A stretch of DNA of 64,000 nt from an uncultured Lachnospiraceae bacterium. GTDB taxonomy: Bacteria > Bacillota > Clostridia > Lachnospirales > Lachnospiraceae. Each line of letters opens with the position of its first letter. Positions within the stretch are counted from its first letter, which is position 1. Below the pieces are notes generated by a model that was not told where the DNA came from, ran no database searches, and saw only the letters and a program-made list of their open reading frames with translations. Shown piece by piece: positions 1 to 64,000 of this stretch. The stretch lies in NCBI GenBank assembly GCA_947165025.1, contig CAMUYQ010000012.1, positions 1 through 64,000 of the forward strand. Direction: 5' to 3'. The position numbers and the translations under genes were made by a program.

Positions 1-74
1 CGAATCGCTTGTACCGCTTATGCGGTACAGGCGTACCGTTTATCCGAATTGTGCACCCTTTTGTTTGTATCACT

Positions 75-103
75 ATTATACCATATCGTTTTTGGTTTGT
101 CAA
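75..103 (-). promoter_or_regulatory. Consensus sigma-A promoter reading out of the left edge
   Basis: On the minus strand a perfect -35 box TTGACA (103-98) is separated by 17 bases from a perfect -10 box TATAAT (80-75). Transcription would start near base 68 and leave the window. The first 60 transcribed bases contain a GC-rich hairpin at 10-29 (TGTACCGC, loop TTAT, GCGGTACA). The transcribed gene is outside the window, so whether this serves an mRNA leader or an RNA gene cannot be seen. Confidence 0.75.
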
Positions 104-340
104 GTCTCTGTAAAAACGTAAAGATATTTACAACTCGACCGAGTGTAAGATCATCATATGAATTACACCTCATACAAACGGAGCCAGCCACACAACAGCC
201 GACTCCGCATACAAAAGGATTTTGAAATAGATAATTATTGTATAAATATTCGCTATACAGCCAATGAATACTTGCACCTTTACCGTCTTATACTATCGGG
301 CGAATTGAGATCGCTGAAAATATGATTATCTTTACCCGCT
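104..340. other. Intergenic stretch without a supported gene
   Basis: No reading frame here looks coding. On the minus strand there is an imperfect, wobble-containing stem around 180-206 (GGAGTCGGC pairing with GCTGGCTCC) that could end transcription coming from the relic and FRG genes upstream, but its T-run is poor. Otherwise nothing is seen. Confidence 0.4.
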
Positions 341-604
341 CTATGCTGCTGGATTTTCAATTGCCGAACTCACGTAATACAGTGTAATTCCTGTTCTACA
401 CTGTCTCTGGGGGGTGGAAATCATGATAAGGATGCCATATCTATATTTGTATTGACCGTTCGAGTCTGTGAGTTCCTCTATCTTTTTTCTGTCGATTGAT
501 TGGTCCTTGTTACAATAGGTCTTGATCTCAATACCAGCTATATTATGATCGTTGTTTTCACGTTGATGTATGATAAGAACGAGATATACAGCGTTTTTGA
601 ATTA
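341..604 (-). pseudogene. 3' relic of a nuclease-like gene, no start codon
   Basis: A minus-strand frame is open from a TAA ending near 604 to the TAG at 341-343 (about 87 codons). Its translation looks like real protein: a strand-like LVLII segment, then AGIEIKTYCNKDQSIDRKK and RYGILIMIST. The IEIKT segment has the E-x-K layout of a PD-(D/E)XK nuclease core strand, which is an inference from a short match. There is no usable start codon in its first part, and the frame immediately upstream is blocked by the stop, so this is best read as the truncated 3' end of a lost gene. It lies directly downstream of the FRG gene on the same strand. Confidence 0.45.
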
Positions 605-625
605 TGACGTCTCCACATTTGGTTA

Positions 626-1684
626 TCATTGTTTATTCTTAAGATACGCAGAAACCTTATCAACTTCCGGAAACAACGTCGCCTGAGTAATGCTAACCAT
701 TTCTAGTTCATCAATTATGTGTCGCTTTCGGTCTTTGGGAATAATAATCTCATTACGAATATACTCCCTAATTTTTTTATTACTGTCTGCCTCATCATAG
801 TCGAGCCCACTCATAAGAAATGCTCCATCCTGCTTTAAGATACGCGGATTATTCAACTCTGTGTAAACAAATATTGGGCTTAACAAATCAATGGGGTTTA
901 TTAGTCTTTCAAAAGCAGGATAATCCATTCTAATCGTATGATAGAATTGTTCGACCACAGGATTGCTATATCCGTGATTTGGACTTTGCGGGAATTTATC
1001 CTTGTCAATATACAAGTATGCCAGTGTCCTAAGCTTACGCTGTTGATCTTTGTCCATTTCAGGCAACTTCGAAAGCATTATTACTCTATCACTGCGACTA
1101 TATAACACATCTGCTTCATTTATGCCAAACACAAAAACCTCTCCGTCACAATTCAAATCTCTCTCGCAGGCAAAGAACAACGCTACGAGAGGATTGGTTG
1201 TGACATCAAGCATTCTTGTCGGGCACCCATAATGCTGAAGAAACGTCAACCTGTTAATACTGTTTAGTCCTTTAAGTTCCTGAGGACACCTGAGATTCAT
1301 ATTATTCAGATAGTATTGTTCATCATGTCGTTCAGATCGTCTGTATATTCCCGGACACACTCTGTCCCTATAGTCTACGTTAGCCTGTCCCCGAAAGAAT
1401 AATACCATCTCGTAGTGATCGTTTTTTATTTGACGTTCTCTCGAATAATACTCATAAAAAAAATCCTTATTCTTTTCAACAAATGACGATTCATATTTAT
1501 AATCGCCGTGTTTATATTTCTTTTTTTCAAGTATTATTTGATCTCTTTCAGCCAGGACCTCCAATGGAGGCTTTTGTCCTCCATCCCATCTTCCCTGGCC
1601 TCGTTGGTTTTTGTTTTTTACGAGTTGTGATGTCTCCTCAATGATTTTTATAAAATCAGTAAGATTATAAACTGTAGTGTTCAT
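626..1684 (-). CDS. FRG-domain protein
   Basis: This 352-residue soluble protein carries an FRG domain: the name-giving FRGQ motif lies at residues 97-100, followed by HYGCPTRMLD at 151-160 and a hydrophobic ALFFAC segment at 167-172, the usual order of the family. FRG domains are common in phage-defence neighbourhoods, but their biochemical activity is not settled. The start chosen is ATG at 1684, with GGGGA about 10 bases upstream; a TTG two codons earlier is possible. It follows a 98-codon frame by two bases and lies downstream of an Abi_2 gene, so it may belong to a small defence operon. No signal peptide or membrane segment is seen. Confidence 0.8.
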   Translation of the reverse strand: MNTTVYNLTDFIKIIEETSQLVKNKNQRGQGRWDGGQKPPLEVLAERDQIILEKKKYKHGDYKYESSFVEKNKDFFYEYYSRERQIKNDHYEMVLFFRGQANVDYRDRVCPGIYRRSERHDEQYYLNNMNLRCPQELKGLNSINRLTFLQHYGCPTRMLDVTTNPLVALFFACERDLNCDGEVFVFGINEADVLYSRSDRVIMLSKLPEMDKDQQRKLRTLAYLYIDKDKFPQSPNHGYSNPVVEQFYHTIRMDYPAFERLINPIDLLSPIFVYTELNNPRILKQDGAFLMSGLDYDEADSNKKIREYIRNEIIIPKDRKRHIIDELEMVSITQATLFPEVDKVSAYLKNKQ

Positions 1685-1686
1685 GT

Positions 1687-1983
1687 TCAATATTCCCCGT
1701 TATATTTATATAATCGAAAAAGAAGTTCATCGTTCTCTGTTAAATACCTCCGACCATAGTCAAGCCAATTTTGACTGCTCTTATTCGACACTTGGATGCT
1801 ATTGTATACCCAACCAATCTGCTTTGAGGCTACTCCAACAATATGCACATAGGATTTAACATCAACATCGTCAACGACACCTGATACTACTGTAATATAT
1901 ACACCTATCGTGTGACTATATACGTATGTCCTCAAGCGCCGGTACCTTATAATGATACATCCTTTCTGAGATATTATTCCCAT
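1687..1983 (-). CDS. Possible small or truncated protein upstream of FRG
   Basis: A 98-codon frame whose stop lies two bases before the FRG start and whose end overlaps the FRG ribosome site. The sequence (GVYITVVSG, VKSYVHIVGVASKQIGWVYNS, ending FRLYKYNGEY in short pieces) is compatible with a beta-rich domain, but I do not recognise it. The frame stays open upstream of the ATG (reading SSFADRDQLVGWDNE) back to a TGA near 2042, and there is no convincing ribosome site for the ATG. It may be the C-terminal remnant of a longer gene. Confidence 0.35.
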   Translation of the reverse strand: MGIISQKGCIIIRYRRLRTYVYSHTIGVYITVVSGVVDDVDVKSYVHIVGVASKQIGWVYNSIQVSNKSSQNWLDYGRRYLTENDELLFRLYKYNGEY

Positions 1984-2074
1984 TTCATTATCCCAACCAA
2001 CCAGTTGGTCGCGATCGGCAAAGGAGGATATCTCATGTCAACCATTATTATAGGATTTTTCACAATCTTGCGAA

Positions 2075-2953
2075 TCACAGTATATTTTTATAATTTGCCG
2101 GAAAGCCTATAAGCGATAAATCCACTACATCACTGTATTCTTCAATCAGTTTTATTATCCCGTCCTTGAGTTCTTCACCGAGGTCATCCGAAGGCAATCT
2201 GTATATCAAAACCAAAAGATATGCAAACAGCGAATTATTGTTAATGCTTGGATTGTCCCTTAAGAAATAACTGGACAATTTTGCAGGAGGATTATATCTC
2301 ACATTTATTAGTCTTGCAGTGTGTGCACATTTGTTTCTAAGAACAGCCATGCAATGTAAATGATTAGCCAATGTCTTACTTCCTATCCCGAGCTCCTGCG
2401 CAATTCTTTCTTGAGAACTGGTATACATGGCACTATACAACTTTGACACATTCGAAAAAGACATCAGTTCAAACATAACCCATATCGGCATTTTCCCTGC
2501 GTAGTTCTGCTTATGATGCTTAACCACTAAACTATCTGCGTAATAATCTTTCTCCCTATTAAAGCTATTCTTAATTTTTTGAAAACCAACTTTATTGTAA
2601 TAGTTTTCCGGATAATAATGCTGATCGTGTGGCGACTCAGTACATTTTTCTAATGCAAAAACTCTGGAAATGTGAGTCTTATAATATACTTCACATATTT
2701 CTATGTAATGTCTAAGCACTGATCTGAGATTCGCATCAAATTCGTACAACCGACGCAATTCCGAAAAGGAATGACCTAATTCAAGTTCACTGCTTGATGG
2801 ACTTTTTCTAAACTGTAACAAATATCCTGTTAAGCGATAGTAACTAACTTGCGTCAAGAATGCTTTTGCTTCCTCACGATTATCTATGGTAAGGCCGTGC
2901 TCAACAAGTCTATCCAGTTGTTCATCTAGGGTAAGCGGGCATTTCAGATCCAT
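2075..2953 (-). CDS. Abi_2 family abortive-infection protein (AbiD/AbiF type)
   Basis: A 292-residue soluble protein of the Abi_2 family. Hallmarks are an N-terminal LTLDEQLDRLVEHG region, YYRLTGYLLQF at about 38-48, a long helical middle, and a HEPN-type R-x4-H motif in LRNKCAH (R206, H211). HEPN-type Abi proteins are thought to act as RNases that stop phage-infected cells; that role is inferred from the family. The start is ATG at about 2953, preceded by GAAGGAG nine bases upstream; a longer frame from a TTG has no such site. A promoter is visible at 3041-3069 with a leader of about 80 bases. The next genes downstream are the 98-codon frame and the FRG gene. Confidence 0.8.
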   Translation of the reverse strand: MDLKCPLTLDEQLDRLVEHGLTIDNREEAKAFLTQVSYYRLTGYLLQFRKSPSSSELELGHSFSELRRLYEFDANLRSVLRHYIEICEVYYKTHISRVFALEKCTESPHDQHYYPENYYNKVGFQKIKNSFNREKDYYADSLVVKHHKQNYAGKMPIWVMFELMSFSNVSKLYSAMYTSSQERIAQELGIGSKTLANHLHCMAVLRNKCAHTARLINVRYNPPAKLSSYFLRDNPSINNNSLFAYLLVLIYRLPSDDLGEELKDGIIKLIEEYSDVVDLSLIGFPANYKNIL

Positions 2954-3364
2954 TTTGTATTGCTCCTTCAAGTAAAAAGGCCGAGAACAAACGTCCCGAC
3001 CTGGTCCCCAATGCAATGACTGGGCAACTCTGTTAAAGTAAGTATAACGGATATAAATCTTCTTTCCAACCCCCTACATATTGTGTTTTTATTTTGCTTG
3101 AATGCTATATATAGGATTTATTTAACAAAAATACTCTGTGCTTTCTCAATTAACACCGACAAGACGCAGGTGAATCCCACTACCATTACATACCGAACAA
3201 TCAGCCATACCGGTCCTTGTGGGGCAAGAAGTAACTCCGCGGCAAATGATTTTTTGTAAAAGATGACTCATAAGAGGTCGGGACCTTTGAGAGCGTCGAT
3301 GAAAGGGGTGTGTGTAGATGAATTTGATATGTTGTTCTTCTTGTTCAATATATGCACAAATAGA
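2954..3364. other. Intergenic region with promoter and leader of the Abi gene
   Basis: About 410 bases without a convincing gene. It holds the Abi promoter (listed separately) and an untranslated leader that includes a GGTCGGGACG segment; a related GGTCGGGACC palindrome occurs at about 3274-3285. A plus-strand frame over 3263-3652 is a shadow of the cupin gene. Nothing else is seen. Confidence 0.4.
3041..3069 (-). promoter_or_regulatory. Promoter of the Abi_2 gene
   Basis: On the minus strand TTGGAA (3069-3064) and TATACT (3046-3041) are separated by 17 bases. Predicted start of transcription is near 3034, giving an approximately 80-base leader before the ATG. Confidence 0.55.
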
Positions 3365-3775
3365 TTAACGGCTATTTTCACGGATGAATCTCAGGAAATC
3401 TTCATAATTTCTAATGTAATCTTCCTCGTTATAATATTCCGATGCGAGTACCATAAGTACGGCATCATCAGAGAAATCATACATTTCACGCCAGATCAGA
3501 TTGCAAATATAAAGGCCTTCGTTGGGCTTATTCAGGACGATCTCTTCTTTCTCATTTCCGTCATCCAGTCTTACCTTACAGCTTCCATTAACACAGATCA
3601 ATATCTGTTCCAGATTCTTATGGGCATGACAACCACGTACAGCATCAGATGATGTGCCATACATGTAATAAACACGCTTTATTTCGAACGGGATATTTCT
3701 CGTCTTCTCTAGTGCGACAAGCGATCCGCGTTCATCACCATGGATTTCAAATGTATAGTGTTTTGTGTTCTTCAT
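3365..3775 (-). CDS. Stray FdtA/WxcM-like cupin (sugar 3,4-ketoisomerase family)
   Basis: A 136-residue single-domain cupin close in layout to the two paralogues at 31793-32218 and 34700-35116: GDERGSLVALE at the N-terminus, RVYYMYGTSSDAVRGCHAHKN carrying the cupin histidines (in short pieces), then LIWREMYDFSDDAVLMVLASE. The family includes dTDP-4-oxo-6-deoxyglucose 3,4-ketoisomerases such as FdtA and QdtA, acting in nucleotide-sugar biosynthesis in the cytoplasm. Unlike the paralogues it stands among defence genes with no sugar gene beside it, and no Shine-Dalgarno sequence is visible before its ATG. It could be a displaced copy that is poorly translated or silent. Confidence 0.75.
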   Translation of the reverse strand: MKNTKHYTFEIHGDERGSLVALEKTRNIPFEIKRVYYMYGTSSDAVRGCHAHKNLEQILICVNGSCKVRLDDGNEKEEIVLNKPNEGLYICNLIWREMYDFSDDAVLMVLASEYYNEEDYIRNYEDFLRFIRENSR

Positions 3776-4120
3776 ATTGGGTTATTTTACCATAAAGGGG
3801 GCTTTGATTAAAGAGATTGATGGATATATGATTTTCTCGCCACTTATGGCTATTGGGGTTCTGTTGTTCCGCTATGGCGTGATCATTATCACAATTCCTG
3901 CTATATGGGTCTGACTCATAGCAGATAAGGTGTAGGTCTCTTTCGAAGAGGCAATTCAAGGATGTGTCAATTATGTCTGCAACTTCATTACCCCTGTATT
4001 CTTCAAATAAAACCAGAAAACACAATCGAATGGCAAATACTATATTGTGTATACAGAACATTAGTTCTATACTATATGTGCCGGGAGATATTTCCGAGTA
4101 CTATGAAAGGAGCTATAAAT
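3776..4120. other. Intergenic region with a plus-strand promoter
   Basis: About 345 bases. A 104-codon minus-strand frame (3747-4061) covers most of it but overlaps the cupin start, has no ribosome site and resembles no family I know, so I do not call it a gene. The right end holds the promoter and ribosome site of the 47-residue protein. Loss of the cupin's natural upstream sequence suggests a rearrangement point near 3776. Confidence 0.35.
4045..4073 (+). promoter_or_regulatory. Candidate promoter of the 47-residue protein
   Basis: TTGTGT (4045-4050) and TATACT (4068-4073) with a 17-base spacer, about 48 bases upstream of the ATG at 4121. Confidence 0.5.
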
Positions 4121-4264
4121 ATGGCAACTAACAAAAAGCAAACTTCTCCGCGTGCAGCCAGTGCTGCCTCTAAAGTACTGCGTGACGGTCGTACCAGCAG
4201 GGCATCAAAGACTGCCGCGGGAAGCGCATTGTCTCAAACCCCATCCAAATCCAAAAAGAAGTAG
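4121..4264 (+). CDS. 47-residue Lys/Ser/Ala-rich basic protein
   Basis: The frame begins at ATG 4121 with AAAGGAG eight bases upstream and encodes a 47-residue, strongly basic protein without hydrophobic segments. Ala, Ser, Lys, Thr and Arg dominate; recognisable pieces are AASAASKVLRDGRTSRASK and AAGSALSQTPSKSKKK. I recall similar short proteins (AASKVLR and SAAGSALSQ pieces) as conserved hypotheticals in many bacteria, function unknown; this is memory, not a search. The charge and low complexity suggest nucleic-acid binding, by inference only. It is a single-gene unit with its own promoter and a strong terminator at 4281-4313, and faces the minus-strand array beyond. Confidence 0.7.
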   Translation: MATNKKQTSPRAASAASKVLRDGRTSRASKTAAGSALSQTPSKSKKK

Positions 4265-4280
4265 TTTGAGGTGTTTTCAA

Positions 4281-4313
4281 AGGTGTATGGTCAGCATAAC
4301 CATACACCTTTTT
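4281..4313 (+). terminator. Rho-independent terminator of the 47-residue gene
   Basis: An 11-bp perfect stem, AGGTGTATGGT pairing with ACCATACACCT, with a loop around CAGCATA and then TTTTTAAT. The complementary strand has CCTTTG instead of a long T-run, so it is stronger in the plus direction. Confidence 0.85.
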
Positions 4314-4388
4314 AATCATAGAAATATTTCAACCTGTTTTACAAAGCTTGACCCGTATCCATCCATTTCTCGTCTGATCCAATCCTAA

Positions 4389-4583
4389 TTACGAAGTGTA
4401 TCCCGCCATTCTTAACAATTCCATAATCCAGTCAGCCTGTTGGGCTGCCGCATCGATTCTATTGCAAATCTGCTTATTCTCGATATTGCCAAAATTCTTA
4501 TTGTTTATCACTGCAAGCTTCAATATGTTTTTGATTGCTTCGTGCTCAATTATCTCTTTTTCGTCCAATAGGCTATCCTCCAT
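4389..4583 (-). CDS. Small acidic protein at the end of the defence array
   Basis: A 64-residue soluble, predicted helical protein (EKEIIEHEAIKNILKLAV, then IDAAAQQADWIMELLRMAG). It is not recognised. The ATG at 4583 lacks a clear ribosome site; GGAGG lies just inside the frame and could instead serve a TTG start at the sixth codon. It is the last gene of the minus-strand array, 36 bases after the HEPN-like gene, and is followed by the region of the convergent terminator at 4281-4313. It could be an accessory or antitoxin-like subunit, which is a guess from size and position. Confidence 0.5.
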   Translation of the reverse strand: MEDSLLDEKEIIEHEAIKNILKLAVINNKNFGNIENKQICNRIDAAAQQADWIMELLRMAGYTS

Positions 4584-4619
4584 TCTGAATAAAAATAGTA
4601 TTCATATTGGCATTCACAA

Positions 4620-5456
4620 TCATATTCTCGCCATTAAAACAGACGGAAAAATATGTAAGCCTCTTTCATCATAGCCAATAACCTCTCTTATAACGCCAAC
4701 TCTCTCCTTATTTAGACACGGTATTATCCCAGCCTTTTGTAAATCACTAGCCGTTTGTTGTAATCGTTTCATAGGAATTGCAATTACCGCGTATTCCTCT
4801 TGAAAGCATAATAAGTATGGATCGATTTCTAATTTTTCTAATAGTTCAGAAAATGTGCCGTCATTGATACTTCGAGAAAAAATATCCCATATATCTAAGC
4901 AATCAGGTTCAAGGAAGGCGGAACTTTTATAGTTTACAACCTCTCTGGCATTCATCATCCATTGATATGCATCCTGCTCTTCAATTACATTGGAAAGCAA
5001 TACATCACTGTTTCCAAACAAATCCTTATAATGACTAATTGTTCCCTCATGTGTGGTATTATATTTCTTATTACCCGTCGCGAAAGGACTCTCTCCAACC
5101 TGTAAAGTTAGCCTGAACATGCTTTTGCATCTCAAAATTGCAATCCCTTTAGATGCCAATGAGGCCCTTACTAAATAGTATATCGAATAGTACAATTTTA
5201 CCGTAGACCAGGAAAAACGCCTCTTAAACGCCGAATCGATTCCCTCCGCAAAGCTTAATACACCGTTATAAAACAAATTTTTCGCATCTTCCTTTAGCGC
5301 TCTTCCTAAACCAACCACTTCTTCAGAGGTAAGAGTGTGACTTCTGAATTCTTTATCTTTACTAAGCAAGTCTTCCGGGGTGACACCAATAAGGTTTTCG
5401 TAAAAAACTTGAGCATTATTTCTCTCAAAACTTATACTCATTTTGCGCTGGAACAT
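4620..5456 (-). CDS. HEPN-like helical protein paired with the DGQHR gene
   Basis: A 278-residue soluble protein, mostly helical. The segment STVKLYYSIYYLVRASLASKG at about 83-103 (given in two overlapping halves in related families as STVKLYYSIYYL and VRASLASKG) resembles helices of HEPN or YaaC-like folds, but no clear R-x4-6-H motif is seen, so the class is tentative. The start may be ATG 5456 or ATG 5441 (MSISFER); neither has an ideal ribosome site, AAAGGA being 14 bases before the second. It overlaps the DGQHR gene by 17 or 32 bases, which indicates translational coupling and joint function. Confidence 0.55.
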   Translation of the reverse strand: MFQRKMSISFERNNAQVFYENLIGVTPEDLLSKDKEFRSHTLTSEEVVGLGRALKEDAKNLFYNGVLSFAEGIDSAFKRRFSWSTVKLYYSIYYLVRASLASKGIAILRCKSMFRLTLQVGESPFATGNKKYNTTHEGTISHYKDLFGNSDVLLSNVIEEQDAYQWMMNAREVVNYKSSAFLEPDCLDIWDIFSRSINDGTFSELLEKLEIDPYLLCFQEEYAVIAIPMKRLQQTASDLQKAGIIPCLNKERVGVIREVIGYDERGLHIFPSVLMARI

Positions 5457-6462
5457 CCTTTAACAAAGCAGTCTTTAGGTACTGAAATACAACATTTCTT
5501 TGTTCTTTACCCTGCATATTTTTTATTTCCTCTTTGTATAACAATCCATCTCGCCCAAGCGGTATTAATTCTCGTATTGTGCTTTGTTCAAACGATCTTC
5601 GCTCCGCACATTTGGGTAGCAATTCTCGACACATAAAATCTATCCCTGCATAGCACCCTGCATTAGCCATAAAAGGGTTACAAGATTTCAGCCAATTACC
5701 TTCTTGTTCATAATAATCCTTTAGCACTGAAAAGAAATTAAAGATGATTCTGTACTGGGATTCAAAATCCCGTAAATTATACTCATCAAACAAACCTTGT
5801 TCCTTTGAAAACTGCTTAATCGCATTAACGACTGTTGATAAATCAACTTTTCCTCCCTTCGATGCACCTGGCATTTTAATGCACTGATAGTAAGGCGACT
5901 CAGGTTCTTCATGAAGTTTGTTAGCAATATCAGTAGCACGAACTATATAATAATCTTTAGCTCTAACCTCTCCAAACAAATCATACACTAAACTACTCGG
6001 AACAGGCTTTTGCTCCGTATTAATATTCAGGAAAATCCTAGCGGCTTCAGATGTTGTAAGGTTCTGAGTTAATAATACAATGATTTTTTGGCTGCCTATA
6101 TTTTTATTAACATCACACGCTTGTTTCAGGCCCTCCAATCGATGTTGTCCATCAATAACCTGAGCAGCTGCGGAAACCTGCGGAATTATCAATTTGTCCT
6201 TGTCAATGATTAACGGAAAATTGTTATCAACCCAATTAAGAATAAATGTATTAAAAAAACTATTACCTTCTAATACGAATTCTTTTATGGAATTGACTCT
6301 TCTTTTATTTAAAACTCTTTGAACAGCCCCCTGAACATTATCCCTTCCACGAACGGCAACGTAGTATATTGGTAGGAGATCCTCCACCTTCATCAAAAAG
6401 ACATATGCAATCGTATCGCCCAAATTTGCTGTAATATAATGATCAATTTCAATTTTTTTCAT
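5425..6462 (-). CDS. DGQHR-domain protein (DndB-like)
   Basis: A 345-residue protein with the diagnostic DGQHR motif at residues 104-108 (VIDGQHRLEG), followed by ARIFLNINTEQKPVP near 145-159, as in DndB/DptB-type and ParB-like DGQHR proteins. In phosphorothioation systems DndB is a regulator; in other neighbourhoods the domain marks defence islands without known chemistry. No dndA, C, D or E gene is present here, so a phosphorothioation role is not supported. AAGGAG lies 12 bases before the ATG. It sits 59 bases after the TOPRIM-like gene on the same strand and overlaps the HEPN-like gene. Confidence 0.8.
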   Translation of the reverse strand: MKKIEIDHYITANLGDTIAYVFLMKVEDLLPIYYVAVRGRDNVQGAVQRVLNKRRVNSIKEFVLEGNSFFNTFILNWVDNNFPLIIDKDKLIIPQVSAAAQVIDGQHRLEGLKQACDVNKNIGSQKIIVLLTQNLTTSEAARIFLNINTEQKPVPSSLVYDLFGEVRAKDYYIVRATDIANKLHEEPESPYYQCIKMPGASKGGKVDLSTVVNAIKQFSKEQGLFDEYNLRDFESQYRIIFNFFSVLKDYYEQEGNWLKSCNPFMANAGCYAGIDFMCRELLPKCAERRSFEQSTIRELIPLGRDGLLYKEEIKNMQGKEQRNVVFQYLKTALLKDVPAQNEYKF

Positions 6463-6521
6463 TCTAATACATGTCTCCTTTTGTTTTTTCTTTTTAATCT
6501 TTCTTCTGGATCAAATAATAC

Positions 6522-7079
6522 TCACTTTTGTAATCTGCAAATTCGATTATATTCATTCTTTGATTCAATCATAGAGTTAAGCGCCGAAGGCTCAAGTTCT
6601 ATCAGGTCTTGACAATACATCGAGAACTTCTTTGCCTGCTCTTTACAAGATACCGGTTTTCCCGAATGCGGAAATGTCATGTTCTCGTCAACAGATTCAT
6701 GATTTAGGGCATGAATCCATGTCTCTATCTGACGTTTCGGAATCCAAACCATAATGGGAGCATTTTGTTTGTCCCATTGTACCCCTTGCGATTTAACTTC
6801 TTTATCTAGGAATGATTTTCGCTCATCAATCGTATACTTATCCGCATCCGTGCACACTATCAAGACCTGTTTATTGTATGACGTTGCATTTAATCGCTGT
6901 ATTTCTTTGGGAAAATCTCGTCTGACAGCGGCCTCTCCACATCCTTCACCACAGGGAATACTATTACAGATGACCTTTCTGGCGCTAATTCCCTGCTCAG
7001 ATAACACAGCGTTAATGAATGATCTTGATTGTATATCTTCGCATAGAATATGATATTGATAATTCCTACTCAGTTTCAT
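6522..7079 (-). CDS. TOPRIM-like protein, partner of the AAA ATPase
   Basis: A 185-residue protein with the acidic layout of a TOPRIM fold: E14 in the first strand-helix (ILCEDIQSR), D78 and D80 in VLIVCTDADKYT, and E119 in KRQIETWIHAL. This resembles DUF4276/RloB-type subunits that accompany ABC/OLD-like ATPases. The likely role is a nuclease switched by the ATPase, inferred from AbiL-, PARIS- and RloAB-like pairs. The start is ATG 7079 with AAGGGG eight bases upstream; the preceding TTG is less likely. The start lies 14 bases inside the end of the ATPase gene, so the two proteins are probably made in fixed ratio. Confidence 0.7.
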   Translation of the reverse strand: MKLSRNYQYHILCEDIQSRSFINAVLSEQGISARKVICNSIPCGEGCGEAAVRRDFPKEIQRLNATSYNKQVLIVCTDADKYTIDERKSFLDKEVKSQGVQWDKQNAPIMVWIPKRQIETWIHALNHESVDENMTFPHSGKPVSCKEQAKKFSMYCQDLIELEPSALNSMIESKNEYNRICRLQK

Positions 7080-8181
7080 CAAGTAAACCCCTTGATATCA
7101 TCTCAGAATACGTAAACAAATCCTTGTTTTCCACAACGCTGGGTTTGTCCATAACTACACTTTCACCCGAGGCTAATCGCTTCATCCAAATTCCGTCAGA
7201 ATCAGCCATATAATTTATTATTTCAGGATGGTGAGATATCATGATGCATTGTCCCGCATCACCCAACTCTCTTTCAATGTTGTTACACCACGGCTGTATT
7301 TCCCGAAGCGATAAGTAGTTATCCGGTTCATCAAGCAGGACCGTCATTCCCCTCTTAATAAATCCGTAAAGAAGGGTATACAACGCAAATAACATTTTTT
7401 CGCCGTCAGATAATTCGCCAAAATAATAACTGCACGGAACGTCATTATACTTATAATCCATCATTAAGCGTTTGGAATTGGCTAATGCATCAACATGTAT
7501 CCTAGCCTTAACAAATGCTTTATTTGTCTCGCGAATCGCACCCATTAATTCGTTATAAATATCCGGTTCCAGAAGCACTACTCCAGTATATGTCGAAGCA
7601 ATATTGCTGAAATCAATCCTAGGGATAAAAACATCATTTTGTACAATATCCATCATCGTTTTAGGATTTGGTATACACAAAATGATACTGTCAATCTGAC
7701 TTTTAAACTCATTTATAGAAGCATAGTTGGCTTCTCTGGGAATAATAGCTATTCCAGACGATGTCTCGTCCACCAAAACACGGTTCTTATTGGAATTATC
7801 ATCAATTACCTCCGCGGTTCCACCTACCATCTGATATAACAACGCGCCGTTACAAGTTAGTTTTTCCGAGGATATTTTGCACTTGGAATTATCCAGATCA
7901 TGAACGATCTCAAGTCTGTAAATAAACTCTTTTGCATCACTTGAGATTCCTATTTCAAAAGTCTGGATATTACTCTTTGTCCAACGCGTTATAGTCGATT
8001 GAAAGAAAAAACCGTTTGTAACATTAGAACTACCCATGATCACATCTCTTATTGAGGCAATCAATGCAAATACATTACTTTTTCCTGTTCCGTTACCTCC
8101 AATCAAAAGATTTGACTGTCCAAATTCGATTTTAAAGTTTACGAACGATTTGTAGTTGTTCGCATACAAGTATTTGATCAT
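7066..8181 (-). CDS. AAA/ABC-type ATPase of the OLD/RecF-like class
   Basis: A 371-residue ATPase with an SMC/RecF-like N-terminus (LYANNYKSFVNF), Walker A GGNGTGKS at 28-35, signature LSDGEK at 257-262, Walker B VLLDEPDN at 281-288 and switch histidines in ISHHPE at 315-320. The compact size without coiled-coil arms fits the AAA_21 group found beside TOPRIM effectors. It probably senses infection and licenses the nuclease encoded next to it. ATG 8181 has AAAGGA seven bases upstream. That ribosome site directly follows the stop of an overlapping small frame (8193-8273), which suggests coupling to the small upstream gene. Confidence 0.85.
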   Translation of the reverse strand: MIKYLYANNYKSFVNFKIEFGQSNLLIGGNGTGKSNVFALIASIRDVIMGSSNVTNGFFFQSTITRWTKSNIQTFEIGISSDAKEFIYRLEIVHDLDNSKCKISSEKLTCNGALLYQMVGGTAEVIDDNSNKNRVLVDETSSGIAIIPREANYASINEFKSQIDSIILCIPNPKTMMDIVQNDVFIPRIDFSNIASTYTGVVLLEPDIYNELMGAIRETNKAFVKARIHVDALANSKRLMMDYKYNDVPCSYYFGELSDGEKMLFALYTLLYGFIKRGMTVLLDEPDNYLSLREIQPWCNNIERELGDAGQCIMISHHPEIINYMADSDGIWMKRLASGESVVMDKPSVVENKDLFTYSEMISRGLLDETE

Positions 8182-8192
8182 GCTTTATCCTT

Positions 8193-8273
8193 TCAGTCGT
8201 TTTCTAATGCATTTCGCAGAATATACTCTCCATCATTATGTTCAGACTTTCTTTCTTCCGCGAAATAGATCAT
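8193..8273 (-). other. Alternative-frame continuation of the 66-residue gene
   Basis: In the +1 frame relative to the 66-residue gene, an open frame begins with ATG 8273 (AGGA nine bases upstream) and ends at TGA 8193-8195, just before the ATPase ribosome site. Its 26 residues (MIYFAEERKSEHNDGEY then ILRNALEND) look like natural protein. Either it is a tiny overlapping gene, or the upstream protein is read into this frame at GGAAGAAAGAAAG to give a product of about 83 residues, or one base has been gained in a once longer gene. Confidence 0.4.
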
Positions 8274-8442
8274 CAACAAGTTTCCTGTTATTTTCTTCAA
8301 CTACATCAGCGATGCCTTCAACGAGAATATCGATAATCTTAAGTATGTACTCATCATCAATATAATACTTCCAATCCGGGTTGGAATCCAGTTTTTCATG
8401 AAGTATTCTTTCTATATCCTGTCGATTAAGTCCGTATCTCAT
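8242..8442 (-). CDS. Small helical protein between membrane protein and ATPase
   Basis: A 66-residue, charged, soluble protein (NRQDIERILHEKLDS, IIDILVEGIADVVEENN, ending FRGRKKV). It is not recognised. Its ribosome site AAGG lies within the last codons of the membrane-protein gene six bases upstream, so it is translationally coupled to it. The frame ends early compared with a protein-like continuation in the +1 frame (see 8193-8273), so it may be truncated or frameshifted. Confidence 0.6.
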   Translation of the reverse strand: MRYGLNRQDIERILHEKLDSNPDWKYYIDDEYILKIIDILVEGIADVVEENNRKLVDDLFRGRKKV

Positions 8443-8448
8443 AATTTT

Positions 8449-9285
8449 TTACCCTTCGTACTGCAGCAGCACACGTTTTATAAGAATTCTCAGCATTTCT
8501 ATTGTTTGCTCCTGTGTTTTTATCCAACTATCGTAACGGAGCCTGGTTTCCAGGATTATCTCGTTGTTGTTACAACGATCGTAGATCCTGTTGTTCAGAT
8601 GATCTTTCAGTGTTATATCTACCTCATTAGACCGCTTATATCCCATGGCTTTCCTAATAATATCCGCGTCCTTGCCATCCAGGGCATACCTGGCGATCAC
8701 AGTTCCGACGTTGACTATTTCACAAGCCGGAAGCCCATTCTCAACAAGCACACCATTCAGGATGTCCTGAACCTCAGTATCCGCTCTATATCTAATCACC
8801 AAGTACTCTCTGATAGAGGTTTCGAGTTTTTCAAGTTGCTCCTTCAAGCAGTCGGGAACCTCCAGATATCTGGTGTCCAGCTTAATTCTTCTCCACGCAT
8901 CATATCGCGGACACGAAAAGTTTGTTTGTGATTCTTCTCCAATCTCAACATATTCCGGATAGGGGTATTGTATCAAAATCCGTTCGTGAATATTCACCAT
9001 TTCATCGTATAAAGGACTGTATATCACGTTCTTTCTTTTAAGATTGCGAAGTGCCCTTTGCTGGCGCTTGTTGATCCAAACGGACCCGAGCAAAGAGAAC
9101 ATTCCGCCTATTACGGCGCCAAGGAGTGTGCCAAGGACACCGAAAATGGTTGGGTTATTCACGAAAGATGTGATATCAATGTTAAAAGCAGCCATTATGA
9201 CAAATGATAGCATTATCAGAGATAATACTATCATCAGTATGGTTCTATGCTTTTCAATCCAGTATATAATCTTAAGTTTTGTCAT
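8449..9285 (-). CDS. Membrane-anchored protein with cytosolic helical domain
   Basis: A 278-residue protein with two N-terminal membrane segments (about 15-35 and 44-68, the second glycine-rich) and a basic stretch KRQQRALRNLKRK at about 73-85 that should stay cytosolic. The remaining 190 residues are charged and helical. I do not recognise a family. As the first gene of the minus-strand array it could be a membrane sensor or effector, inferred from position only. ATG 9285 is used; the ribosome site is weak (GGA 13 bases upstream). No clear promoter was found in the 258 bases before it. Confidence 0.65.
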   Translation of the reverse strand: MTKLKIIYWIEKHRTILMIVLSLIMLSFVIMAAFNIDITSFVNNPTIFGVLGTLLGAVIGGMFSLLGSVWINKRQQRALRNLKRKNVIYSPLYDEMVNIHERILIQYPYPEYVEIGEESQTNFSCPRYDAWRRIKLDTRYLEVPDCLKEQLEKLETSIREYLVIRYRADTEVQDILNGVLVENGLPACEIVNVGTVIARYALDGKDADIIRKAMGYKRSNEVDITLKDHLNNRIYDRCNNNEIILETRLRYDSWIKTQEQTIEMLRILIKRVLLQYEG

Positions 9286-9543
9286 TTTGTTTCAAACATC
9301 CGTCAATTAAGCCGATTATTCAAATAGTGGTTTTGTTTCATATTCTGTTTGATTCATTTGATTTTTCCTTGTAATTCACTGTTCTCAAAGCAGATAATAT
9401 CACTATACTCTGCCAAATAATACTTTGAAGTCAATTCTATGCTCTTCTTAACCTATTCAGACATCCACGGATCGTAGGTAATTCTTTCATGGTTTCTTGA
9501 CCCGATTCGAATCAATTTTGATCCGTTTCAATCTTAAGAATCA
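9286..9543 (-). other. Intergenic region with short coding debris
   Basis: On the minus strand, 9452-9354 is open for 32 codons (IELTSKYYLAEYSDIICF then ENSELQGKIK) without a normal start, and its TGA overlaps the ATG of a 13-codon frame (MNQTEYETKPLFE). A third piece, MKELPTIRGCLNRLRRA, precedes it in another frame. Together they resemble fragments of a decayed small gene. No promoter is called. Confidence 0.3.
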
Positions 9544-9981
9544 CTATCTCACATTTGAATTCTCGTTATAATAATCAACAACATTTACAAACGGAATTGT
9601 CACTTTACCACAGCTCATGATATTAGCTGTGATACTCTCAATCTTTCCTCTGACGATACCTATAAGAGCTGCCGCCCCATTTATAGCAACCAAACTCCTG
9701 AATTCGTTCTCACTGACTCCGTCAGTTGACACAAAATGACCTTCGCTGGAAATGCTTAGGTTTAGTATCTCGTTATTTCCCTGATCAATGTTGATCATTA
9801 AATCAATGATAATTGCCGCAAAGTATCCAGATTCAATCTTTTTTATTCTCGGTTTTCCTATGTTTACTCCAAGGGTTTTTTTTGAATTCGGGTTTAAGTA
9901 TACTATTGAATTTTCAATATTTATCTTGCTTATATATGTATCGGCAATCTGTATTCCCCTGGCGACTATATCAAATCTCAT
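9544..9981 (-). CDS. SecB-like chaperone of a TAC module
   Basis: A 145-residue protein with the SecB-like fold pattern: beta-rich N-terminal half (GVNIGKPRIKKIESGYFAA, IIIDLMINIDQ), then INGAAALIGIVRGKIESIT and a C-terminal TIPFVNVVDYY, matching the SecB helix and the P-x-x-N-(F/V) ending. In toxin-antitoxin-chaperone systems, such as Rv1957 of M. tuberculosis, this protein binds the antitoxin tail and protects it from proteolysis. Its ATG overlaps the antitoxin stop (TAATG). Clostridia generally lack export SecB, so a role in the TA module is far more likely than in secretion. Confidence 0.75.
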   Translation of the reverse strand: MRFDIVARGIQIADTYISKINIENSIVYLNPNSKKTLGVNIGKPRIKKIESGYFAAIIIDLMINIDQGNNEILNLSISSEGHFVSTDGVSENEFRSLVAINGAAALIGIVRGKIESITANIMSCGKVTIPFVNVVDYYNENSNVR

Positions 9982-10382
9982 TATGCAATGCCCTCGCTAA
10001 CATTCAGATTCTTTACCCAATTCGTTACTCTACGCTTTCTTGTTGTTTTGTCACTGTTTTCCCAAATTGAGATCTTATATGGATGCTCATTATTGAGATC
10101 CCTGATTGAAACATCGAGCTCCATATGTATTTTTTTGCAAATCTCATTAAGGGTCTTTATGGTGAAGTTATATTCTCTGCTCTCCCATTTTGACACCATG
10201 CCTTGTGTAACACCCATGTAGTCAGCAAACTCTTTCTGAGTGAACCCCATGTCAATCCTGCAGCGCTCTATTGTAGCCGAAATCTTTGCAAGTTCAACGA
10301 TAGACTTGACTTCCGAATCCGAAAAACCCTCTGTAACCCATTTCGTTTTTTTTGCTTTGTCAATTTTGTCTTGAATCCCCAT
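9981..10382 (-). CDS. higA: HigA-like antitoxin with chaperone-addiction tail
   Basis: A 133-residue protein with an XRE-type helix-turn-helix at about 46-70 (GFTQKEFADYMGVTQGMVSKW in pieces: TQKEFADYMGVTQ and MVSKWE). The C-terminal 35 residues are basic and contain exposed-type aromatics (IWENSDKTTRKRR, W122), as expected of the tail that makes an antitoxin dependent on its SecB-like chaperone. The start is ATG 10382 with GGAGGG five bases upstream; the earlier TTG lacks a site. It probably represses its own promoter through the palindrome at 10824-10839. The order toxin, antitoxin, chaperone matches known HigBA-SecB modules. Confidence 0.8.
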   Translation of the reverse strand: MGIQDKIDKAKKTKWVTEGFSDSEVKSIVELAKISATIERCRIDMGFTQKEFADYMGVTQGMVSKWESREYNFTIKTLNEICKKIHMELDVSIRDLNNEHPYKISIWENSDKTTRKRRVTNWVKNLNVSEGIA

Positions 10383-10409
10383 TTTTCCCTCCACAATCAA
10401 TTTCCCTAA

Positions 10410-10796
10410 TCAATTTGCCTTAAGCCATTTTAAACGTTCTCGAGCTCTGTCAATGGCTCTTTGATAGTCATTTTCTCCCTTCTCAAGAAATGCAGTGAGA
10501 AGGATGACCGAATTACCATAAAACGTGAATAATATCCTAAGATTCTTTGGTGTTTTAGGATGTCTGATAGAGTATAGTTCATTTTCTCCTGTTAGTTTTT
10601 CAAAGCCCATTAAACCTATAGCGTTATGCTTAAGGTTGTCCAAAATTGCCAAATCCTCCATCAGTTTTTGCTGATAACGTAACCAAGGTGGTCGAGCGCT
10701 CCATTTTTCACTTGCGGCTTTACAGAATTCCTTTTTTACTACATCTATAGCATAGACATCAGATAAGCCATTAATATCCAGCTTTAATAATTCCAC
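10410..10796 (-). CDS. higB: HigB/Gp49-like toxin
   Basis: A 128-residue protein of the RelE/HigB superfamily (phage-derived Gp49-like). Typical elements are IRHPKTPKNLRILFTFYGNS (written here as IRHPKTPKNLR and ILFTFYGNS) and VILLTAFLEKGENDYQRAIDR (LLTAFLEKG, then a helix with alternating acidic and basic residues). The family cleaves mRNA at the ribosome. Start is a GTG at 10796 with GGGGAGG six bases upstream; the ATG two bases earlier is in another frame. First gene of the triad, 27 bases before the antitoxin. Confidence 0.8.
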   Translation of the reverse strand: MELLKLDINGLSDVYAIDVVKKEFCKAASEKWSARPPWLRYQQKLMEDLAILDNLKHNAIGLMGFEKLTGENELYSIRHPKTPKNLRILFTFYGNSVILLTAFLEKGENDYQRAIDRARERLKWLKAN

Positions 10797-10818
10797 ATTA
10801 TACCTCCCCGGTTAATTC

Positions 10819-10847
10819 ATTGTATTACTTATAAGTAATATTGACAA
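10819..10847 (-). promoter_or_regulatory. TAC promoter with embedded operator palindrome
   Basis: On the minus strand TTGTCA (10847-10842), 17-base spacer, TACAAT (10824-10819). The spacer carries a perfect 16-base palindrome ATTACTTATAAGTAAT (10824-10839), which would be covered by a dimeric HTH antitoxin and block RNA polymerase. Confidence 0.75.
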
Positions 10848-10941
10848 GTCTTTTTTAGTGGTTCTCATGTGCTTTTCTTTTGTTGAATCTAGCTGCAGAA
10901 ATACAAATACGATTCGAAATAATATGATTTAGATGTAAACA

Positions 10942-10974
10942 CGACTAATTCCGATTCAGATTCGGAATTAGTCG
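10942..10974. other. Perfect 13-bp hairpin between divergent units
   Basis: CGACTAATTCCGA (10942-10954) and TCGGAATTAGTCG (10962-10974) form a perfect stem with a 7-base loop. The plus strand continues CATTTTATCATTTT, giving a terminator-like look, yet no plus-strand gene lies upstream. It may insulate the acyltransferase operon from the toxin locus, or be a binding site. Confidence 0.5.
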
Positions 10975-11076
10975 CATTTTATCATTTTCCTGAGTAATTA
11001 GCAAGGCTCTGTCTGATCTTGATTATGGAAAATACACCTATGATTTGGTATATTAGGGAAGTTAAAGGAATGTACT

Positions 11077-12075
11077 ATGAAGAAGCATTTGTTAAATTCG
11101 ATAAAGATAATACTGTTTGTGGCTATATTTGCGCTGATAATGAAGGCGATGAACTTCTGTCTGGTCTCAAGTAACTGGGCAAGTATCGGGCGATGGGAAG
11201 AGTACAGTAAAAGTGACGATTACGATACACTGTTTGTGGGCTCTTCCGTCGGATGGGTTATAGTCCCGAGGACGATCGACGGGCTGAACGGCAGCCACTG
11301 CGTCAATATGTCCACTCCGGACCAGTTCTACAAGACATCTCTTTCGGCGGTGAAGTTTGTATCCAAACAGCAGCCGCTTGATAAAGTTGTGCTGCTTACA
11401 GGCTTTGACGCACTGGGGCGACCCGAGGAGTATACGGCAGCGGCATCGTTTCTGGAGGCGGAGTATGAGACCGCGCCGGAACTGAAGCGCTATGGTGCGA
11501 TAGTAGCTGATAAGGCTGGAAGGTATGGCAGGTATGATTTTCTCTCATCAACAGATTCCATTAACATATGGTTTGACTGGGTGGAGAGGTTCACGTATAC
11601 AATGCCGCAGATATTCAAGAATGTAGCCTACAGGATGGAACGCAGGAACCCCGGGTATGTTCTTGATATGAGTGAGAAGATCGGGCGGGTTGAGGCTCCG
11701 GGTGGCGATCCGGGGCGTTTGGATACGGATGTTGAGCGGGCTGAGGCCTTGGGGTTATCCTCGCTTTCGATCAACCGGGATTCGCTTGAAATGCTTGATG
11801 AGATGGCTGCGTATCTTAAAGCCAATGATATTCGCTTTGCAGTCATAGTGACACCTCACAGGTCTGATGTGAAGGAAGGTTACGGGGATGAGTATGGAGT
11901 CATTGACTCGTATCTTAAGGACTTTGTGACAGAGCGTGGCGGTGAATATTACAACATTGACAATGATGAGGCTCTCAGGGAGCGCCTTCCGGATGATATG
12001 TTCATGGATACGGAGCATATCGTGGATCAGGGCAACGACCTGGTGTCCGAGAAGATAGCTGAACTTTTGAGGTAA
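11077..12075 (+). CDS. SGNH/DltD-like partner of the MBOAT acyltransferase
   Basis: A 332-residue protein with one N-terminal membrane anchor (about 8-28) and an extracytoplasmic SGNH-hydrolase-like domain: nucleophile motif VGSSVGW (S57 region) and a C-terminal D-x-x-H pair (D311, H314 in MDTEHIVDQGN). Partners of this kind (DltD, AlgJ/AlgX, PatB) receive or transfer acyl groups onto an extracellular polymer. The stop is three bases before the MBOAT gene, so the two work together. AAAGGA precedes the ATG by about eight bases. The polymer modified is unknown. Confidence 0.7.
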   Translation: MKKHLLNSIKIILFVAIFALIMKAMNFCLVSSNWASIGRWEEYSKSDDYDTLFVGSSVGWVIVPRTIDGLNGSHCVNMSTPDQFYKTSLSAVKFVSKQQPLDKVVLLTGFDALGRPEEYTAAASFLEAEYETAPELKRYGAIVADKAGRYGRYDFLSSTDSINIWFDWVERFTYTMPQIFKNVAYRMERRNPGYVLDMSEKIGRVEAPGGDPGRLDTDVERAEALGLSSLSINRDSLEMLDEMAAYLKANDIRFAVIVTPHRSDVKEGYGDEYGVIDSYLKDFVTERGGEYYNIDNDEALRERLPDDMFMDTEHIVDQGNDLVSEKIAELLR

Positions 12076-12078
12076 AGG

Positions 12079-13566
12079 ATGGAACTGTATTCGGCGGCCT
12101 TTATAGGCTTTGTGCTCATATCGGTGATCCTTCACGAGATCGTGGGGAGGCGGTGGCCAGACAGGCAGTGGTTTGTGAGGTTGCTGGCTTCTGTAGTGTT
12201 TTACGCGATCATCTCGGGATGGCGGATCGTGTTCGTGGCTGCATCCGTTGTGTCGGTATGGCTCGGGGCGAGAATGATCGGGGCGTGTGATACGGCCCGT
12301 AGGAAGCGGGTTATCTCAGGATGCCTTGTTGTGTTTAACCTCGGTATACTGGCTGTTACGAAGTACCTGTTCCCTGTTGTGGCGCATCCGGTACTTTTGC
12401 CGCTCGGAATATCGTATTATACCCTGATGTCGGTATCATATATTGTTGACGTTTACGGCGGGAAGTACGAATACGAGAATGATCCGCTTAAGGTAGCGCT
12501 TTATCTGATGTGGTTTCCGCAGATGCTGCAGGGACCGATCAACAGATATGACAGTGTGTCTGCAACGCTGTTTGATGTGCATCGGGTTGATACAGAGAGT
12601 GTACAGAGAAATGCTCTCCTGTTCCTGTTTGGGGCGTTCAAGAAATACGCGATCGCAAACGTGATGATCGGGACCGTCGGGGAGATATTCGGGGGAGACC
12701 TGACTCAGAAGCCCGGAGGATTCCTGTTTGCAGGTGCGGTATTGTATGCTGTTTGTCAGTATGCCGATTTTTCGGGCGGTATAGATATGATGTTTGCCGC
12801 ATCACGGCTCTTTGGGGTTGAGATGGATGTAAACTTTGCACAGCCCTACTTTGCGAAGTCCCTGGCTGAGTTCTGGCGCAGATGGCATATCACTCTCGGC
12901 TCGTTCATGAAGGCTTATGTGTTCTATCCGTTTGCGGTAAACAGGCGGGTGATGAAGCTGAATAAGCGGATAAAGGATAAGTTCGGGAAACATGCGTCAA
13001 GGTCGGTTATCGGAGGTCTTGGGAACATAATCGTGTTCCTGCTTGTAGGGCTATGGCACGGACCTCAGCTGCACTTCGTGTTATGGGGACTGTACAACGG
13101 GGTGATAATAGCCGTATCTGACGTTTGTGCGCCTTTATTTGATAAGATGCGGGGATTGTGCCATATCGATGCAAAAAGCCGCGGATGGGTCTTATTCGGG
13201 ATCATAAGGACGTTTGTGATCGTATGCTTTGCCGGGTATTTAGACTATGTGGAGAAGTTCTCAGATTCGATGATCGCATTTAAAAATACATTCCTGCATT
13301 TCGGAGCAAATCTGTCACGCCTATGGATACTGGACCTGTTCAATTCCAAGGTTTTGTCGGTGCAGAAGGTGACAGTATTTATGCTTGCTGTGGTGATACT
13401 GTTCGTTGTTGATGTGCTTAAGGAACTGAAGAAGGATCCGGCTGAGGTGTTGCTGAAGCGGCCCGTATGGGTCAGATGGCCGGTATTGTATGTGCTGATG
13501 ATACTGCTGCTGATGTCGTTTACGGTGGCCGGGAGTACGGCTGGGTTTATGTACGCAGCGTTTTAG
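12079..13566 (+). CDS. MBOAT O-acyltransferase (DltB/AlgI-like)
   Basis: A 495-residue polytopic membrane protein with the MBOAT core: PQMLQGPINRYD near 150, FWRRWHITLGSF (H270 region) and the catalytic-histidine motif GLWHGPQLHFVLWG (H327). MBOAT proteins pass acyl groups from a cytosolic donor across the membrane to a partner that acylates surface polysaccharide or teichoic acid. No dltA or dltC is nearby, so D-alanylation is not implied; polysaccharide O-acetylation is the simpler reading. It converges on the epimerase gene with only seven bases between the stops. Confidence 0.85.
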   Translation: MELYSAAFIGFVLISVILHEIVGRRWPDRQWFVRLLASVVFYAIISGWRIVFVAASVVSVWLGARMIGACDTARRKRVISGCLVVFNLGILAVTKYLFPVVAHPVLLPLGISYYTLMSVSYIVDVYGGKYEYENDPLKVALYLMWFPQMLQGPINRYDSVSATLFDVHRVDTESVQRNALLFLFGAFKKYAIANVMIGTVGEIFGGDLTQKPGGFLFAGAVLYAVCQYADFSGGIDMMFAASRLFGVEMDVNFAQPYFAKSLAEFWRRWHITLGSFMKAYVFYPFAVNRRVMKLNKRIKDKFGKHASRSVIGGLGNIIVFLLVGLWHGPQLHFVLWGLYNGVIIAVSDVCAPLFDKMRGLCHIDAKSRGWVLFGIIRTFVIVCFAGYLDYVEKFSDSMIAFKNTFLHFGANLSRLWILDLFNSKVLSVQKVTVFMLAVVILFVVDVLKELKKDPAEVLLKRPVWVRWPVLYVLMILLLMSFTVAGSTAGFMYAAF

Positions 13567-13573
13567 AGCCGGT

Positions 13574-14452
13574 CTATTCTCCGTCAAATCTTGTGTCTTC
13601 TGACCAGTTGTCCTTTTCCCATTTGATCTGCATTTCGATACCTTTTGAAAGAGGGATCGCGGGAGTGATGCCGGATTCGGTGACGATCCGGGTATTTGAA
13701 GCCGTGTAGTTTCTGTTTCGCTCGACCGAGAGAAGGCGTTTGTCGGTATCTGCTCCCATTTGAGATATTACATTCTTAGCTATATCGGACAGAAGTACCG
13801 GGATTCCGGATGAAACATTGTAACTGTGTGATTTTAGCTCATTATCGATTCCCCAGCAGAAATACTGTGCTACATCGTAAACATGGATGTAGTCGAATTT
13901 ACAGTCTTTGCGGATTGTTATCTCCTTGCCGAGCATGATCGATCTTATGCAGTGAGTGATGAACTTGCTCTCGTGATCACCGGGGCCGTAGCAGCCAAAC
14001 AGGCGGAAGTTGTACACGTTGTCGGATGTTTCGGCAAGCCTGTTCATGAGCATCTTGGCAACGCCGTACTGGTCCTTCGGAACGGACCTGTAGCAGTCCT
14101 CTTCCGCAACAAGATTCATATCCATCGTCTTATCGAATTCCGCACCTGAGCCGGTGTAGATCATCTTCCCGAAAAGGTCCCTGTGGTTGAAGAAATTAAG
14201 GAAAATGCGGATGCTGTCCTCGAGCATCGTATCCATTGAATCACTCGGGTTCTTGGCCGGAGTCGGACTGGCCAGGTGCAGGACAATGTCGAATTTATGC
14301 TGTTTAAGGTACTCCAATACCGCCTGCTCGTCTTTAAGGTTAAGTTCCGAGCGGGTCGGTGTGTATATTTCGTATCCTTTATTCTGTTTCAGAGTCGGAA
14401 GGACATTCCGCCCAACAAAGCCGGTGGCTCCGGTTAATAATATCTTGGTCAT
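13574..14452 (-). CDS. NAD-dependent sugar epimerase/dehydratase (extended SDR)
   Basis: A 292-residue Rossmann enzyme with N-terminal nucleotide-binding motif GATGFVG at 8-14, a SGAEFD segment supplying the catalytic Ser/Thr and a YGVAK active-site motif. The product is probably an NDP-sugar 4-ketoreductase or epimerase; the exact substrate cannot be read from sequence. Possible source substrates are the 4-keto-6-deoxy sugars made by the dehydratase encoded at 28.3-29.4 kb. It stands alone on the minus strand between two plus-strand acylation genes and the accessory insert at 14.5 kb. Confidence 0.8.
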   Translation of the reverse strand: MTKILLTGATGFVGRNVLPTLKQNKGYEIYTPTRSELNLKDEQAVLEYLKQHKFDIVLHLASPTPAKNPSDSMDTMLEDSIRIFLNFFNHRDLFGKMIYTGSGAEFDKTMDMNLVAEEDCYRSVPKDQYGVAKMLMNRLAETSDNVYNFRLFGCYGPGDHESKFITHCIRSIMLGKEITIRKDCKFDYIHVYDVAQYFCWGIDNELKSHSYNVSSGIPVLLSDIAKNVISQMGADTDKRLLSVERNRNYTASNTRIVTESGITPAIPLSKGIEMQIKWEKDNWSEDTRFDGE

Positions 14453-14522
14453 GTGTTATATACTATCACAGGATGAACAAATTCTACAATATAGGGAGCG
14501 AAACACGTGGGTTCTATTCGAA

Positions 14523-15359
14523 TCAAAATACGATATGTACAGATTCATCTTTTACGAGTTCAATGAATACCTCGTTATTTGCCACTTCGGTCACAATCAC
14601 AAGTGATTTATCAGTCTGTTCCTTGCTGTATACCAACTTACGCTCATCTTTTCTGCATGTCCTTAGATCATTTTCACTCATTTCGCCTTCGCGATATAAC
14701 TGACAGAGAATAGCATCATTGCTCTTAAATGATACCGGGACAGGTTTCTTTGACGCAAATTCTTTTCTTAGTTTCTCTTCGGCAACACGTTGAGACTCGT
14801 ATGTATCACTATCTTGAGAATAAATTGTAAGCGCATCCGTTCCCGAATAGTTCCAGGAAATTATTTCAGCCAGTATCGTTATAGATATCTCTCCCGCATT
14901 TTTCTTTTTCTCCCTTCCACTCGACAGTATCTCTCCCGGAATGGGCCACTGATCATACAATTTTCTAATCCAATCACTGTATGGCTCCATATCCAATGGA
15001 TCGTTTTTTTCAACATATCTGCGAAGATATGCCTTTAGTCTTCCAAGTTGAAAAGCTGATGCGTAAACAATCCTGTACAGATCGTATTCTTTTTGACCGA
15101 CAAGCTCAGAATACGTCTCTTCCGCTATGCTAAATATCGGGTATCCGAAATCCACCAGTTTCAGAATATACTCCATTCTGCCGGAAGCATCCTTGATTTC
15201 ATTAAGAACCCAGGCAGGAATCAGAATTAGTTCATAATCATTAAGTACTTGTTCAGTCCTAAAACCTTTAGCACTAAGACCCTGCATAAAGGAGATTGAT
15301 GAAGTATCCATTATAGCAATGTTCTTTTTATCAATTTGCTTTATCTCTTGTATATTCAT
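14523..15359 (-). CDS. PIN-like nuclease domain protein
   Basis: A 278-residue protein with a PIN-like arrangement of acidic residues: IAIMDTSSI (D18) at the N-terminus, PAWVLNEIK (E54), NAGEISITILAE (E157) and IYSQDSDTYE (D183, D185). PIN domains are metal-dependent RNases, often toxins. The ATG overlaps the stop of the ImmA gene (ATGA). Linked to an ImmA/IrrE peptidase and an XRE regulator, it is probably the effector of a small inducible module. The exact PIN subfamily is not recognised, and its C-terminal 90 residues are unassigned. Confidence 0.6.
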   Translation of the reverse strand: MNIQEIKQIDKKNIAIMDTSSISFMQGLSAKGFRTEQVLNDYELILIPAWVLNEIKDASGRMEYILKLVDFGYPIFSIAEETYSELVGQKEYDLYRIVYASAFQLGRLKAYLRRYVEKNDPLDMEPYSDWIRKLYDQWPIPGEILSSGREKKKNAGEISITILAEIISWNYSGTDALTIYSQDSDTYESQRVAEEKLRKEFASKKPVPVSFKSNDAILCQLYREGEMSENDLRTCRKDERKLVYSKEQTDKSLVIVTEVANNEVFIELVKDESVHIVF

Positions 15360-16135
15360 CTGTTTTCCGTGATAATCCTTATTTCGTTCACCAGATTTTT
15401 TAAATACTCGTCATTTTCTTTGTGATAATTCAACTCAGGAAATTCTTCCTCACTTCTGTCTATATGTTCCTGTAAATACGTCGTGTTTATTACATAGGAT
15501 GATTCAAGCAAGCTAACATCCAGGCCCATTTTTCGAAATCTCTGTGGCATATTTTCAATTTTCAAATCCAAAACTTCTCTGATCTGTTCCTGCATTTTCT
15601 GATTTTCTCTTTGAACTGCATCTTCGTAAAGAGAAATCAAAACAGCTTTGTACGGAGCCTGAAATGCAGACATACAGCACATTACTCGGGATATGAAATC
15701 CATTGGGGAAAGATCCGCAAAGTACCTATCTACTCCTCGAAGCAGCATCCGCGCAGCAAACAGCTCCGCTTTTCTCTCTTCTATCGTATTATCGCTTTCT
15801 ATTACATGATCAAATGATAATTTGTCGAAAAGAAGATGGTATACTTCATGCCAAGCGGTAAAATACTGGTTTGCACGCGGCATAGCAGTATTAATAACCG
15901 GAATTCTCTTGTCCTCTTTTACAAATATCGCACCACTCCAGTATTCATCATCAATAGGCATCTGGATAAGGCCGAAACCTTGTAATATAAATAATGCCAG
16001 TTGTGGTACGGAATTGACGACCATAAACGTTGGATTTGTTTGTATTTTCAAAGCCTGGGACGTCACTTCCTCAGCTATCTCTTTATTCATTTGGATAACA
16101 CGATCAATATTAGTACTTGTGATTATCTCGCTCAT
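15356..16135 (-). CDS. ImmA/IrrE-family metallopeptidase
   Basis: A 259-residue protein with the zinc-peptidase motif HEVYH at 96-100 and the downstream glutamate in ERKAELFAARMLL (E124), the ImmA/IrrE pattern. These enzymes cleave a cognate HTH repressor, as ImmA does with ImmR in ICEBs1. Here the likely target is the XRE protein encoded 12 bases upstream; cleavage would induce the PIN gene that overlaps its 3' end. The C-terminal 110 residues are helical and may sense the signal. No signal peptide. Confidence 0.8.
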   Translation of the reverse strand: MSEIITSTNIDRVIQMNKEIAEEVTSQALKIQTNPTFMVVNSVPQLALFILQGFGLIQMPIDDEYWSGAIFVKEDKRIPVINTAMPRANQYFTAWHEVYHLLFDKLSFDHVIESDNTIEERKAELFAARMLLRGVDRYFADLSPMDFISRVMCCMSAFQAPYKAVLISLYEDAVQRENQKMQEQIREVLDLKIENMPQRFRKMGLDVSLLESSYVINTTYLQEHIDRSEEEFPELNYHKENDEYLKNLVNEIRIITENR

Positions 16136-16147
16136 ATTGCGATTCCC

Positions 16148-16513
16148 CTAATAGTAAATGGTGCAAAGATCAATGATATCCATAAGCAGGTCGTATTGCA
16201 TCTTTGCCTTATCACTCATCTTGTGATCTTCCGGTGCGTTCTGCGAATAAACGACGGTTACAGGTTTGTTATGCAGGGACGAATACAGCATAAGATCATC
16301 GACCGACATATTTAGTGCCTTAAGAATCTTCTGGAGATGACGATCAAATGTACTCTTACTGCCAATGCTTCCATTCAGCAGTTTATCCAATGTGGGCCTT
16401 GATATATCAGCCTTACCCGCAAAAGAAACCTTTGTGTATCCATTATCACGAATGCAATCTTTCAGTTTTGAAGCAACCAGACCTCTCTGCTCGAATAAAT
16501 CATCAAACTTCAT
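16148..16513 (-). CDS. XRE-family regulator of the ImmA-PIN operon
   Basis: A 121-residue protein with an N-terminal helix-turn-helix (residues about 12-65: KDCIRDNGYTKVSFAGKA, then ISRPTLDKLLNG) and a short C-terminal tail. GAGAGG lies seven bases before the ATG. It probably represses the promoter just upstream, whose elements are framed by the inverted pair CTTGATT/AATCAAG, until removed by the neighbouring peptidase. It resembles antitoxin-type or ICE-type repressors. Confidence 0.75.
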   Translation of the reverse strand: MKFDDLFEQRGLVASKLKDCIRDNGYTKVSFAGKADISRPTLDKLLNGSIGSKSTFDRHLQKILKALNMSVDDLMLYSSLHNKPVTVVYSQNAPEDHKMSDKAKMQYDLLMDIIDLCTIYY

Positions 16514-16536
16514 TTTGTGTACCTCTCTTCCCCTGC

Positions 16537-16570
16537 CTTGATTATATAATCTATGGATAGTGCAATCAAG
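16537..16570 (-). promoter_or_regulatory. Promoter and putative operator of the XRE operon
   Basis: On the minus strand TTGATT (16569-16564) and TATAAT (16546-16541) with a 17-base spacer. The heptamers CTTGATT and AATCAAG, inverted, enclose the whole promoter (16537-16543 and 16564-16570), a likely operator pair. Confidence 0.7.
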
Positions 16571-16621
16571 ACAATATGTAAAATATTTTTTTACATTTTT
16601 CAGTGGTGCTTTAAATCACCG

Positions 16622-16650
16622 TTGTCCTCACTATAGACAAATGGTATTAT
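16622..16650 (+). promoter_or_regulatory. Promoter of the small plus-strand gene
   Basis: TTGTCC (16622-16627) and TATTAT (16645-16650) with a 17-base spacer, about 80 bases before the ATG at 16733. Confidence 0.6.
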
Positions 16651-16732
16651 GGCGTTAAATAAGACAAACCCACCGAGACAAAAAAAGAAAGCGATTGTTG
16701 CTGTTATTGGCATTCTCAAGGAGGAATAGGCT

Positions 16733-16933
16733 ATGAGCACTTTTTTTAATGATACAATGACGGGGATATTACAAGCTATTGCCATCGAAAAGGGCGAGAT
16801 ACCTGTAACCGAAGTTAAAGGAATGCCGGCAAAAACTTATAGAAGCACCGAGAACGTGCCACTCCGTTTCGAGAGTGTTAATGAGAATATATCTTCCTCT
16901 CAAACAAAACAAAAGAAAGTGATAATACCCTAA
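16733..16933 (+). CDS. Conserved-looking 66-residue soluble protein
   Basis: The ATG at 16733 has an excellent ribosome site (AAGGAGG, eight bases upstream), its own promoter and a strong terminator, so this is a real gene. The protein begins with a helix MSTFFNDTMTGILQAIAI and continues KGEIPVTEVKGMPAKTY; the last 25 residues are polar. I know no function. It is divergent from the XRE-ImmA-PIN operon and may be an associated antitoxin-like or regulatory factor. Confidence 0.65.
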   Translation: MSTFFNDTMTGILQAIAIEKGEIPVTEVKGMPAKTYRSTENVPLRFESVNENISSSQTKQKKVIIP

Positions 16934-16945
16934 ATTTATATAAAG

Positions 16946-16974
16946 ACCGGAGGCGTAAGCCTCCGGTTTCCTTT
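16946..16974. terminator. Bidirectional terminator between convergent genes
   Basis: Perfect 9-bp stem ACCGGAGGC and GCCTCCGGT with a GTAA tetraloop, followed by TTCCTTTT on the plus strand and CTTTATAT on the minus strand. It serves the 66-residue gene and the membrane-protein gene at 17009. The core GAGGCGTAAGCCTC recurs at 23332-23345. Confidence 0.8.
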
Positions 16975-17008
16975 TGGGGAGACGGAGTGAAACAGGGGGC
17001 GTTTCGCT

Positions 17009-19201
17009 TTAGACAATGCGGCGGTTGACGCGGATGCCGAGGATCACGGGTGTGACGAGCCAGATGATGAAGGAGATTATCGTGGCAATAGTCATCCGGA
17101 ACGGGACATTGTAGTTAAGAGTGATCGAGGCCGGGCTTGACGTTGTCTTAAGGTCAATGCGGACGCGGTTGTGCTCTCCCTTGGTGACGGGGATAGATGC
17201 GCCGGTCTCGTCAACGGCTTCGTAGCCCTTGTAGTAGAACTTCGGCAGCTCGACGTAATTGCCGTCTGCACTGTTTGTATATTCGTAGTGTATACGCGAG
17301 CCTTCGCGTTCGTACGCCAGCGATTCAACGGCTTCCTCATCGGATATATGTCCATTATCGCTCCTGTACCACTCTATCTGCGTGCCTGCGGGCAGATAAT
17401 CGTCGGAATCTACCTCTATCTCACCGATAACATTATCGTAATACATATAGTCGGTCGTGCCCACAAAGAAGGTATACTCGTTAAATACAAGGTTATACAG
17501 GGACAAAACCGCTATAGATGCATAGGATATCGCTATTGTCCTAGACAAGCGTTTTGAATGCCTGCCGTTACTGTCCGGCTCGATTATAGCCCCCTGTATA
17601 AGTGCAGGGATGCAGAATGAGAACATGACAGCCGCCACATTAAGGAATCTGTCACCTGACTGGAGCATGTCGGTGTAGTATCTGATTATCCCGATGTTTC
17701 TGAAGAGCGACCACGGAAATGCGGCTGTTGACATCCATGTGAGGATCGCTGCGCATATCGACAGCGGTACTGCAAAACTTCCCTTCAGCACATTTATACG
17801 CTTACGATAGACGGTAATTGTAAGCGCCGCAAAGCAAATGGCAGCCTTTCCGAACACACTTACCCATTTATGGGCATCAGGTGTTCCCTTTATGCTCCAG
17901 AGCATGTCGGTAAATTCACGCCATATGAGGTTCCCGGAATATTCTCCTCTGAAGAAAGCTGCAAAGCATACTGCGGTCCCGAGGATCAGCCCCAGGAACA
18001 GAAGGATCGCATATCCTATCTCCCTGAACACTTTACGTTCCCATATCTTCTTGATCCCCAGTATCACAAACAGGGCTACTGCAAGGCATGTGACCGTCAG
18101 CGTCGTTATATGACTGCAGACAATACCCGCCAGGCCATAAGCTACAAGGTACCATTTGCGCCTGTTCTGGTACATTATCTCGATAAGGCCGGCTATGACG
18201 AGCGGCAGGAACATTTCGGCCAGAAACGACCCCTGAATACGGCCTCTGTAGAGCATGTCCCAGAGTCTGATATCTTCGAGAGTAAGTGCGATAACACACA
18301 GGTTTATGTGCCAGTCGCGCTTAAAGATCGTCCTTGCACTGGCAAGTGCGATAAGAGCCGATGTGATGATGACAAGAAAAACAAACAGTTTACATACGCC
18401 AAGCTGCGACATCCCAAGCAGTCTGAATATCGCAGGAACGTACAGGAATACATTCGGATAAAGGACTCCTATCTGTCCGTATGAATTGTTCCATTCGGGA
18501 TATACGACTACAGGGAACTGCCCGTCCATAAGGCCGTAATATATCCCCTCTATACGCATCATATGAGTCTGGGAATCCACTCCGATATGCATGCCGTTCT
18601 GGATGATGAACGGGATTATCTGCACGGCTACCGCGATGATCGTGATGACAAGCGATGCCTTGTGGGTGCTGTGATTAAAGAAATAGAATGCGAGCCATAT
18701 GCCGGGGATCATAAGGATCAGCATGATGCCCCAGATGATGCCGTCGTTGTATATGATCGTATCCGAATCGATCGTGATATAGGCAAACTGAAGCTCCGCG
18801 CCCATCGGATACGAGAAATCGATCCTGCCTCTGTCAGTACCCTCGATAAGATCAAAGTGATATGTCCTGCCGGTGCCTACGTCCTTGATCTCAGGCATCT
18901 CGTCGTGCTTATATGCGGTATTTCCGAGCGATATCTCAACATCTGCATCAGCACTTGCCGTATAACCGACATGGATGTCATATGAGCCCCTCGGAAGCGA
19001 TATGCCGCGGATCTGTATCTTCTGCACACCATCTTCGGATTTATGCTGAGCTGCTGCGTAATTGACGTTATATTCCTTCGGGTTATACTTTGGTGTAAAC
19101 AGAAACAGTGCCACACCCAAAAGTGCAACACTGGCTATGATACAGATGATCTTCTGTATTTTCGTAAGATTATCGATTACGTTTCTAAACTTATCAGCCA
19201 T
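17009..19201 (-). CDS. Large GT-C-like membrane protein (PTPS-related family), copy 1
   Basis: About 730 residues with a first membrane segment at 20-35, an extracytoplasmic beta domain, then ten or more membrane helices and a C-terminal extracytoplasmic domain with a last helix near the end. The motif DSQTHMMRIEGIYYGL and GQFPVVVYPEWNNSYG is the signature of the membrane family labelled 6-pyruvoyl-tetrahydropterin synthase-related, whose topology resembles GT-C glycosyltransferases; real PTPS chemistry is not implied. It probably transfers a polyprenyl-phosphate-linked sugar outside the membrane. ATG 19201 overlaps the upstream glycosyltransferase stop by eight bases (ATGGCTGA). A paralogue of equal length lies at 35151-37361. 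Confidence 0.75.
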   Translation of the reverse strand: MADKFRNVIDNLTKIQKIICIIASVALLGVALFLFTPKYNPKEYNVNYAAAQHKSEDGVQKIQIRGISLPRGSYDIHVGYTASADADVEISLGNTAYKHDEMPEIKDVGTGRTYHFDLIEGTDRGRIDFSYPMGAELQFAYITIDSDTIIYNDGIIWGIMLILMIPGIWLAFYFFNHSTHKASLVITIIAVAVQIIPFIIQNGMHIGVDSQTHMMRIEGIYYGLMDGQFPVVVYPEWNNSYGQIGVLYPNVFLYVPAIFRLLGMSQLGVCKLFVFLVIITSALIALASARTIFKRDWHINLCVIALTLEDIRLWDMLYRGRIQGSFLAEMFLPLVIAGLIEIMYQNRRKWYLVAYGLAGIVCSHITTLTVTCLAVALFVILGIKKIWERKVFREIGYAILLFLGLILGTAVCFAAFFRGEYSGNLIWREFTDMLWSIKGTPDAHKWVSVFGKAAICFAALTITVYRKRINVLKGSFAVPLSICAAILTWMSTAAFPWSLFRNIGIIRYYTDMLQSGDRFLNVAAVMFSFCIPALIQGAIIEPDSNGRHSKRLSRTIAISYASIAVLSLYNLVFNEYTFFVGTTDYMYYDNVIGEIEVDSDDYLPAGTQIEWYRSDNGHISDEEAVESLAYEREGSRIHYEYTNSADGNYVELPKFYYKGYEAVDETGASIPVTKGEHNRVRIDLKTTSSPASITLNYNVPFRMTIATIISFIIWLVTPVILGIRVNRRIV

Positions 19202-20147
19202 TAACGTCCGTTGTATGATTTTCGTCAAACTCGTCTATGATGTACAGAGGCCTGTCTGTGACCTCCTCGTATATTCTTGATACGTACTCGCCAAGGATCC
19301 CCATGCAGAGTATGATGAGGCCCGCCCAGAATGCATTTAGAAACAGGCCAAGGTATGTGATGCCTTTTCCGAGCGAGAGTGATACGATCAGATATACTAT
19401 TATGCCGGCAAATGACAGTCCTGAGAGGATTATCCCGAGATAAGTCACGTACTCAAGAGGTTTTGATGAATAGCAGAAAATGCCATTGAACCCTATACGG
19501 GTTGATCCGAAGAAACGGTTGTATTTGCCTTCTCCTTCGAGTCTTGCATCCCTGTGGTATTCGATCGGGGTCTGCCTGAAGCCGACGAACGGGACCATTC
19601 CCTTTAAAAAACCATGGTGCTCGTTGAGCTTCTGAAGTTCGTCAATGACCTTGCGGGTAATAAGTCTGTAATCGCCCGTATCCACAGGGATATTGACGCT
19701 TGAGATCTTGTTGATGACGCGGTATCCTGTTGCAGCAACGAGCTTTTTGAGCCATGTTTCGCCTTCCCTGCCTGCTCTCTGGGCATATACCACATCATAG
19801 CCTTCCTGCCATTTCTCGACCATCTGTGCTATAAGCTCGGGCGGATCCTGAAGATCAACATCTATGACGACGCAGGCGTCACCTTTACAGTTAAATATTC
19901 CCGCAAGCGTTGAGGCAGGCTGTCCGAACCTGCGGCTGAACGTTAAAAGCTTTACCGCAGGATGAGTCTTCATCTGGTCCTTGATCACACCGTATGTGTT
20001 GTCTCGACACGGGTCAAGTGCAAATATGATCTCGTATTTCAGGCCCGTCTCGTTCAGTACCTTCTCGCACCTCTCGATAAATGGCTCTATCATCATCTCT
20101 TCGTTGTAAACGGGCACAACGACCGAGAGCATCAGATCCTTGTTCAT
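19194..20147 (-). CDS. GtrB/DPM1-like polyprenyl-phosphate glycosyltransferase
   Basis: A 317-residue family 2 glycosyltransferase. The GT-A domain shows VVPVYNEE near 10-17, the metal-binding region VIDVDLQDPPE at about 94-104 and RRFGQPAS before it; two membrane helices follow (about 232-256 and 266-290). Such enzymes load glucose or another sugar from a nucleotide donor onto undecaprenyl phosphate on the cytosolic side. Overlap with the GT-C-like gene downstream argues that the two form a donor-synthase and transferase pair. Confidence 0.85.
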   Translation of the reverse strand: MNKDLMLSVVVPVYNEEMMIEPFIERCEKVLNETGLKYEIIFALDPCRDNTYGVIKDQMKTHPAVKLLTFSRRFGQPASTLAGIFNCKGDACVVIDVDLQDPPELIAQMVEKWQEGYDVVYAQRAGREGETWLKKLVAATGYRVINKISSVNIPVDTGDYRLITRKVIDELQKLNEHHGFLKGMVPFVGFRQTPIEYHRDARLEGEGKYNRFFGSTRIGFNGIFCYSSKPLEYVTYLGIILSGLSFAGIIVYLIVSLSLGKGITYLGLFLNAFWAGLIILCMGILGEYVSRIYEEVTDRPLYIIDEFDENHTTDVNG

Positions 20148-21173
20148 TTATCTTTTCTCCTGAAGATTTGAATTGGCATATATCTGCTCCACTATCTTGA
20201 GCGTTTTGTATGCGTCTTCTATGTCGCCCATGTGTACGGGACGGTCGTTTACGATGTCATCGACGAACTCGTCGAATTCCTTCTCCCAGGAAGCGTCGCC
20301 TCTGGGGTACTCGTAGATCGTTGTGTCAGGCGGTCCCATCTCCGGAAGCATCTGGTAGACCTTGAGTGTCTCTACTCCGTAACTGCCGCCAAGTCCTTCA
20401 ACCGCAAGCTTTGCATCCTTGCAGTAGATTTCAAATGAGAACATGTTCTTCCATTCGGTACAGCTGACCTGGAGCCATGCAGCCCGGCCATCTGATTTTC
20501 GAAGGGAGATGAATCCGTTGTCATCAACGGGCATATCCCAGAAATACGTTGCCGCAAAGCCTTCCACCTTGTCAAAATCGCCCATGAACCATCTTGCAAG
20601 GTCGATAAGATGAACGCCCTGGTCGATCGTCTCACCGCCACCCGAAAGTGATACATCTGCGCGCCATTCACGGTCGTATCCTACTCTTCCGCCGTGACCA
20701 TATCTGCCGCGTATGAACATGATCGGACCGCAGACACCGGAATCGAATATCTCACGGGCCTTTAGAAGCGCCGGATGATATCTGTGGTTGAACCCGACCT
20801 TGACCTTGACGTTGTTCTTCTTGATCGCCTCAAGGATCGGCGTGATCTCGTCGGAGTGGATTCCGGCGGGCTTTTCGACTATAACATGTTTGTCGTGGGA
20901 TACCGCGTAGAGCGTGATCTCTGACAGCTTCGCATTAAGGGTGGATACGATCACGATGTCGAGGTCGTATTCGCACAGTTCCTTGTAATCCGTTGTGACA
21001 AAGATGTCGTGAACCTTGCCGTAATTGAGCTTATCGTTCAGCTCTCTCTGGGCCTTCAGGCGCTCCGCCTTCTTGATGTCGGTATCGCAAAGTGCCACGA
21101 TGTCGTGGTTTCCCTTTATCGCGTTGGAGCGTTTGTTTCCGATAAGGCCGCAGCCTACTATTCCTATTCGCAT
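20148..21173 (-). CDS. Gfo/Idh/MocA-family oxidoreductase
   Basis: A 341-residue NAD(P)-dependent enzyme: Rossmann motif GIVGCGLIGNKR at the N-terminus, the family EKPAG motif (VIVEKPAG, catalytic lysine), KVGFNHRYHPA and the GGETIDQGVHLIDLARWF active-site segment. It likely oxidises or reduces a nucleotide-sugar or sugar ring position for surface glycan synthesis; substrate unknown. Its stop directly abuts the ATG of the GtrB-like gene. Confidence 0.8.
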   Translation of the reverse strand: MRIGIVGCGLIGNKRSNAIKGNHDIVALCDTDIKKAERLKAQRELNDKLNYGKVHDIFVTTDYKELCEYDLDIVIVSTLNAKLSEITLYAVSHDKHVIVEKPAGIHSDEITPILEAIKKNNVKVKVGFNHRYHPALLKAREIFDSGVCGPIMFIRGRYGHGGRVGYDREWRADVSLSGGGETIDQGVHLIDLARWFMGDFDKVEGFAATYFWDMPVDDNGFISLRKSDGRAAWLQVSCTEWKNMFSFEIYCKDAKLAVEGLGGSYGVETLKVYQMLPEMGPPDTTIYEYPRGDASWEKEFDEFVDDIVNDRPVHMGDIEDAYKTLKIVEQIYANSNLQEKR

Positions 21174-21210
21174 TTTGTTCCCCCTGGGTGTTTATTCGTT
21201 CAAATATTGA

Positions 21211-22176
21211 TTATAACCTTTTTCTAAGCCATATATCAAGGTCTGTGGAGCCGGATATGCCGTTAACCTTTCCTTCGTTGGAATACTGCCAGAACGTAAA
21301 ATCATACGGGGTCTGGGGGATGGCTTCGTAGTCGGCATACCAGATGGGGATGCCGGAAAGCTTGGAAAGATCGAGCTGGAATGCTTCCCAGAGCATGTTG
21401 CTGTAGATCATGGGGTTGTAGCCGGCTTCCTTGATCTTAGCGCAGAATCTGTCTGTGTTCTTCGTGAACTGCTCCGCTGTTACGTTATCGGTCCTGGCTT
21501 CATGATCGAGAATGCTCTCCGGGTCATATACAACAGGAAGGTCGAGTTCGCGGCCGTTAAGGATCTGCAACACGTGAGCCGCTTCCGCTTCCGCCTCTTC
21601 CTCGTTTATAGCCTGGGCAAAGAAGTATACGCCTATAAGAAGTCCTGCCTCCTTAGCCTGCTTGTAGTTTTCGTCAAACATTCTGTCGATATTAAGGGAG
21701 CCTTCCGTGCCGTAGCCTCTGTATCCTATGCGAATGATAACAAACTCATAACCCTGCTCTTTGACCGCCTGCCAGTCGATGTTCCCCTGGTGGTGGGATA
21801 CATCAACACCCAGCATACAGTCGTAGGCGTCATCCTCGTAAGTGAGCTTGTCTCCGTCGTGTTTGAACAGGTCCGGAGAATATGGGTTCTTGGGAATATC
21901 GGGGTTGATGACGGTTGTATATTCCTCGCCAAATACGTCACGGAATAGAAGGGTTTGAGGCTCCGGAGTGGGCTCTGCTTCCGGTTCTGCTTGGGTTTCC
22001 GTGGCTGGTGCTTCATCGTGTTCTGAGACCCGGTCTTTAGTTACGATGATCTGATCATCGGGTTGCCCGGAAGCCGTAGTTGCGCTTTCGACTGTGGATG
22101 CAGGTGCCGGCTTGGCACACGCGCAGATTGCACAGGCAAGTATCGATGCTATTATTATCGCGTATCCTTTTTTCAA
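21211..22176 (-). CDS. GH25 lysozyme-like lipoprotein
   Basis: A 321-residue exported protein. The N-terminal signal has cysteines at a plausible lipobox (ACAICAC, residues about 15-21), then a Glu/Pro/Thr-rich linker to about residue 75. The GH25 domain follows: MLGVDVSHHQGNIDW with the first catalytic-region Asp, VIIRIGYRGYG, GVYFFAQA, PVVYDPES with the D-x-E pair, and FTFWQYSNEG. GH25 enzymes cut the MurNAc-GlcNAc bond of peptidoglycan. The ATG overlaps the stop of the zinc-ribbon gene (ATGA), so the two are co-expressed. Confidence 0.85.
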   Translation of the reverse strand: MKKGYAIIIASILACAICACAKPAPASTVESATTASGQPDDQIIVTKDRVSEHDEAPATETQAEPEAEPTPEPQTLLFRDVFGEEYTTVINPDIPKNPYSPDLFKHDGDKLTYEDDAYDCMLGVDVSHHQGNIDWQAVKEQGYEFVIIRIGYRGYGTEGSLNIDRMFDENYKQAKEAGLLIGVYFFAQAINEEEAEAEAAHVLQILNGRELDLPVVYDPESILDHEARTDNVTAEQFTKNTDRFCAKIKEAGYNPMIYSNMLWEAFQLDLSKLSGIPIWYADYEAIPQTPYDFTFWQYSNEGKVNGISGSTDLDIWLRKRL

Positions 22177-23255
22177 CGATTGTCCTCCAGATATTCATCA
22201 TAGCTTCTGGCGGGCTTGGTGGAGCCGGAGAAACTGCACATTCTGTATATGTTTTCGATGTAGTAGCCGTACATAGTCTTTTCGCTTTCAGACAATTTGT
22301 TAGAGTTCACGGCCTTCATACGGTAGACATAGTTGTCGTCGACTCCGATGAGATCATAAAGCATGTACTCTTCAGATGAGTCGGTATAGCCTGACATGAT
22401 GATCTTGCCGCCCTTCTTCGGATCACTGCTTACAACGATATCGGCCATGTTGTGGTATTTCGAAGTTTCAAGGGCGTGAAGCGAATTTACGGCATCATCA
22501 ATAGAACCTCCGGAGCGCTTGTATACGGAGTATGTCAGCTCCGCACCGCGGTTTCCCGAAAACTTCACGGATCTGATGTGTTCGCCGTAATCACGGTACT
22601 CGGATGAATCATTAACTTCAACGGTGTTATAGAGCTTTGCCGGGTATCTGAAAGAAAAGTTACCGATGCCGGACGTGTAGTAAAGATAGTCATCCGGATC
22701 GAGAATAAGACTGTAGTCTTCCGTTGCGTTAGGATCGATACTGAATTCGGAGAGCAGCGGGTTGTTTTCGATGTTTGACTGTTCTTCTTCCACCGGCTCT
22801 TCTGTTACAGGCGGCTCTGCCTTCTCGGTATCCGCTTCGTTTGTAACTTCTTCTGTGTCAGCTACGGGTGCTTCTTCTGCGGCAGGAGCTTCCTCTATAA
22901 CATCCTTGATAGGCTTTGCGGATGTCTCTTCTGCGGTTTCGTTCTCCTGCTCCTGTTCGGATTTAGTACCAAAATAGCCATATTTGATGGCAAGGCCAAA
23001 TGCTACGCCGGCACCAATTACAACTATCGTGGCGATGGCGATGATCGTGATCATAAGGGCAGGGCTCTTCTTCTTATTATCTTCGCTCACCGGAACCTGC
23101 TCTGTTTCCGGTTCCGTGATCTTTGCCGGTTTCTCCCGCTCTACAGAAACTGCAGGTTCTGCAGATGCCGGAGTCGCTATCATCGTGCCACATTTTCCGC
23201 AGAATCTGACGCTCCCGTCATCCGGGAGCTTGTTGCCGCATTTTTTACAGTACAT
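22173..23255 (-). CDS. Zinc-ribbon single-pass membrane protein
   Basis: A 360-residue protein with an N-terminal zinc ribbon (C3-x2-C6 and C19-x2-C22), one membrane helix at about 68-92, a long acidic Glu/Thr/Pro-rich linker (about 95-165) and an extracytoplasmic C-terminal domain from about 175 with an alternating beta pattern. Proteins of this layout are widespread in Clostridia and Lachnospiraceae; the outer domain is uncharacterised. Coupling to the GH25 gene suggests a wall-associated role. Confidence 0.7.
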   Translation of the reverse strand: MYCKKCGNKLPDDGSVRFCGKCGTMIATPASAEPAVSVEREKPAKITEPETEQVPVSEDNKKKSPALMITIIAIATIVVIGAGVAFGLAIKYGYFGTKSEQEQENETAEETSAKPIKDVIEEAPAAEEAPVADTEEVTNEADTEKAEPPVTEEPVEEEQSNIENNPLLSEFSIDPNATEDYSLILDPDDYLYYTSGIGNFSFRYPAKLYNTVEVNDSSEYRDYGEHIRSVKFSGNRGAELTYSVYKRSGGSIDDAVNSLHALETSKYHNMADIVVSSDPKKGGKIIMSGYTDSSEEYMLYDLIGVDDNYVYRMKAVNSNKLSESEKTMYGYYIENIYRMCSFSGSTKPARSYDEYLEDNR

Positions 23256-23279
23256 GATTTTCTACCTCGTGACTTGTTT

Positions 23280-23346
23280 GCGGCCAACGGCCGCTTATAA
23301 GAGCGCTCCGCGCTCTTTCAATTCAAGGGCTGAGGCGTAAGCCTCA
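23280..23346. repeat. Three tandem perfect hairpins downstream of hipT
   Basis: Three adjacent palindromes: GCGGCC/GGCCGC (23280-23294), AAGAGCGC/GCGCTCTT (23299-23317) and TGAGGC/GCCTCA with GTAA in the loop (23331-23346). They lie directly after the hipT stop on the minus strand and may end transcription, although no long T-run follows. The third shares its GAGGCGTAAGCCTC core with the terminator at 16946. Confidence 0.6.
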
Positions 23347-23357
23347 GGCTTCCTTCT

Positions 23358-24164
23358 CTAGTTGAAGAGATACTGATATCTTCTCCGCATCTCCATTATT
23401 ACCTTTATTGCACGTTCTTTCTGCGCTTCGTCATAGAAATCTGCCCGATCCGCGATATCTTTGACATCGTTATATGAGAAATCAAAAGTAATCCGTCGTC
23501 CGTACAGGCGCTCAGCTATATCGAGTTGTTCCACGAAATCGGTGCAGAAAGTCTTTGGCTTCACTTTATCGATCAGAGTGTACATATCCTGATCCATCGG
23601 GTACTCGAGAGTAGTATCTGACAGCAATCCCGCAGCATTATCAAATATCGGCGCTGTCCTGAATTGTCCTTTTCCGTTCATAAGAACCGCAAGATTGTGT
23701 GTATGCCGGTCCTCGTTCAAAAACATTGCATCAACCGTCAGTGTCTTGCTCATATATATGCCAAATTCCGGTATCCCCGTTACTCTTTCCACCTGCTCCG
23801 TCAGAACCTTTAGTCTCTCCTCATGATCCTGAATCGACCATATCATTTTGTTAAGTCCCTCTCCGTACGTCTGCTTAAACAGCCTTTCAAGTGTAATGAG
23901 CTGCCATCCTTCCGTAAAATCCCGGCTTTTGCATCCGTTAAAGACCTGACCGTTGTATTCTATCTGCTCGACTTCATAATCTACATACTCATCTTTTTCG
24001 AGATCAGTATGTGCCAGAAGTTTTGAGATCATATACTCAGCAAGGCCCTCGTATCCGAGATAATCTGCCTTGTACCATATCCCGTCACGATAAAACTTTA
24101 ACTGGTTACCTTTTGACGATTTCCTGTCATTTGTTCGAATATCTTCATCCGATAATGCTATCAT
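23358..24164 (-). CDS. hipT: HipA-like kinase (HipT-type, lacking the N-terminal subdomain)
   Basis: A 268-residue Ser/Thr kinase-like toxin. It starts directly with the Gly/Ser-rich loop region SSKGNQLKFYRDGIWYKAD (residues 16-34), then the catalytic loop LNEDRHTHNLAV (D152, N157) and the metal-binding IFDN (D175), the HipA core arrangement. The usual 100-residue N-terminal subdomain of HipA is missing; a matching segment appears fused to the upstream HTH protein. HipA and HipT inactivate aminoacyl-tRNA synthetases by phosphorylation. Its ribosome site GAGAGG lies within the last codons of the HTH gene. Confidence 0.75.
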   Translation of the reverse strand: MIALSDEDIRTNDRKSSKGNQLKFYRDGIWYKADYLGYEGLAEYMISKLLAHTDLEKDEYVDYEVEQIEYNGQVFNGCKSRDFTEGWQLITLERLFKQTYGEGLNKMIWSIQDHEERLKVLTEQVERVTGIPEFGIYMSKTLTVDAMFLNEDRHTHNLAVLMNGKGQFRTAPIFDNAAGLLSDTTLEYPMDQDMYTLIDKVKPKTFCTDFVEQLDIAERLYGRRITFDFSYNDVKDIADRADFYDEAQKERAIKVIMEMRRRYQYLFN

Positions 24165-24167
24165 CCG

Positions 24168-24713
24168 CTACCTCTCAACTTTTATCCAAAATTCATCCTC
24201 TGCCATACGCCCCTCTGTCTTTTCGATTATCATCATCGGATCGTAAAACGGGATGTCCAGTTTTTTCAGTTCCAACTTTATCTTGTCCCTGGTGCGCGGA
24301 AAACATCTTGACTCAAGGAATTCCTCGTATTCTTCAAATGTGGGCTTTGTATTGACACCAAATGCACGAAACATCGTATTATCGACGAAATTGTATACCT
24401 TGATCTTTCTGGCCGGCTCATCTACGTCAATAACTGTACATACCATGTTCTTATACATGTACCAAAGTCGCGTCTTGTACTCGTTTGGAGGCAGTTCAAG
24501 TTCACCTGCAATATCAGGTTTTCGAAGGAGAATCTCCGTAAGAGTTACTATAGGTCCCGTGATCTCTTTATCGCCTGATTCCCAATTTTCAACCGTTCTT
24601 ACAGCGCTTTTTGTAAAGGCTGCAAATTCCTTTTGTGTCATCCCCAAAAGCTGCCGCACCCTTTTGATATCTTCACCTTTTATGGAGTTTGGAATAACGT
24701 AATCTTTGTTCAT
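24168..24713 (-). CDS. hipB: HipB-HipS-like fused antitoxin
   Basis: A 181-residue protein from ATG 24713. Residues about 10-60 form an XRE helix-turn-helix (IKRVRQLLGMTQKEFA, then SAVRTVENWESG). The C-terminal half (FEEYEEFLESRCFPRTR, IPFYDPMMIIEKTEGRMAEDEFW in pieces) resembles the HipA N-terminal subdomain, the part that is the separate HipS protein in HipBST systems. So DNA binding and kinase inhibition would lie in one chain. No Shine-Dalgarno sequence is present, and the promoter places transcription start at or next to the ATG. A perfect 17-bp inverted repeat around the promoter is the likely operator. Confidence 0.7.
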   Translation of the reverse strand: MNKDYVIPNSIKGEDIKRVRQLLGMTQKEFAAFTKSAVRTVENWESGDKEITGPIVTLTEILLRKPDIAGELELPPNEYKTRLWYMYKNMVCTVIDVDEPARKIKVYNFVDNTMFRAFGVNTKPTFEEYEEFLESRCFPRTRDKIKLELKKLDIPFYDPMMIIEKTEGRMAEDEFWIKVER

Positions 24714-24719
24714 ATATAG

Positions 24720-24776
24720 ATTAAACCACAAATTTTGCGGTAAATCAAGCCGTTTTACTCGCAAAATTTGTGGTTT
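24720..24776 (-). promoter_or_regulatory. hipB promoter and operator
   Basis: Two perfect 17-base inverted arms, AAACCACAAATTTTGCG (24723-24739) and CGCAAAATTTGTGGTTT (24760-24776), separated by 20 bases. On the minus strand TTGATT, 17-base spacer and TTTAAT (24725-24720) lie so that the proximal arm covers the spacer and -10 box and the other arm lies upstream of -35. Confidence 0.8.
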
Positions 24777-24818
24777 TTATCTGATCCCGGCTCTCCGGTC
24801 CGTGTCTGATGACTCGTT

Positions 24819-25673
24819 TTAGTCGTCTGCGATACGGCGAAGTTTGTACAGATCTTTGGAAAGTGAGTCTTTGCGCTGATCCATTGTTGCCCAGTCATCC
24901 CAGACTGCGCTGATCAGGCGCCCGGTTATACCACGGCTCTTATCAGATGCAAGAAACAGTGCAAGACCTGCTGCCTTCTCCTTGCAGTTGTCGCCTTCTC
25001 TTACGAGCTTTTCTGCGGTCGCGATCTCTTTGTCGCCCGCTGCATCCTTTGCGCCGAGGATCGCGTCTGTCATGGCGGTCCTCATCGCGCCGGGAGCGAT
25101 CGTGTTGATGTCGATCCCATATTCCCTGTTCTCATCTGCAAGTATCTCGGACAGGCGCACTATCGAAACCTTTGCGGCCGCATATGCCGAAAAGTTCGGG
25201 CGGCTTCCGGTTGCTCCGCCGCCGGAGATGCTGATGATCCTGCCCTTTATGCCGTTCTTCCTGAAATATGCTATAGCCCGGCGCATCGCATATACAGGCC
25301 CGAACATGTCGGTAATGAGAGTGTCCTTCCACTCATCCCAGTCGTTTTCGTTGATAGGACCGATAGGGCCCTGTATTGCTGCATTATTTACGAGGATATC
25401 GTATCCTCCCTCATCTTCCGCCGCTTTTAATATGCGGTCTATATCTGCTTCCTTTGAAGTGTCTGCGGCAACTGTCGTGATCTTCTGCGAGCTGTCCGCG
25501 CAGAGGTTCTTAAGCTCTCCTGCCGCACTCTCAAGCGCCTCAATGTTTCTGGCACATAAAACAAGGTCCGCGCCGTTTTGCGCGAACACTTTTGCTATCT
25601 CAAAGCCAAGTCCCCGGCTTGCACCGGTGATCACGGCCCTTTTGTTGTTAAGGGGAAGGTTTGACGAAGGCAT
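24819..25673 (-). CDS. Classical short-chain dehydrogenase/reductase
   Basis: A 284-residue SDR: cofactor motif TGASRGLG at about 16-23, NNAAIQGP (NNAG-type), catalytic SISGGGATGSRPNFSAYAAAK with the Ser and Y-x-x-x-K. The ATG overlaps the upstream glycosyltransferase stop (TAATG). In this setting it probably reduces a keto-sugar or another glycan precursor, but SDR substrates cannot be read from sequence. Confidence 0.8.
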   Translation of the reverse strand: MPSSNLPLNNKRAVITGASRGLGFEIAKVFAQNGADLVLCARNIEALESAAGELKNLCADSSQKITTVAADTSKEADIDRILKAAEDEGGYDILVNNAAIQGPIGPINENDWDEWKDTLITDMFGPVYAMRRAIAYFRKNGIKGRIISISGGGATGSRPNFSAYAAAKVSIVRLSEILADENREYGIDINTIAPGAMRTAMTDAILGAKDAAGDKEIATAEKLVREGDNCKEKAAGLALFLASDKSRGITGRLISAVWDDWATMDQRKDSLSKDLYKLRRIADD

Positions 25674-26632
25674 TATGATTTTTGCTCCTTGTTATCAAAA
25701 TTGATGCGCTCCTCCTCGACGACGACCGGTCTGTGGATCACACGCGTGTTGATGTTAAGGACGTACTCGCCCAGAAATCCGATAAAGAACAGCTGCAGTG
25801 AGCCCAAGAAGAACACACCGATGACCATCGGCGCATAGCCCGCCGAGAACGAATCCCAGTGAGTCAGTTTCATTATGAAGAATACAACGGCAACGATGAA
25901 GCTGATAACACCTGCTCCGAATCCGAGAAGGGTCGCAAGCCTGAGACCAACCTTTGTGTAGCTCGTAAAGCTTAGCATCGCGCCGTCATAAAGGCTGTAG
26001 AAGTTATTGTGCGTCTTGCCGGCACGCCGCTCTTCCTGCTCGTAGGTGACTTCGGTCATGTTGAAGCCCTCGCCGTACTCCGCAACGATGCCGCGAAGGA
26101 ACGGGATCGGATCGTCGAGCTCCTGCAGGAGTCTGACAAATGTTTTATCGTAAAGGCCGAAGCCCGTGAAATGCTCGATCAGTTTTACAGGCGACATGCG
26201 CTTGATGATCTTGTAATAGCAGCTTCGAAGGAAGAAGAGGATACCCGATTCCTTACTGGATGTCTTGATACCGCTGACGATCTTGTGGCCCTTTTCCCAC
26301 TCACGCACAAACGTCGGGATCATGTTGACCGGCTCCTGAAAATCAGCCGCTATTGATATCGTGCAATCCCCTGTTGTCTGGCATATCCCGTAAAACGGGG
26401 AATTGAACTGTCCGAAGTTCGTGACGTTGAATATTGCCTTGATCTTCGGGTTGTGTTCGCATAGATTACGGATAACATCGCGCGTTCCATCCTTTGAACA
26501 GTTGTCGATGAACACGATCTCGTAATCGTACTCGGGAAGTGCCTCCTTGAAGACGTTCACTATTGAATTTGCCATCAGTTCCGCGTTTTCAACTTCGTTG
26601 TAACACGGGATCATCACACTTATCGTTTTCAT
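25673..26632 (-). CDS. Family 2 glycosyltransferase (GtrB/DPM1-like)
   Basis: A 319-residue enzyme with SVMIPCYNEVENAE at the N-terminus, FIDNCSKDGT, SIAADFQEPV as the acidic donor-metal segment, and two C-terminal membrane helices (about 232-255 and 268-292). Expected to make a polyprenyl-phosphate sugar at the inner face of the membrane. One base overlaps the SDR gene. With the membrane protein encoded directly upstream it may form a donor-synthase/transferase pair. Confidence 0.85.
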   Translation of the reverse strand: MKTISVMIPCYNEVENAELMANSIVNVFKEALPEYDYEIVFIDNCSKDGTRDVIRNLCEHNPKIKAIFNVTNFGQFNSPFYGICQTTGDCTISIAADFQEPVNMIPTFVREWEKGHKIVSGIKTSSKESGILFFLRSCYYKIIKRMSPVKLIEHFTGFGLYDKTFVRLLQELDDPIPFLRGIVAEYGEGFNMTEVTYEQEERRAGKTHNNFYSLYDGAMLSFTSYTKVGLRLATLLGFGAGVISFIVAVVFFIMKLTHWDSFSAGYAPMVIGVFFLGSLQLFFIGFLGEYVLNINTRVIHRPVVVEEERINFDNKEQKS

Positions 26633-26648
26633 AGCGATTATTCTACCA

Positions 26649-28289
26649 TTATTGGCCTTTTACGTCAAAAAACATTACTTCGTACGGCCAGTTTCCGAGC
26701 TGCAGAGTCAGTCTGTCAAAGCATTCGTATCCGTGCTCCGTCACGTATTCCTCATAAAGCGGGCAGTATGCACCGGTGTCGGCAAGCGTGATCAGGCCGT
26801 ATCCGTGAGCGTCCGCTTTGTGTACAAGAGTCTTCCTATAGGCGATGTTCTGGTCGATCAGCGGCTGCATGTATTCAAATGAGTCCGTGTTAACGCCTGC
26901 TGCCTCAAAGCAGTCGCGGGTGTTCTCGCTGACCTCCGCATCATGTCCACAAATGCAGTCTCCGCCTTCATTAAATGCATCATATGCAAGCAGGCGGGCG
27001 TAGAAGACATCACCTTTTTCGCGGTACTGTGCAGTGTATTCATATGCCTTCTGCCAGTCCGCGATCTCCTCAGCCGTCAGTATATGAAGCGGGAGCTTTG
27101 TAAATCCGAAATATATTGTGACTACGGCGATGGCCGCGTAGATGGCGGCGAATCCATACTCTTTCAATTTTCTTTGTTTACCGGCTCCGGATTCGTTTGC
27201 TTTTTCCTCATCAGACTCTTTCGGGATCATCCTCTCAAACGAGATGATCGCAACGACCGATATGAACGGCATCCACAGCTGCAGGAAATATGAAATGAAC
27301 GCTCCGTCGTTCTTGCCGAGTACAAAGAGAGGGGCGAGCATTACGACCGATTGAACAGCCGAAAGCGCAAAAATATCGTTTTCACGTATCTTTATGTTCT
27401 GAAGCTTTTCGTTATTCCTGTACAGCTTTCTGAGCGCCATTGCTGCTGCGATAACTATGATCACAAAGAGTGCAGCAAACATCACGATCAGGTACTTGAA
27501 CTGCTCCCAGACGTTTGCGATACCGCCGCTTCCGGTAAGTGCTGTTCCAAGATATGTGAACAGGTACGCCCTCGTCCAGAAGAGGGGCCAGAAGATCGTG
27601 ATGACGGCGGCAACTACCCCATTTATAAGTACTGTCCAGCCGATAAGCTTAAATGCTTCCTTTCTCGAGTACAGGAGCATATATATGAATATCCCGGGTG
27701 CGACGAACACGAAGTATTGCTTGGTATACAGGCAGAGCGTGATAAATACCGCACATACGAGAGGTTTGTTCTTTATCTTAGGGGATACCGCAAAGGCGGT
27801 CGTTGCAAGAAGAAGCAGCAGTCCGAGATCATCCGGAGCCGCAGAGATATAACCGAACCTCCAGTGGCAGAACATGAACATGAGAGCTGTAAGTGCCGGA
27901 GATACCGTGATCTTTGCATGTGTCTTTGTTATCTGGTATCCGATAAAGCCGGATAACAGTATGGACACAAGAGAGATGATGAAGTGGGCGGTAACTGAGC
28001 CCCGGAATGTGATCTTCGCGACAGCGGCTGCGATCAGACTGTTAAGAAACGGATAGTCATAGTTCACGCCGGGTATGTCCCAGTTTAGAGAAGCTGCCGT
28101 GTACGGGCTCTTTCCGGCAAGGAAAGTGTTGGTCAGCTGTATGTTTGAAGGCTCCAGAAGTTCCTTCGGGTATGGCAGGGCAAGGATGCCCGCGTATACC
28201 GTTCTTACAACAAAAAACAAGGCAGCCGCAAGAACTGCCATTGTTATAAGTTTATATATCGGTTTTTCCTCTTTAAAGGTTTTTAACAT
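26649..28289 (-). CDS. Polytopic GT39/GT-C-like membrane glycosyltransferase
   Basis: A 546-residue protein with a membrane segment at about 15-33, an extracytoplasmic loop containing SPYTAASLNWDIPGVNYDYPF, and around ten further helices; the C-terminal 110 residues are outside the membrane. The acidic loop after the first helix is where GT-C enzymes keep their catalytic aspartate. It likely moves a polyprenyl-linked sugar to a surface glycan. The ATG lies 17 bases inside the end of the CDP-glucose dehydratase gene. Confidence 0.65.
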   Translation of the reverse strand: MLKTFKEEKPIYKLITMAVLAAALFFVVRTVYAGILALPYPKELLEPSNIQLTNTFLAGKSPYTAASLNWDIPGVNYDYPFLNSLIAAAVAKITFRGSVTAHFIISLVSILLSGFIGYQITKTHAKITVSPALTALMFMFCHWRFGYISAAPDDLGLLLLLATTAFAVSPKIKNKPLVCAVFITLCLYTKQYFVFVAPGIFIYMLLYSRKEAFKLIGWTVLINGVVAAVITIFWPLFWTRAYLFTYLGTALTGSGGIANVWEQFKYLIVMFAALFVIIVIAAAMALRKLYRNNEKLQNIKIRENDIFALSAVQSVVMLAPLFVLGKNDGAFISYFLQLWMPFISVVAIISFERMIPKESDEEKANESGAGKQRKLKEYGFAAIYAAIAVVTIYFGFTKLPLHILTAEEIADWQKAYEYTAQYREKGDVFYARLLAYDAFNEGGDCICGHDAEVSENTRDCFEAAGVNTDSFEYMQPLIDQNIAYRKTLVHKADAHGYGLITLADTGAYCPLYEEYVTEHGYECFDRLTLQLGNWPYEVMFFDVKGQ

Positions 28290-29379
28290 CTGCCAAATAT
28301 CCGCTTATCTGCTCGCGCGTGATCTTTCCGATATCCTCGCCGTCGGCATAGGCTCTGTACCACCTTACAAGCTCCTGCATTGCCTTTTCTATGTTCCATG
28401 CAGGATTCCAGCCGAGGGTCTCCTTGATCTTCGTGCAGTCAAGCTTTAAGAAGTTGGCCTCATGAGGGCCTCCGTCGGATTTGTTGACCCAGTCAAGACG
28501 CTTTCCGCTCTGTCCCGCGCTCCAGTATTCACAGAACATTGTTGCGATCTTCGACGTTGTGACCGCATCCTCATCGTCTGGGCCTATGTTGTAGCAGCCT
28601 TCCGTGGAAGCATCCATGTACTGGCCTGCAGCTGCGCCGAGGTAGCATACAACCGGTTCGAGCACATGCTGGTAAGGTCTTGTCGAATAAGGGTTCCTGA
28701 CGATTATATCCTCGTGCTTCATAGCCGCTCTCACACAGTCGGGAATGATCCTGTCCTTTGCAAAATCGCCTCCGCCTATGACATTGCCGGCACGCATCGT
28801 AGTGACTGCGATCCCTTTGTCGCGAAGGAACGAATTGCGGTAGCTGTCGGTCACAAGCTCCGAGCACGATTTTGAATTGGAGTACGGATCGTAGCCGCAA
28901 AGCTCCTCTTCCTCGCGATAGCCTTCCTTACGCTCTTTGTTGCGGTAAACCTTGTCAGTGGTGACATTTATAACGCTTTTCACGCTGTCACACTTTCTGC
29001 AGCAGTCAAGGACGTTGACGGTGCCGATAACATTCGTCTCGTATGTTCCTACGGGATCCTCGTATGAAGTACGCACTATAGGCTGCGCCGCCATATGGAT
29101 CACGATCTCAGGCTGTGCCTTGTCGAAAGTTTCCCTCAGAAGTTCGAGATTCCTGATATCACCGTAGACGTTTGTGAGCTTTCCGGAGTAGGCTTTGTCA
29201 GTTGCTCCGTTATCATATTTGTCGAATCCGAGCAGTTTGAACAGACTCGGCTCCGTCGGCGGCTCGAGCGCGTATCCCGTCACTTCAGCCCCCGCCATCA
29301 GCAGGATAGCCGTCATCCAGCTTCCCTTGAAGCCGGTGTGGCCGGTAACGAGAACCTTCTTGCCGTTGTAGAATTTCAT
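28273..29379 (-). CDS. rfbG: CDP-glucose 4,6-dehydratase
   Basis: A 368-residue extended SDR. KKVLVTGHTGFKGSW at the N-terminus is the distinctive RfbG cofactor motif, followed by VIHMAAQPIVRTSYEDP, NVTTDKVY and the catalytic DPYSNSKSC; RPYQHVLEPV and WNPAW complete the family pattern. It converts CDP-glucose to CDP-4-keto-6-deoxyglucose, the entry to deoxysugars. The start chosen is ATG 29379, matching the family; an ATG five codons earlier is possible, and neither has a good ribosome site. No rfbF nor rfbH gene is in the window; instead a 2,3-dehydratase lies at 33.3 kb. Confidence 0.85.
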   Translation of the reverse strand: MKFYNGKKVLVTGHTGFKGSWMTAILLMAGAEVTGYALEPPTEPSLFKLLGFDKYDNGATDKAYSGKLTNVYGDIRNLELLRETFDKAQPEIVIHMAAQPIVRTSYEDPVGTYETNVIGTVNVLDCCRKCDSVKSVINVTTDKVYRNKERKEGYREEEELCGYDPYSNSKSCSELVTDSYRNSFLRDKGIAVTTMRAGNVIGGGDFAKDRIIPDCVRAAMKHEDIIVRNPYSTRPYQHVLEPVVCYLGAAAGQYMDASTEGCYNIGPDDEDAVTTSKIATMFCEYWSAGQSGKRLDWVNKSDGGPHEANFLKLDCTKIKETLGWNPAWNIEKAMQELVRWYRAYADGEDIGKITREQISGYLADVKNL

Positions 29380-29473
29380 AATGTCTTTGATCATAGAAGT
29401 AATTATGGGGGAAATTGCTTGAAATTGCAAGTTATGAAACTCAAGCAGAACACAAAGATTTCACAATAATAAC

Positions 29474-29502
29474 TTGACATTAATTTAACCAAGTGCTATG
29501 GT
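29474..29502 (+). promoter_or_regulatory. groESL promoter
   Basis: Perfect -35 TTGACA (29474-29479), 17-base spacer, -10 TATGGT (29497-29502). Transcription should start about 7-10 bases later, just before the CIRCE element. Confidence 0.8.
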
Positions 29503-29513
29503 ATGTTTTGTGG

Positions 29514-29540
29514 TTAGCACTCGACCCAAATGAGTGCTAA
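29514..29540 (+). promoter_or_regulatory. CIRCE operator (HrcA binding site)
   Basis: TTAGCACTC, nine bases, GAGTGCTAA: a perfect match to the CIRCE consensus. It overlaps the start of the groESL transcript, so HrcA should repress the operon until heat shock. hrcA itself is not in the window. Confidence 0.97.
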
Positions 29541-29591
29541 CAAAACTAAAAACAAAGTGAAAACATAACATAAAGAATGGAGGCAACAGAT

Positions 29592-29876
29592 ATGAAGTTA
29601 TCACCACTCGGCGACAGAGTCGTACTTAGACAGCTTGAAGCTGAAGAAACAACAAAGTCGGGGATCGTTCTTCCCGGCCAGAACAAAGAAAAGCCCCAGC
29701 AGGCCGAAGTTATAGCAGTAGGCCCCGGCGGAATGGTCGATGGCAAGGAAGTCGCTATGCAGGTTAAGGTCGGCCAGAAGGTCATCTACTCAAAGTATGC
29801 AGGAACGGAAGTCAAGCTTGATGACGAGGAGTTCATCATCGTTAAGCAGAACGACGTATTAGCCGTCATAGAATAA
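29592..29876 (+). CDS. groES: GroES co-chaperonin
   Basis: A 94-residue protein with the full GroES pattern: MKLSPLGDRVVLRQLEAEE, KSGIVLPGQNKEKPQ (the mobile loop), GKEVAMQVKVGQKVIYSKY and FIIVKQNDVLAVIE. It forms the heptameric lid of the GroEL cage in the cytoplasm. ATG 29592 is the family start, with GGAGG eight bases upstream; an upstream in-frame start is ignored. Controlled by the CIRCE element. groEL follows after 21 bases. Confidence 0.98.
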   Translation: MKLSPLGDRVVLRQLEAEETTKSGIVLPGQNKEKPQQAEVIAVGPGGMVDGKEVAMQVKVGQKVIYSKYAGTEVKLDDEEFIIVKQNDVLAVIE

Positions 29877-29885
29877 TTACGTTAG

Positions 29886-31520
<1,635 letters not shown>

Positions 31521-31604
31521 CAACTGACTTGATTTTTCCCGCAGTTGTGTTATTATATTTATGCGGAAACGCAAATGATGCTATTATGTATTCAATAACA
31601 AGAC

Positions 31605-31643
31605 GAACCCCTCGGTATTGCCGTACCGAGGGGTTCTTGCTCC
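31605..31643. terminator. Terminator downstream of groEL
   Basis: A perfect 13-bp stem, GAACCCCTCGGTA (31605-31617) with TACCGAGGGGTTC (31624-31636), loop TTGCCG, then TTGCTCCTT. It lies between groEL and the convergent glycan operon and can act on both. Confidence 0.8.
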
Positions 31644-31674
31644 TTACAGCGAGCTGTTCTGAGGCTGTGCCGTG

Positions 31675-31743
31675 TTACTCATCTCCGTCCAACCATTTGC
31701 AAATATAGTAGGCAACTATACTCGCCATAAAATAGATTATCAT
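31675..31743 (-). CDS. 22-residue hydrophobic membrane peptide
   Basis: ATG 31743 to TAA 31675 encodes a single predicted membrane helix, IIYFMASIVAYYICKW, ending in LDGDE. It resembles the very short single-pass peptides ending YYICKWLD that occur widely in Firmicutes and are sometimes called putative holin-like toxins; this comparison is from memory. No strong ribosome site is seen, so translation is uncertain. It lies between the groEL terminator and the cupin gene. Confidence 0.35.
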   Translation of the reverse strand: MIIYFMASIVAYYICKWLDGDE

Positions 31744-31792
31744 ATCCGTATTATGCGATGCAATATATCAGCATAACAGGTGTTTTAGGGTT

Positions 31793-32218
31793 TTAATCCG
31801 GCAGTACTCTTGTCTGTTCGATCTCGCGTTTGTACTCGTCGAAGTCGCGAATGTATTCAGCGCCGTCATAATGGGTGCTGGCAAGTACGAGGAGCACCGA
31901 ATCCGGAGAGAAGTCGTACATCTCCTTCCAGATCATACGAGGGATGTACAGGCCCTCCATGGGGCGCTTGAGTTCGACGATCTCGCGATTTTCACCGTCG
32001 GTGATCATGACCTTCGATGAGCCTGCTACGTTGATGAGTACGAACTCGGATTCGCGGTTCGCGTGCTGCCCCCTGACGACGGTGTCATCCGATCCGTAAA
32101 TATAAAACACACGCTGGATCGGGAACGGTACGTCAAGGTCTCCCTCGGCCACAACGAGTTTTCCTCGCTCATCTCCAAGGTCCGGAAATTGAAGTTTTCT
32201 GTATAATTCGTGGATCAT
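31793..32218 (-). CDS. FdtA/WxcM-like cupin (sugar 3,4-ketoisomerase family), copy 2
   Basis: A 141-residue cupin: LGDERGKLVVAEG, RVFYIYGSDDTVVRGQHANRE with the histidine region, VAGSSKVMITDG, MIWKEMYDFSPDSVLLVLAS. The family holds dTDP-4-oxo-6-deoxyhexose 3,4-ketoisomerases and related enzymes. Last gene of the run that includes the Gfo/Idh oxidoreductase, the 2,3-dehydratase and another cupin, which supports a role in deoxysugar nucleotide synthesis. H in the usual GxHAHK pattern is partly replaced (GQHANR), as in several WxcM-like proteins. Confidence 0.8.
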   Translation of the reverse strand: MIHELYRKLQFPDLGDERGKLVVAEGDLDVPFPIQRVFYIYGSDDTVVRGQHANRESEFVLINVAGSSKVMITDGENREIVELKRPMEGLYIPRMIWKEMYDFSPDSVLLVLASTHYDGAEYIRDFDEYKREIEQTRVLPD

Positions 32219-32270
32219 ATGTTTCCTCTCGATTTCAGCCTAAGCCTCTGTTCTTTATTCTATCAGTAAT

Positions 32271-33272
32271 TCAGCGCTCCATACATTCATCAACATATGT
32301 GCTCTGCCTGATGATCGCTTCGTAATTTGCCTCTCTTAGCGCATCCTCTTCTGTCATCTTCGCAAATGCCCTTACTGAGCCTGCGAACTGGTCATCGGGA
32401 TCTACCTTTATTACCTGCTTATCAGCTCCTGTCGTAAGGGACAGTTCTATAGGAAGATCCGCAGGCGGCGTGTAGAGCCTTGGCGATGTGATAACACCTT
32501 TACTTCCCCATATCTCAAGTTCACAGTTGTACTGCCTGTCCATTCCGAACGAGAGCTGTGCGATCGCACCATCAGAACCGGTTGCCGTTATGGCACCGTA
32601 TATATCAACATCAAAGCCTTCTTTTCCCTTGAGGATATGGCTTTCGATCTTCATGGCGGGTCCCAGAAGAAGCGATGCCACCTTTATCGTGTAGCAGCCA
32701 CAGTCAAGCAATGCGCCGCCCCCGAGTGCCTTTTTATATCTGAAATCATCCGATCCGCGGAACGGGAACGAGAAATCGCCCCGTATCGTACGGATATCGC
32801 CCAGAGTTCCGGCATCGAGCACTTCTCTTATCTTATCCATCTGTGCGTGATAGCAGAAAGCGAAGTTTTCATGAACCGCAAGCTTTTTTTCTTTTGCTAT
32901 GCCGATCAGTTCTTTGGTCTCTTTCAAAGACGTGGTAAACGGCTTTTCCAGAAGAACATGCTTGCCGCAAAGAAGAGCCTGCTTTGCCCAGCGGTAATGA
33001 AGTGCAGGCGGAAGAGCAATGTATACGGCGTCGATCGCATCGGACGAGAGCATGTTCATGTAGCCTTCGAATATCGCACCACCGAAGACCTCTGTGAGGG
33101 CGCGGGCTTTGTCCATGCTTGTTTGTGAAACAGGGGACGGACCCCCTCTTTCTGATTCGAGTGCAACAGCAACGCCGACATATTCTATTGTGTCACATTT
33201 CTGTATGGCGGGGATCATCCGGCGTTTTGCGATGTCGGCCGGTCCGAGAACGCCAATTCGTAATCGTTTCAT
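32271..33272 (-). CDS. Gfo/Idh/MocA oxidoreductase, probable deoxysugar 3-ketoreductase
   Basis: A 333-residue enzyme: Rossmann start RIGVLGPADIAKRRMIPA, then YIALPPALHYRWA and the EKPF motif VLLEKPFT with the catalytic lysine, and GGGALLDCGCY. In antibiotic deoxysugar pathways, a Gfo/Idh protein (TylC1 or SpnN type) reduces the 3-keto group after NDP-hexose 2,3-dehydratase; the gene order here, directly downstream of such a dehydratase, makes this the best inference. Confidence 0.8.
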   Translation of the reverse strand: MKRLRIGVLGPADIAKRRMIPAIQKCDTIEYVGVAVALESERGGPSPVSQTSMDKARALTEVFGGAIFEGYMNMLSSDAIDAVYIALPPALHYRWAKQALLCGKHVLLEKPFTTSLKETKELIGIAKEKKLAVHENFAFCYHAQMDKIREVLDAGTLGDIRTIRGDFSFPFRGSDDFRYKKALGGGALLDCGCYTIKVASLLLGPAMKIESHILKGKEGFDVDIYGAITATGSDGAIAQLSFGMDRQYNCELEIWGSKGVITSPRLYTPPADLPIELSLTTGADKQVIKVDPDDQFAGSVRAFAKMTEEDALREANYEAIIRQSTYVDECMER

Positions 33273-33293
33273 TTATTATTTTCCCCTAATACA

Positions 33294-34688
33294 TTACAAT
33301 TCCAGTAGCGATAACAGGTTGCGAAGCTGTATGTTAAGGCAGTTGTTGATCTGGGTCAGGATGTTGAGCGTGCCGTAGTCGCTCCAGACATAGCCGTCGG
33401 GAAGATCGGTGAGGTCGTTCTTGTCGACAGACAGGATGACATTTCTGTTCTCTTCCTGGTAGAAGCGTCCGCCTTCCTCGGAAAGTACCGTGTCGATGAG
33501 GATGCCCCGGTTCTCTTTAAGGCTTCTGAAGAAGAACTTCTCAACAGTGTCTTCTTCACTTTCGCCTGCACAGTACTCTTTCTGTATGGTCGGACCGATC
33601 TCGACACCGTCAAAGCATCCGGGTTCGGGACGCAGCTTAACGAGAAACTTGAGTATCCCCTCGTCATCACAGCAAATAAGTCCGAACACGGCCCTGCCGT
33701 TTGAAGCAAAGAGCGGCTGGCGCCAGTGTGTTACTTCCCTGCCTTCTATCGTGATGTCGCAGAAGATGACCCTGAACGGGTAGTCACTCTTGCAGCAAAG
33801 TTCCTTATCCTTCATCTCCCATGATTCAAGTCCGGCAAGACTGACCATCTCGCTCCTTGAATCCGAGAGCATCTTGTAGTCGTTGATACCGTGGTAAAGC
33901 TCGACTATCGTCTTACGGTTTAAGTTCCACGCGGATTTGTAGAAATATGATTTGTTCTGGAACGGAACATCCGAATCCTGTCCCATCAGAACGTAAGGAA
34001 TGCATGACAGTACGGTCCTTGTATCCATGTTGACCATGTTGTCGCATCTCATGAACTGCTTGATCTGGCGAAGTGTCATCCAGCGGTGCGTATCTGTCTC
34101 GGGAAGCGCTTCCTGAACACGCACGATGACATTCCTGTTCCTCTTCTTGAGAAATCTTGATGACTGCTCAGACTGTATCTGGTCGACGATTATGTCCTTC
34201 GGATCCATATGAAGGAAATGGTCGAGATATTCGGGTATCCTTCCGCCGTGCTTTCCGGTAAAGTTACTCTTTGTCGCCTGGAGTGTCGGGGATATCTGAA
34301 CGACATTTACGTTACCGGGCTCGATCTTTGCCTGCATCAGGTAATGCCACGTGTCATTTATCTTGCAGGTGATGATACCGAGGAAACCTATCTCGTCCTG
34401 AACTATAACAGGCTGCTCATGCGTGCATTCTTCTCCGGTAAACTGTTTAAGTCCCCATATCTGGAAGAACGTATTATCTTCATTTCTGATACATCCCTGC
34501 TCTTCGTCGTAAAGCCACGGTTTGCAGTCATCCAGAGCGATATGCCTGATCTCAACGTGAGTTTTGTCGTTCCTCTCTTTGAGCCAGTCGTTCAAATCTG
34601 CATATGTGTGAAGCGGGTTCTCGACAGCTTCCGCTATGTCATCCGTATCAAGTATCTGATTGAAAATCCTGTCATCAAGTGTACTCAT
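33294..34688 (-). CDS. NDP-hexose 2,3-dehydratase
   Basis: A 464-residue protein made of two similar halves, as in the NDP-hexose 2,3-dehydratase family (TylX3, EvaA, SpnO). Parallel pieces are KPWLYDEEQGCIRNEDNTFF, LMQAKIEPGNVNVVQISPTLQ against LVKLRPEPGCFDGVEIGPTIQ, and RFLKKRNRNVIV against RFYQEENRNVIL. The reaction removes the C2 hydroxyl of NDP-4-keto-6-deoxyglucose, the committed step to 2,6-dideoxysugars. ATG 34688 follows a GTG; ribosome site weak. Common in actinomycete antibiotic clusters, less expected here. Confidence 0.85.
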   Translation of the reverse strand: MSTLDDRIFNQILDTDDIAEAVENPLHTYADLNDWLKERNDKTHVEIRHIALDDCKPWLYDEEQGCIRNEDNTFFQIWGLKQFTGEECTHEQPVIVQDEIGFLGIITCKINDTWHYLMQAKIEPGNVNVVQISPTLQATKSNFTGKHGGRIPEYLDHFLHMDPKDIIVDQIQSEQSSRFLKKRNRNVIVRVQEALPETDTHRWMTLRQIKQFMRCDNMVNMDTRTVLSCIPYVLMGQDSDVPFQNKSYFYKSAWNLNRKTIVELYHGINDYKMLSDSRSEMVSLAGLESWEMKDKELCCKSDYPFRVIFCDITIEGREVTHWRQPLFASNGRAVFGLICCDDEGILKFLVKLRPEPGCFDGVEIGPTIQKEYCAGESEEDTVEKFFFRSLKENRGILIDTVLSEEGGRFYQEENRNVILSVDKNDLTDLPDGYVWSDYGTLNILTQINNCLNIQLRNLLSLLEL

Positions 34689-34699
34689 CACTCTAACTC

Positions 34700-35116
34700 T
34701 TACTCGTTTTTCAGTGCCTCAAGATATTCGTCAAAATCTTCGTATGTCTCATCACCCGGTGCATATTCGTGGTCGCACACTGCCTCGACCACGCAGTCAG
34801 GCGTGAAGTTCTGCATCGTACGCCACAGCATCTCATCGATATACAGACCCTTTGTAGGATCGTCAAGCCTGTATGTCTTCTCTTCCTTTCCGTCGGTCAC
34901 GACAACGTCGCAGCTTCCGGTAACGGCGATGAGCACAAGCTTTGTACGCTTTGTGGCATGGTTTCCGCGCTTTGCCCCTGCAATGACATCCCTTACCCAG
35001 AAGATACGCTTGATGTCAAACGGGATCGCCGCGGTATGATTTTCGACGACGAGAAGTCGTCCGTCGGCCTCCTGATTGGACCTTATATCTACATAATAGC
35101 TCTGTCTCTTACTCAC
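34700..35116 (-). CDS. FdtA/WxcM-like cupin, copy 3
   Basis: A 138-residue cupin: VDIRSNQEADGRLLVVEN, RIFWVRDVIAGAKRGNHATK, VTGSCDVVVTDG, MLWRTMQNFTPDCVVEAV. It is more divergent than copy 2 (GNHATK in place of GxHAHK, and WRTMQNF in place of WREMYDF), so it may act on another intermediate. Located 11 bases before the 2,3-dehydratase gene on the same strand. Confidence 0.75.
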   Translation of the reverse strand: MSKRQSYYVDIRSNQEADGRLLVVENHTAAIPFDIKRIFWVRDVIAGAKRGNHATKRTKLVLIAVTGSCDVVVTDGKEEKTYRLDDPTKGLYIDEMLWRTMQNFTPDCVVEAVCDHEYAPGDETYEDFDEYLEALKNE

Positions 35117-35150
35117 TGTGCTTTCCTCTTTTCATATACTCTTCCGAAGA

Positions 35151-37361
35151 TTATAACACTTCGTAAGTCTCTCCTTTGCGGCCCCTTACGATCACGACCG
35201 CGATCACGGCAAGCCATGCGATCATCGAAAATGCGTAGACAGCTCCGTATACCTTCGGTACAACGTATCTGATATTGATCTCGTTTGCGTCCGTACACTC
35301 CGTAAGGTCGATCCTGATCTTGTTCCTGTCACTCTTTGTGATCGCAATACTCTTACCGGCCCCGTCGACTGCCATATATCCGTCATAGTAAAACAGCGGA
35401 AATTCGACATATTCGCCCGCTGCCGAAGCAGTGTAGCGGTAGAACACGTGTGTTCCGACCTTTCGGTACTCAAGGCTGCTTATGACAGAATCATCCGACA
35501 CATAGCCCGCATCGGACTTGTAATACTCAGGGATCGTGCCCACCGGAAGATAGTCGTCAACATCCTTGTCTATGAATGCGACTGTTTCATCATAAATCTT
35601 TATATAGTTGTGCAGAAACTCGTGTGTCGCATAGTATGCTCCACCGATGCAGTAAATGACCATCGCGCCGGCAACACCCGTAATTACAACGTTTCTGCCC
35701 TTATTCGCAAATGCACGTGCGAGTAACTCAGGGAAACACATTGCACCAAGCGTTCCTGCTATCCCCAGAAATCTGTTGCTCGACTGAAGGTTATCGGTTA
35801 TCGTCTGAACGGCCCCGATGTTCCTGAGCGCATGCCACGGGAAATACGCTGTCGCCATCCAGAAGAAGATGAAACCTGCGACAAACACCGGAAAAATATA
35901 TCCGAGATCGTTGATTATTCCCTTGTCAGAACCCTCTTCTTTCGCACAGTCTTCTTTATGAAAGTGCCTTCCGGCCACATATATCGCAAACAGCACAGCG
36001 CAGACCGCAGTTATCACAAACGCATACGTCCACCTGTTGTCGAAGAAGAAATCCGAAAATCTCCAGAGGGTTCCCTCAAAATCACGCCATGTCAGTGCAT
36101 CGCCGCCCCAGTCAAGGAACCAGTAGCGTACAAATGCCACGTATGTACCGGCAACAAGAACCGCAAACAGTACGACCGACTTTCCTATTGCGGCCCACAC
36201 AGCCTTATCCTTCAGCTTCCTGATGCCGACAAGCGTGATGATCACGACCAGCAGCGAGCACAGAAGCGATGAGATTATGTGGGTGCAGAACACCCCTGCA
36301 AGGCCTATGGGAAGATAATACCATTTTCGGCGCTCTTTATAAAGTATGTCTACAAGCCCAGCGATGACAAGCGGTATGAACATCTCGGCATTTAAAGCCC
36401 CGCCGAGCTTGCCGCCGTATGTGATCGCGTAGAGCCTTGAAAATTCGAACGTCATGAGAAATGTTGACAGAAGCCGCATCCATCTCTTTTCAAAAAGCAC
36501 CGTGGATGCCTTGTAGAACAGGAGCGCACTTACGGCATTCGTGACGATCATCATGACCTTAACGGCTCCGTATATCGACATCTTCATCAGTCTCAGTGCA
36601 GCGACCGGATACAGGAACAGCGACGGATAAAGCACTCCGAGCTGTCCGTGCCTGTTATCCCACTGCGGATTGATCACGACCGGGAACTGTCCGTCCTTAA
36701 GGCCGAGATAAACGCCGTCTATCCTCATCATATGTCCGCGAAGATCCCCTCCGACCGGAAGAGCTTTGGCGCACACGAACGGAAGCGTTGTTACAAGAAG
36801 CATCGCTGTAACGGCCAGGATCGTCAGCGGATCCGCACCCTTTTTGATGCTGATCACAAGCATCCATACAATGCCCGCTGCGATAAGGCACAAAACGGCA
36901 TATATAAAATGGTCCGTAAATATGTATTTATCCGAGATCACCGACATCGCCAGCAGCTTAAACTGCGTTCCTTCCTCGCAGTTTACCGTGATCCTGCCGT
37001 TTGTGACCGGGTGGTCGATCATGAACATGAACTGGACCGGAACTCCTCCTTTGCTTACGGGGAGCGGGATCATCATGTCTTCCTTCTCCTGTTCGACGTT
37101 AAGATATGCTTTTGCCTCGCTACCCGTCAGGCTGTAATCCATCGCGATCACGTAGTTTCCTGCAGGAAGCGCGATTCCGCCCACTGAAAATGAGTTGTCC
37201 TCGGCATGATTTTCGACGTTAGTCGGATCGAGTGTGACCTGATGCTGCTTCGCACTAAAAAAACTTACCGCAAAGTACGCGGCAAGCGCAATAAACAGGA
37301 CTGTCAGGGCGATCCCGACGATCCGTGAGATTCTGTTTACGGTATCTTTATTTATCTTCAT
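35151..37361 (-). CDS. Large GT-C-like membrane protein (PTPS-related family), copy 2
   Basis: 736 residues, the same architecture as the protein at 17009-19201: first helix at about 14-32, outer beta domain with GGIALPAGNYVIAMDYS, then a multi-helix core with GHMMRIDGVYLGLKDG and QFPVVINPQWDNRHGQLG, and a C-terminal outer domain and final helix. The shared motif string shows the two are paralogues. It probably carries out an extracytoplasmic glycosyl transfer. ATG 37361 lies 14 bases inside the end of the acetyltransferase gene. Confidence 0.75.
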   Translation of the reverse strand: MKINKDTVNRISRIVGIALTVLFIALAAYFAVSFFSAKQHQVTLDPTNVENHAEDNSFSVGGIALPAGNYVIAMDYSLTGSEAKAYLNVEQEKEDMMIPLPVSKGGVPVQFMFMIDHPVTNGRITVNCEEGTQFKLLAMSVISDKYIFTDHFIYAVLCLIAAGIVWMLVISIKKGADPLTILAVTAMLLVTTLPFVCAKALPVGGDLRGHMMRIDGVYLGLKDGQFPVVINPQWDNRHGQLGVLYPSLFLYPVAALRLMKMSIYGAVKVMMIVTNAVSALLFYKASTVLFEKRWMRLLSTFLMTFEFSRLYAITYGGKLGGALNAEMFIPLVIAGLVDILYKERRKWYYLPIGLAGVFCTHIISSLLCSLLVVIITLVGIRKLKDKAVWAAIGKSVVLFAVLVAGTYVAFVRYWFLDWGGDALTWRDFEGTLWRFSDFFFDNRWTYAFVITAVCAVLFAIYVAGRHFHKEDCAKEEGSDKGIINDLGYIFPVFVAGFIFFWMATAYFPWHALRNIGAVQTITDNLQSSNRFLGIAGTLGAMCFPELLARAFANKGRNVVITGVAGAMVIYCIGGAYYATHEFLHNYIKIYDETVAFIDKDVDDYLPVGTIPEYYKSDAGYVSDDSVISSLEYRKVGTHVFYRYTASAAGEYVEFPLFYYDGYMAVDGAGKSIAITKSDRNKIRIDLTECTDANEINIRYVVPKVYGAVYAFSMIAWLAVIAVVIVRGRKGETYEVL

Positions 37362-38082
37362 CAGCGTATTTCTTAATGAACTCGCCCGGGTTTACGTACT
37401 CTTTGGCGTGCTCCTCGATCCAGGCTCTGTCCTTGTCCCACCAGCGAAGGGCCAGCAGCTTTTTCACCGTTTCCTCATCAAATCTCGTTCCGATCTTCTT
37501 AGCCGGAACGCCAGCATATATCGCATAAGGCTCAACGTCTGACACGACAAGGCTTCCGGCACCGACTACCGCTCCGTCGCCTATAGTCACGCCGTCGCAT
37601 ATCGACACCGTGTAGCCGACCCATACATCGTTTCCGATCGTGATGTTGATACCGTTCTCCTTATCGGTCCACTTTGCCTCTTCAAACGAGGTCTCTGTTA
37701 CATACGAATACCCGAACTGGGCAACCTTTGAGAAGAAAGCGGGATGCACCGCGATACTCTCGCCCTTTACGGGATGCCGTCCGATGAGCGTATGTATGTC
37801 GCCTATGCACGAATATCTTCCGATCGTCGTATTGCTGATGATCGCGTTGTTTCCTATCATCGAGCTGTAGCCGACAAATGTATGCTCGAGCCTCGCACCG
37901 TCACCGATGTGGGCTCTTCCTTCAAGCTTTGTCCCTCCGCGAAGATACGCGCCCTTTCCGATGATGCTGTCACTCTTTCGCTCAATGCCCATCTTAACGA
38001 ACGGAAACACCATGTTACGGTAAACGCACGATCCCATATCCGAAAGCTTTCTCTTTGCAAATTTTCCGAACGATTCCATCAT
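37348..38082 (-). CDS. Hexapeptide-repeat acyltransferase (CatB/XAT-like)
   Basis: A 244-residue left-handed beta-helix enzyme. Hexapeptide turns run from about 43 to 110 and resume at 150-190 (ITIGNDVWVGYTVSICDGVTIGDGAVVGAG in pieces), with an inserted loop from about 100 and the conserved DIHTLIGRHPVKGESIAVHPA containing the catalytic-type histidine. It likely acetylates a sugar amine or hydroxyl for the surface glycan. ATGA overlap with dgt upstream. Confidence 0.85.
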   Translation of the reverse strand: MMESFGKFAKRKLSDMGSCVYRNMVFPFVKMGIERKSDSIIGKGAYLRGGTKLEGRAHIGDGARLEHTFVGYSSMIGNNAIISNTTIGRYSCIGDIHTLIGRHPVKGESIAVHPAFFSKVAQFGYSYVTETSFEEAKWTDKENGINITIGNDVWVGYTVSICDGVTIGDGAVVGAGSLVVSDVEPYAIYAGVPAKKIGTRFDEETVKKLLALRWWDKDRAWIEEHAKEYVNPGEFIKKYADEDK

Positions 38083-39536
38083 AATTCGATACCCCGAAGC
38101 TGTCTGTAAAGCCTTCCGGCATAGCTGTCAGTCATCCCCGACACAAAGTCCGTCGCAAGAAGCAGCCGCAGATACAGCTTCTCACTCTCCGATGCGCCCT
38201 CGGCCCTTATCCTGTACACCTGCATGTATGAGGATGATATAAGGTCCACAAGCTTCGTATCAACGGCACCGGCCTTCTCCTTCCACTCATCCGTGTCATA
38301 GTAGACAAGAGCCCCGGCAAACGACGTTAAAAGAAAATCAAATATCGCATCTGCTGCGACTTCCAGTTTCAGTATCGGCTCGGACAGGAACGCATGCTTA
38401 TACGCCACATCGCCCAGAACATCCATGACTATGTCGGTGTTTGTCCCGGACAGCAGCTCTTTCCTGTATGTACCCGCCATTATCGCATCATAATTTGTCA
38501 TGAAGCTGTCAACGGCAGAGGTAAGGAGCATTCCCTGTATCCTGACGACCCAGTTCTGGACCGCGTAGACCTGCGGATCCTCGTAGTTCTGGTCGATCGC
38601 TTTGTTGTAGTAATAATCAAGTGATGAGAGTATCTTCTTGGCTGTCTGGACCTGCGCATCCGTTGCGCCCTTCTTCTCACCTTCCGCGATCGCACTCTCA
38701 AGCGCTCTCTTTAATATGTCCGTGCTGACAAGTCCCTTTTTGACGGCATCTTCGATATCCGCCGTCCTGTAGGCTATGTCATCGGCAGCCTCAAGCGCGA
38801 ATGCGAGCGGATGACGGTGTCCGTTTGTTCCGCAGGAGTTCTGTACGTCCTCAAACACTTCCCTGTCGGCGTAAAAGTACCCCATCTTCTTACGGGCTAT
38901 GTCACGGTCGGGATCATTCTTATCGTACGATATCTCAAGCGAGGAGCCCGGGTACTTCATGATCGTTGCAAGAAGAGCCTTTGTCAGGTTCATGCCGTTC
39001 TCATCGACCATGAAATGAAGCTTTGTCACGACCCTGAGCGCCTGGGTGTTTCCCTCAAAATGCGTAAAATCATTTATCTGCTGCTCATTTAACACATCAA
39101 TGAGCTTTCTGCCTTTAAATTCCATCACGGGAAGGTTTCTCTTAAACCAGTCCCTTATCGCATCCTCTCCAAAGTGTCCGAACGGCGGATTTCCGATATC
39201 ATGAAGAAGCCCTGCGCATTCAAGCACGCTGCATATATCCTCGCGCATCGATGCGTCAAAGGATGCGTCTTTTTCTTCCTCAATGATCCTCGCTCCAAGC
39301 ATACGGCCGATAGAGCGTGCAAAATTGGCTACCTCAAGAGAATGAGTCAGCCTTGTCCTTATGAAATCACTTTTGTCCAGGGGGAAAACCTGTGTCTTGT
39401 CCTGAAGACGGCGAAATGATGCGCTTGAAATGATGCGCTGGTAGTCTTTTTCAAATTCGGTTCTGGAATCCGACGAGGCTGAGCTTCTGGCTACAGATCT
39501 TATCCTGTCGGGGCACATGAGTGTTTTCCAATTCAT
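38079..39536 (-). CDS. dgt: Deoxyguanosinetriphosphate triphosphohydrolase (dGTPase)
   Basis: A 485-residue HD-domain enzyme. ASFRRLQDKTQVFPL, RTRLTHSLEVANFARSIG (first metal histidine) and CAGLLHDIGNPPFGHFGEDAI (HD pair and the catalytic His of GHFGE) define the Dgt family. It cleaves dGTP to deoxyguanosine and tripolyphosphate, influencing dNTP pools; some members limit phage. The length fits. It overlaps the acetyltransferase gene, although no functional link is apparent. Confidence 0.9.
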   Translation of the reverse strand: MNWKTLMCPDRIRSVARSSASSDSRTEFEKDYQRIISSASFRRLQDKTQVFPLDKSDFIRTRLTHSLEVANFARSIGRMLGARIIEEEKDASFDASMREDICSVLECAGLLHDIGNPPFGHFGEDAIRDWFKRNLPVMEFKGRKLIDVLNEQQINDFTHFEGNTQALRVVTKLHFMVDENGMNLTKALLATIMKYPGSSLEISYDKNDPDRDIARKKMGYFYADREVFEDVQNSCGTNGHRHPLAFALEAADDIAYRTADIEDAVKKGLVSTDILKRALESAIAEGEKKGATDAQVQTAKKILSSLDYYYNKAIDQNYEDPQVYAVQNWVVRIQGMLLTSAVDSFMTNYDAIMAGTYRKELLSGTNTDIVMDVLGDVAYKHAFLSEPILKLEVAADAIFDFLLTSFAGALVYYDTDEWKEKAGAVDTKLVDLISSSYMQVYRIRAEGASESEKLYLRLLLATDFVSGMTDSYAGRLYRQLRGIEL

Positions 39537-39544
39537 ATCCGGGA

Positions 39545-40603
39545 TCAGTTCGTTACTCCGATGTTAATCTTCAGGTTACCTTCGTTCATGTTACATTCGA
39601 CATCCGATGTCTGCGAACCCTTTGCGGTCTCAGCATGGATCGTGTACATACACGGAAGGAGCGGCGATACTACCGCACTCTGTCCGCTGTCCATCTTCTG
39701 ATCCGCAAATCCCGATATCGATATCGTTGTCCCGTCGTAGCCCATATTGATCGTAAACTGCAGTAGCGGGAGCTTTACGACATATGCCGAACCGTTCTTG
39801 GCCGAAAACGTTGCCTCGTCCTTGATCTCTGCAAGGAAGCTGGCGCGTTTGTCGGAATTATCTGCCATATACTTAGTGAAATGCTCAACTACCGACTCGG
39901 GATAGCCGATGAGTGTCTTCGTCTCTGCATCCTCATATGCAAGCTTCATGCCGACAAAGCCGGTATCGTTTGCAGCAAGTGCCTGGTCAAGCTGGGTTAA
40001 GAGCATCTCATATGATGTGGCGCTCTGGTACGAGCCGTATGCTGTACCGACGTCAAGTGCCATCGTCGCACCGGTCGTTGAATTGGGTGCCGCGGCTGTG
40101 GCATTCTCGCCAAGAAGCGTACTTGTGTCGCCCTGCTGCTCTTCGCCCGTACCTGCCGGTGTGCCCTGTGAATCGGGCGTCTGCGCTGCTGCTGCGCCTG
40201 CACCGCCTGCTGCATTATACTTTGTGCCAAGTCCTCCGGACCTGTAATCCGCAAATATATCCTTTACAACGCCGGTTATCGTGAACATGTTCTGGGGATA
40301 ATATATCCCGGCTGTAGTCCCTGCACCGCGGCTGTAAGCGATAAGCGCCGCAGCAAGCGCAACTGCAAGGACAAAGCTGTATGCTATCCATGCATAATCA
40401 AGTATACCGCCGCTTCGGTGATGTACCGCCGAAGGTGCCGGGGCAGCATAAAAAGAGCCCGTAGCCTGCGAAACACCCGATGAGGGTGCCGCCTTCTTCG
40501 GTCCGCTGTATCCGCTCTTGAATTTTGCTCTCGGCTTACCGCTCTGGCCGCTGATAACGTCCTGCACGGAAAGTGCCGATCTTCTGTTCTTCTGGTCTGC
40601 CAT
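39545..40603 (-). CDS. Membrane protein with Ala/Gly/Thr-rich linker, unknown function
   Basis: A 352-residue protein: a basic, disordered N-terminus of about 65 residues, one membrane helix at about 69-89, a low-complexity Ala/Gly/Thr/Gln linker (about 125-185) and an extracytoplasmic domain from about 195 with a beta-rich C-terminus (LLQFTINMGYDGTTISISGF). I recognise no family. The stop of dgt's neighbour is close: the ATG of dgt lies nine bases after this gene, and the glycosyltransferase gene follows two bases after its stop. Confidence 0.6.
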   Translation of the reverse strand: MADQKNRRSALSVQDVISGQSGKPRAKFKSGYSGPKKAAPSSGVSQATGSFYAAPAPSAVHHRSGGILDYAWIAYSFVLAVALAAALIAYSRGAGTTAGIYYPQNMFTITGVVKDIFADYRSGGLGTKYNAAGGAGAAAAQTPDSQGTPAGTGEEQQGDTSTLLGENATAAAPNSTTGATMALDVGTAYGSYQSATSYEMLLTQLDQALAANDTGFVGMKLAYEDAETKTLIGYPESVVEHFTKYMADNSDKRASFLAEIKDEATFSAKNGSAYVVKLPLLQFTINMGYDGTTISISGFADQKMDSGQSAVVSPLLPCMYTIHAETAKGSQTSDVECNMNEGNLKINIGVTN

Positions 40604-40605
40604 AT

Positions 40606-41547
40606 CTAGAAATCGTATTCGTCCTCTTCAGGCTTCATTACCTGATGGAGCTTTATCTCAAAGTCCTGCCTCTCCTTCTGCTTGAGGGAATTGAGTATCA
40701 TTCCCGAGAAGAACGACTGGATCGATGCAAGCGCTACAAATCCGCATACAACGAGCGTCGGTATCTTTGACACCGCGTGCGTACGCAGGAATTCCGTAAA
40801 GATCGGAACAAAGAAGCAGAATGCCACAAACAGCATGATGAACGACAGTGCCGAAAAGAACTGCAGCGGTTTGTACACTCTGTAGAAATTGATGATAGTA
40901 AAGAGCACCTTGATACCGTCGCCGACCGTGTTGAGCTTTGATTCGCTCCCCTCCGGACGGTCCCTGTACTGAACGATAACGTTTTCGACGCCCATGTTCT
41001 TGTCTATTGCGTGGATCGTCATCTCGGTCTCTATCTCAAAGCCTTCCGACAATACCGGAAAAGTCTTCACAAACCTGTATGAAAACGCGCGGTAACCGGT
41101 CATTATGTCGGTAATATCGCTGTGGAACAGCACGTTTATGGACTTTTTCACTATCGTGTTGCCAAAGTTGTGGAACAGTCTCTTGTTCTCGGTAAAATAC
41201 GTCGATGACAGGCGGTCCCCGATGACCATGTCGGCCTTTCTCTCAAGAACGGCATCGACCATCTCTCTTGCCGAGTCAGCCGGATACGTGTCATCACCGT
41301 CAACCATCAGGTAGCAGTCAGCCTCGATCTCCATGAACATGCGGCGCATTACATTGCCCTTGCCCTGCTTGTACTCATACCTGACTACGGCACCGGCCTC
41401 TTTGGCGATCTCGGCAGTGTTATCGGTCGAATTATTGTCATATACATAAATAATTGCCTCGGGAAGCGCTTCTTTGTAATCCTTCACAACCTTGGCAATC
41501 GTCTGACTCTCGTTATAGCATGGTATCAATACGGCTATCCTGTTCAA
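40606..41547 (-). CDS. Family 2 glycosyltransferase with two C-terminal membrane helices
   Basis: A 313-residue DPM1/GtrB-like enzyme: VLIPCYNESQTIAKVV, YVYDNNSTDNTAEIAKEAG, the donor-site MVDGDDTYPAD at about 78-88 and DIMTGYRAFSYRF; helices at about 228-252 and 262-288. It should attach a sugar to a polyprenyl phosphate. The start is TTG 41547 with GGAGG seven bases upstream; a nearby ATG is out of frame. It is the first gene of the run dgt-acetyltransferase-GT-C, judged by the 53-base gap before it. Confidence 0.85.
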   Translation of the reverse strand: MNRIAVLIPCYNESQTIAKVVKDYKEALPEAIIYVYDNNSTDNTAEIAKEAGAVVRYEYKQGKGNVMRRMFMEIEADCYLMVDGDDTYPADSAREMVDAVLERKADMVIGDRLSSTYFTENKRLFHNFGNTIVKKSINVLFHSDITDIMTGYRAFSYRFVKTFPVLSEGFEIETEMTIHAIDKNMGVENVIVQYRDRPEGSESKLNTVGDGIKVLFTIINFYRVYKPLQFFSALSFIMLFVAFCFFVPIFTEFLRTHAVSKIPTLVVCGFVALASIQSFFSGMILNSLKQKERQDFEIKLHQVMKPEEDEYDF

Positions 41548-41600
41548 ACCCCATCCTCCGAACGTATGTCGTTATATTTTACCACAGAAGGCGCGTTTTC

Positions 41601-42170
41601 TCAAGAGGTGCGCCCTTTTGACCTCTTCTTTGAGATGCCGCCGTAAACGGCCATGATGACCGACACGACAACACCGACAAGTATGGAATTGCCGAGCGTA
41701 CTCTTAGCCCCTATCGTGACACCGGAATATATCGGTATATCCTCAATAAAGAACAGCATCAGCGGCAGCACAAATAACCCGCAGAATATCCCCGCAAATA
41801 TCTGAATGGCATTATAATCCAGAAAATCCCTGAAAGAAAACTCCTTCGGAAAATGATATCTTCCGTAGTACAGTCCCATGAAAAGGCCGTAAATTCCGAG
41901 TATCACAACCTCCGGATAACTGATCGACGATTCAAACAGGATATTGACGATCAGATCGCCGCCAAGTCCCGAAAACAATCCGCATATCGGTCCGAAGAAC
42001 ACCGACACGATCGCGATCACAAGCACCCTGAGCTGTACCCATGCGTATGTCCAGTCAGGAATGATCCCCCCTCGTGCAAGGTTCATCTGGCCCCACTCGG
42101 CCAGAACGAAGAATGCTATGCCTAAAAGTGTCGCTACAGTTTCTTTTGTTCCGTACTTAAACTTTTCCAT
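41601..42170 (-). CDS. ECF transporter S-component-like membrane protein
   Basis: A 189-residue protein with five or six membrane helices. The region VLVIAIVSVFFGPICGLFSGLGGDL, seen in short pieces as FFGPICGLFSGLGGD, is typical of ECF substrate-binding S components, which partner with EcfAAT to import vitamins. Ligand unknown and no riboswitch is visible upstream. The C-terminus is strongly basic. Confidence 0.75.
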   Translation of the reverse strand: MEKFKYGTKETVATLLGIAFFVLAEWGQMNLARGGIIPDWTYAWVQLRVLVIAIVSVFFGPICGLFSGLGGDLIVNILFESSISYPEVVILGIYGLFMGLYYGRYHFPKEFSFRDFLDYNAIQIFAGIFCGLFVLPLMLFFIEDIPIYSGVTIGAKSTLGNSILVGVVVSVIMAVYGGISKKRSKGRTS

Positions 42171-42201
42171 ACTGATACCATATCATCAGGCGCTGAAAAC
42201 C

Positions 42202-43806
42202 TCAAGGTGAAGTTGCCTCTTCGGCCCTCATCTCATTGTCGATCCATTCCGCCCTTCTTTTGTAAAAATCGATCATACCGTCCGTGTATTCTTCGTAATC
42301 ATAGCCGAAGTCAAGGTTCATATCCCTCACATTGGCGTTGCCGAACAGCAAATAGTTGACATCCCCATCATCGCCCAGGGCCCTCTTATACTCCCGAAGA
42401 TCGTAAACTCCCCCCAGGAGAGCTTCCCTGACACCGCCGTTAAAATAGACATCGCTGACAGCTTTCTTAAATCTCTCATCTTCAAAAAGAGTCTTAAACC
42501 ACCCGCCGCAGCGTATCTTCCAGCCCTCGGGATCATCAAAAGGAACATTCTGCTTCTCAAAGTATGCACCGAGCGTTAAGTCCATGTCCCAGACAGGCCC
42601 CAGATACATCTTGCCGTCGTTATGCTTATAATACATGTACAGACTTCTGCTCCACGCATCGTAGTTCATAGACATCTCCTCGACCCAGTAGTACCTGGCT
42701 ATCGATTCAAGATCGGCGATATCTTCCAGATCCGGTGTCTCCTTCGGGCTTTCAACTGCATCAATAAAGCGCTGCAGTATCTTCTGCGATGCCTCAAGCT
42801 CGTCACCGGTTGCCACTTCGGGATAAACGATATCCGCCACGGGATAATCGCCGCCGTCCTCGGTCCATGTCTTTGATTCATACAGGACAGGCTGGTCCTG
42901 ATGTGGCGGATCCATCTTGTAAAAATAATCGCCCTTCTTAAGCGGTACCCTTCTCTTTCCCTGTTTGACCTTTGTCGTAAGCGTATATACACCCTCGTAC
43001 TTTCCGTCAACAAACAGGTTGATGTTACGCATCTCCGGCTGGTATAAAACACCTGCCTTCTTTGCAATACCGTTAAACGTTATGTTCCTGATAAGTGACA
43101 GGTCAAATGCATTTCCGATAAGGTTCCAGCTCTTGTGCTCGCCCATCCCGAGAAGGTTCTGCGACTTGGAAAGGCGAAGTGTGTATGATTTTTTCTTATT
43201 CGCGGTGTGCCAGCTTGAGTTACCTCTGCCCTGGAGCGAAGCCGTTGTCTTTGCAGATCTGTCGTCGGAGCGGCTTAAGTATTCCCTGTACCATCCGTTA
43301 TCCTTTGACTCCTTCTCGCCTACACGTATGTGCATATTGCCGTCGCATATAATATCCTGCTCATCGCGTTCATTCATTGCAGTATAGACATCCGGATCCT
43401 CAGATTCGAAGTACATGACCGGAAGAGTGGCGTGATCGAGCACGACCTCCCATTCCCCGATCATAACGGGATTTGTAAAATCATACACGCGGCGTGCGAG
43501 ATAGTTGCCGTCGATATCCCTGATATATACAGCTACGCATGTTTCAGGCACGTCATCCGGCAGTATCAGGTGTATGTATCCGTCACCGATACTGTAGCTT
43601 TCGACATCGCACGGCAGGTTACGATTTTCGCCGGAGGCGGCTACAAGATCGAAGTACGGGAATGTCAAAATCTGCTCATCCGTGCAGTCGTAAGTCGGTC
43701 TTAAGACCATCGCATCGCTCTTCTTCTCGCACAAAAGAGCCCCTGCTGTTGCAGCGGCTCCTATGACCAGTGCGGTTATAAGTAAAGTGATGCGTTTTCT
43801 GCTCAA
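42202..43806 (-). CDS. CotH-family kinase-like exported protein
   Basis: A 534-residue protein with an N-terminal signal/anchor (about 6-26) and a CotH kinase domain: SLQGRGNSSWH at about 190-200, KKKSYTLRLSK, WNLIGNAFDLSLIRN, GVYTLTTKVKQGK and YLGPVWDMDLTLG. CotH-type proteins are atypical protein kinases, first known from spore coats, and in many Clostridia sit beside DUF4956 and VTC-domain genes, as here. The start is TTG 43806, supported by AGAGGA six bases upstream inside the end of the DUF4956 gene. Its target outside the membrane is unknown. Confidence 0.85.
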   Translation of the reverse strand: MSRKRITLLITALVIGAAATAGALLCEKKSDAMVLRPTYDCTDEQILTFPYFDLVAASGENRNLPCDVESYSIGDGYIHLILPDDVPETCVAVYIRDIDGNYLARRVYDFTNPVMIGEWEVVLDHATLPVMYFESEDPDVYTAMNERDEQDIICDGNMHIRVGEKESKDNGWYREYLSRSDDRSAKTTASLQGRGNSSWHTANKKKSYTLRLSKSQNLLGMGEHKSWNLIGNAFDLSLIRNITFNGIAKKAGVLYQPEMRNINLFVDGKYEGVYTLTTKVKQGKRRVPLKKGDYFYKMDPPHQDQPVLYESKTWTEDGGDYPVADIVYPEVATGDELEASQKILQRFIDAVESPKETPDLEDIADLESIARYYWVEEMSMNYDAWSRSLYMYYKHNDGKMYLGPVWDMDLTLGAYFEKQNVPFDDPEGWKIRCGGWFKTLFEDERFKKAVSDVYFNGGVREALLGGVYDLREYKRALGDDGDVNYLLFGNANVRDMNLDFGYDYEEYTDGMIDFYKRRAEWIDNEMRAEEATSP

Positions 43807-43809
43807 TGC

Positions 43810-44484
43810 TTATCCTCTGAACTCGCCGTCATGTGCAACGAGCGATACTGTATCGACGCCTTTAAGAGCCCTTACCGCATTGATAAGGCCGTCGGCATCG
43901 GTAACTTTTACTTCAAATGCGGCGCTTGTTCCGTTCGCAGTTACGTTCACGCTCTTAACGGATACGATCTTACCTGACTCTCCTGCTGCCTTTTTGATCT
44001 CGTCTGTCGACAGATGTCCGTTATGTCCGACAAAGAGTATCTGGGCGCTCTTTCGCTCCGGGATAAGGCGCAGTATCGCAAGTGCTATCGTAACGCATAC
44101 CGCAACTATTATCGCTACCTTATACAGTCCGGCACCGCAAATGATACCGGTACCTATCGACCAGAACAGGAATAAGAGGTCGATCGGCTCCTTGATGGCG
44201 GTACGGAATCTTACGATCGAAAGGGCACCGACCATACCGAGGGAGATCACGAGGCTTGACTGCATCGCCAGGATAATGCCGGCCGTGACTATCGCCATCG
44301 CTACCATCGAGATGTTGTATTCCTTTGAGTAGAACGCATTCTCCGTGATCAGGCGGTAGACAAGGAAAAGGTACATCGCGATAAGAAATGTGATCCCGAG
44401 CGTCGTGATGATCTCGGCAACCGTGATGTCCGCTCCCGAAAAGCCGTTTGCGAGATTGTTTGTAACAAGGTCTTTAAAGCTCAT
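43810..44484 (-). CDS. DUF4956-family membrane protein
   Basis: A 224-residue protein with four predicted membrane helices in the first 140 residues and a cytosolic ferredoxin-like C-terminal domain (about 145-220). The family signature GMVGALSIVRFRTAIKEPIDLLFLFW (seen as GALSIVRFRTAIK and EPIDLLFLFWSIG) is clear. DUF4956 proteins are regularly encoded with CotH kinases and VTC-domain proteins; the joint function is not established, but phosphate or polyphosphate handling at the membrane is a reasonable idea. GGAGG lies eight bases before the ATG. Confidence 0.85.
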   Translation of the reverse strand: MSFKDLVTNNLANGFSGADITVAEIITTLGITFLIAMYLFLVYRLITENAFYSKEYNISMVAMAIVTAGIILAMQSSLVISLGMVGALSIVRFRTAIKEPIDLLFLFWSIGTGIICGAGLYKVAIIVAVCVTIALAILRLIPERKSAQILFVGHNGHLSTDEIKKAAGESGKIVSVKSVNVTANGTSAAFEVKVTDADGLINAVRALKGVDTVSLVAHDGEFRG

Positions 44485-44499
44485 ATCATGCCTCCGTGT

Positions 44500-45972
44500 T
44501 TATTGATCTTCGTTAACCGTAAGTGAATTCATGTTGTAGTACTGCGCTATCCCCTCATTTACCCAGCTGTTTTCAAGATAGAAGCATGAGAAGTTGGCCG
44601 GGCCCGCCGGAACATCGGATGCGTTCATCGTAACGTCCTGTCCTTCGCATGTTGCAAAGTAGCGCTCCATTTCGGCACACTCGCTGTAATACGTCGAGAA
44701 CGTTCCGTTCATGTCGCACAGGAGCGTCCTTACCGACTCCATGTCCCTGAGCGCGTAGTTATTGACACACAGGAACACGAGCATTGCCGCCGCAAGAGTG
44801 AATGACATCTGCCTTTTTGTCTTATCGGCATCATCCGTCCGCTTGTCGTCTTCATGATTTTTCGTAAATGCCCGTACTATCACCATTCCTAGACACATCG
44901 CACCGTTAAGGAGTGAGATGTATACGGCCTGGTCAATGACGAACAGTGTCCTGTTTGCCAGGAAGTTCATACCGTACCCCATTACAACAGGCAGAATGGC
45001 TACAGGTATTGAAAATACGGCAAGAACGCTTACTGTATAATATGCACGTCTGTGAAGAATGAGTTCTCCTGACATATAAAAGCCGATGATCATGAATATC
45101 AGGAACAGTATCAGGAAGCTCGTGTCGTGAAACAGCCATCTGATCTCGGTATATGTCGACGATACCGTGCTCTTTATCGCACCTGCAAGGCTGAGAGTCG
45201 TTCCGTTCGTGTCAGTCCTTGCAAAGTTTCCGGGTGCCACGACATTTATGAGCGTTCCGGTAAATATCGCCGCAAAGAGCGCTATCGCGTTTTTGTTCCA
45301 TTTTCCGCTCGAGATGAAAAGGTACACGATGATCATCACAAGTATCCAGCACCCGAGGCCTGCCAGTGTGAGCGATCCTCCCGCACCTAAGAATCCGAGA
45401 ACGAGTGCGCCGGTAAAGGCCGCCTTCTTCTTCGATTCGCCGGAAATATACTTTATCCCGAGAACAAGTGCCACATACAGCATCGTCAGCGGGAAGCTGT
45501 AGCTCGTTGCACCCGAGAACCAGTAGAATATCTCGTAGTAGCAGCGGTAGTTCATGAGCGCGAACATGACAAGCGCACAAACCGCAAGCGAAAATCCTCT
45601 GCGAGCGGTAAACATACGTCCCACAGCGTATGTGATGATCCATATGAAAGCCGCAAAGAACGCTGCCGCATTTACGAGCATCACAAGCCGCAGCTGTATT
45701 GCACCGCCGTTATTTAAAGGCGAAAGCCATCCCTGCAGGAACATCGATGTAAAGTTTCCCGCCCAGCCTTTGTACATTTGGATCATGTACGAAAACGATG
45801 TTCCGATGTACGCAAAGAAAGACTCGTGAAACTTTCCGATCTCCATCGCATGCGTGTAGTCGTCGGACTGGTTTACCGAGTAGAGTGTCGCGATAACGGT
45901 CCCGATCACGAAGAAAAAGATCGCAACCGCCGCAATTATCTGTATTATCATGTCGGCTTTTTTCTTTGACAT
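44500..45972 (-). CDS. DUF6056-like polytopic membrane protein
   Basis: A 490-residue protein with about eleven membrane helices and a C-terminal outer domain. The acidic SDDYTHAMEIGKF motif after the first helix is placed like the catalytic acidic loop of GT-C glycosyltransferases, and YRCYYEIFYWFSGATSYSFP is typical of the DUF6056 group. It could transfer a lipid-linked sugar to a surface polymer. It follows the YidC-sulfatase gene by 17 bases and precedes DUF4956 by 15. Confidence 0.65.
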   Translation of the reverse strand: MSKKKADMIIQIIAAVAIFFFVIGTVIATLYSVNQSDDYTHAMEIGKFHESFFAYIGTSFSYMIQMYKGWAGNFTSMFLQGWLSPLNNGGAIQLRLVMLVNAAAFFAAFIWIITYAVGRMFTARRGFSLAVCALVMFALMNYRCYYEIFYWFSGATSYSFPLTMLYVALVLGIKYISGESKKKAAFTGALVLGFLGAGGSLTLAGLGCWILVMIIVYLFISSGKWNKNAIALFAAIFTGTLINVVAPGNFARTDTNGTTLSLAGAIKSTVSSTYTEIRWLFHDTSFLILFLIFMIIGFYMSGELILHRRAYYTVSVLAVFSIPVAILPVVMGYGMNFLANRTLFVIDQAVYISLLNGAMCLGMVIVRAFTKNHEDDKRTDDADKTKRQMSFTLAAAMLVFLCVNNYALRDMESVRTLLCDMNGTFSTYYSECAEMERYFATCEGQDVTMNASDVPAGPANFSCFYLENSWVNEGIAQYYNMNSLTVNEDQ

Positions 45973-45989
45973 TACTATCTTCTCTTAAA

Positions 45990-48581
45990 CTATTCCTCGC
46001 ATATCGACCAGTCATCGGCATCGAATATGCTGTCATGCACGTAGAACCAGTGGCTGTCAGCCGTAGAATACGTGCATTCGCTGTGATTGATGAGGTTCCA
46101 CATCGATGACTTGGTGACGATGAGCGGACCCTCTGATTTTCTGTCCGAATTCACGGCATTTCCGGTGAAAGGATTGACGGGATCATCAATTATCTCATCC
46201 ATCGCGATCGTCGGAACGTCGGCATTTGTCATGAAAGAATCATCCGTCTTAAATGCGCCGTTTTCACCGAAATCCTTGACCATCAGCAAAGGATTGATGC
46301 ACTCGACATCAAGATCCATGTCCTCGTGTATGAAATCATCAAACTGGCCGAGCTTATACCCATGATCGGCCACGATTATAATCCTCGTATTGTCGTAAAC
46401 GCCCTGCTCTTTGAGCTCACGCAGCCACTTTGCGATCATGATGTATGAGGAGATGTTCGAATCGTAGTGGATGAGCTGCTCCTCGTCCTCGATATGCATC
46501 GTACGACCGTTAAGCGTGACGCTCCTGCCCGCAGGGTTGTTGTCATATGTCGTTGATGTGAGCACGTAATCAGGCGGATCAAGGTAAACACCCTCATGCG
46601 GCATCATGTTGTGCATGACAAGAAGCTGGTTCTTGTCATCATCCGTGAACTTCGTAAGCTCAGGCAGATGCTTCATGATCACGTAACTGTTGGCAAATGC
46701 GTTCGTAACGCGGTTGGGCGAGAGTGAATTGTATTTGCCGTTATCATACAGGTCTTCCTGGAAAATGAGCGGTGCCACTTTACAGAGGCTGTATCCGATA
46801 AAACGCCTCTTCTGATGGGAAGGATCGGTCGCCTTCTGTTCATCACTCGTCAGAAGTCCTGAATAGCCGCCTGTCGTCAGCCAGTGCGTCTCACAGTCCT
46901 TAACATCGTCAAATATCGTCAGATCGCCGTCATCATTGAAGTTTCCGTACGGAACGTCGCATACCGTCGAATGGAATCCGGCTTCGCCGAAAATCGTCGG
47001 CATCAGCTTTAACGCCTCGTTCATCTCATCCTTCAGCGGCTTGTCGGGCCTGTGGTTGATATCCCACGTCGTATATTCGTATCCGCCGTACATTGACGGG
47101 ATCGCAAGCAGTGTACAGCCCGCAAACGATACGGTGTTCGGATAGTACGTAAATCCCGTAAAATCATCAAGAAGCTCGGGCTTTTCGTCAAATATATACG
47201 GTGCCAGTCCGCCGAGGGCCTTGTCCATACAAAGAACGACTACGTTCTTTCCCGTCCTGCTGAGCGTAACTACCGGCGAATAATCGGTTACCGTATAAGT
47301 GCTCACCTTGTATTTTTCGCTGCTTCTGACCTTTGCGGATGTCGTGACCGTCTGGAACACGCCTATCGCAAGGCCGCTGACTACAAGTATCGACATAGCC
47401 GATACTATCGCCTTAGGATGCTTCTTTGCGAGGATCACGAGGATCAGTGCAACCTGGGCAGTCACAAGGACATTCAAAAAACTCTCGTACATGGAATACT
47501 TGTAAAGACCCGAGAAGACAAGGTCGTCAAACAGCGTTCCGAACGTCTGTGAGAAGAACATGAAGTTCATGAAGAACGTTGCGGCGATCACAAGACAGAC
47601 TCTGCTGTATATCTTCCTGAACTTCGGCGTTCCGAGGAAGAATATGACTGCACCCCATACAAGAAAAAATCCGGCGCATGTGGCGGTCGTAGTATATACA
47701 TAGCTGGTAGGATCCGCAAATTTGCCCTGTTTGACGAATTCGATCGGCGATGAAGTGATGACCGAAAGCGGCACAACGGTTCCCATGAGTATCGATATGA
47801 ATGCCGAGGATATGAGCCAGAGCCTTGTAGAGTAGCTCTTTTCGCCCGTTCCGGCAGGTATGATTTTCGCGGCCTCGTCCGCGGCCTTCTTCTCCTTCAC
47901 CCATCCGAGCTTTGCTGCAAGCGACATCACGATGTTCTTGCCGAGTGAAAACAGGTTGTTGAGCGTCCAGTAAAATACGAGACCCGAAGGGCTCCGGTAC
48001 AGGAGCACCAGGAAGATGAGCGCCATTCCGATCGTCTGAACCTTTTCACGCAGCGGCCCGCCCTTTGTGTAGATGACCGATGAGGCCAGGTTGATGACCG
48101 TCATCAGTATCGGAAGGACGTTTATCGAAAATCCTCCGACCGAGAGCACTCCGTCGGGAAGCCCGAGATCCTTGATCATAAGGAACGGAACCCCGTGCAG
48201 AAGCTGAAGATCGGACAGGAATGTGTATGCAGCTATGAAAAAAGGGATCTGCAGAAGCAGTGAGAGCGAGCTTTTCAGCACATAGTAAGGCTGATAGTCG
48301 TTCTGACGATAGAACTCAGAGAGGATCATGAACCTCTCGTCGCCCTTGAAAGTCTTGCGGATATGCTTTATCCAGTGCTCCATATCCTTCTGCTTCTTGC
48401 GGTCCTCGGCCTGGAGTGCGTCGGATTTAAGATACAGCGGGAGCACGAGTATGTTCACGACCAGGCTGACGAAAATGATCGATATTCCGGGGTTGTTGCA
48501 GACGGAATAGGCCATTTTGAAGACAAATTCGAGTAACAGCCAGATCGGATATATTATCAGATCGTAAAGTATTTCACCCAT
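45990..48581 (-). CDS. YidC-like insertase domain fused to an LTA-synthase/sulfatase-like ectodomain
   Basis: One uninterrupted 863-codon frame. Residues about 30-225 match the YidC/Oxa1 core: VVNILVLPLYLKS, the cytosolic loop with RKKQKDMEHWIKHIRKTFKG, LLLQIPFFIAAYTFL, LPILMTVINLASSVIY and SPSGLVFYWTLNNLFSLGKNI. Four more helices follow (about 255-410). Residues about 445-863 form an alkaline-phosphatase/LTA-synthase-like outer domain: VVVLCMDKALGG (D453), a candidate nucleophile in AGCTLLAIPSMYGG (T490), VMHNMMPHEG and IIIVADHGYKLG (D739, H740). LTA-synthase relatives transfer glycerol- or ethanolamine-phosphate. In the YidC part the groove arginine usually found in the R-L-x-x-x-P-L motif is Asn43. 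Its neighbours are the VTC, DUF6056, DUF4956 and CotH genes. Confidence 0.85.
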   Translation of the reverse strand: MGEILYDLIIYPIWLLLEFVFKMAYSVCNNPGISIIFVSLVVNILVLPLYLKSDALQAEDRKKQKDMEHWIKHIRKTFKGDERFMILSEFYRQNDYQPYYVLKSSLSLLLQIPFFIAAYTFLSDLQLLHGVPFLMIKDLGLPDGVLSVGGFSINVLPILMTVINLASSVIYTKGGPLREKVQTIGMALIFLVLLYRSPSGLVFYWTLNNLFSLGKNIVMSLAAKLGWVKEKKAADEAAKIIPAGTGEKSYSTRLWLISSAFISILMGTVVPLSVITSSPIEFVKQGKFADPTSYVYTTTATCAGFFLVWGAVIFFLGTPKFRKIYSRVCLVIAATFFMNFMFFSQTFGTLFDDLVFSGLYKYSMYESFLNVLVTAQVALILVILAKKHPKAIVSAMSILVVSGLAIGVFQTVTTSAKVRSSEKYKVSTYTVTDYSPVVTLSRTGKNVVVLCMDKALGGLAPYIFDEKPELLDDFTGFTYYPNTVSFAGCTLLAIPSMYGGYEYTTWDINHRPDKPLKDEMNEALKLMPTIFGEAGFHSTVCDVPYGNFNDDGDLTIFDDVKDCETHWLTTGGYSGLLTSDEQKATDPSHQKRRFIGYSLCKVAPLIFQEDLYDNGKYNSLSPNRVTNAFANSYVIMKHLPELTKFTDDDKNQLLVMHNMMPHEGVYLDPPDYVLTSTTYDNNPAGRSVTLNGRTMHIEDEEQLIHYDSNISSYIMIAKWLRELKEQGVYDNTRIIIVADHGYKLGQFDDFIHEDMDLDVECINPLLMVKDFGENGAFKTDDSFMTNADVPTIAMDEIIDDPVNPFTGNAVNSDRKSEGPLIVTKSSMWNLINHSECTYSTADSHWFYVHDSIFDADDWSICEE

Positions 48582-48602
48582 AACTTATTTATTATACGTT
48601 TG

Positions 48603-49328
48603 CTACAGAAATCTTGCAAGGCACTTGGCGTACTTGGAAGAGCTGCATCTTTCAAGGTTAAGTCCGGCAAGTACCTCCCTGATCTCGTTTGGCAGAAATT
48701 CATCGTATTTGATCTCGAGAATGTGCATGTTATCGTCAAGCGCGGGACGTCCCGTGAGCCCGTCATCAAACATGCGGTCAAATTCGCGCGAGGCGGTAAC
48801 GTTTCTGTCAAACGTTACGCGGACGTTGCCTATTTCATACGTGTAGGCGCTCCGCTCATAATCAACGATCACGACCGGTCTGAAGCTTTCCGTAAAAAAT
48901 CTCGTCATGTACTTTTCAAGGACACGGCGGTCGGCGGCATCAGCATCTCTGACCTTGGAACGGACTGCCTGTGAGAGCGCATTTGAGCCAGCGTGCGGAT
49001 CGCTGCTTATCATGGCATCAAACAGGTCCCTTTTGATCTTCGCGCTCATCTTGGAGATCGTCTCGCGGTGGCGGATCTTGATCTCGGCGAGGATAAGCTC
49101 TTCATTGCAGTCGTACGTCCTGATGCGGTATTTTTCCCTCGTCGAGACGCCTGCCATGTTCTCGTGATAACAGCGAAGAGAGGGGCTGTCGCAGTAGATG
49201 CTCCTGATCCTGTAAAATTCGCCCTTCTGATGCACGTCCGGTCTCATCAGGCCACTGATCCTGCTCTTTGCGTCCATCAGGATGCTGTCGGGCACTATGT
49301 ACTTTAATTCCTTGCGGTATCCGTTCAT
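48603..49328 (-). CDS. VTC-domain protein (polyphosphate polymerase-like)
   Basis: A 241-residue cytosolic protein: an N-terminal RKELKYIVPDS, FYRIRSIYCDSPSLRCYHEN, KYRIRTYDC, ILAEIKIRHRETISKMS and VIVDYERSAYTY, then HILEIKYDEFLP. The charged strands match the tunnel-lining basic and acidic residues of VTC4-type polyphosphate polymerases. It is the first gene of the CotH/DUF4956 group on the minus strand, 21 bases before the YidC fusion. Actual polymer synthesis is inferred from the family. Confidence 0.8.
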   Translation of the reverse strand: MNGYRKELKYIVPDSILMDAKSRISGLMRPDVHQKGEFYRIRSIYCDSPSLRCYHENMAGVSTREKYRIRTYDCNEELILAEIKIRHRETISKMSAKIKRDLFDAMISSDPHAGSNALSQAVRSKVRDADAADRRVLEKYMTRFFTESFRPVVIVDYERSAYTYEIGNVRVTFDRNVTASREFDRMFDDGLTGRPALDDNMHILEIKYDEFLPNEIREVLAGLNLERCSSSKYAKCLARFL

Positions 49329-49344
49329 ATCGTTTTGAATGATA

Positions 49345-52300
49345 TCAGATTATTATCTCTTTTCGCAAGCACGTGGAGTAGATCGCCAGCTCTTTGATCT
49401 TCTGCCCGGTGATCTGCGAAAGTGCTTTTCCGTAATATTCAAGCTGTGCATGATAACGTCCTTTGAGCATTTCTTCATCCGTCACGCGGTCCGTTTTGTA
49501 ATCGACGATCGTGATCCCGTCATCCTCAACAAAGTACGCATCTATGATACCCTGAACGAGCACGGTCTCGTCGTTTCGGGGCACGCCGATGACAAACGGC
49601 TGCTCGCGGAAGAGCTTTCCTGCTGCCTTTGCCTTCTTCATACGGTCTGCAAGATCGCTGTTCAGGAAGAATGCAACATCATCCGGCCTTATCGCCTTAA
49701 CCTGCTCTTCCTCCATGCGGTGACGCTCATGCATTTTTTGGGCAAATTCACTCACATCCGCCCTTGTGACGGTATCCTTATCCGCCGGATAGTCCCAGAG
49801 CTCCATGATCCTGTGGAAAGCAGTACCGTAGAACGTTCCGCCGGTCGCCGTCTCGCCCTCGGCTCTCATGAACTTCGGTATATAGTGATCGGGCTCTGTC
49901 TCCGAGAAGAGCTGCTTTCCTTCGGGCACAAGGGACGCGCCGCGCGCTATCTCCTCTTCGATCGCCCTGTGCTTTATATCCGACACGGAAAGCTTTGCGA
50001 CAAGATCGGGATCTATCGTATACGGATAAGGGGATCTCGCAAGCTTCATGCACTCGGGTGCATCCTCTTCATCCTTTGAACCTGCCTTTTTATCAGCAAA
50101 CTTCCTCAATATCGCGAGAAGATCATCCGCGACGGATTCTCTCTTCAGCTTTTCCTCAAATCTTGCCTCAACAAGCTCTTTTTCGGTCACATGCACGATA
50201 TCGATGTGCTCAAAGCCTTTGTCTTTGCCCGATGCGGCCTTCAGCATATCCATGTAGCTCAGGCAGTTTATGATATCCTTGGCATCGCCCTCAAATTCGC
50301 CTTCTTTGCCGCAGCAGACCATGATCAGCTTTTCGCGGGCACGTGTCATCGCCACATACAGAAGACGCATCTCTTCGGACACGCTGTCAATGCGGTTTTG
50401 GACCCTGACCATTTCCCTCGGAAATGTCGTTGTAACGATCCTGTTTTCAAGATCCGTGTAATTCAGGCCCAGTCCAAGAGCCGTATTTCTGATGACCGCT
50501 CCCGATTCATCCTTTGTGTTCCTGTTTTTCTCAAGCCCCGCAAGGAAACATACCGGGAATTCCAGACCTTTGCTGCCATGCATCGTCATGATCCTTACAA
50601 CGTCGTCATTCTCTCCGGTGATCCCGGCCTCGCCGTTGTCTATCTCGTATTTCCTGATCTGCTCCATATATCTGACGAACTGGTACAGTCCCCTGAAGCT
50701 TGACCTTCCGAAATCCTCGGCCTTGGACAGCAGCATCTGAAGGTTTGCAACTCTCTGAGCGGGATTGCTCATGCATCTGACATAGTCGCCGTATTCGTTG
50801 TCGATAAAGTGCGTGATCAGCGCATGGACAGGCATATAGGTTGACATAACTTTGTACCGGTCGAGCAGTTCGATCACGTTTTGGCACTTGCTGCGCAGCT
50901 CTTCCGGGATATTGCCCTTATCTTTTTTCCCGTCCCGAACCTGATCCGCAGCGTCCCTGAGCCTCTCATACAGGCTCTTCTTTTTATCTGCTACAGCGGC
51001 CAGATTTGCCAGATCCTTATCGGAAAATCCTCCGATGGGCGACCGGATCACGGTTGCAAGCTCTATATCACACCGGCTGTTGTCGACAGCAGTCAGGAAA
51101 GCTAGTACCGTCCTGATCTCAAGCGTCATGAAATAGCCTTCACGGCCGCTGACCGACAGCGGGATACCTCGGGCTGCAAACACGCGGCGGAATACCGGCT
51201 CGAACGCCTTGACCGAGCGCACCAGTATCGTAAAGTCACGGTAAGAGGCCGGGCGCATGATCTTCGCCCCTTTATCGTATATGAGATAGTGCGAGGATAT
51301 CATGCTGACGATCCTGTCCGCGATGATATTTGCCGCCAGCTCCTCTTTGGAAAGCTCGTCCTTTTCGCCTATGACAAGCTCTGCCCTGTACGAGGCGCCT
51401 TCGCACGGACTGTCGTTCTCATAGCACGTAGCACCGTATTTAAGTGCCGCATCGCTGTCGTATTCGATCCCGCCGATCTCACGCTTCATGATCTTTGAGA
51501 ATACCTCATTTACGGCATCCACTACCTCGCGTCTTGAGCGGAAGTTGTCGTTTAGCAGGATCCTTCTGTTGATCCCGGGCTCATCGGTGTATGTTATGTA
51601 TTTTTCAAGGAAAAGGTCAGGACGCGCATGGCGGAACCTGTAAATGCTCTGCTTGACATCACCGACCTGGAACACATTCGGCGGATCCTCTCTGCAGATG
51701 AGCCTGACGAGCGTCTCCTGGGACATGTTGGTATCCTGGTACTCATCAACGTATATCTCTGCGAACTGTTCGCGGTAGATTGCCGCGATCTCGGGATTCT
51801 GCAGCACTTTTATCGCCATGTGCTCCATGTCGTTAAAGTCTATGACGTTCTTCTCGCGCTTCTTCTCATCAAATAAGCGGCCAAACTCAAGCACCAGATC
51901 CGTAAGCGCATGCACCTCTGTGCGGGTAGCCGCAAGGTGATCATATGTTGTTTTCAGGTCAAAAGGCATCATCGCGGCAAGCTTACCGAGACGGTCACCT
52001 GCATCTTTGCGGAGTTTTTTGACTGTCTCCTGAGCCGCTTTTTCGTCATCATCAAGCTTTGCCGACATAACCCTTCCAAATGACGGTATCTCAAGAGCGT
52101 TCAGCCGGACTCTGACGCAGTCGTAGAGGGGCATTTCATCCTTTCGCGCCTCATTTTCGATCATTGTCATACCGTCCCGGAGTGCTTCGATCGTAGCCCT
52201 GTACGGCTCCAGCTTTTCATTCTCATCGATGATCTTAAGGGCGGATTCCGCGGTCTTTTTTACGCCCGCAAGCTCGCGGTATACATGGGCCTTGAAATGT

Positions 52301-52905
52301 GTCATAAGCTCCGAGCCTGTAAACTCCTCAAAAGTATCAAAGTCGTAGGCTTCGCAGCACTTTTTCGCAAATTCTTCGGGTTCGGGATTAGCCATAATGA
52401 ATGAATGCAGCGGGATCATGACAGATTCGAGGCTGCTGTCACCCTTTGAATCCGAAAAACACTCGACAAGCTTCAAAAATGCAGGATCAGCCTTCCCGTA
52501 TGCAGCCTCAAGGCACTCTTCAATCGCATCCTGTTTGATGAGCAGGCACTCGTTCTCGTCAGCCACCCTGAATGCGGGATCGATCGACAGTTCCTCAAAG
52601 TGATCCGACACAACACTCTGGCAGAATCCGTGGATCGTCGTGATCATCGCTTTATGGCACAGAAGCGCCTGTCTCTCGTCTTTGATCGAATCCCTGATCC
52701 TGTCGCGCATCTCGGCCGCTGCGGCCTTTGTAAACGTCATGATGAGCAGCCTGTCGATATCAACAGGGTTATCGGGATCCGTGATCCTCCTGATGATCCT
52801 CTCAACAAGCACACTCGTCTTACCGCTTCCCGCAGCTGCGGAAACGAGAACGTTGGAATTGCGCACATCTATGGCAAGTTGTTGGTTTTGCGTCAGTTTA
52901 TCCAT
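49345..52905 (-). CDS. addA: AddA helicase-nuclease
   Basis: An 1186-residue UvrD-type helicase with C-terminal RecB-like nuclease, of normal AddA length. Walker A AAAGSGKT at 23-30, EIYVDEYQDTN (Walker B region), NDNFRSRREV, RIMTMHGSKGLEFP and the nuclease TIVDYKTDRV (D1135, K1137). With AddB it processes double-strand breaks in recombination and degrades foreign DNA. The ATG directly follows the addB stop (TAAATG). Confidence 0.97.
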   Translation of the reverse strand: MDKLTQNQQLAIDVRNSNVLVSAAAGSGKTSVLVERIIRRITDPDNPVDIDRLLIMTFTKAAAAEMRDRIRDSIKDERQALLCHKAMITTIHGFCQSVVSDHFEELSIDPAFRVADENECLLIKQDAIEECLEAAYGKADPAFLKLVECFSDSKGDSSLESVMIPLHSFIMANPEPEEFAKKCCEAYDFDTFEEFTGSELMTHFKAHVYRELAGVKKTAESALKIIDENEKLEPYRATIEALRDGMTMIENEARKDEMPLYDCVRVRLNALEIPSFGRVMSAKLDDDEKAAQETVKKLRKDAGDRLGKLAAMMPFDLKTTYDHLAATRTEVHALTDLVLEFGRLFDEKKREKNVIDFNDMEHMAIKVLQNPEIAAIYREQFAEIYVDEYQDTNMSQETLVRLICREDPPNVFQVGDVKQSIYRFRHARPDLFLEKYITYTDEPGINRRILLNDNFRSRREVVDAVNEVFSKIMKREIGGIEYDSDAALKYGATCYENDSPCEGASYRAELVIGEKDELSKEELAANIIADRIVSMISSHYLIYDKGAKIMRPASYRDFTILVRSVKAFEPVFRRVFAARGIPLSVSGREGYFMTLEIRTVLAFLTAVDNSRCDIELATVIRSPIGGFSDKDLANLAAVADKKKSLYERLRDAADQVRDGKKDKGNIPEELRSKCQNVIELLDRYKVMSTYMPVHALITHFIDNEYGDYVRCMSNPAQRVANLQMLLSKAEDFGRSSFRGLYQFVRYMEQIRKYEIDNGEAGITGENDDVVRIMTMHGSKGLEFPVCFLAGLEKNRNTKDESGAVIRNTALGLGLNYTDLENRIVTTTFPREMVRVQNRIDSVSEEMRLLYVAMTRAREKLIMVCCGKEGEFEGDAKDIINCLSYMDMLKAASGKDKGFEHIDIVHVTEKELVEARFEEKLKRESVADDLLAILRKFADKKAGSKDEEDAPECMKLARSPYPYTIDPDLVAKLSVSDIKHRAIEEEIARGASLVPEGKQLFSETEPDHYIPKFMRAEGETATGGTFYGTAFHRIMELWDYPADKDTVTRADVSEFAQKMHERHRMEEEQVKAIRPDDVAFFLNSDLADRMKKAKAAGKLFREQPFVIGVPRNDETVLVQGIIDAYFVEDDGITIVDYKTDRVTDEEMLKGRYHAQLEYYGKALSQITGQKIKELAIYSTCLRKEIII

Positions 52906-55900
52906 TTAAAGCTCTTTCTTCATAAGCTCTATCCAGTCACTGTTTGAAAGATCGCTTTTTTTGATCTTTGGCGTATCCTCGTCATCGTCATACTCCTCGT
53001 CTTCATCGGAAGGTGCGTCGTATGATTTTCGGGTATTTGAACATACAGCCCCGTAAGGACAATACCTGCACTCGGGCTCGGTAAACCGGGTTTTGCCGTC
53101 AGGCAAAGGAATTGCAATGTTTCCGGAGAGGATATCGCAGCCCATATCGCTTATCTTCTTTGTAACGTAACCCGACAGAACGTTAAAATCATCCCCTGAG
53201 ACAGCCTGTTTCGAGCTTTTGACGCCTCCGTCCTTTAACAGTCCCACGCGAAGGACGCTCGACGTCGACGAAATATCACGGTCAAACAGCCTCAGGACCG
53301 TCTCATCGCTGTTTACAAGGCCATTCAGGCGCATATTGTTCATGAAGGTCTTTCTGATATCCTCATAGGACAGGGGCTTATCGGCTGAGATCATCGGATC
53401 GTCTATCTTGTAGTAAAGAACCCCGGCGGGGATCACTTCCGTATCTTTTCCGGCATCTTTCAGCGCCAGCTTTTCGCTGTCCATTGCGGCATTTAAATAC
53501 ACGAGCAGCTGAAGCTGCCTGCCTTCGTAGACGGCCGCGAGGTCCATTTCATGTTTTGAAGATTTGTAGTCTATGACTTTGACGTATATGCCCTCATCCG
53601 TCTCGCACGTGTCGATCCTGTCGATCCGGCCCCGAAGGCGCAGTATCTCGTCATCCGACAGGCGCATGGATACCGATCTGCCCTCTTCGAGCTCCTCGAA
53701 ATCAACCTCGAAATATTTCGGGACAAATTCGCCCTTTTTAAGCTGTTCTGACAGGACACGCGCGCTCTTTTTCATGATCCTGCGTATCCGCTGTTCCATG
53801 TATGCATATCTTGCCGATGACGAGAGCTTTTCGATTCGATATGACTCTATAACCTTTGATACCGCCTCGTCCATGATCTCATCGCTGTCATCATCCGGGA
53901 TCGAGCTCCAGTCCTCACCGCGGTCCCTGAGCATGGTTGAGTAGACCCTGAGCGAATCATGGAAGATCGTTCCGATATCGCGGGCCTCGAATGAGAAGAC
54001 CTCCCGGTCGTGAAGCGTAAGCCCGTACTCAAGGAAATACCGGTATGCGCAGTTGGCGTATGATTCAAGCCTCGTGATGCTTGATATGATCCTTTTGCCG
54101 TATATCGCATGAGCAAGGGCTGCACCGATCGTATCCGACTCCTCGTCCTCATCCGGAAGGATCAGGGCCGATACGGCCTTTGAAAGTCTGTCTTTGTAAT
54201 CAGGCCTGTCCGCAAAGTACTTAAGAAGCTCTTTTGCCCGGCCGAAGGCCTCCGCGGATGATTTTCCCGTAAGGCATGGTACGATCGTGTCGCAAAGATC
54301 GGTAAATGCTTCCTCTTCGTCCGAATAGTATTCGCATATGTCCGGTTTTCCTTCGATCAGGACACCCGGGACGGATGACATGAGCTTTCCTACGATAAAT
54401 GACGGAAGAAGCGAGCTCCCGTCCGCTCCGGTGCGGGAAAACGACACATACAGATGCTCCTCGGGCTTCATAAGTGCCATGTATATGTACAGCTGCTGTG
54501 TATAGATCTCCTGTCTTGCCGTCGGGGCAAGAACGAGGCTGCTGTCCGCTCTTAGCATGAACTCGCGCTCATTTTCGTTGATAAGACCGGCGGGTTTTGC
54601 CGGATTCGGGATGCTCCCGTCATTGGCGCCCATGATGAAGAGTGCCTTAATCCTGTCAAAACGGCTTCTTTGAAGGTCACCGACCTGGACGTAATCCATA
54701 CCCTTCGGGATCGTGCCAATGCGGATGTTCTCAAATCCCGAATCCAGAAGATTCGAAAATCCCCTGATGTCGGTCTTCTCATCGGGGATGAGCAGACACA
54801 GCTCGTCAAGGATGTTCATGATCTTTACATAGATCGAGCCGTACTCATCGGCAAGCTTGGGCTCGCTGCTCTTTTCAAATTCCGCGGCCTTCTCCTTCAG
54901 CCTGTCCTCTATGCCGTCGGATTCGATCATCGTATATAACGCGGTACATAGCTGTCTGACGGTAAACTTTGATGATGCACTGATATTTCCGTCGCCGGAA
55001 AGCTCTCGTGCGAATGAATCACACCTGTTTATGAGTTTTTCCCTTGTTTTGTTGATCTCATACAGTTCGTCGTCTCCTGCGGCAGACGTATGAAAAACAA
55101 ACGCCTCATGCCACTTTTTGCGTCCCTTTATACCTTTTGCAATGCAGTAGTTCTCCAGAGCGCATATCTCATCATCGGAAAAGCCGGCCAGATTCGTTTT
55201 CAGGAAATGAAATACCGAATCATGGCTGAAATTGTCGCGGATCACCGCGATAAACGCCCGTATGTACTCTATGAAAGGGTTGAGAAGGACCGGCTCTGTC
55301 CTGTCGATGAAATACGGGATGTCATGCTTTGGGAAACGGCGCTCGATCGGGTGTCTCAGGCTTTCGATGTCTCCTGCAAGTATCGCGATGTCCCTGTACC
55401 TGTAACCGCTTCTGACAAGTTCTTTTATACGTGATATGACCATCCTGACCTCTTCGTCGGGATCGGCGGCCGAAAAGATGTTTACGGTTGTGTTATTTAA
55501 TTCGGTGATTTGGGGATCATTTGTGTATACAATCCTGCCTATAGAATTGCATGTGTTACTTAACGCGTATTCATCGGCTTTGTAGGGGTCGGCTATTACA
55601 ATATGTCTCTCGTCAGCCATGCGTCCGAGCTGGTTCATCGTGTTCTTCGAGAGATAAAATAACTCATGTTCCTGAATTGAGCCATTTGCGTCATTTCCTT
55701 GTATACAATCATCGAGAAGCAGCGCCACATGCATATCTTTGGCGTATTCCATCAAAACTCCGATCAGTTTGTTCTGGACCGGTGTAAATCCGGTAAAACC
55801 GTCGAAGATCACGACGCTGTTCTTTATCGTATCGGAATGGGGAACAAGCTCGCTTACCGCATCGAGCGTTTCCTCTACCGTCGTGTATCTGTCCTTTGTG

Positions 55901-56418
55901 TATTCCTTGAATTTGCCGTAGATGAGTGCTATGTCGGATAGTTTTGCCGCAAGAAGGTTCCTGCCGGATTTCTTTGCCGTTTTGGACAGCCCGGCTGCCT
56001 TCTCGGCAGAGATCCCGTACTGCATGAACTCTGATATGACTGATTTTATCTTATCGGTGTAACCCGGCTTTTCAAGATCGTCGCCAAACACCGACAGGTC
56101 TTTTCTGTGCTTTGCTGCCAGCATTCCGATGAGAAGACTCTTTCCCATGTCATCAAGCGTTACGGCATCGGACATCGGAGTTCCGACCTCATCTCCGATC
56201 CTGTGGGCAAGCCTCGTAAACGACAGGACATCGATATTCAGAATGCCCCTGTTCTTCGAACTGTTCACAAGAGCCTGCTGCGTGGACAGGCCGAACTGCT
56301 CCGGCACGACATACAGGTACTGCGTTGCCGGATTTTTGTCCGCTTCATCGAGTATGTACTTGATCAGACGGCTGCTCTTGTCACTGTTTGCGCCGCCAAG
56401 CCAGAATTTGAGAGGCAT
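52906..56418 (-). CDS. addB: AddB helicase-nuclease subunit
   Basis: A 1170-residue AddB. YVVPEQFGLSTQQAL near 40-54, the RecB-like nuclease VKVIDYKSSKHEMDL at about 965-980, and the iron-sulfur cysteines (one in SYANCAYRYFLEYG, three in ECRYCPYGAVC) are present. The N-terminal Walker A is altered: GGANSDKSSR has Asp13 where the last glycine of G-x4-G-K-S is expected, while Lys14 and Ser15 remain. AddB's ATP site is known to tolerate change more than AddA's. Divergent from thiT. Confidence 0.93.
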   Translation of the reverse strand: MPLKFWLGGANSDKSSRLIKYILDEADKNPATQYLYVVPEQFGLSTQQALVNSSKNRGILNIDVLSFTRLAHRIGDEVGTPMSDAVTLDDMGKSLLIGMLAAKHRKDLSVFGDDLEKPGYTDKIKSVISEFMQYGISAEKAAGLSKTAKKSGRNLLAAKLSDIALIYGKFKEYTKDRYTTVEETLDAVSELVPHSDTIKNSVVIFDGFTGFTPVQNKLIGVLMEYAKDMHVALLLDDCIQGNDANGSIQEHELFYLSKNTMNQLGRMADERHIVIADPYKADEYALSNTCNSIGRIVYTNDPQITELNNTTVNIFSAADPDEEVRMVISRIKELVRSGYRYRDIAILAGDIESLRHPIERRFPKHDIPYFIDRTEPVLLNPFIEYIRAFIAVIRDNFSHDSVFHFLKTNLAGFSDDEICALENYCIAKGIKGRKKWHEAFVFHTSAAGDDELYEINKTREKLINRCDSFARELSGDGNISASSKFTVRQLCTALYTMIESDGIEDRLKEKAAEFEKSSEPKLADEYGSIYVKIMNILDELCLLIPDEKTDIRGFSNLLDSGFENIRIGTIPKGMDYVQVGDLQRSRFDRIKALFIMGANDGSIPNPAKPAGLINENEREFMLRADSSLVLAPTARQEIYTQQLYIYMALMKPEEHLYVSFSRTGADGSSLLPSFIVGKLMSSVPGVLIEGKPDICEYYSDEEEAFTDLCDTIVPCLTGKSSAEAFGRAKELLKYFADRPDYKDRLSKAVSALILPDEDEESDTIGAALAHAIYGKRIISSITRLESYANCAYRYFLEYGLTLHDREVFSFEARDIGTIFHDSLRVYSTMLRDRGEDWSSIPDDDSDEIMDEAVSKVIESYRIEKLSSSARYAYMEQRIRRIMKKSARVLSEQLKKGEFVPKYFEVDFEELEEGRSVSMRLSDDEILRLRGRIDRIDTCETDEGIYVKVIDYKSSKHEMDLAAVYEGRQLQLLVYLNAAMDSEKLALKDAGKDTEVIPAGVLYYKIDDPMISADKPLSYEDIRKTFMNNMRLNGLVNSDETVLRLFDRDISSTSSVLRVGLLKDGGVKSSKQAVSGDDFNVLSGYVTKKISDMGCDILSGNIAIPLPDGKTRFTEPECRYCPYGAVCSNTRKSYDAPSDEDEEYDDDEDTPKIKKSDLSNSDWIELMKKEL

Positions 56419-56449
56419 GATTTTTTCCGATCGCTTGGATTATAATGTA

Positions 56450-56478
56450 TTGTCAATTCTGTTGTGAAGTGATATACT
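56450..56478 (+). promoter_or_regulatory. thiT promoter
   Basis: TTGTCA (56450-56455), 17-base spacer, TATACT (56473-56478); transcription would begin near 56485, just ahead of the riboswitch. Confidence 0.75.
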
Positions 56479-56491
56479 TCCAAATGTTGCA

Positions 56492-56564
56492 GCTAGGGGT
56501 GACCACATATGGTCTGAGATCACACCCTTTTAACTTGATTCGGTTGATACCGACGTAAGGAAGC
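56492..56564 (+). promoter_or_regulatory. TPP (THI-box) riboswitch
   Basis: The conserved TPP aptamer elements appear in order: AGGGGTG, GACC/GGTC stem, CTGAGA, CACACCCTTTTAACTTGATT, the CGGTTGATACCG stem and CGTAAGGAAGC; GCT and AGC close P1. The thiT ribosome site GAGG (56565-56568) starts at the very end of P1 and no terminator hairpin intervenes, so control is probably at translation. Confidence 0.93.
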
Positions 56565-56574
56565 GAGGTAAAAC

Positions 56575-57114
56575 ATGAAACAATCCTTTTCTGTTAAGGG
56601 ATTGGCAGCATGCGGCGTCTGCATTGCGCTCGCATATGTCCTTTCCTTTATCAAACTTTTTTCAGCACCCCTTGGGGGATCGGTAACTCTCTGCAGTATG
56701 TTTTTCATCTGCATAATCGGATATCTTCTCGGATGGAAGTATTCCCTGACAGCGGCTTTTGCATACGGTTTACTGCAATTCATACAAAAACCTGAGATTC
56801 TGTCGATAGCTCAGGTTTTGATCGATTACATCTTTGCATTTACCGCACTTGGACTGTCCGGATTTTTCCGAAAAGGGAAATCCGCGATCTTTGTGGGATT
56901 TCTTGCCGGCGTAACGGGCAGGTTCATCTTTTCATCGATATCCGGATACGTATTCTATGCCGAGTATGCGCCAGAGGGCTGGAACCCGCTGATCTACAGC
57001 ATCTGCTATAACGCCTCATACATATACGTTGAAGCAGCCATCACGCTGATCATCCTGGCGATACCGCCCGTACGGCAGGCGATCGACCGCGTTAAGAATT
57101 CACTTATCTCATAA
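56575..57114 (+). CDS. thiT: ECF thiamine transporter S component
   Basis: A 179-residue membrane protein with six predicted helices. GWNPLIYSICYNASYIYVEA (C-terminal) and LLGWKYSLTAAFAYGLLQF are ThiT-type signatures, including the Trp and Tyr/Asn residues that line the thiamine pocket. It captures thiamine for the shared EcfAAT module, which is encoded elsewhere. The TPP riboswitch upstream confirms the substrate. Transcription ends in the nested repeat at 57119-57251. Confidence 0.95.
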   Translation: MKQSFSVKGLAACGVCIALAYVLSFIKLFSAPLGGSVTLCSMFFICIIGYLLGWKYSLTAAFAYGLLQFIQKPEILSIAQVLIDYIFAFTALGLSGFFRKGKSAIFVGFLAGVTGRFIFSSISGYVFYAEYAPEGWNPLIYSICYNASYIYVEAAITLIILAIPPVRQAIDRVKNSLIS

Positions 57115-57118
57115 CTCA

Positions 57119-57251
57119 GGTGAGTGTACATAGTGTTTTGAGAAAACCTCGTGAAAGCGTCTGCGCTTGACGAGGTTTTTTCGAGTCTAGCGTCAGCTAC
57201 GGTTGAACAAGAGCGCGAGCGCGTTTTCGAAAAATACTATGTACACTCACC
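57119..57251. repeat. Nested palindromic intergenic repeat, copy 1
   Basis: A 133-base element bounded by a perfect 16-base inverted repeat, GGTGAGTGTACATAGT (57119-57134) and ACTATGTACACTCACC (57236-57251). Inside lie a terminator hairpin and GC-rich palindromes (GAGCGCGAGCGCG). The reverse complement shares with copy 2 (61697-61833) the outer GGTG-GTGT, the block TTCGAAAAC-CGCTC-CGCTC-TGTTC, a GTAGC piece and CAC-AGGTTTTCTCA near the other end, in the same order and spacing. It fills the gap between convergent thiT and glnN. Confidence 0.75.
57143..57181 (+). terminator. thiT terminator inside repeat copy 1
   Basis: AAAACCTCGT and ACGAGGTTTT pair, with an inner AAGCG/CGCTT stem and TCTG loop, followed by a run of T. 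The minus strand also ends in TTTT, so it can serve glnN as well. Confidence 0.85.
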
Positions 57252-57254
57252 GTA

Positions 57255-59360
57255 TTATATATTGAACAGCATGTCCCCGTATTGCGGGAACGGCCACATG
57301 TCCTTCGCGGTGAGCTTTTCCATGGCATCACACGTCCTGCGAAGCTCATTCATGGCGGGTATCACATTATCACGGTAGTACTCGCCACGCGCAAGGTCAT
57401 CCTTGTAGTCGGTCTTCGCGATCAGTGTCTCCAGCAGCACAACCTGAGTCATTGCCTTATCCGAAAGCTCTGAGAGTGAGCAGAGCGTCTCTTCCTCCAT
57501 ATTATGGCAGACATCAAAGCCCAGCGTATCCGATGCCGCGATCTTGCTCTCAAGTATCGCCGCAAGGTCGCCTTCATAACGGCCGACCGCAGGAAGGATC
57601 TCTCTTCTTGCCATATCGACCATCGTATGAGCCTCGATATTGATGATCTTGTTGTATGTATCAAGGAGTATCGCATAGCGGCTCCTCATCTCTGTCTCGG
57701 TGTAGATGTTATGGCTCGTAAAGAGCTTGATATTCTTCTCCATCAGGAACGCCGGAAGAGCATCCACGGTTGTCCGAAGGTTCGCAAGGCCGCGTCTCTT
57801 CGCTTCTTCCTCCCATACATCGGAATATCCGTCGCCGTTGAACAGTATCCTCTTGTGCTCCTTGATCGTTCTTCTGATCAGTTCGTTGAGCGCTTTGTTA
57901 AAATCATCCTTCCCGGCTTTTTCGAGCTCATCCGCGAACTGACCGAGCTCTTCCGCCATTATCGTGTTGATGACGGTATTGGCGCCCGCTATGGACTGTG
58001 AGCTTCCGACCGATCTGTATTCGAACTTGTTTCCGGTAAACGCGAACGGAGACGTACGGTTCCTGTCAGTCGAATCCTTCGGGATGGCAGGAAGTACGCT
58101 GACTCCGATGTCCATCCTTCCTGAACCTGACGCGTCGTATGATTTTCCCTTTTCTATACATTCAAGGACCTCGGAAAGATCGTCACCCACAAAGACCGAA
58201 ACGATAGCCGGAGGAGCCTCGGCAGCCCCGAGTCTGTGGTCATTGCCCGCAGATGCCACGCAGACGCGCATCATCTCCTGGTATTCATCTATTCCCTTTA
58301 TCATAGCCGTCAGAAACAGCAGGAACTGGGCATTCTCATAAGGTGATTTTCCGGGCTCGAGGAGGTTGACTCCCGTATCCGTCGAGATCGACCAGTTATT
58401 GTGCTTACCGCTTCCGTTAACGCCTTCAAACGGCTTCTCATGAAGCAGGCAGACCATACCGTGCTTTCTTGCAACATTTCGCATGATCTCCATCATGATC
58501 TGGTTCTGATCGGTCGCCTGGTTTGTTGTCGTAAATATCGGCGCAAGTTCGTGCTGCGCGGGAGCTGCCTCATTGTGCTCGGTTCTTGCATAAACACCGA
58601 GCTTCCACAGTTCTTCGTTAAGTTCCTTCATAAACGCGGATATTCTGGGCTTGATGGCTCCGAAATAGTGATCGTCCATCTCCTGGCCCTTGGGAGCCGG
58701 TGCCCCGAAGAGCGTTCTTCCGCAGAATATCAGGTCTTTTCTCTGATCGTAAAGCTTGCGGTCCACAAGGAAATACTCCTGCTCGGCTCCGACCGTCGTC
58801 CATACATGCTTTACGTCCTTATTTCCGAACAGGCGCAGTATACGGAGCGCCTGTGTGTTGATCTCTTCCATTGAGCGAAGGAGCGGTGTCTTCTTGTCGA
58901 GCGCCTCGCCGCCGTATGAACAGAAAGCCGTAGGAATGCACAGAACACCGTCCTTTACAAACGCGTAGCTTGTAGGATCCCATGCTGTGTAGCCTCTTGC
59001 CTCAAATGTCGCACGAAGGCCTCCCGAGGGGAAGCTGGATGCATCGGGTTCGCCCTTTATCAGCTCTTTTCCCGAAAACTCCATGATCGCGCGTCCGTCA
59101 GGCTGCGGCGATATGAAAGAATCGTGCTTCTCGGCCGTCCTTCCGGTCATCGGCTGGAACCAGTGCGTGAAATGGGTCGCGCCCTTTTCTATTGCCCAGT
59201 CCTTCATTGCGATCGCAACGGCATTTGCGACCGTGATATCAAGGTCGGTCTGCGTCTCGATCGTCTTGTGCAGCGATTTGTAAGTCTCTTTCGGAAGTCG
59301 CTCCTGCATCACGGCGTCGTTGAACACCATGCTTCCGAAAATCTCAGGTACGTTTGTCAT
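57255..59360 (-). CDS. glnN: Type III glutamine synthetase
   Basis: A 701-residue enzyme, the length of [45 protein letters not shown] (in pieces [13 protein letters not shown] and TAEKHDSF), [27 protein letters not shown] and KHNNWSIS are all GSIII-specific or catalytic. It forms glutamine from glutamate and ammonia. ATG 59360 has GGAGAT eight bases upstream; the longer frame from a start at 59405 would overlap dapF. It lies downstream of dapF and ends at repeat copy 1. Confidence 0.97.
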
Positions 59361-59388
59361 CTTATCTCCTATCCCAATAAATAAGCGA

Positions 59389-60273
59389 CTATATCTCGCC
59401 TTCAAATACTGTCACGGCTTCACCTGTCATGTAAACATGGCCGTCATTCCTGTCCCAGAATATCTCAAGATCGCCGCCGGTTAAGTGTACGACCATCCTG
59501 TCGTCGGTATATTCGTTCAGAATGCATGCTACAGCCGCAGCGCATGCACCCGTTCCGCATGCAAGTGTCTCTCCGGCGCCTCTCTCCCAGACGCGCATCC
59601 ATATGTTCTGTCTGTCAAGAACGTGGACAAACTCTGTATTTATGCGGTTAGGAAACGAAACATGGTTCTCAAACTTCGGACCGAGCGTCTCGATCGGAAC
59701 ATTCCTTACATTGTCGACAAATACGACGCAGTGCGGGTTTCCCATGGAAACGCAGGTGATCTTGTAGTTCGAATCGTCGACGTAAAGGTCGTGCGATACG
59801 ATCTTCTCGGAGTCATCCGGGATCATAACGGGTATCTGCTCGGGCTTTAAGATCGGCTCTCCCATGTCAACTCTTGCCCTGTAGACAGCCATTCCGTCTT
59901 CCCTCTTCGAGAAAGTCGTCCCGGTGGAGTCACTGACGATCTCGGGGCCTGTTTCCACGTGGATCTTCTTGATGCTGCCGCCCGACAGGATCGAAATATC
60001 CCTGCTGTCTACGATACAGTTGTCGTAAACGTACTTTGCTACGCATCTGATGCCGTTTCCGCACATTTCCGAATAGGATCCGTCGGAATTGTACATCTTC
60101 ATCTCGCAGTCGGCTTCGTCTGAAGGGCAGATGAAGATCGCGCCGTCCGATCCTATCCCCCTGTGCCGGTCGCTGACCTCCTTGGCAAAAGCACCCATGT
60201 CTTCGACCTTCTCTTCAAAGCAGTTCACGTAAACGTAATCGTTTGAGCACCCGTGCATTTTCGTGAATTTCAT
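59389..60273 (-). CDS. dapF: Diaminopimelate epimerase
   Basis: A 294-residue enzyme with [19 protein letters not shown], the first catalytic cysteine in [22 protein letters not shown], and the second in [14 protein letters not shown]. It interconverts LL- and meso-diaminopimelate for lysine and peptidoglycan. The start is ATG 60273, preceded by GGGGGAAGATA; a frame 39 codons longer is not supported by the family. Confidence 0.97.
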
Positions 60274-60295
60274 TATCTTCCCCCTTTTTCCCCTT

Positions 60296-61171
60296 TTACA
60301 GGCTGTTGTATATTCTCTGCAGGTCTTCCTGCGAAAAATCATATGCCTTATTGCAGAAATGACACTTAAGCTCGACCGGCTCGCCGTCATCGATCATTTT
60401 CCTGATCTCCTCACGTCCGAGGCTGATCACGACCTTTTCCACACGTTCCCTGTCGCAGTTACACGAAAAAGCCGTCGGGATCGTATCGAGTATCTGAAGG
60501 TCCCACTCGCCGAGAATATCGTTCAGGATAGCCTCGGGCGTTTTCCCGTCATCAAGCATCTGCGTCATTGAAGGGATTGCCGAAAGCTTCTCCTCAAGCG
60601 CTGCGATCCTCTCATCGCTCGCGCCCGGAAGCGCCTGTATGATAAGTCCTCCGGCCTGTTTTACCGTATTATCGCGGTTCATCAGAACCCCAAGCGATAC
60701 TGCCGACGGAACCTGTTCACTGGACGTAAAATAGTATGCGAGGTCTTCGGCTATCTCGCCGGATATGAGCTCGACCTGACCTACGTACGGATCTTTGAGG
60801 CCCATGTCCTTGATCACCGAGAGCACCCCGACGCCTATCGCGCCCGATACATCAAGCTTTCCCTTACTGTTAGCCGGAAGTATCACATCGGGAACGAGTG
60901 CGTATCCCTTTACGTTTGCCTTGGAATCCGCGGTTACCGTTATCCCCTTCATAGGGCCCGAGCCGCGAAGCTGTATCGTCAGAAGATCATCCGCGCCCTT
61001 CTGCATGCTGCCCATGATCGCACCCGCAGTAAGTGTTCGCCCGAGAGCCGCCGTAACTACCGGCGATGTATTGTGACACTCTCTCGCATATTCGACAAGA
61101 TCTCGCGTCGTTGCGCAGAAAGCTCTGAAATTACCGTTGTCGGCCGTAGCCCTGACTATATGGTCACTCAT
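60296..61171 (-). CDS. hslO: Hsp33 redox-regulated chaperone
   Basis: A 291-residue protein: MSDHIVRATADNGNFRAF, LTAGAIMGSMQKGADDLLT-type core and the C-terminal zinc site with C-x-C (FSCNCDRE) and C-x2-C (KCHFCNKAY). Oxidation of these cysteines releases zinc and activates the holdase. Twelve bases separate it from the membrane protein gene downstream of hisC on the same strand. Confidence 0.96.
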   Translation of the reverse strand: MSDHIVRATADNGNFRAFCATTRDLVEYARECHNTSPVVTAALGRTLTAGAIMGSMQKGADDLLTIQLRGSGPMKGITVTADSKANVKGYALVPDVILPANSKGKLDVSGAIGVGVLSVIKDMGLKDPYVGQVELISGEIAEDLAYYFTSSEQVPSAVSLGVLMNRDNTVKQAGGLIIQALPGASDERIAALEEKLSAIPSMTQMLDDGKTPEAILNDILGEWDLQILDTIPTAFSCNCDRERVEKVVISLGREEIRKMIDDGEPVELKCHFCNKAYDFSQEDLQRIYNSL

Positions 61172-61183
61172 ATCTTATCTCCG

Positions 61184-61675
61184 TCAGCCCGCAATGCCAA
61201 ACCATGCACCGAATCCGAGCGAGCAGAGTACTCCGACGATGATGCCCGCAAGAGCAACACCGCAGACGACCGCAAGGATGCTCTCCTTGAACTTCATGTC
61301 AAGAAGTGATGCGGCAAGCGTGCCCGTCCATGCTCCGGTTCCCGGAAGCGGTATGCCGACAAACAGCATAAGCGCAACAAACAGACCTCTTCCGGCTTTG
61401 GCCTGGAGCTTTTCTCCGCCTTTATGGCCTTTGTTCAGACAGAAGCCGAAGAACTTGCCTATAACAGGCTTGTCAGCGCCCCATTCGAGTACCTTTCTCG
61501 CAAAAAAGAATATGATCGGCACGGGAATCATGTTGCCGATCGCGATAACGATATATCCCACCAGCAGATTGAATGACGGATCCGCCGCCTTGAAGGCATA
61601 TGCCACGGGGATCGCGCCCCTCAGTTCGATGAGAGGTACCATGCTGATAAGGAAGACCCAGAGATAATTGTTCAT
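61184..61675 (-). CDS. Small multidrug export family membrane protein
   Basis: A 163-residue protein of the family named small multi-drug export (COG2426): WVFLISMVPLIELRGAIP, GYIVIAIGNMIPVPIIFFF, and FVGIPLPGTGAWTGTLAASLL, with four membrane helices and the re-entrant PLPGTGAW motif also seen in DedA-like proteins. Substrate unknown despite the name. The start is ATG 61675 with AAAGG upstream; an earlier start would lie inside repeat copy 2. Confidence 0.85.
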   Translation of the reverse strand: MNNYLWVFLISMVPLIELRGAIPVAYAFKAADPSFNLLVGYIVIAIGNMIPVPIIFFFARKVLEWGADKPVIGKFFGFCLNKGHKGGEKLQAKAGRGLFVALMLFVGIPLPGTGAWTGTLAASLLDMKFKESILAVVCGVALAGIIVGVLCSLGFGAWFGIAG

Positions 61676-61696
61676 ATATTCTTTACCTTTCTGTAC

Positions 61697-61833
61697 GGTG
61701 TGTGTCAAAGCAGTTCATTCGAAAACACGCTCTCGCTCCTGTTCGGTGCGTAGCGGTACGTAAGTCGGTACAGAACACCGACTAAGTACCGACGCATTCA
61801 CAAGGTTTTCTCACGAACTCTTTGCCCCACACC
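61697..61833. repeat. Nested palindromic intergenic repeat, copy 2
   Basis: A 137-base element bounded by imperfect inverted ends, GGTGTGTGTCAAAG (61697-61710) and CTTTGCCCCACACC (61820-61833), two mismatches in 14. Inside are TTCGAAAACACGCTCTCG and palindromes GTCGGTAC/GTACCGAC. Its ends and blocks match the reverse complement of copy 1, while the middle differs. It lies between the hisC stop and the next gene's ribosome site. Confidence 0.7.
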
Positions 61834-61856
61834 TTAATATACATATCAAAAGTTTG

Positions 61857-62921
61857 TCACGAGCCCATGATACTATCAATTTCTCGTATCAGAGTCCGCA
61901 TCTCCTCATCGGTACCGACCGAGATGCGAAGCCAGTCACGAAGCCTCGGCTTATCCCACCATCTGACGTAGATCCCGCGTTCCTTAAGCTTTCTGAAGAG
62001 CTCCTCCGCAGAGATCTTCGACGGAGATGCGAATACAAAGTTTGTCTTCGAATCCGTGACCGCAAAACCGCGGCTTCGAAGCTCATCTATCGCCCACTGT
62101 CTGGTTGACATAACTTTGTCTACCGTCTCTTTGAAATACTCATTATCAGACAGCGACGCAATACCGAGCTCGATGGCAGGTCTGTTCATTGTATATGAAT
62201 TGATCGAATACTTAACATCGTTTAAGTATTTGATAAGCTTCCGGTTTCCTACTGCAAATCCGATACGCATCCCGGCAAAAGCACGGGACTTCGAAAACGT
62301 CCTGACAACAAGCAGATTATCGTACTTTCTCGTCAGTTCTACAGCTGTAACGCCGCCGAAATCAACGTATGCCTCATCTGCTATGACGACGCTCTGCGGG
62401 TTTGCCGCAACTATATCCTCGATAAACGCGATATCATCCATCTCGGATACACCTGTTGGCGCATTCGGATTGGCTATGACTATACCGCCGTTCTCGCACA
62501 TATAATCGGACTTCACCATATGAAAATCATCGTCCAGCGGTTTGGTTTCATAAGGGATCCTGTAGACTTCGGCCCAGACATCGTAGAAAGAATACGTGAT
62601 ATCCGGGAAGATCACAGGTTTTTCGGAATTGAAGAATGTCAGGAATGCTGTCGCAAGCACATCATCCGACCCGACTCCGACAAACACCTCGTCATGCGCA
62701 AAACCGTAATGATCGGCAAGTGCGTCCCTGAGAGGTCCGACATCGGCTGCCGGATACAGGCGAAGCGACGATGCATCAAATGCCTTCAAAGCCTCAAACA
62801 CCTTCGGTGAAGGCGGATACGGCATTTCATTCGTATTAAGCTTTATGATCTTCTCGCCGTCCTTGGGCTGCTCACCCGGAACATACGGCTCGACGCGTCT
62901 TACGTTATCTTCCCAGCTCAT
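61857..62921 (-). CDS. hisC: Histidinol-phosphate aminotransferase
   Basis: A 354-residue fold-type I PLP enzyme of HisC type: IIKLNTNEMPYPPSPKV, LRLYPAADVGPLRDALA, VGVGSDDVLATAF, ANPNAPTG, IADEAYVDFGG, TFSKSRAFAGMRIGFA with the PLP lysine, and WLRISVGTDEEM. It transaminates imidazole-acetol phosphate in histidine synthesis, or aromatic keto acids in some bacteria. No other his gene is in the window. It directly follows another aminotransferase gene with no gap. Confidence 0.88.
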   Translation of the reverse strand: MSWEDNVRRVEPYVPGEQPKDGEKIIKLNTNEMPYPPSPKVFEALKAFDASSLRLYPAADVGPLRDALADHYGFAHDEVFVGVGSDDVLATAFLTFFNSEKPVIFPDITYSFYDVWAEVYRIPYETKPLDDDFHMVKSDYMCENGGIVIANPNAPTGVSEMDDIAFIEDIVAANPQSVVIADEAYVDFGGVTAVELTRKYDNLLVVRTFSKSRAFAGMRIGFAVGNRKLIKYLNDVKYSINSYTMNRPAIELGIASLSDNEYFKETVDKVMSTRQWAIDELRSRGFAVTDSKTNFVFASPSKISAEELFRKLKERGIYVRWWDKPRLRDWLRISVGTDEEMRTLIREIDSIMGS

Positions 62922-64000
62922 TTACAACCCAAGCTCCTTTGCCAATTCCGCAAACTTCGGAAGAGAATTGACCACCGTTTCATATGATACGCAGTATGCA
63001 ATCCTGACATATCCGCTGCACATGAACGTGGAGCCCGGCACAAGAAGGAGATTGTACTTCTTGGCAATGTTCACGAATTCCTTCTCATCATCAATGGGCG
63101 ACTTCATGAAGAGATAGAACGCTCCCTCAGGCTTCTGGCACTCAAACCCGAGCTTTGTCAGCCCCTCATAGAGCGTATTGCGATTCCTGTCATAATACGA
63201 GATATCCGTCTTGGCATCGATGCACTTTCCGATCACAAGCTGCATGATCGAAGGAGCATTAACAAAACCGAGTATCCTTGTCGCAACACCGCATGCACCG
63301 CAAAGATCGTTAAAATCATCCGCCTCGGACGGTATCACAAGGTATCCTATCCTCTCGCCGGGAAGCGAAAGTGACTTGGAATACGAATATCCCACAATGG
63401 TGTTCCTGTAAAAGAGCGGAACCCACGGAACCTCGGCTCCGTCATAGGCGAGCTCCCTGTACGGCTCGTCGGTGATCAGGTAGATCGTCCGTCCAAGCTC
63501 CTTCTGCTTCTTCTCAAGTATCTCACCCATCTTTGTGAGTGTCTCTTTTGAATAAATAACACCCGTCGGGTTATTTGGCGAGTTTACGATAACACATGCG
63601 GTTTTATTCGTGATCTTCTGTTCAAACTCAGTAAGATTAGGCTGAAACGATTTTGTGTCAGGTGTTATTATAACCATCTTCCCGTCGAAATTTGACACAT
63701 AGTTGTTGTACTCTCCGAAGTAGGGAGCAAATGCTATAACCTCATCGCCGGGATTAAGTATCGCCTTAAGCGCCACGTTCAGACCGCCCGCAGCCCCTAC
63801 CGTCATGACGATATTTGCCGCACTGTACGATGTGCCGTACTCTTTATTGAGATGCCCGGCTATAACGGCCCTGACCTCATCATGTCCCGCATTGCTCATG
63901 TAGCCGTGCAGTTTGACGCTGTCGGTATTGTTCACTATATCGATAATGGCCTCATTAACCTCGGCGGGAGCGGGAACGTTCGGATTTCCGAGTGAGAAAT
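62922..64000 (-). CDS. Aspartate aminotransferase-like PLP enzyme, 5' end outside the window
   Basis: The frame stays open through base 64000, where it reads FSLGNPNVPAPAEVNEAI, a normal internal segment of class I aminotransferases, so the start lies beyond the window. Further on are VMTVGAAGGLNVALKAI, VIVNSPNNPTG, ITDEPYRELAYDG and GYSYSKSLSLPGERIGYL with the PLP lysine. An in-frame GTG at 63935 is not a real start. Probably transaminates aspartate or a related amino acid; exact substrate uncertain. Co-transcribed with hisC. Confidence 0.85.
   Translation of the reverse strand, partial: FSLGNPNVPAPAEVNEAIIDIVNNTDSVKLHGYMSNAGHDEVRAVIAGHLNKEYGTSYSAANIVMTVGAAGGLNVALKAILNPGDEVIAFAPYFGEYNNYVSNFDGKMVIITPDTKSFQPNLTEFEQKITNKTACVIVNSPNNPTGVIYSKETLTKMGEILEKKQKELGRTIYLITDEPYRELAYDGAEVPWVPLFYRNTIVGYSYSKSLSLPGERIGYLVIPSEADDFNDLCGACGVATRILGFVNAPSIMQLVIGKCIDAKTDISYYDRNRNTLYEGLTKLGFECQKPEGAFYLFMKSPIDDEKEFVNIAKKYNLLLVPGSTFMCSGYVRIAYCVSYETVVNSLPKFAELAKELGL

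Follow-up and report, generated by a model that had tools for sequence, protein, structure and literature searches.

A YidC/Oxa1-type domain fused to an LtaS-like phosphotransferase in Lachnospiraceae, and its possible part in cell-surface tailoring

The window, i.e., the whole stretch of 64,000 nucleotides analysed here (positions 1 to 64,000 of contig CAMUYQ010000012.1 from an uncultured Lachnospiraceae bacterium, assembly GCA_947165025.1), carries at 45990..48581 a YidC-LtaS fusion gene of 863 aa, which lies on the minus strand, as do all other window features whose coordinates are given below (the plus-strand reading of 45990-48581 in the frame of the fusion contains 14 stops). Its product comprises a YidC/Oxa1 core (residues 32-219; 47925..48488), matched by PF02096 60KD_IMP (E=7e-24, 85 bits against a cut-off of 35) and by TIGR03592 (yidC_oxa1_cterm; 88 bits, slightly above the NCBIfam cut-off of 84.3), followed by five extra transmembrane helices (residues ~246-420; 47322..47846) and an ectodomain of the sulfatase/alkaline-phosphatase fold (residues ~436-863; 45993..47276), within which PF00884 Sulfatase covers residues 477-746 (E=5.6e-8, 33 bits against a cut-off of 25). 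A sequence search of the PDB led from residues 14-215 to YidC chains and from the C-terminal part to sulfatases, and a profile built from 35 relatives returned YidC chains at the top (E=3.5e-12), then a phosphonate monoester hydrolase (1.4e-6), sulfatases and, after these, LtaS (0.0012). A preliminary description of this DNA, made from its letters alone, had read it as a single frame joining a YidC core, extra helices and a sulfatase-type ectodomain, and on this the open reading frame, PF02096, PF00884 and hydropathy agree, the PF02096 match confirming the YidC region in particular. Structure prediction, which the same description had advised, was of use for the YidC half (residues 1-225), whose low-confidence model (pLDDT 54) was taken for a fold match alone and gave seven PDB matches at E<=0.001 with Foldseek, all of them YidC; the full-length AlphaFold model (four input sequences) had a pLDDT of 37.7 and was set aside.

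The fusion is embedded in a tight same-strand run, in which it is preceded, 21 bp upstream, by a gene for a VTC-domain protein (48603..49328; PF09359, E=5.5e-43) and accompanied by genes for a DUF6056 membrane protein (44500..45972; PF19528, E=7.4e-13), a DUF4956 membrane protein (43810..44484; PF16316, E=6e-10), a CotH kinase-family protein (42202..43806; PF08757, E=5.1e-32), an ECF-S-like protein and a GT2 glycosyltransferase (40606..41547; PF00535, E=1.7e-18). This run, VTC gene included and DUF6056 excepted (the latter was not labelled there), is common to two further genomes of the genus (loci L065 and L066), each of which has a second fusion copy within a cluster of phosphonate genes (L067, L069). 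The stretch from the VTC gene through the fusion and DUF4956 to CotH (42202-49328) sits directly after addB-addA, as named by eye. In excerpted text of PMC7112168, CotH, a polyphosphate polymerase and DUF4956 appear as a set next to the Pel polysaccharide genes of Gram-positive bacteria.

Averaged over 35 aligned proteins, hydropathy points to a hydrophobic stretch at the N-terminus, followed by five helices of YidC type and a further five; loops rich in K/R (50-103, 164-184, 220-256, 314-324 and 386-390) are predicted to face the inner side and an acidic ectodomain to lie outside. The secondary structure of the low-confidence model, Foldseek and hydropathy together predict a five-helix core with a cytoplasmic hairpin for the YidC half. 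Since five further helices precede the ectodomain, the C-terminal half looks like a whole LtaS-like protein more than like the outer domain alone. The earlier label “LTA-synthase-like” is apt for the layout (five helices, ectodomain, Thr) and less so for the profile, which falls nearer to phosphonate monoester hydrolase and sulfatases.

Within the ectodomain, D453 (47223..47225; candidate metal ligand), T490 (47112..47114; candidate nucleophile), H662 (46596..46598; candidate active-site His, of putative role) and D739-H740 (46362..46367; candidate metal ligands) are invariant in 60/60 fused proteins longer than 700 aa and in 10/10 unfused LtaS-like proteins longer than 400 aa, one 162-aa fragment being excluded from these counts. 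D453, D739 and H740 are presumably metal ligands, and T490 presumably the nucleophile, by analogy with the LtaS/EptA superfamily; these four residues had been singled out from the window sequence alone, and their invariance upholds that choice. PF00884 was scanned against the window protein and against the most divergent fused copy (L062), where the match is absent while the equivalents of D453, T490, H662, D739 and H740 are all retained.

Mean pairwise identity is 0.56 in the YidC half, 0.40 in the ectodomain and 0.28 in the extra helices, the least conserved part of the protein. The polar residues T161, N164 and N208 of the YidC half are invariant in 60/60 fused proteins, W205, which we take to be the groove Trp of YidC, is likewise kept in 60/60, and the fused YidC cores share a GDER motif, conserved within the cytoplasmic hairpin, as well as four additional residues after the first groove helix. 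These figures bear on the possibility that the YidC half is an anchor or assembly platform, which holds transferases or aids the folding of the extra helices and moves no substrate: YidC is termed both an insertase and a chaperone in excerpts of PMC7618853, and a TagF-like domain, which is found fused to YidC in the reciprocal arrangement described below, would gain an anchor by such a fusion, yet an inert anchor should drift, whereas the YidC half stands at 56% identity against 28% in the neighbouring helices and holds its three polar residues without exception, so that we consider this explanation rather unlikely.

One position of the groove proved to be of no help. In the alignments, N43 (48453..48455) occupies the YidC groove-arginine position, which is called strictly positive in excerpted text of PMC8920935, and the 60 fused proteins have N (51), Q (5), S (3) or T (1) there, none of them positively charged. 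Ordinary YidC open reading frames from the same bacteria, however, have Tyr or Asn at this position in 15/17 cases and Lys in 2/17, the 17 (from L001, L034, L035, L076, L077 (two), L079, L080, L083, L085-L088, L091, L093, L094 and L096) having come from a search in which the fused core was the query sequence and being part of the ordinary yidC genes fetched. The lost groove arginine was accordingly dropped as a mark of altered function, because 15 of the 17 ordinary YidCs are likewise without a positive residue, and the change at N43 does not point to a new role.

Whole-genome searches found the near-full-length fusion in 18/397 genomes of the family (a raw tally of 116 includes all weak matches, chiefly ordinary YidC or sulfatases), and, in genome draws that overlap with this one and with each other, in 10/37 genomes of the genus (one in two frames), 9/392 of the order (one of them in another family), 12/391 of the class (eight from one genus outside the order) and 3/398 of the phylum (one in another class), while a contig scan gave three relatives from Lachnospiraceae metagenome assemblies. 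The question of how widespread the fusion is in Lachnospiraceae, which the preliminary description could only pose, thus has an answer that extends beyond the family, and the distribution is patchy, even inside the genus. The fusion is real: because independent, near-full-length copies recur in many genomes, two genes misjoined by an assembly error are ruled out. Fused genes occur as neighbouring pairs in several genomes (L046, L058, L135, L137, L142, L146), and the fused copy in two frames at L070:3016-5585 (genome G423) is either a pseudogene or a sequencing error. Two initial relatives were removed from the fusion set and retained as comparison YidCs, namely, L063, a YidC with a YidC_periplas domain of Gram-negative type and perhaps from a stray contig, and L064, a short YidC without a transferase; in the latter (L064:205-1526, on a short contig), a 216-aa YidC-like gene with a hydrophobic C-end directly follows, by eye, a MerR-type regulator. 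The phage collection yielded no fusion, and four of its records give YidC-like matches over a quarter of the query; these (H1-H4, from Acinetobacter and faecal phage) carry short YidC/OxaA-like genes without the transferase half. Beside the fusion, 22 of 27 genomes yielded a separate canonical yidC, and the assemblies of the other five are 83-94% complete; the genome of the window, for which this check had been proposed beforehand, has its own separate yidC.

The neighbourhoods of the fusion relatives were compared across 52 fusion loci from 43 genomes or records, some of which end at contig ends, with neighbours labelled by similarity to representatives. A gene for a TagF-like CDP-polyol phosphotransferase (a label resting on PF04464 in the representative) is adjacent to the fusion in 29/52 loci and lies within 10 kb in 35/52, and as ORF calling missed at least two TagF-like genes (G109, G169; over-long or overlapping ORFs), the adjacency counts are low estimates. 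At least one of the enzymes phosphoenolpyruvate mutase (Ppm), phosphonopyruvate decarboxylase (Ppd) and aminoethylphosphonate transaminase (PhnW), whose representatives pass NCBIfam cut-offs, is encoded within 10 kb in 15/52 loci; a nucleotidyltransferase, whose representative matches PF12804 and has no NCBIfam model above cut-off among the matches listed, in 18/52; and a choline-kinase-like gene in 9/52. At least one of these partner types is present within 10 kb in 39/52 loci, and 13/52, the window's included, have none of them within that distance. A PF04464 search of 27 fusion genomes returned 40 matches, of which one falls short of the cut-off and another is the YidC-TagF protein of G022, and placed such a match within 10 kb of the fusion in 22/27 genomes (coordinates compared by eye; the others are G000, G423, G397, G004 and G215), the chance expectation being about one in a hundred per genome by a hand estimate that takes ~1.5 copies and genomes of 2-4 Mb. 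When 100 of the 183 unlabelled neighbours were scanned with Pfam, GT2 came out as the commonest family (7/100), and none of the 25 families listed out of 133 emerged as another constant partner. A membrane protein without a Pfam match recurs beside phosphonate genes (cluster 8, six loci; e.g., L068:6506-8050 and, by eye, L199:6601-8031), and is perhaps a C-type glycosyltransferase.

In the window, the 10 kb on either side of the fusion contain no TagF-like, phosphonate, nucleotidyltransferase or choline-kinase-like gene. Its genome has one PF04464 gene, inside a PhnW-Ppm-NTP-TagF-Ppd cluster on another contig; the Ppm, Ppd and PhnW of this cluster exceed curated cut-offs, and no fusion gene was found in the stretch read around it. 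Any cooperation in this genome would therefore be in trans. The same genome encodes one other PF00884 protein, 519 aa long, with N-terminal hydrophobic stretches (by eye).

A PF02096 search of the fusion genomes also brought up a reciprocal fusion, YidC-TagF, as a 660-aa frame, the representative of which combines PF02096 (E=8.2e-31) and PF04464 (E=3.3e-11) on one protein and directly follows an unfused LtaS-like gene (PF00884, E=2.1e-8). YidC-TagF genes are present in 15/299 family genomes (two, in G216 and G251, are cut by contig ends), and 17 fetched loci of 14 genomes could be inspected for neighbours. An LtaS-like gene lies within 10 kb in 9/17 of these loci and is adjacent in 5, phosphonate genes lie within 10 kb in 8/17, a nucleotidyltransferase in 13/17 and activation or phosphonate genes in 13/17, and no separate TagF-like gene was labelled at any of the 17. 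The remaining 8/17 loci have no LtaS-like gene within 10 kb, and a profile of the fused C-terminal half finds the same nine loci as before and no others.

In trees of the YidC cores, those of YidC-LtaS are monophyletic (35 proteins, support 0.885), as are those of YidC-TagF (support 0.999; 16 of the 17 proteins, one short one being left out), and no rooting unites the two fused groups into one clade without three other YidCs; the two groups share 18% identity, less than the 21% and 26% that they share with the comparison YidCs. Since each fused group is monophyletic, their mutual identity is this low and an exclusive joint clade is missing, the data suggest that YidC was recruited twice into the same three-part set, and in its two fusions it pairs with either the inner-face (TagF-like) or the outer-face (LtaS-like) transferase of one gene set. 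This apparent double recruitment is the main reason for tying the role of YidC to a step between the two transferases. The trees likewise speak to another explanation, in which a transferase became attached by chance to a housekeeping YidC and the two halves work apart: each half is recognisable as a member of a broad family, but the fused cores form a clade of their own at 21% identity to the comparison YidCs, the canonical yidC persists alongside in 22/27 genomes, and the two halves co-vary (Mantel r=0.69, with 0/2000 permutations as high), a correlation that joint inheritance alone would suffice to produce. We regard such a chance origin as highly improbable.

What, then, might a YidC domain be doing between two transferases? 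TagF-like enzymes work at the inner face with CDP-activated donors, and LtaS/EptA-like enzymes at the outer face with lipid donors. Our tentative reading, to which we give somewhat less than an even chance, is that the fusion is a two-part membrane enzyme of cell-surface tailoring, in which the YidC groove conveys a phosph(on)ate headgroup, linked to a lipid, to the outer transferase. In this scheme, a cytoplasmic TagF-like transferase would use a CMP- or CDP-activated phosph(on)ate (2-aminoethylphosphonate, phosphocholine or a polyol phosphate) to charge either a membrane lipid or a glycan carried on a lipid, and the polar head of that lipid would cross to the outer leaflet through the hydrophilic groove of the YidC-type domain; there the Thr nucleophile of the fused LtaS-like ectodomain would accept the head group, for transfer to a surface polymer. 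Lipid scrambling has been observed in liposomes with E. coli YidC, yeast Oxa1 and Get1, and in simulations it runs along the region used for insertion (both in excerpts of PMC10491306). This headgroup relay is ranked first because a lipid-linked group would have to move between the TagF-like and LtaS-like steps and because members of the YidC family scramble lipids. The linkage to TagF-like and phosphonate genes, the reciprocal fusion, the conservation of the YidC half and the predicted outward ectodomain all appear to favour it; against it stand the 8/17 YidC-TagF loci that have no LtaS-like neighbour, the missing PF00884 match in L062, the 13/52 partnerless fusion loci and the window copy itself, which sits with VTC, DUF4956 and CotH instead. 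The chemistry, the lipid substrate and the role of the groove are what we infer here; the gene linkage is observed, and is compatible with lipid transfer and protein insertion alike. The putative membrane machine envisaged in the preliminary description, which would deliver a substrate into or through the membrane and alter it on site, gains from gene context and reciprocal fusion.

Protein insertion would take the form of a dedicated insertase: the YidC half would insert either one particular small membrane protein (or lipoprotein) or the multi-spanning proteins of the pathway, and the ectodomain would then modify the inserted protein or its glycan. Members of the YidC/Oxa1 family are, after all, insertases, the predicted helix pattern with its cytoplasmic hairpin and the sequence matches to YidC chains fit this role, and W205 is kept throughout. 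Against this explanation, which we deem unlikely, though less so than an anchor, there is the separate canonical yidC in most fusion genomes, the sharing of YidC with transferases placed on both sides of the membrane, and the fact that no recurrent substrate-like protein was seen among the neighbour clusters, which covered proteins of at least 90 aa and in which a smaller substrate would be missed. A bolder version of the headgroup relay, that a branch of YidC/Oxa1 left insertion and became a dedicated lipid-headgroup shuttle, fused to either a TagF-like loader or an LtaS-like acceptor transferase and supplying the missing transmembrane step of phosphonyl tailoring, we hold to be rather doubtful.

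These natural YidC fusions with both kinds of transferase link two questions, as the route of activated phosphonate to the cell surface is described as enigmatic in excerpts of PMC6697681, and a direct in-cell test of lipid scrambling by the YidC family is, according to the authors of PMC10491306 (in excerpted text), very hard; both fusions are compact proteins for testing the phosphonate route and lipid scrambling together. The preliminary description knew of no characterised protein with a YidC-transferase pairing, and, in keeping with this, no precedent for a YidC-sulfatase/LTA-synthase or YidC-TagF fusion appeared among the open-licence literature matches listed, nor do the excerpts of a YidC family survey (PMC2706819) mention a fusion or a sulfatase. 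Both halves belong to known families; it is their combination and the module swap with TagF that are new among the literature searched.

The likeness to YidC/Oxa1 insertases lies in the core at residues 32-219, which exceeds the PF02096 and TIGR03592 cut-offs, and in the fold match of the N-terminal model, whereas the LtaS-like membrane protein borne at the C-terminus, the separate clade, the GDER motif and the four extra residues set the fusion apart. With LtaS/EptA phosphotransferases it shares five helices, an outer sulfatase-fold domain and the Asp/Thr/His/Asp-His set, but it is joined to an insertase domain and its sequence match to LtaS is weak (E=0.0012). MprF, which joins a flippase to an enzyme that modifies lipids, would offer a parallel in combining transport and modification within one chain, although the folds are unrelated. 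The Pnt/Lic clusters, as far as excerpts of PMC6697681 describe them, resemble the surroundings of some fusion copies in Ppm, Ppd, PhnW and the PF12804/PF01467 nucleotidyltransferases, and differ in that LicD-like phosphotransferases are found there, whereas TagF-like and YidC-LtaS genes are found here.
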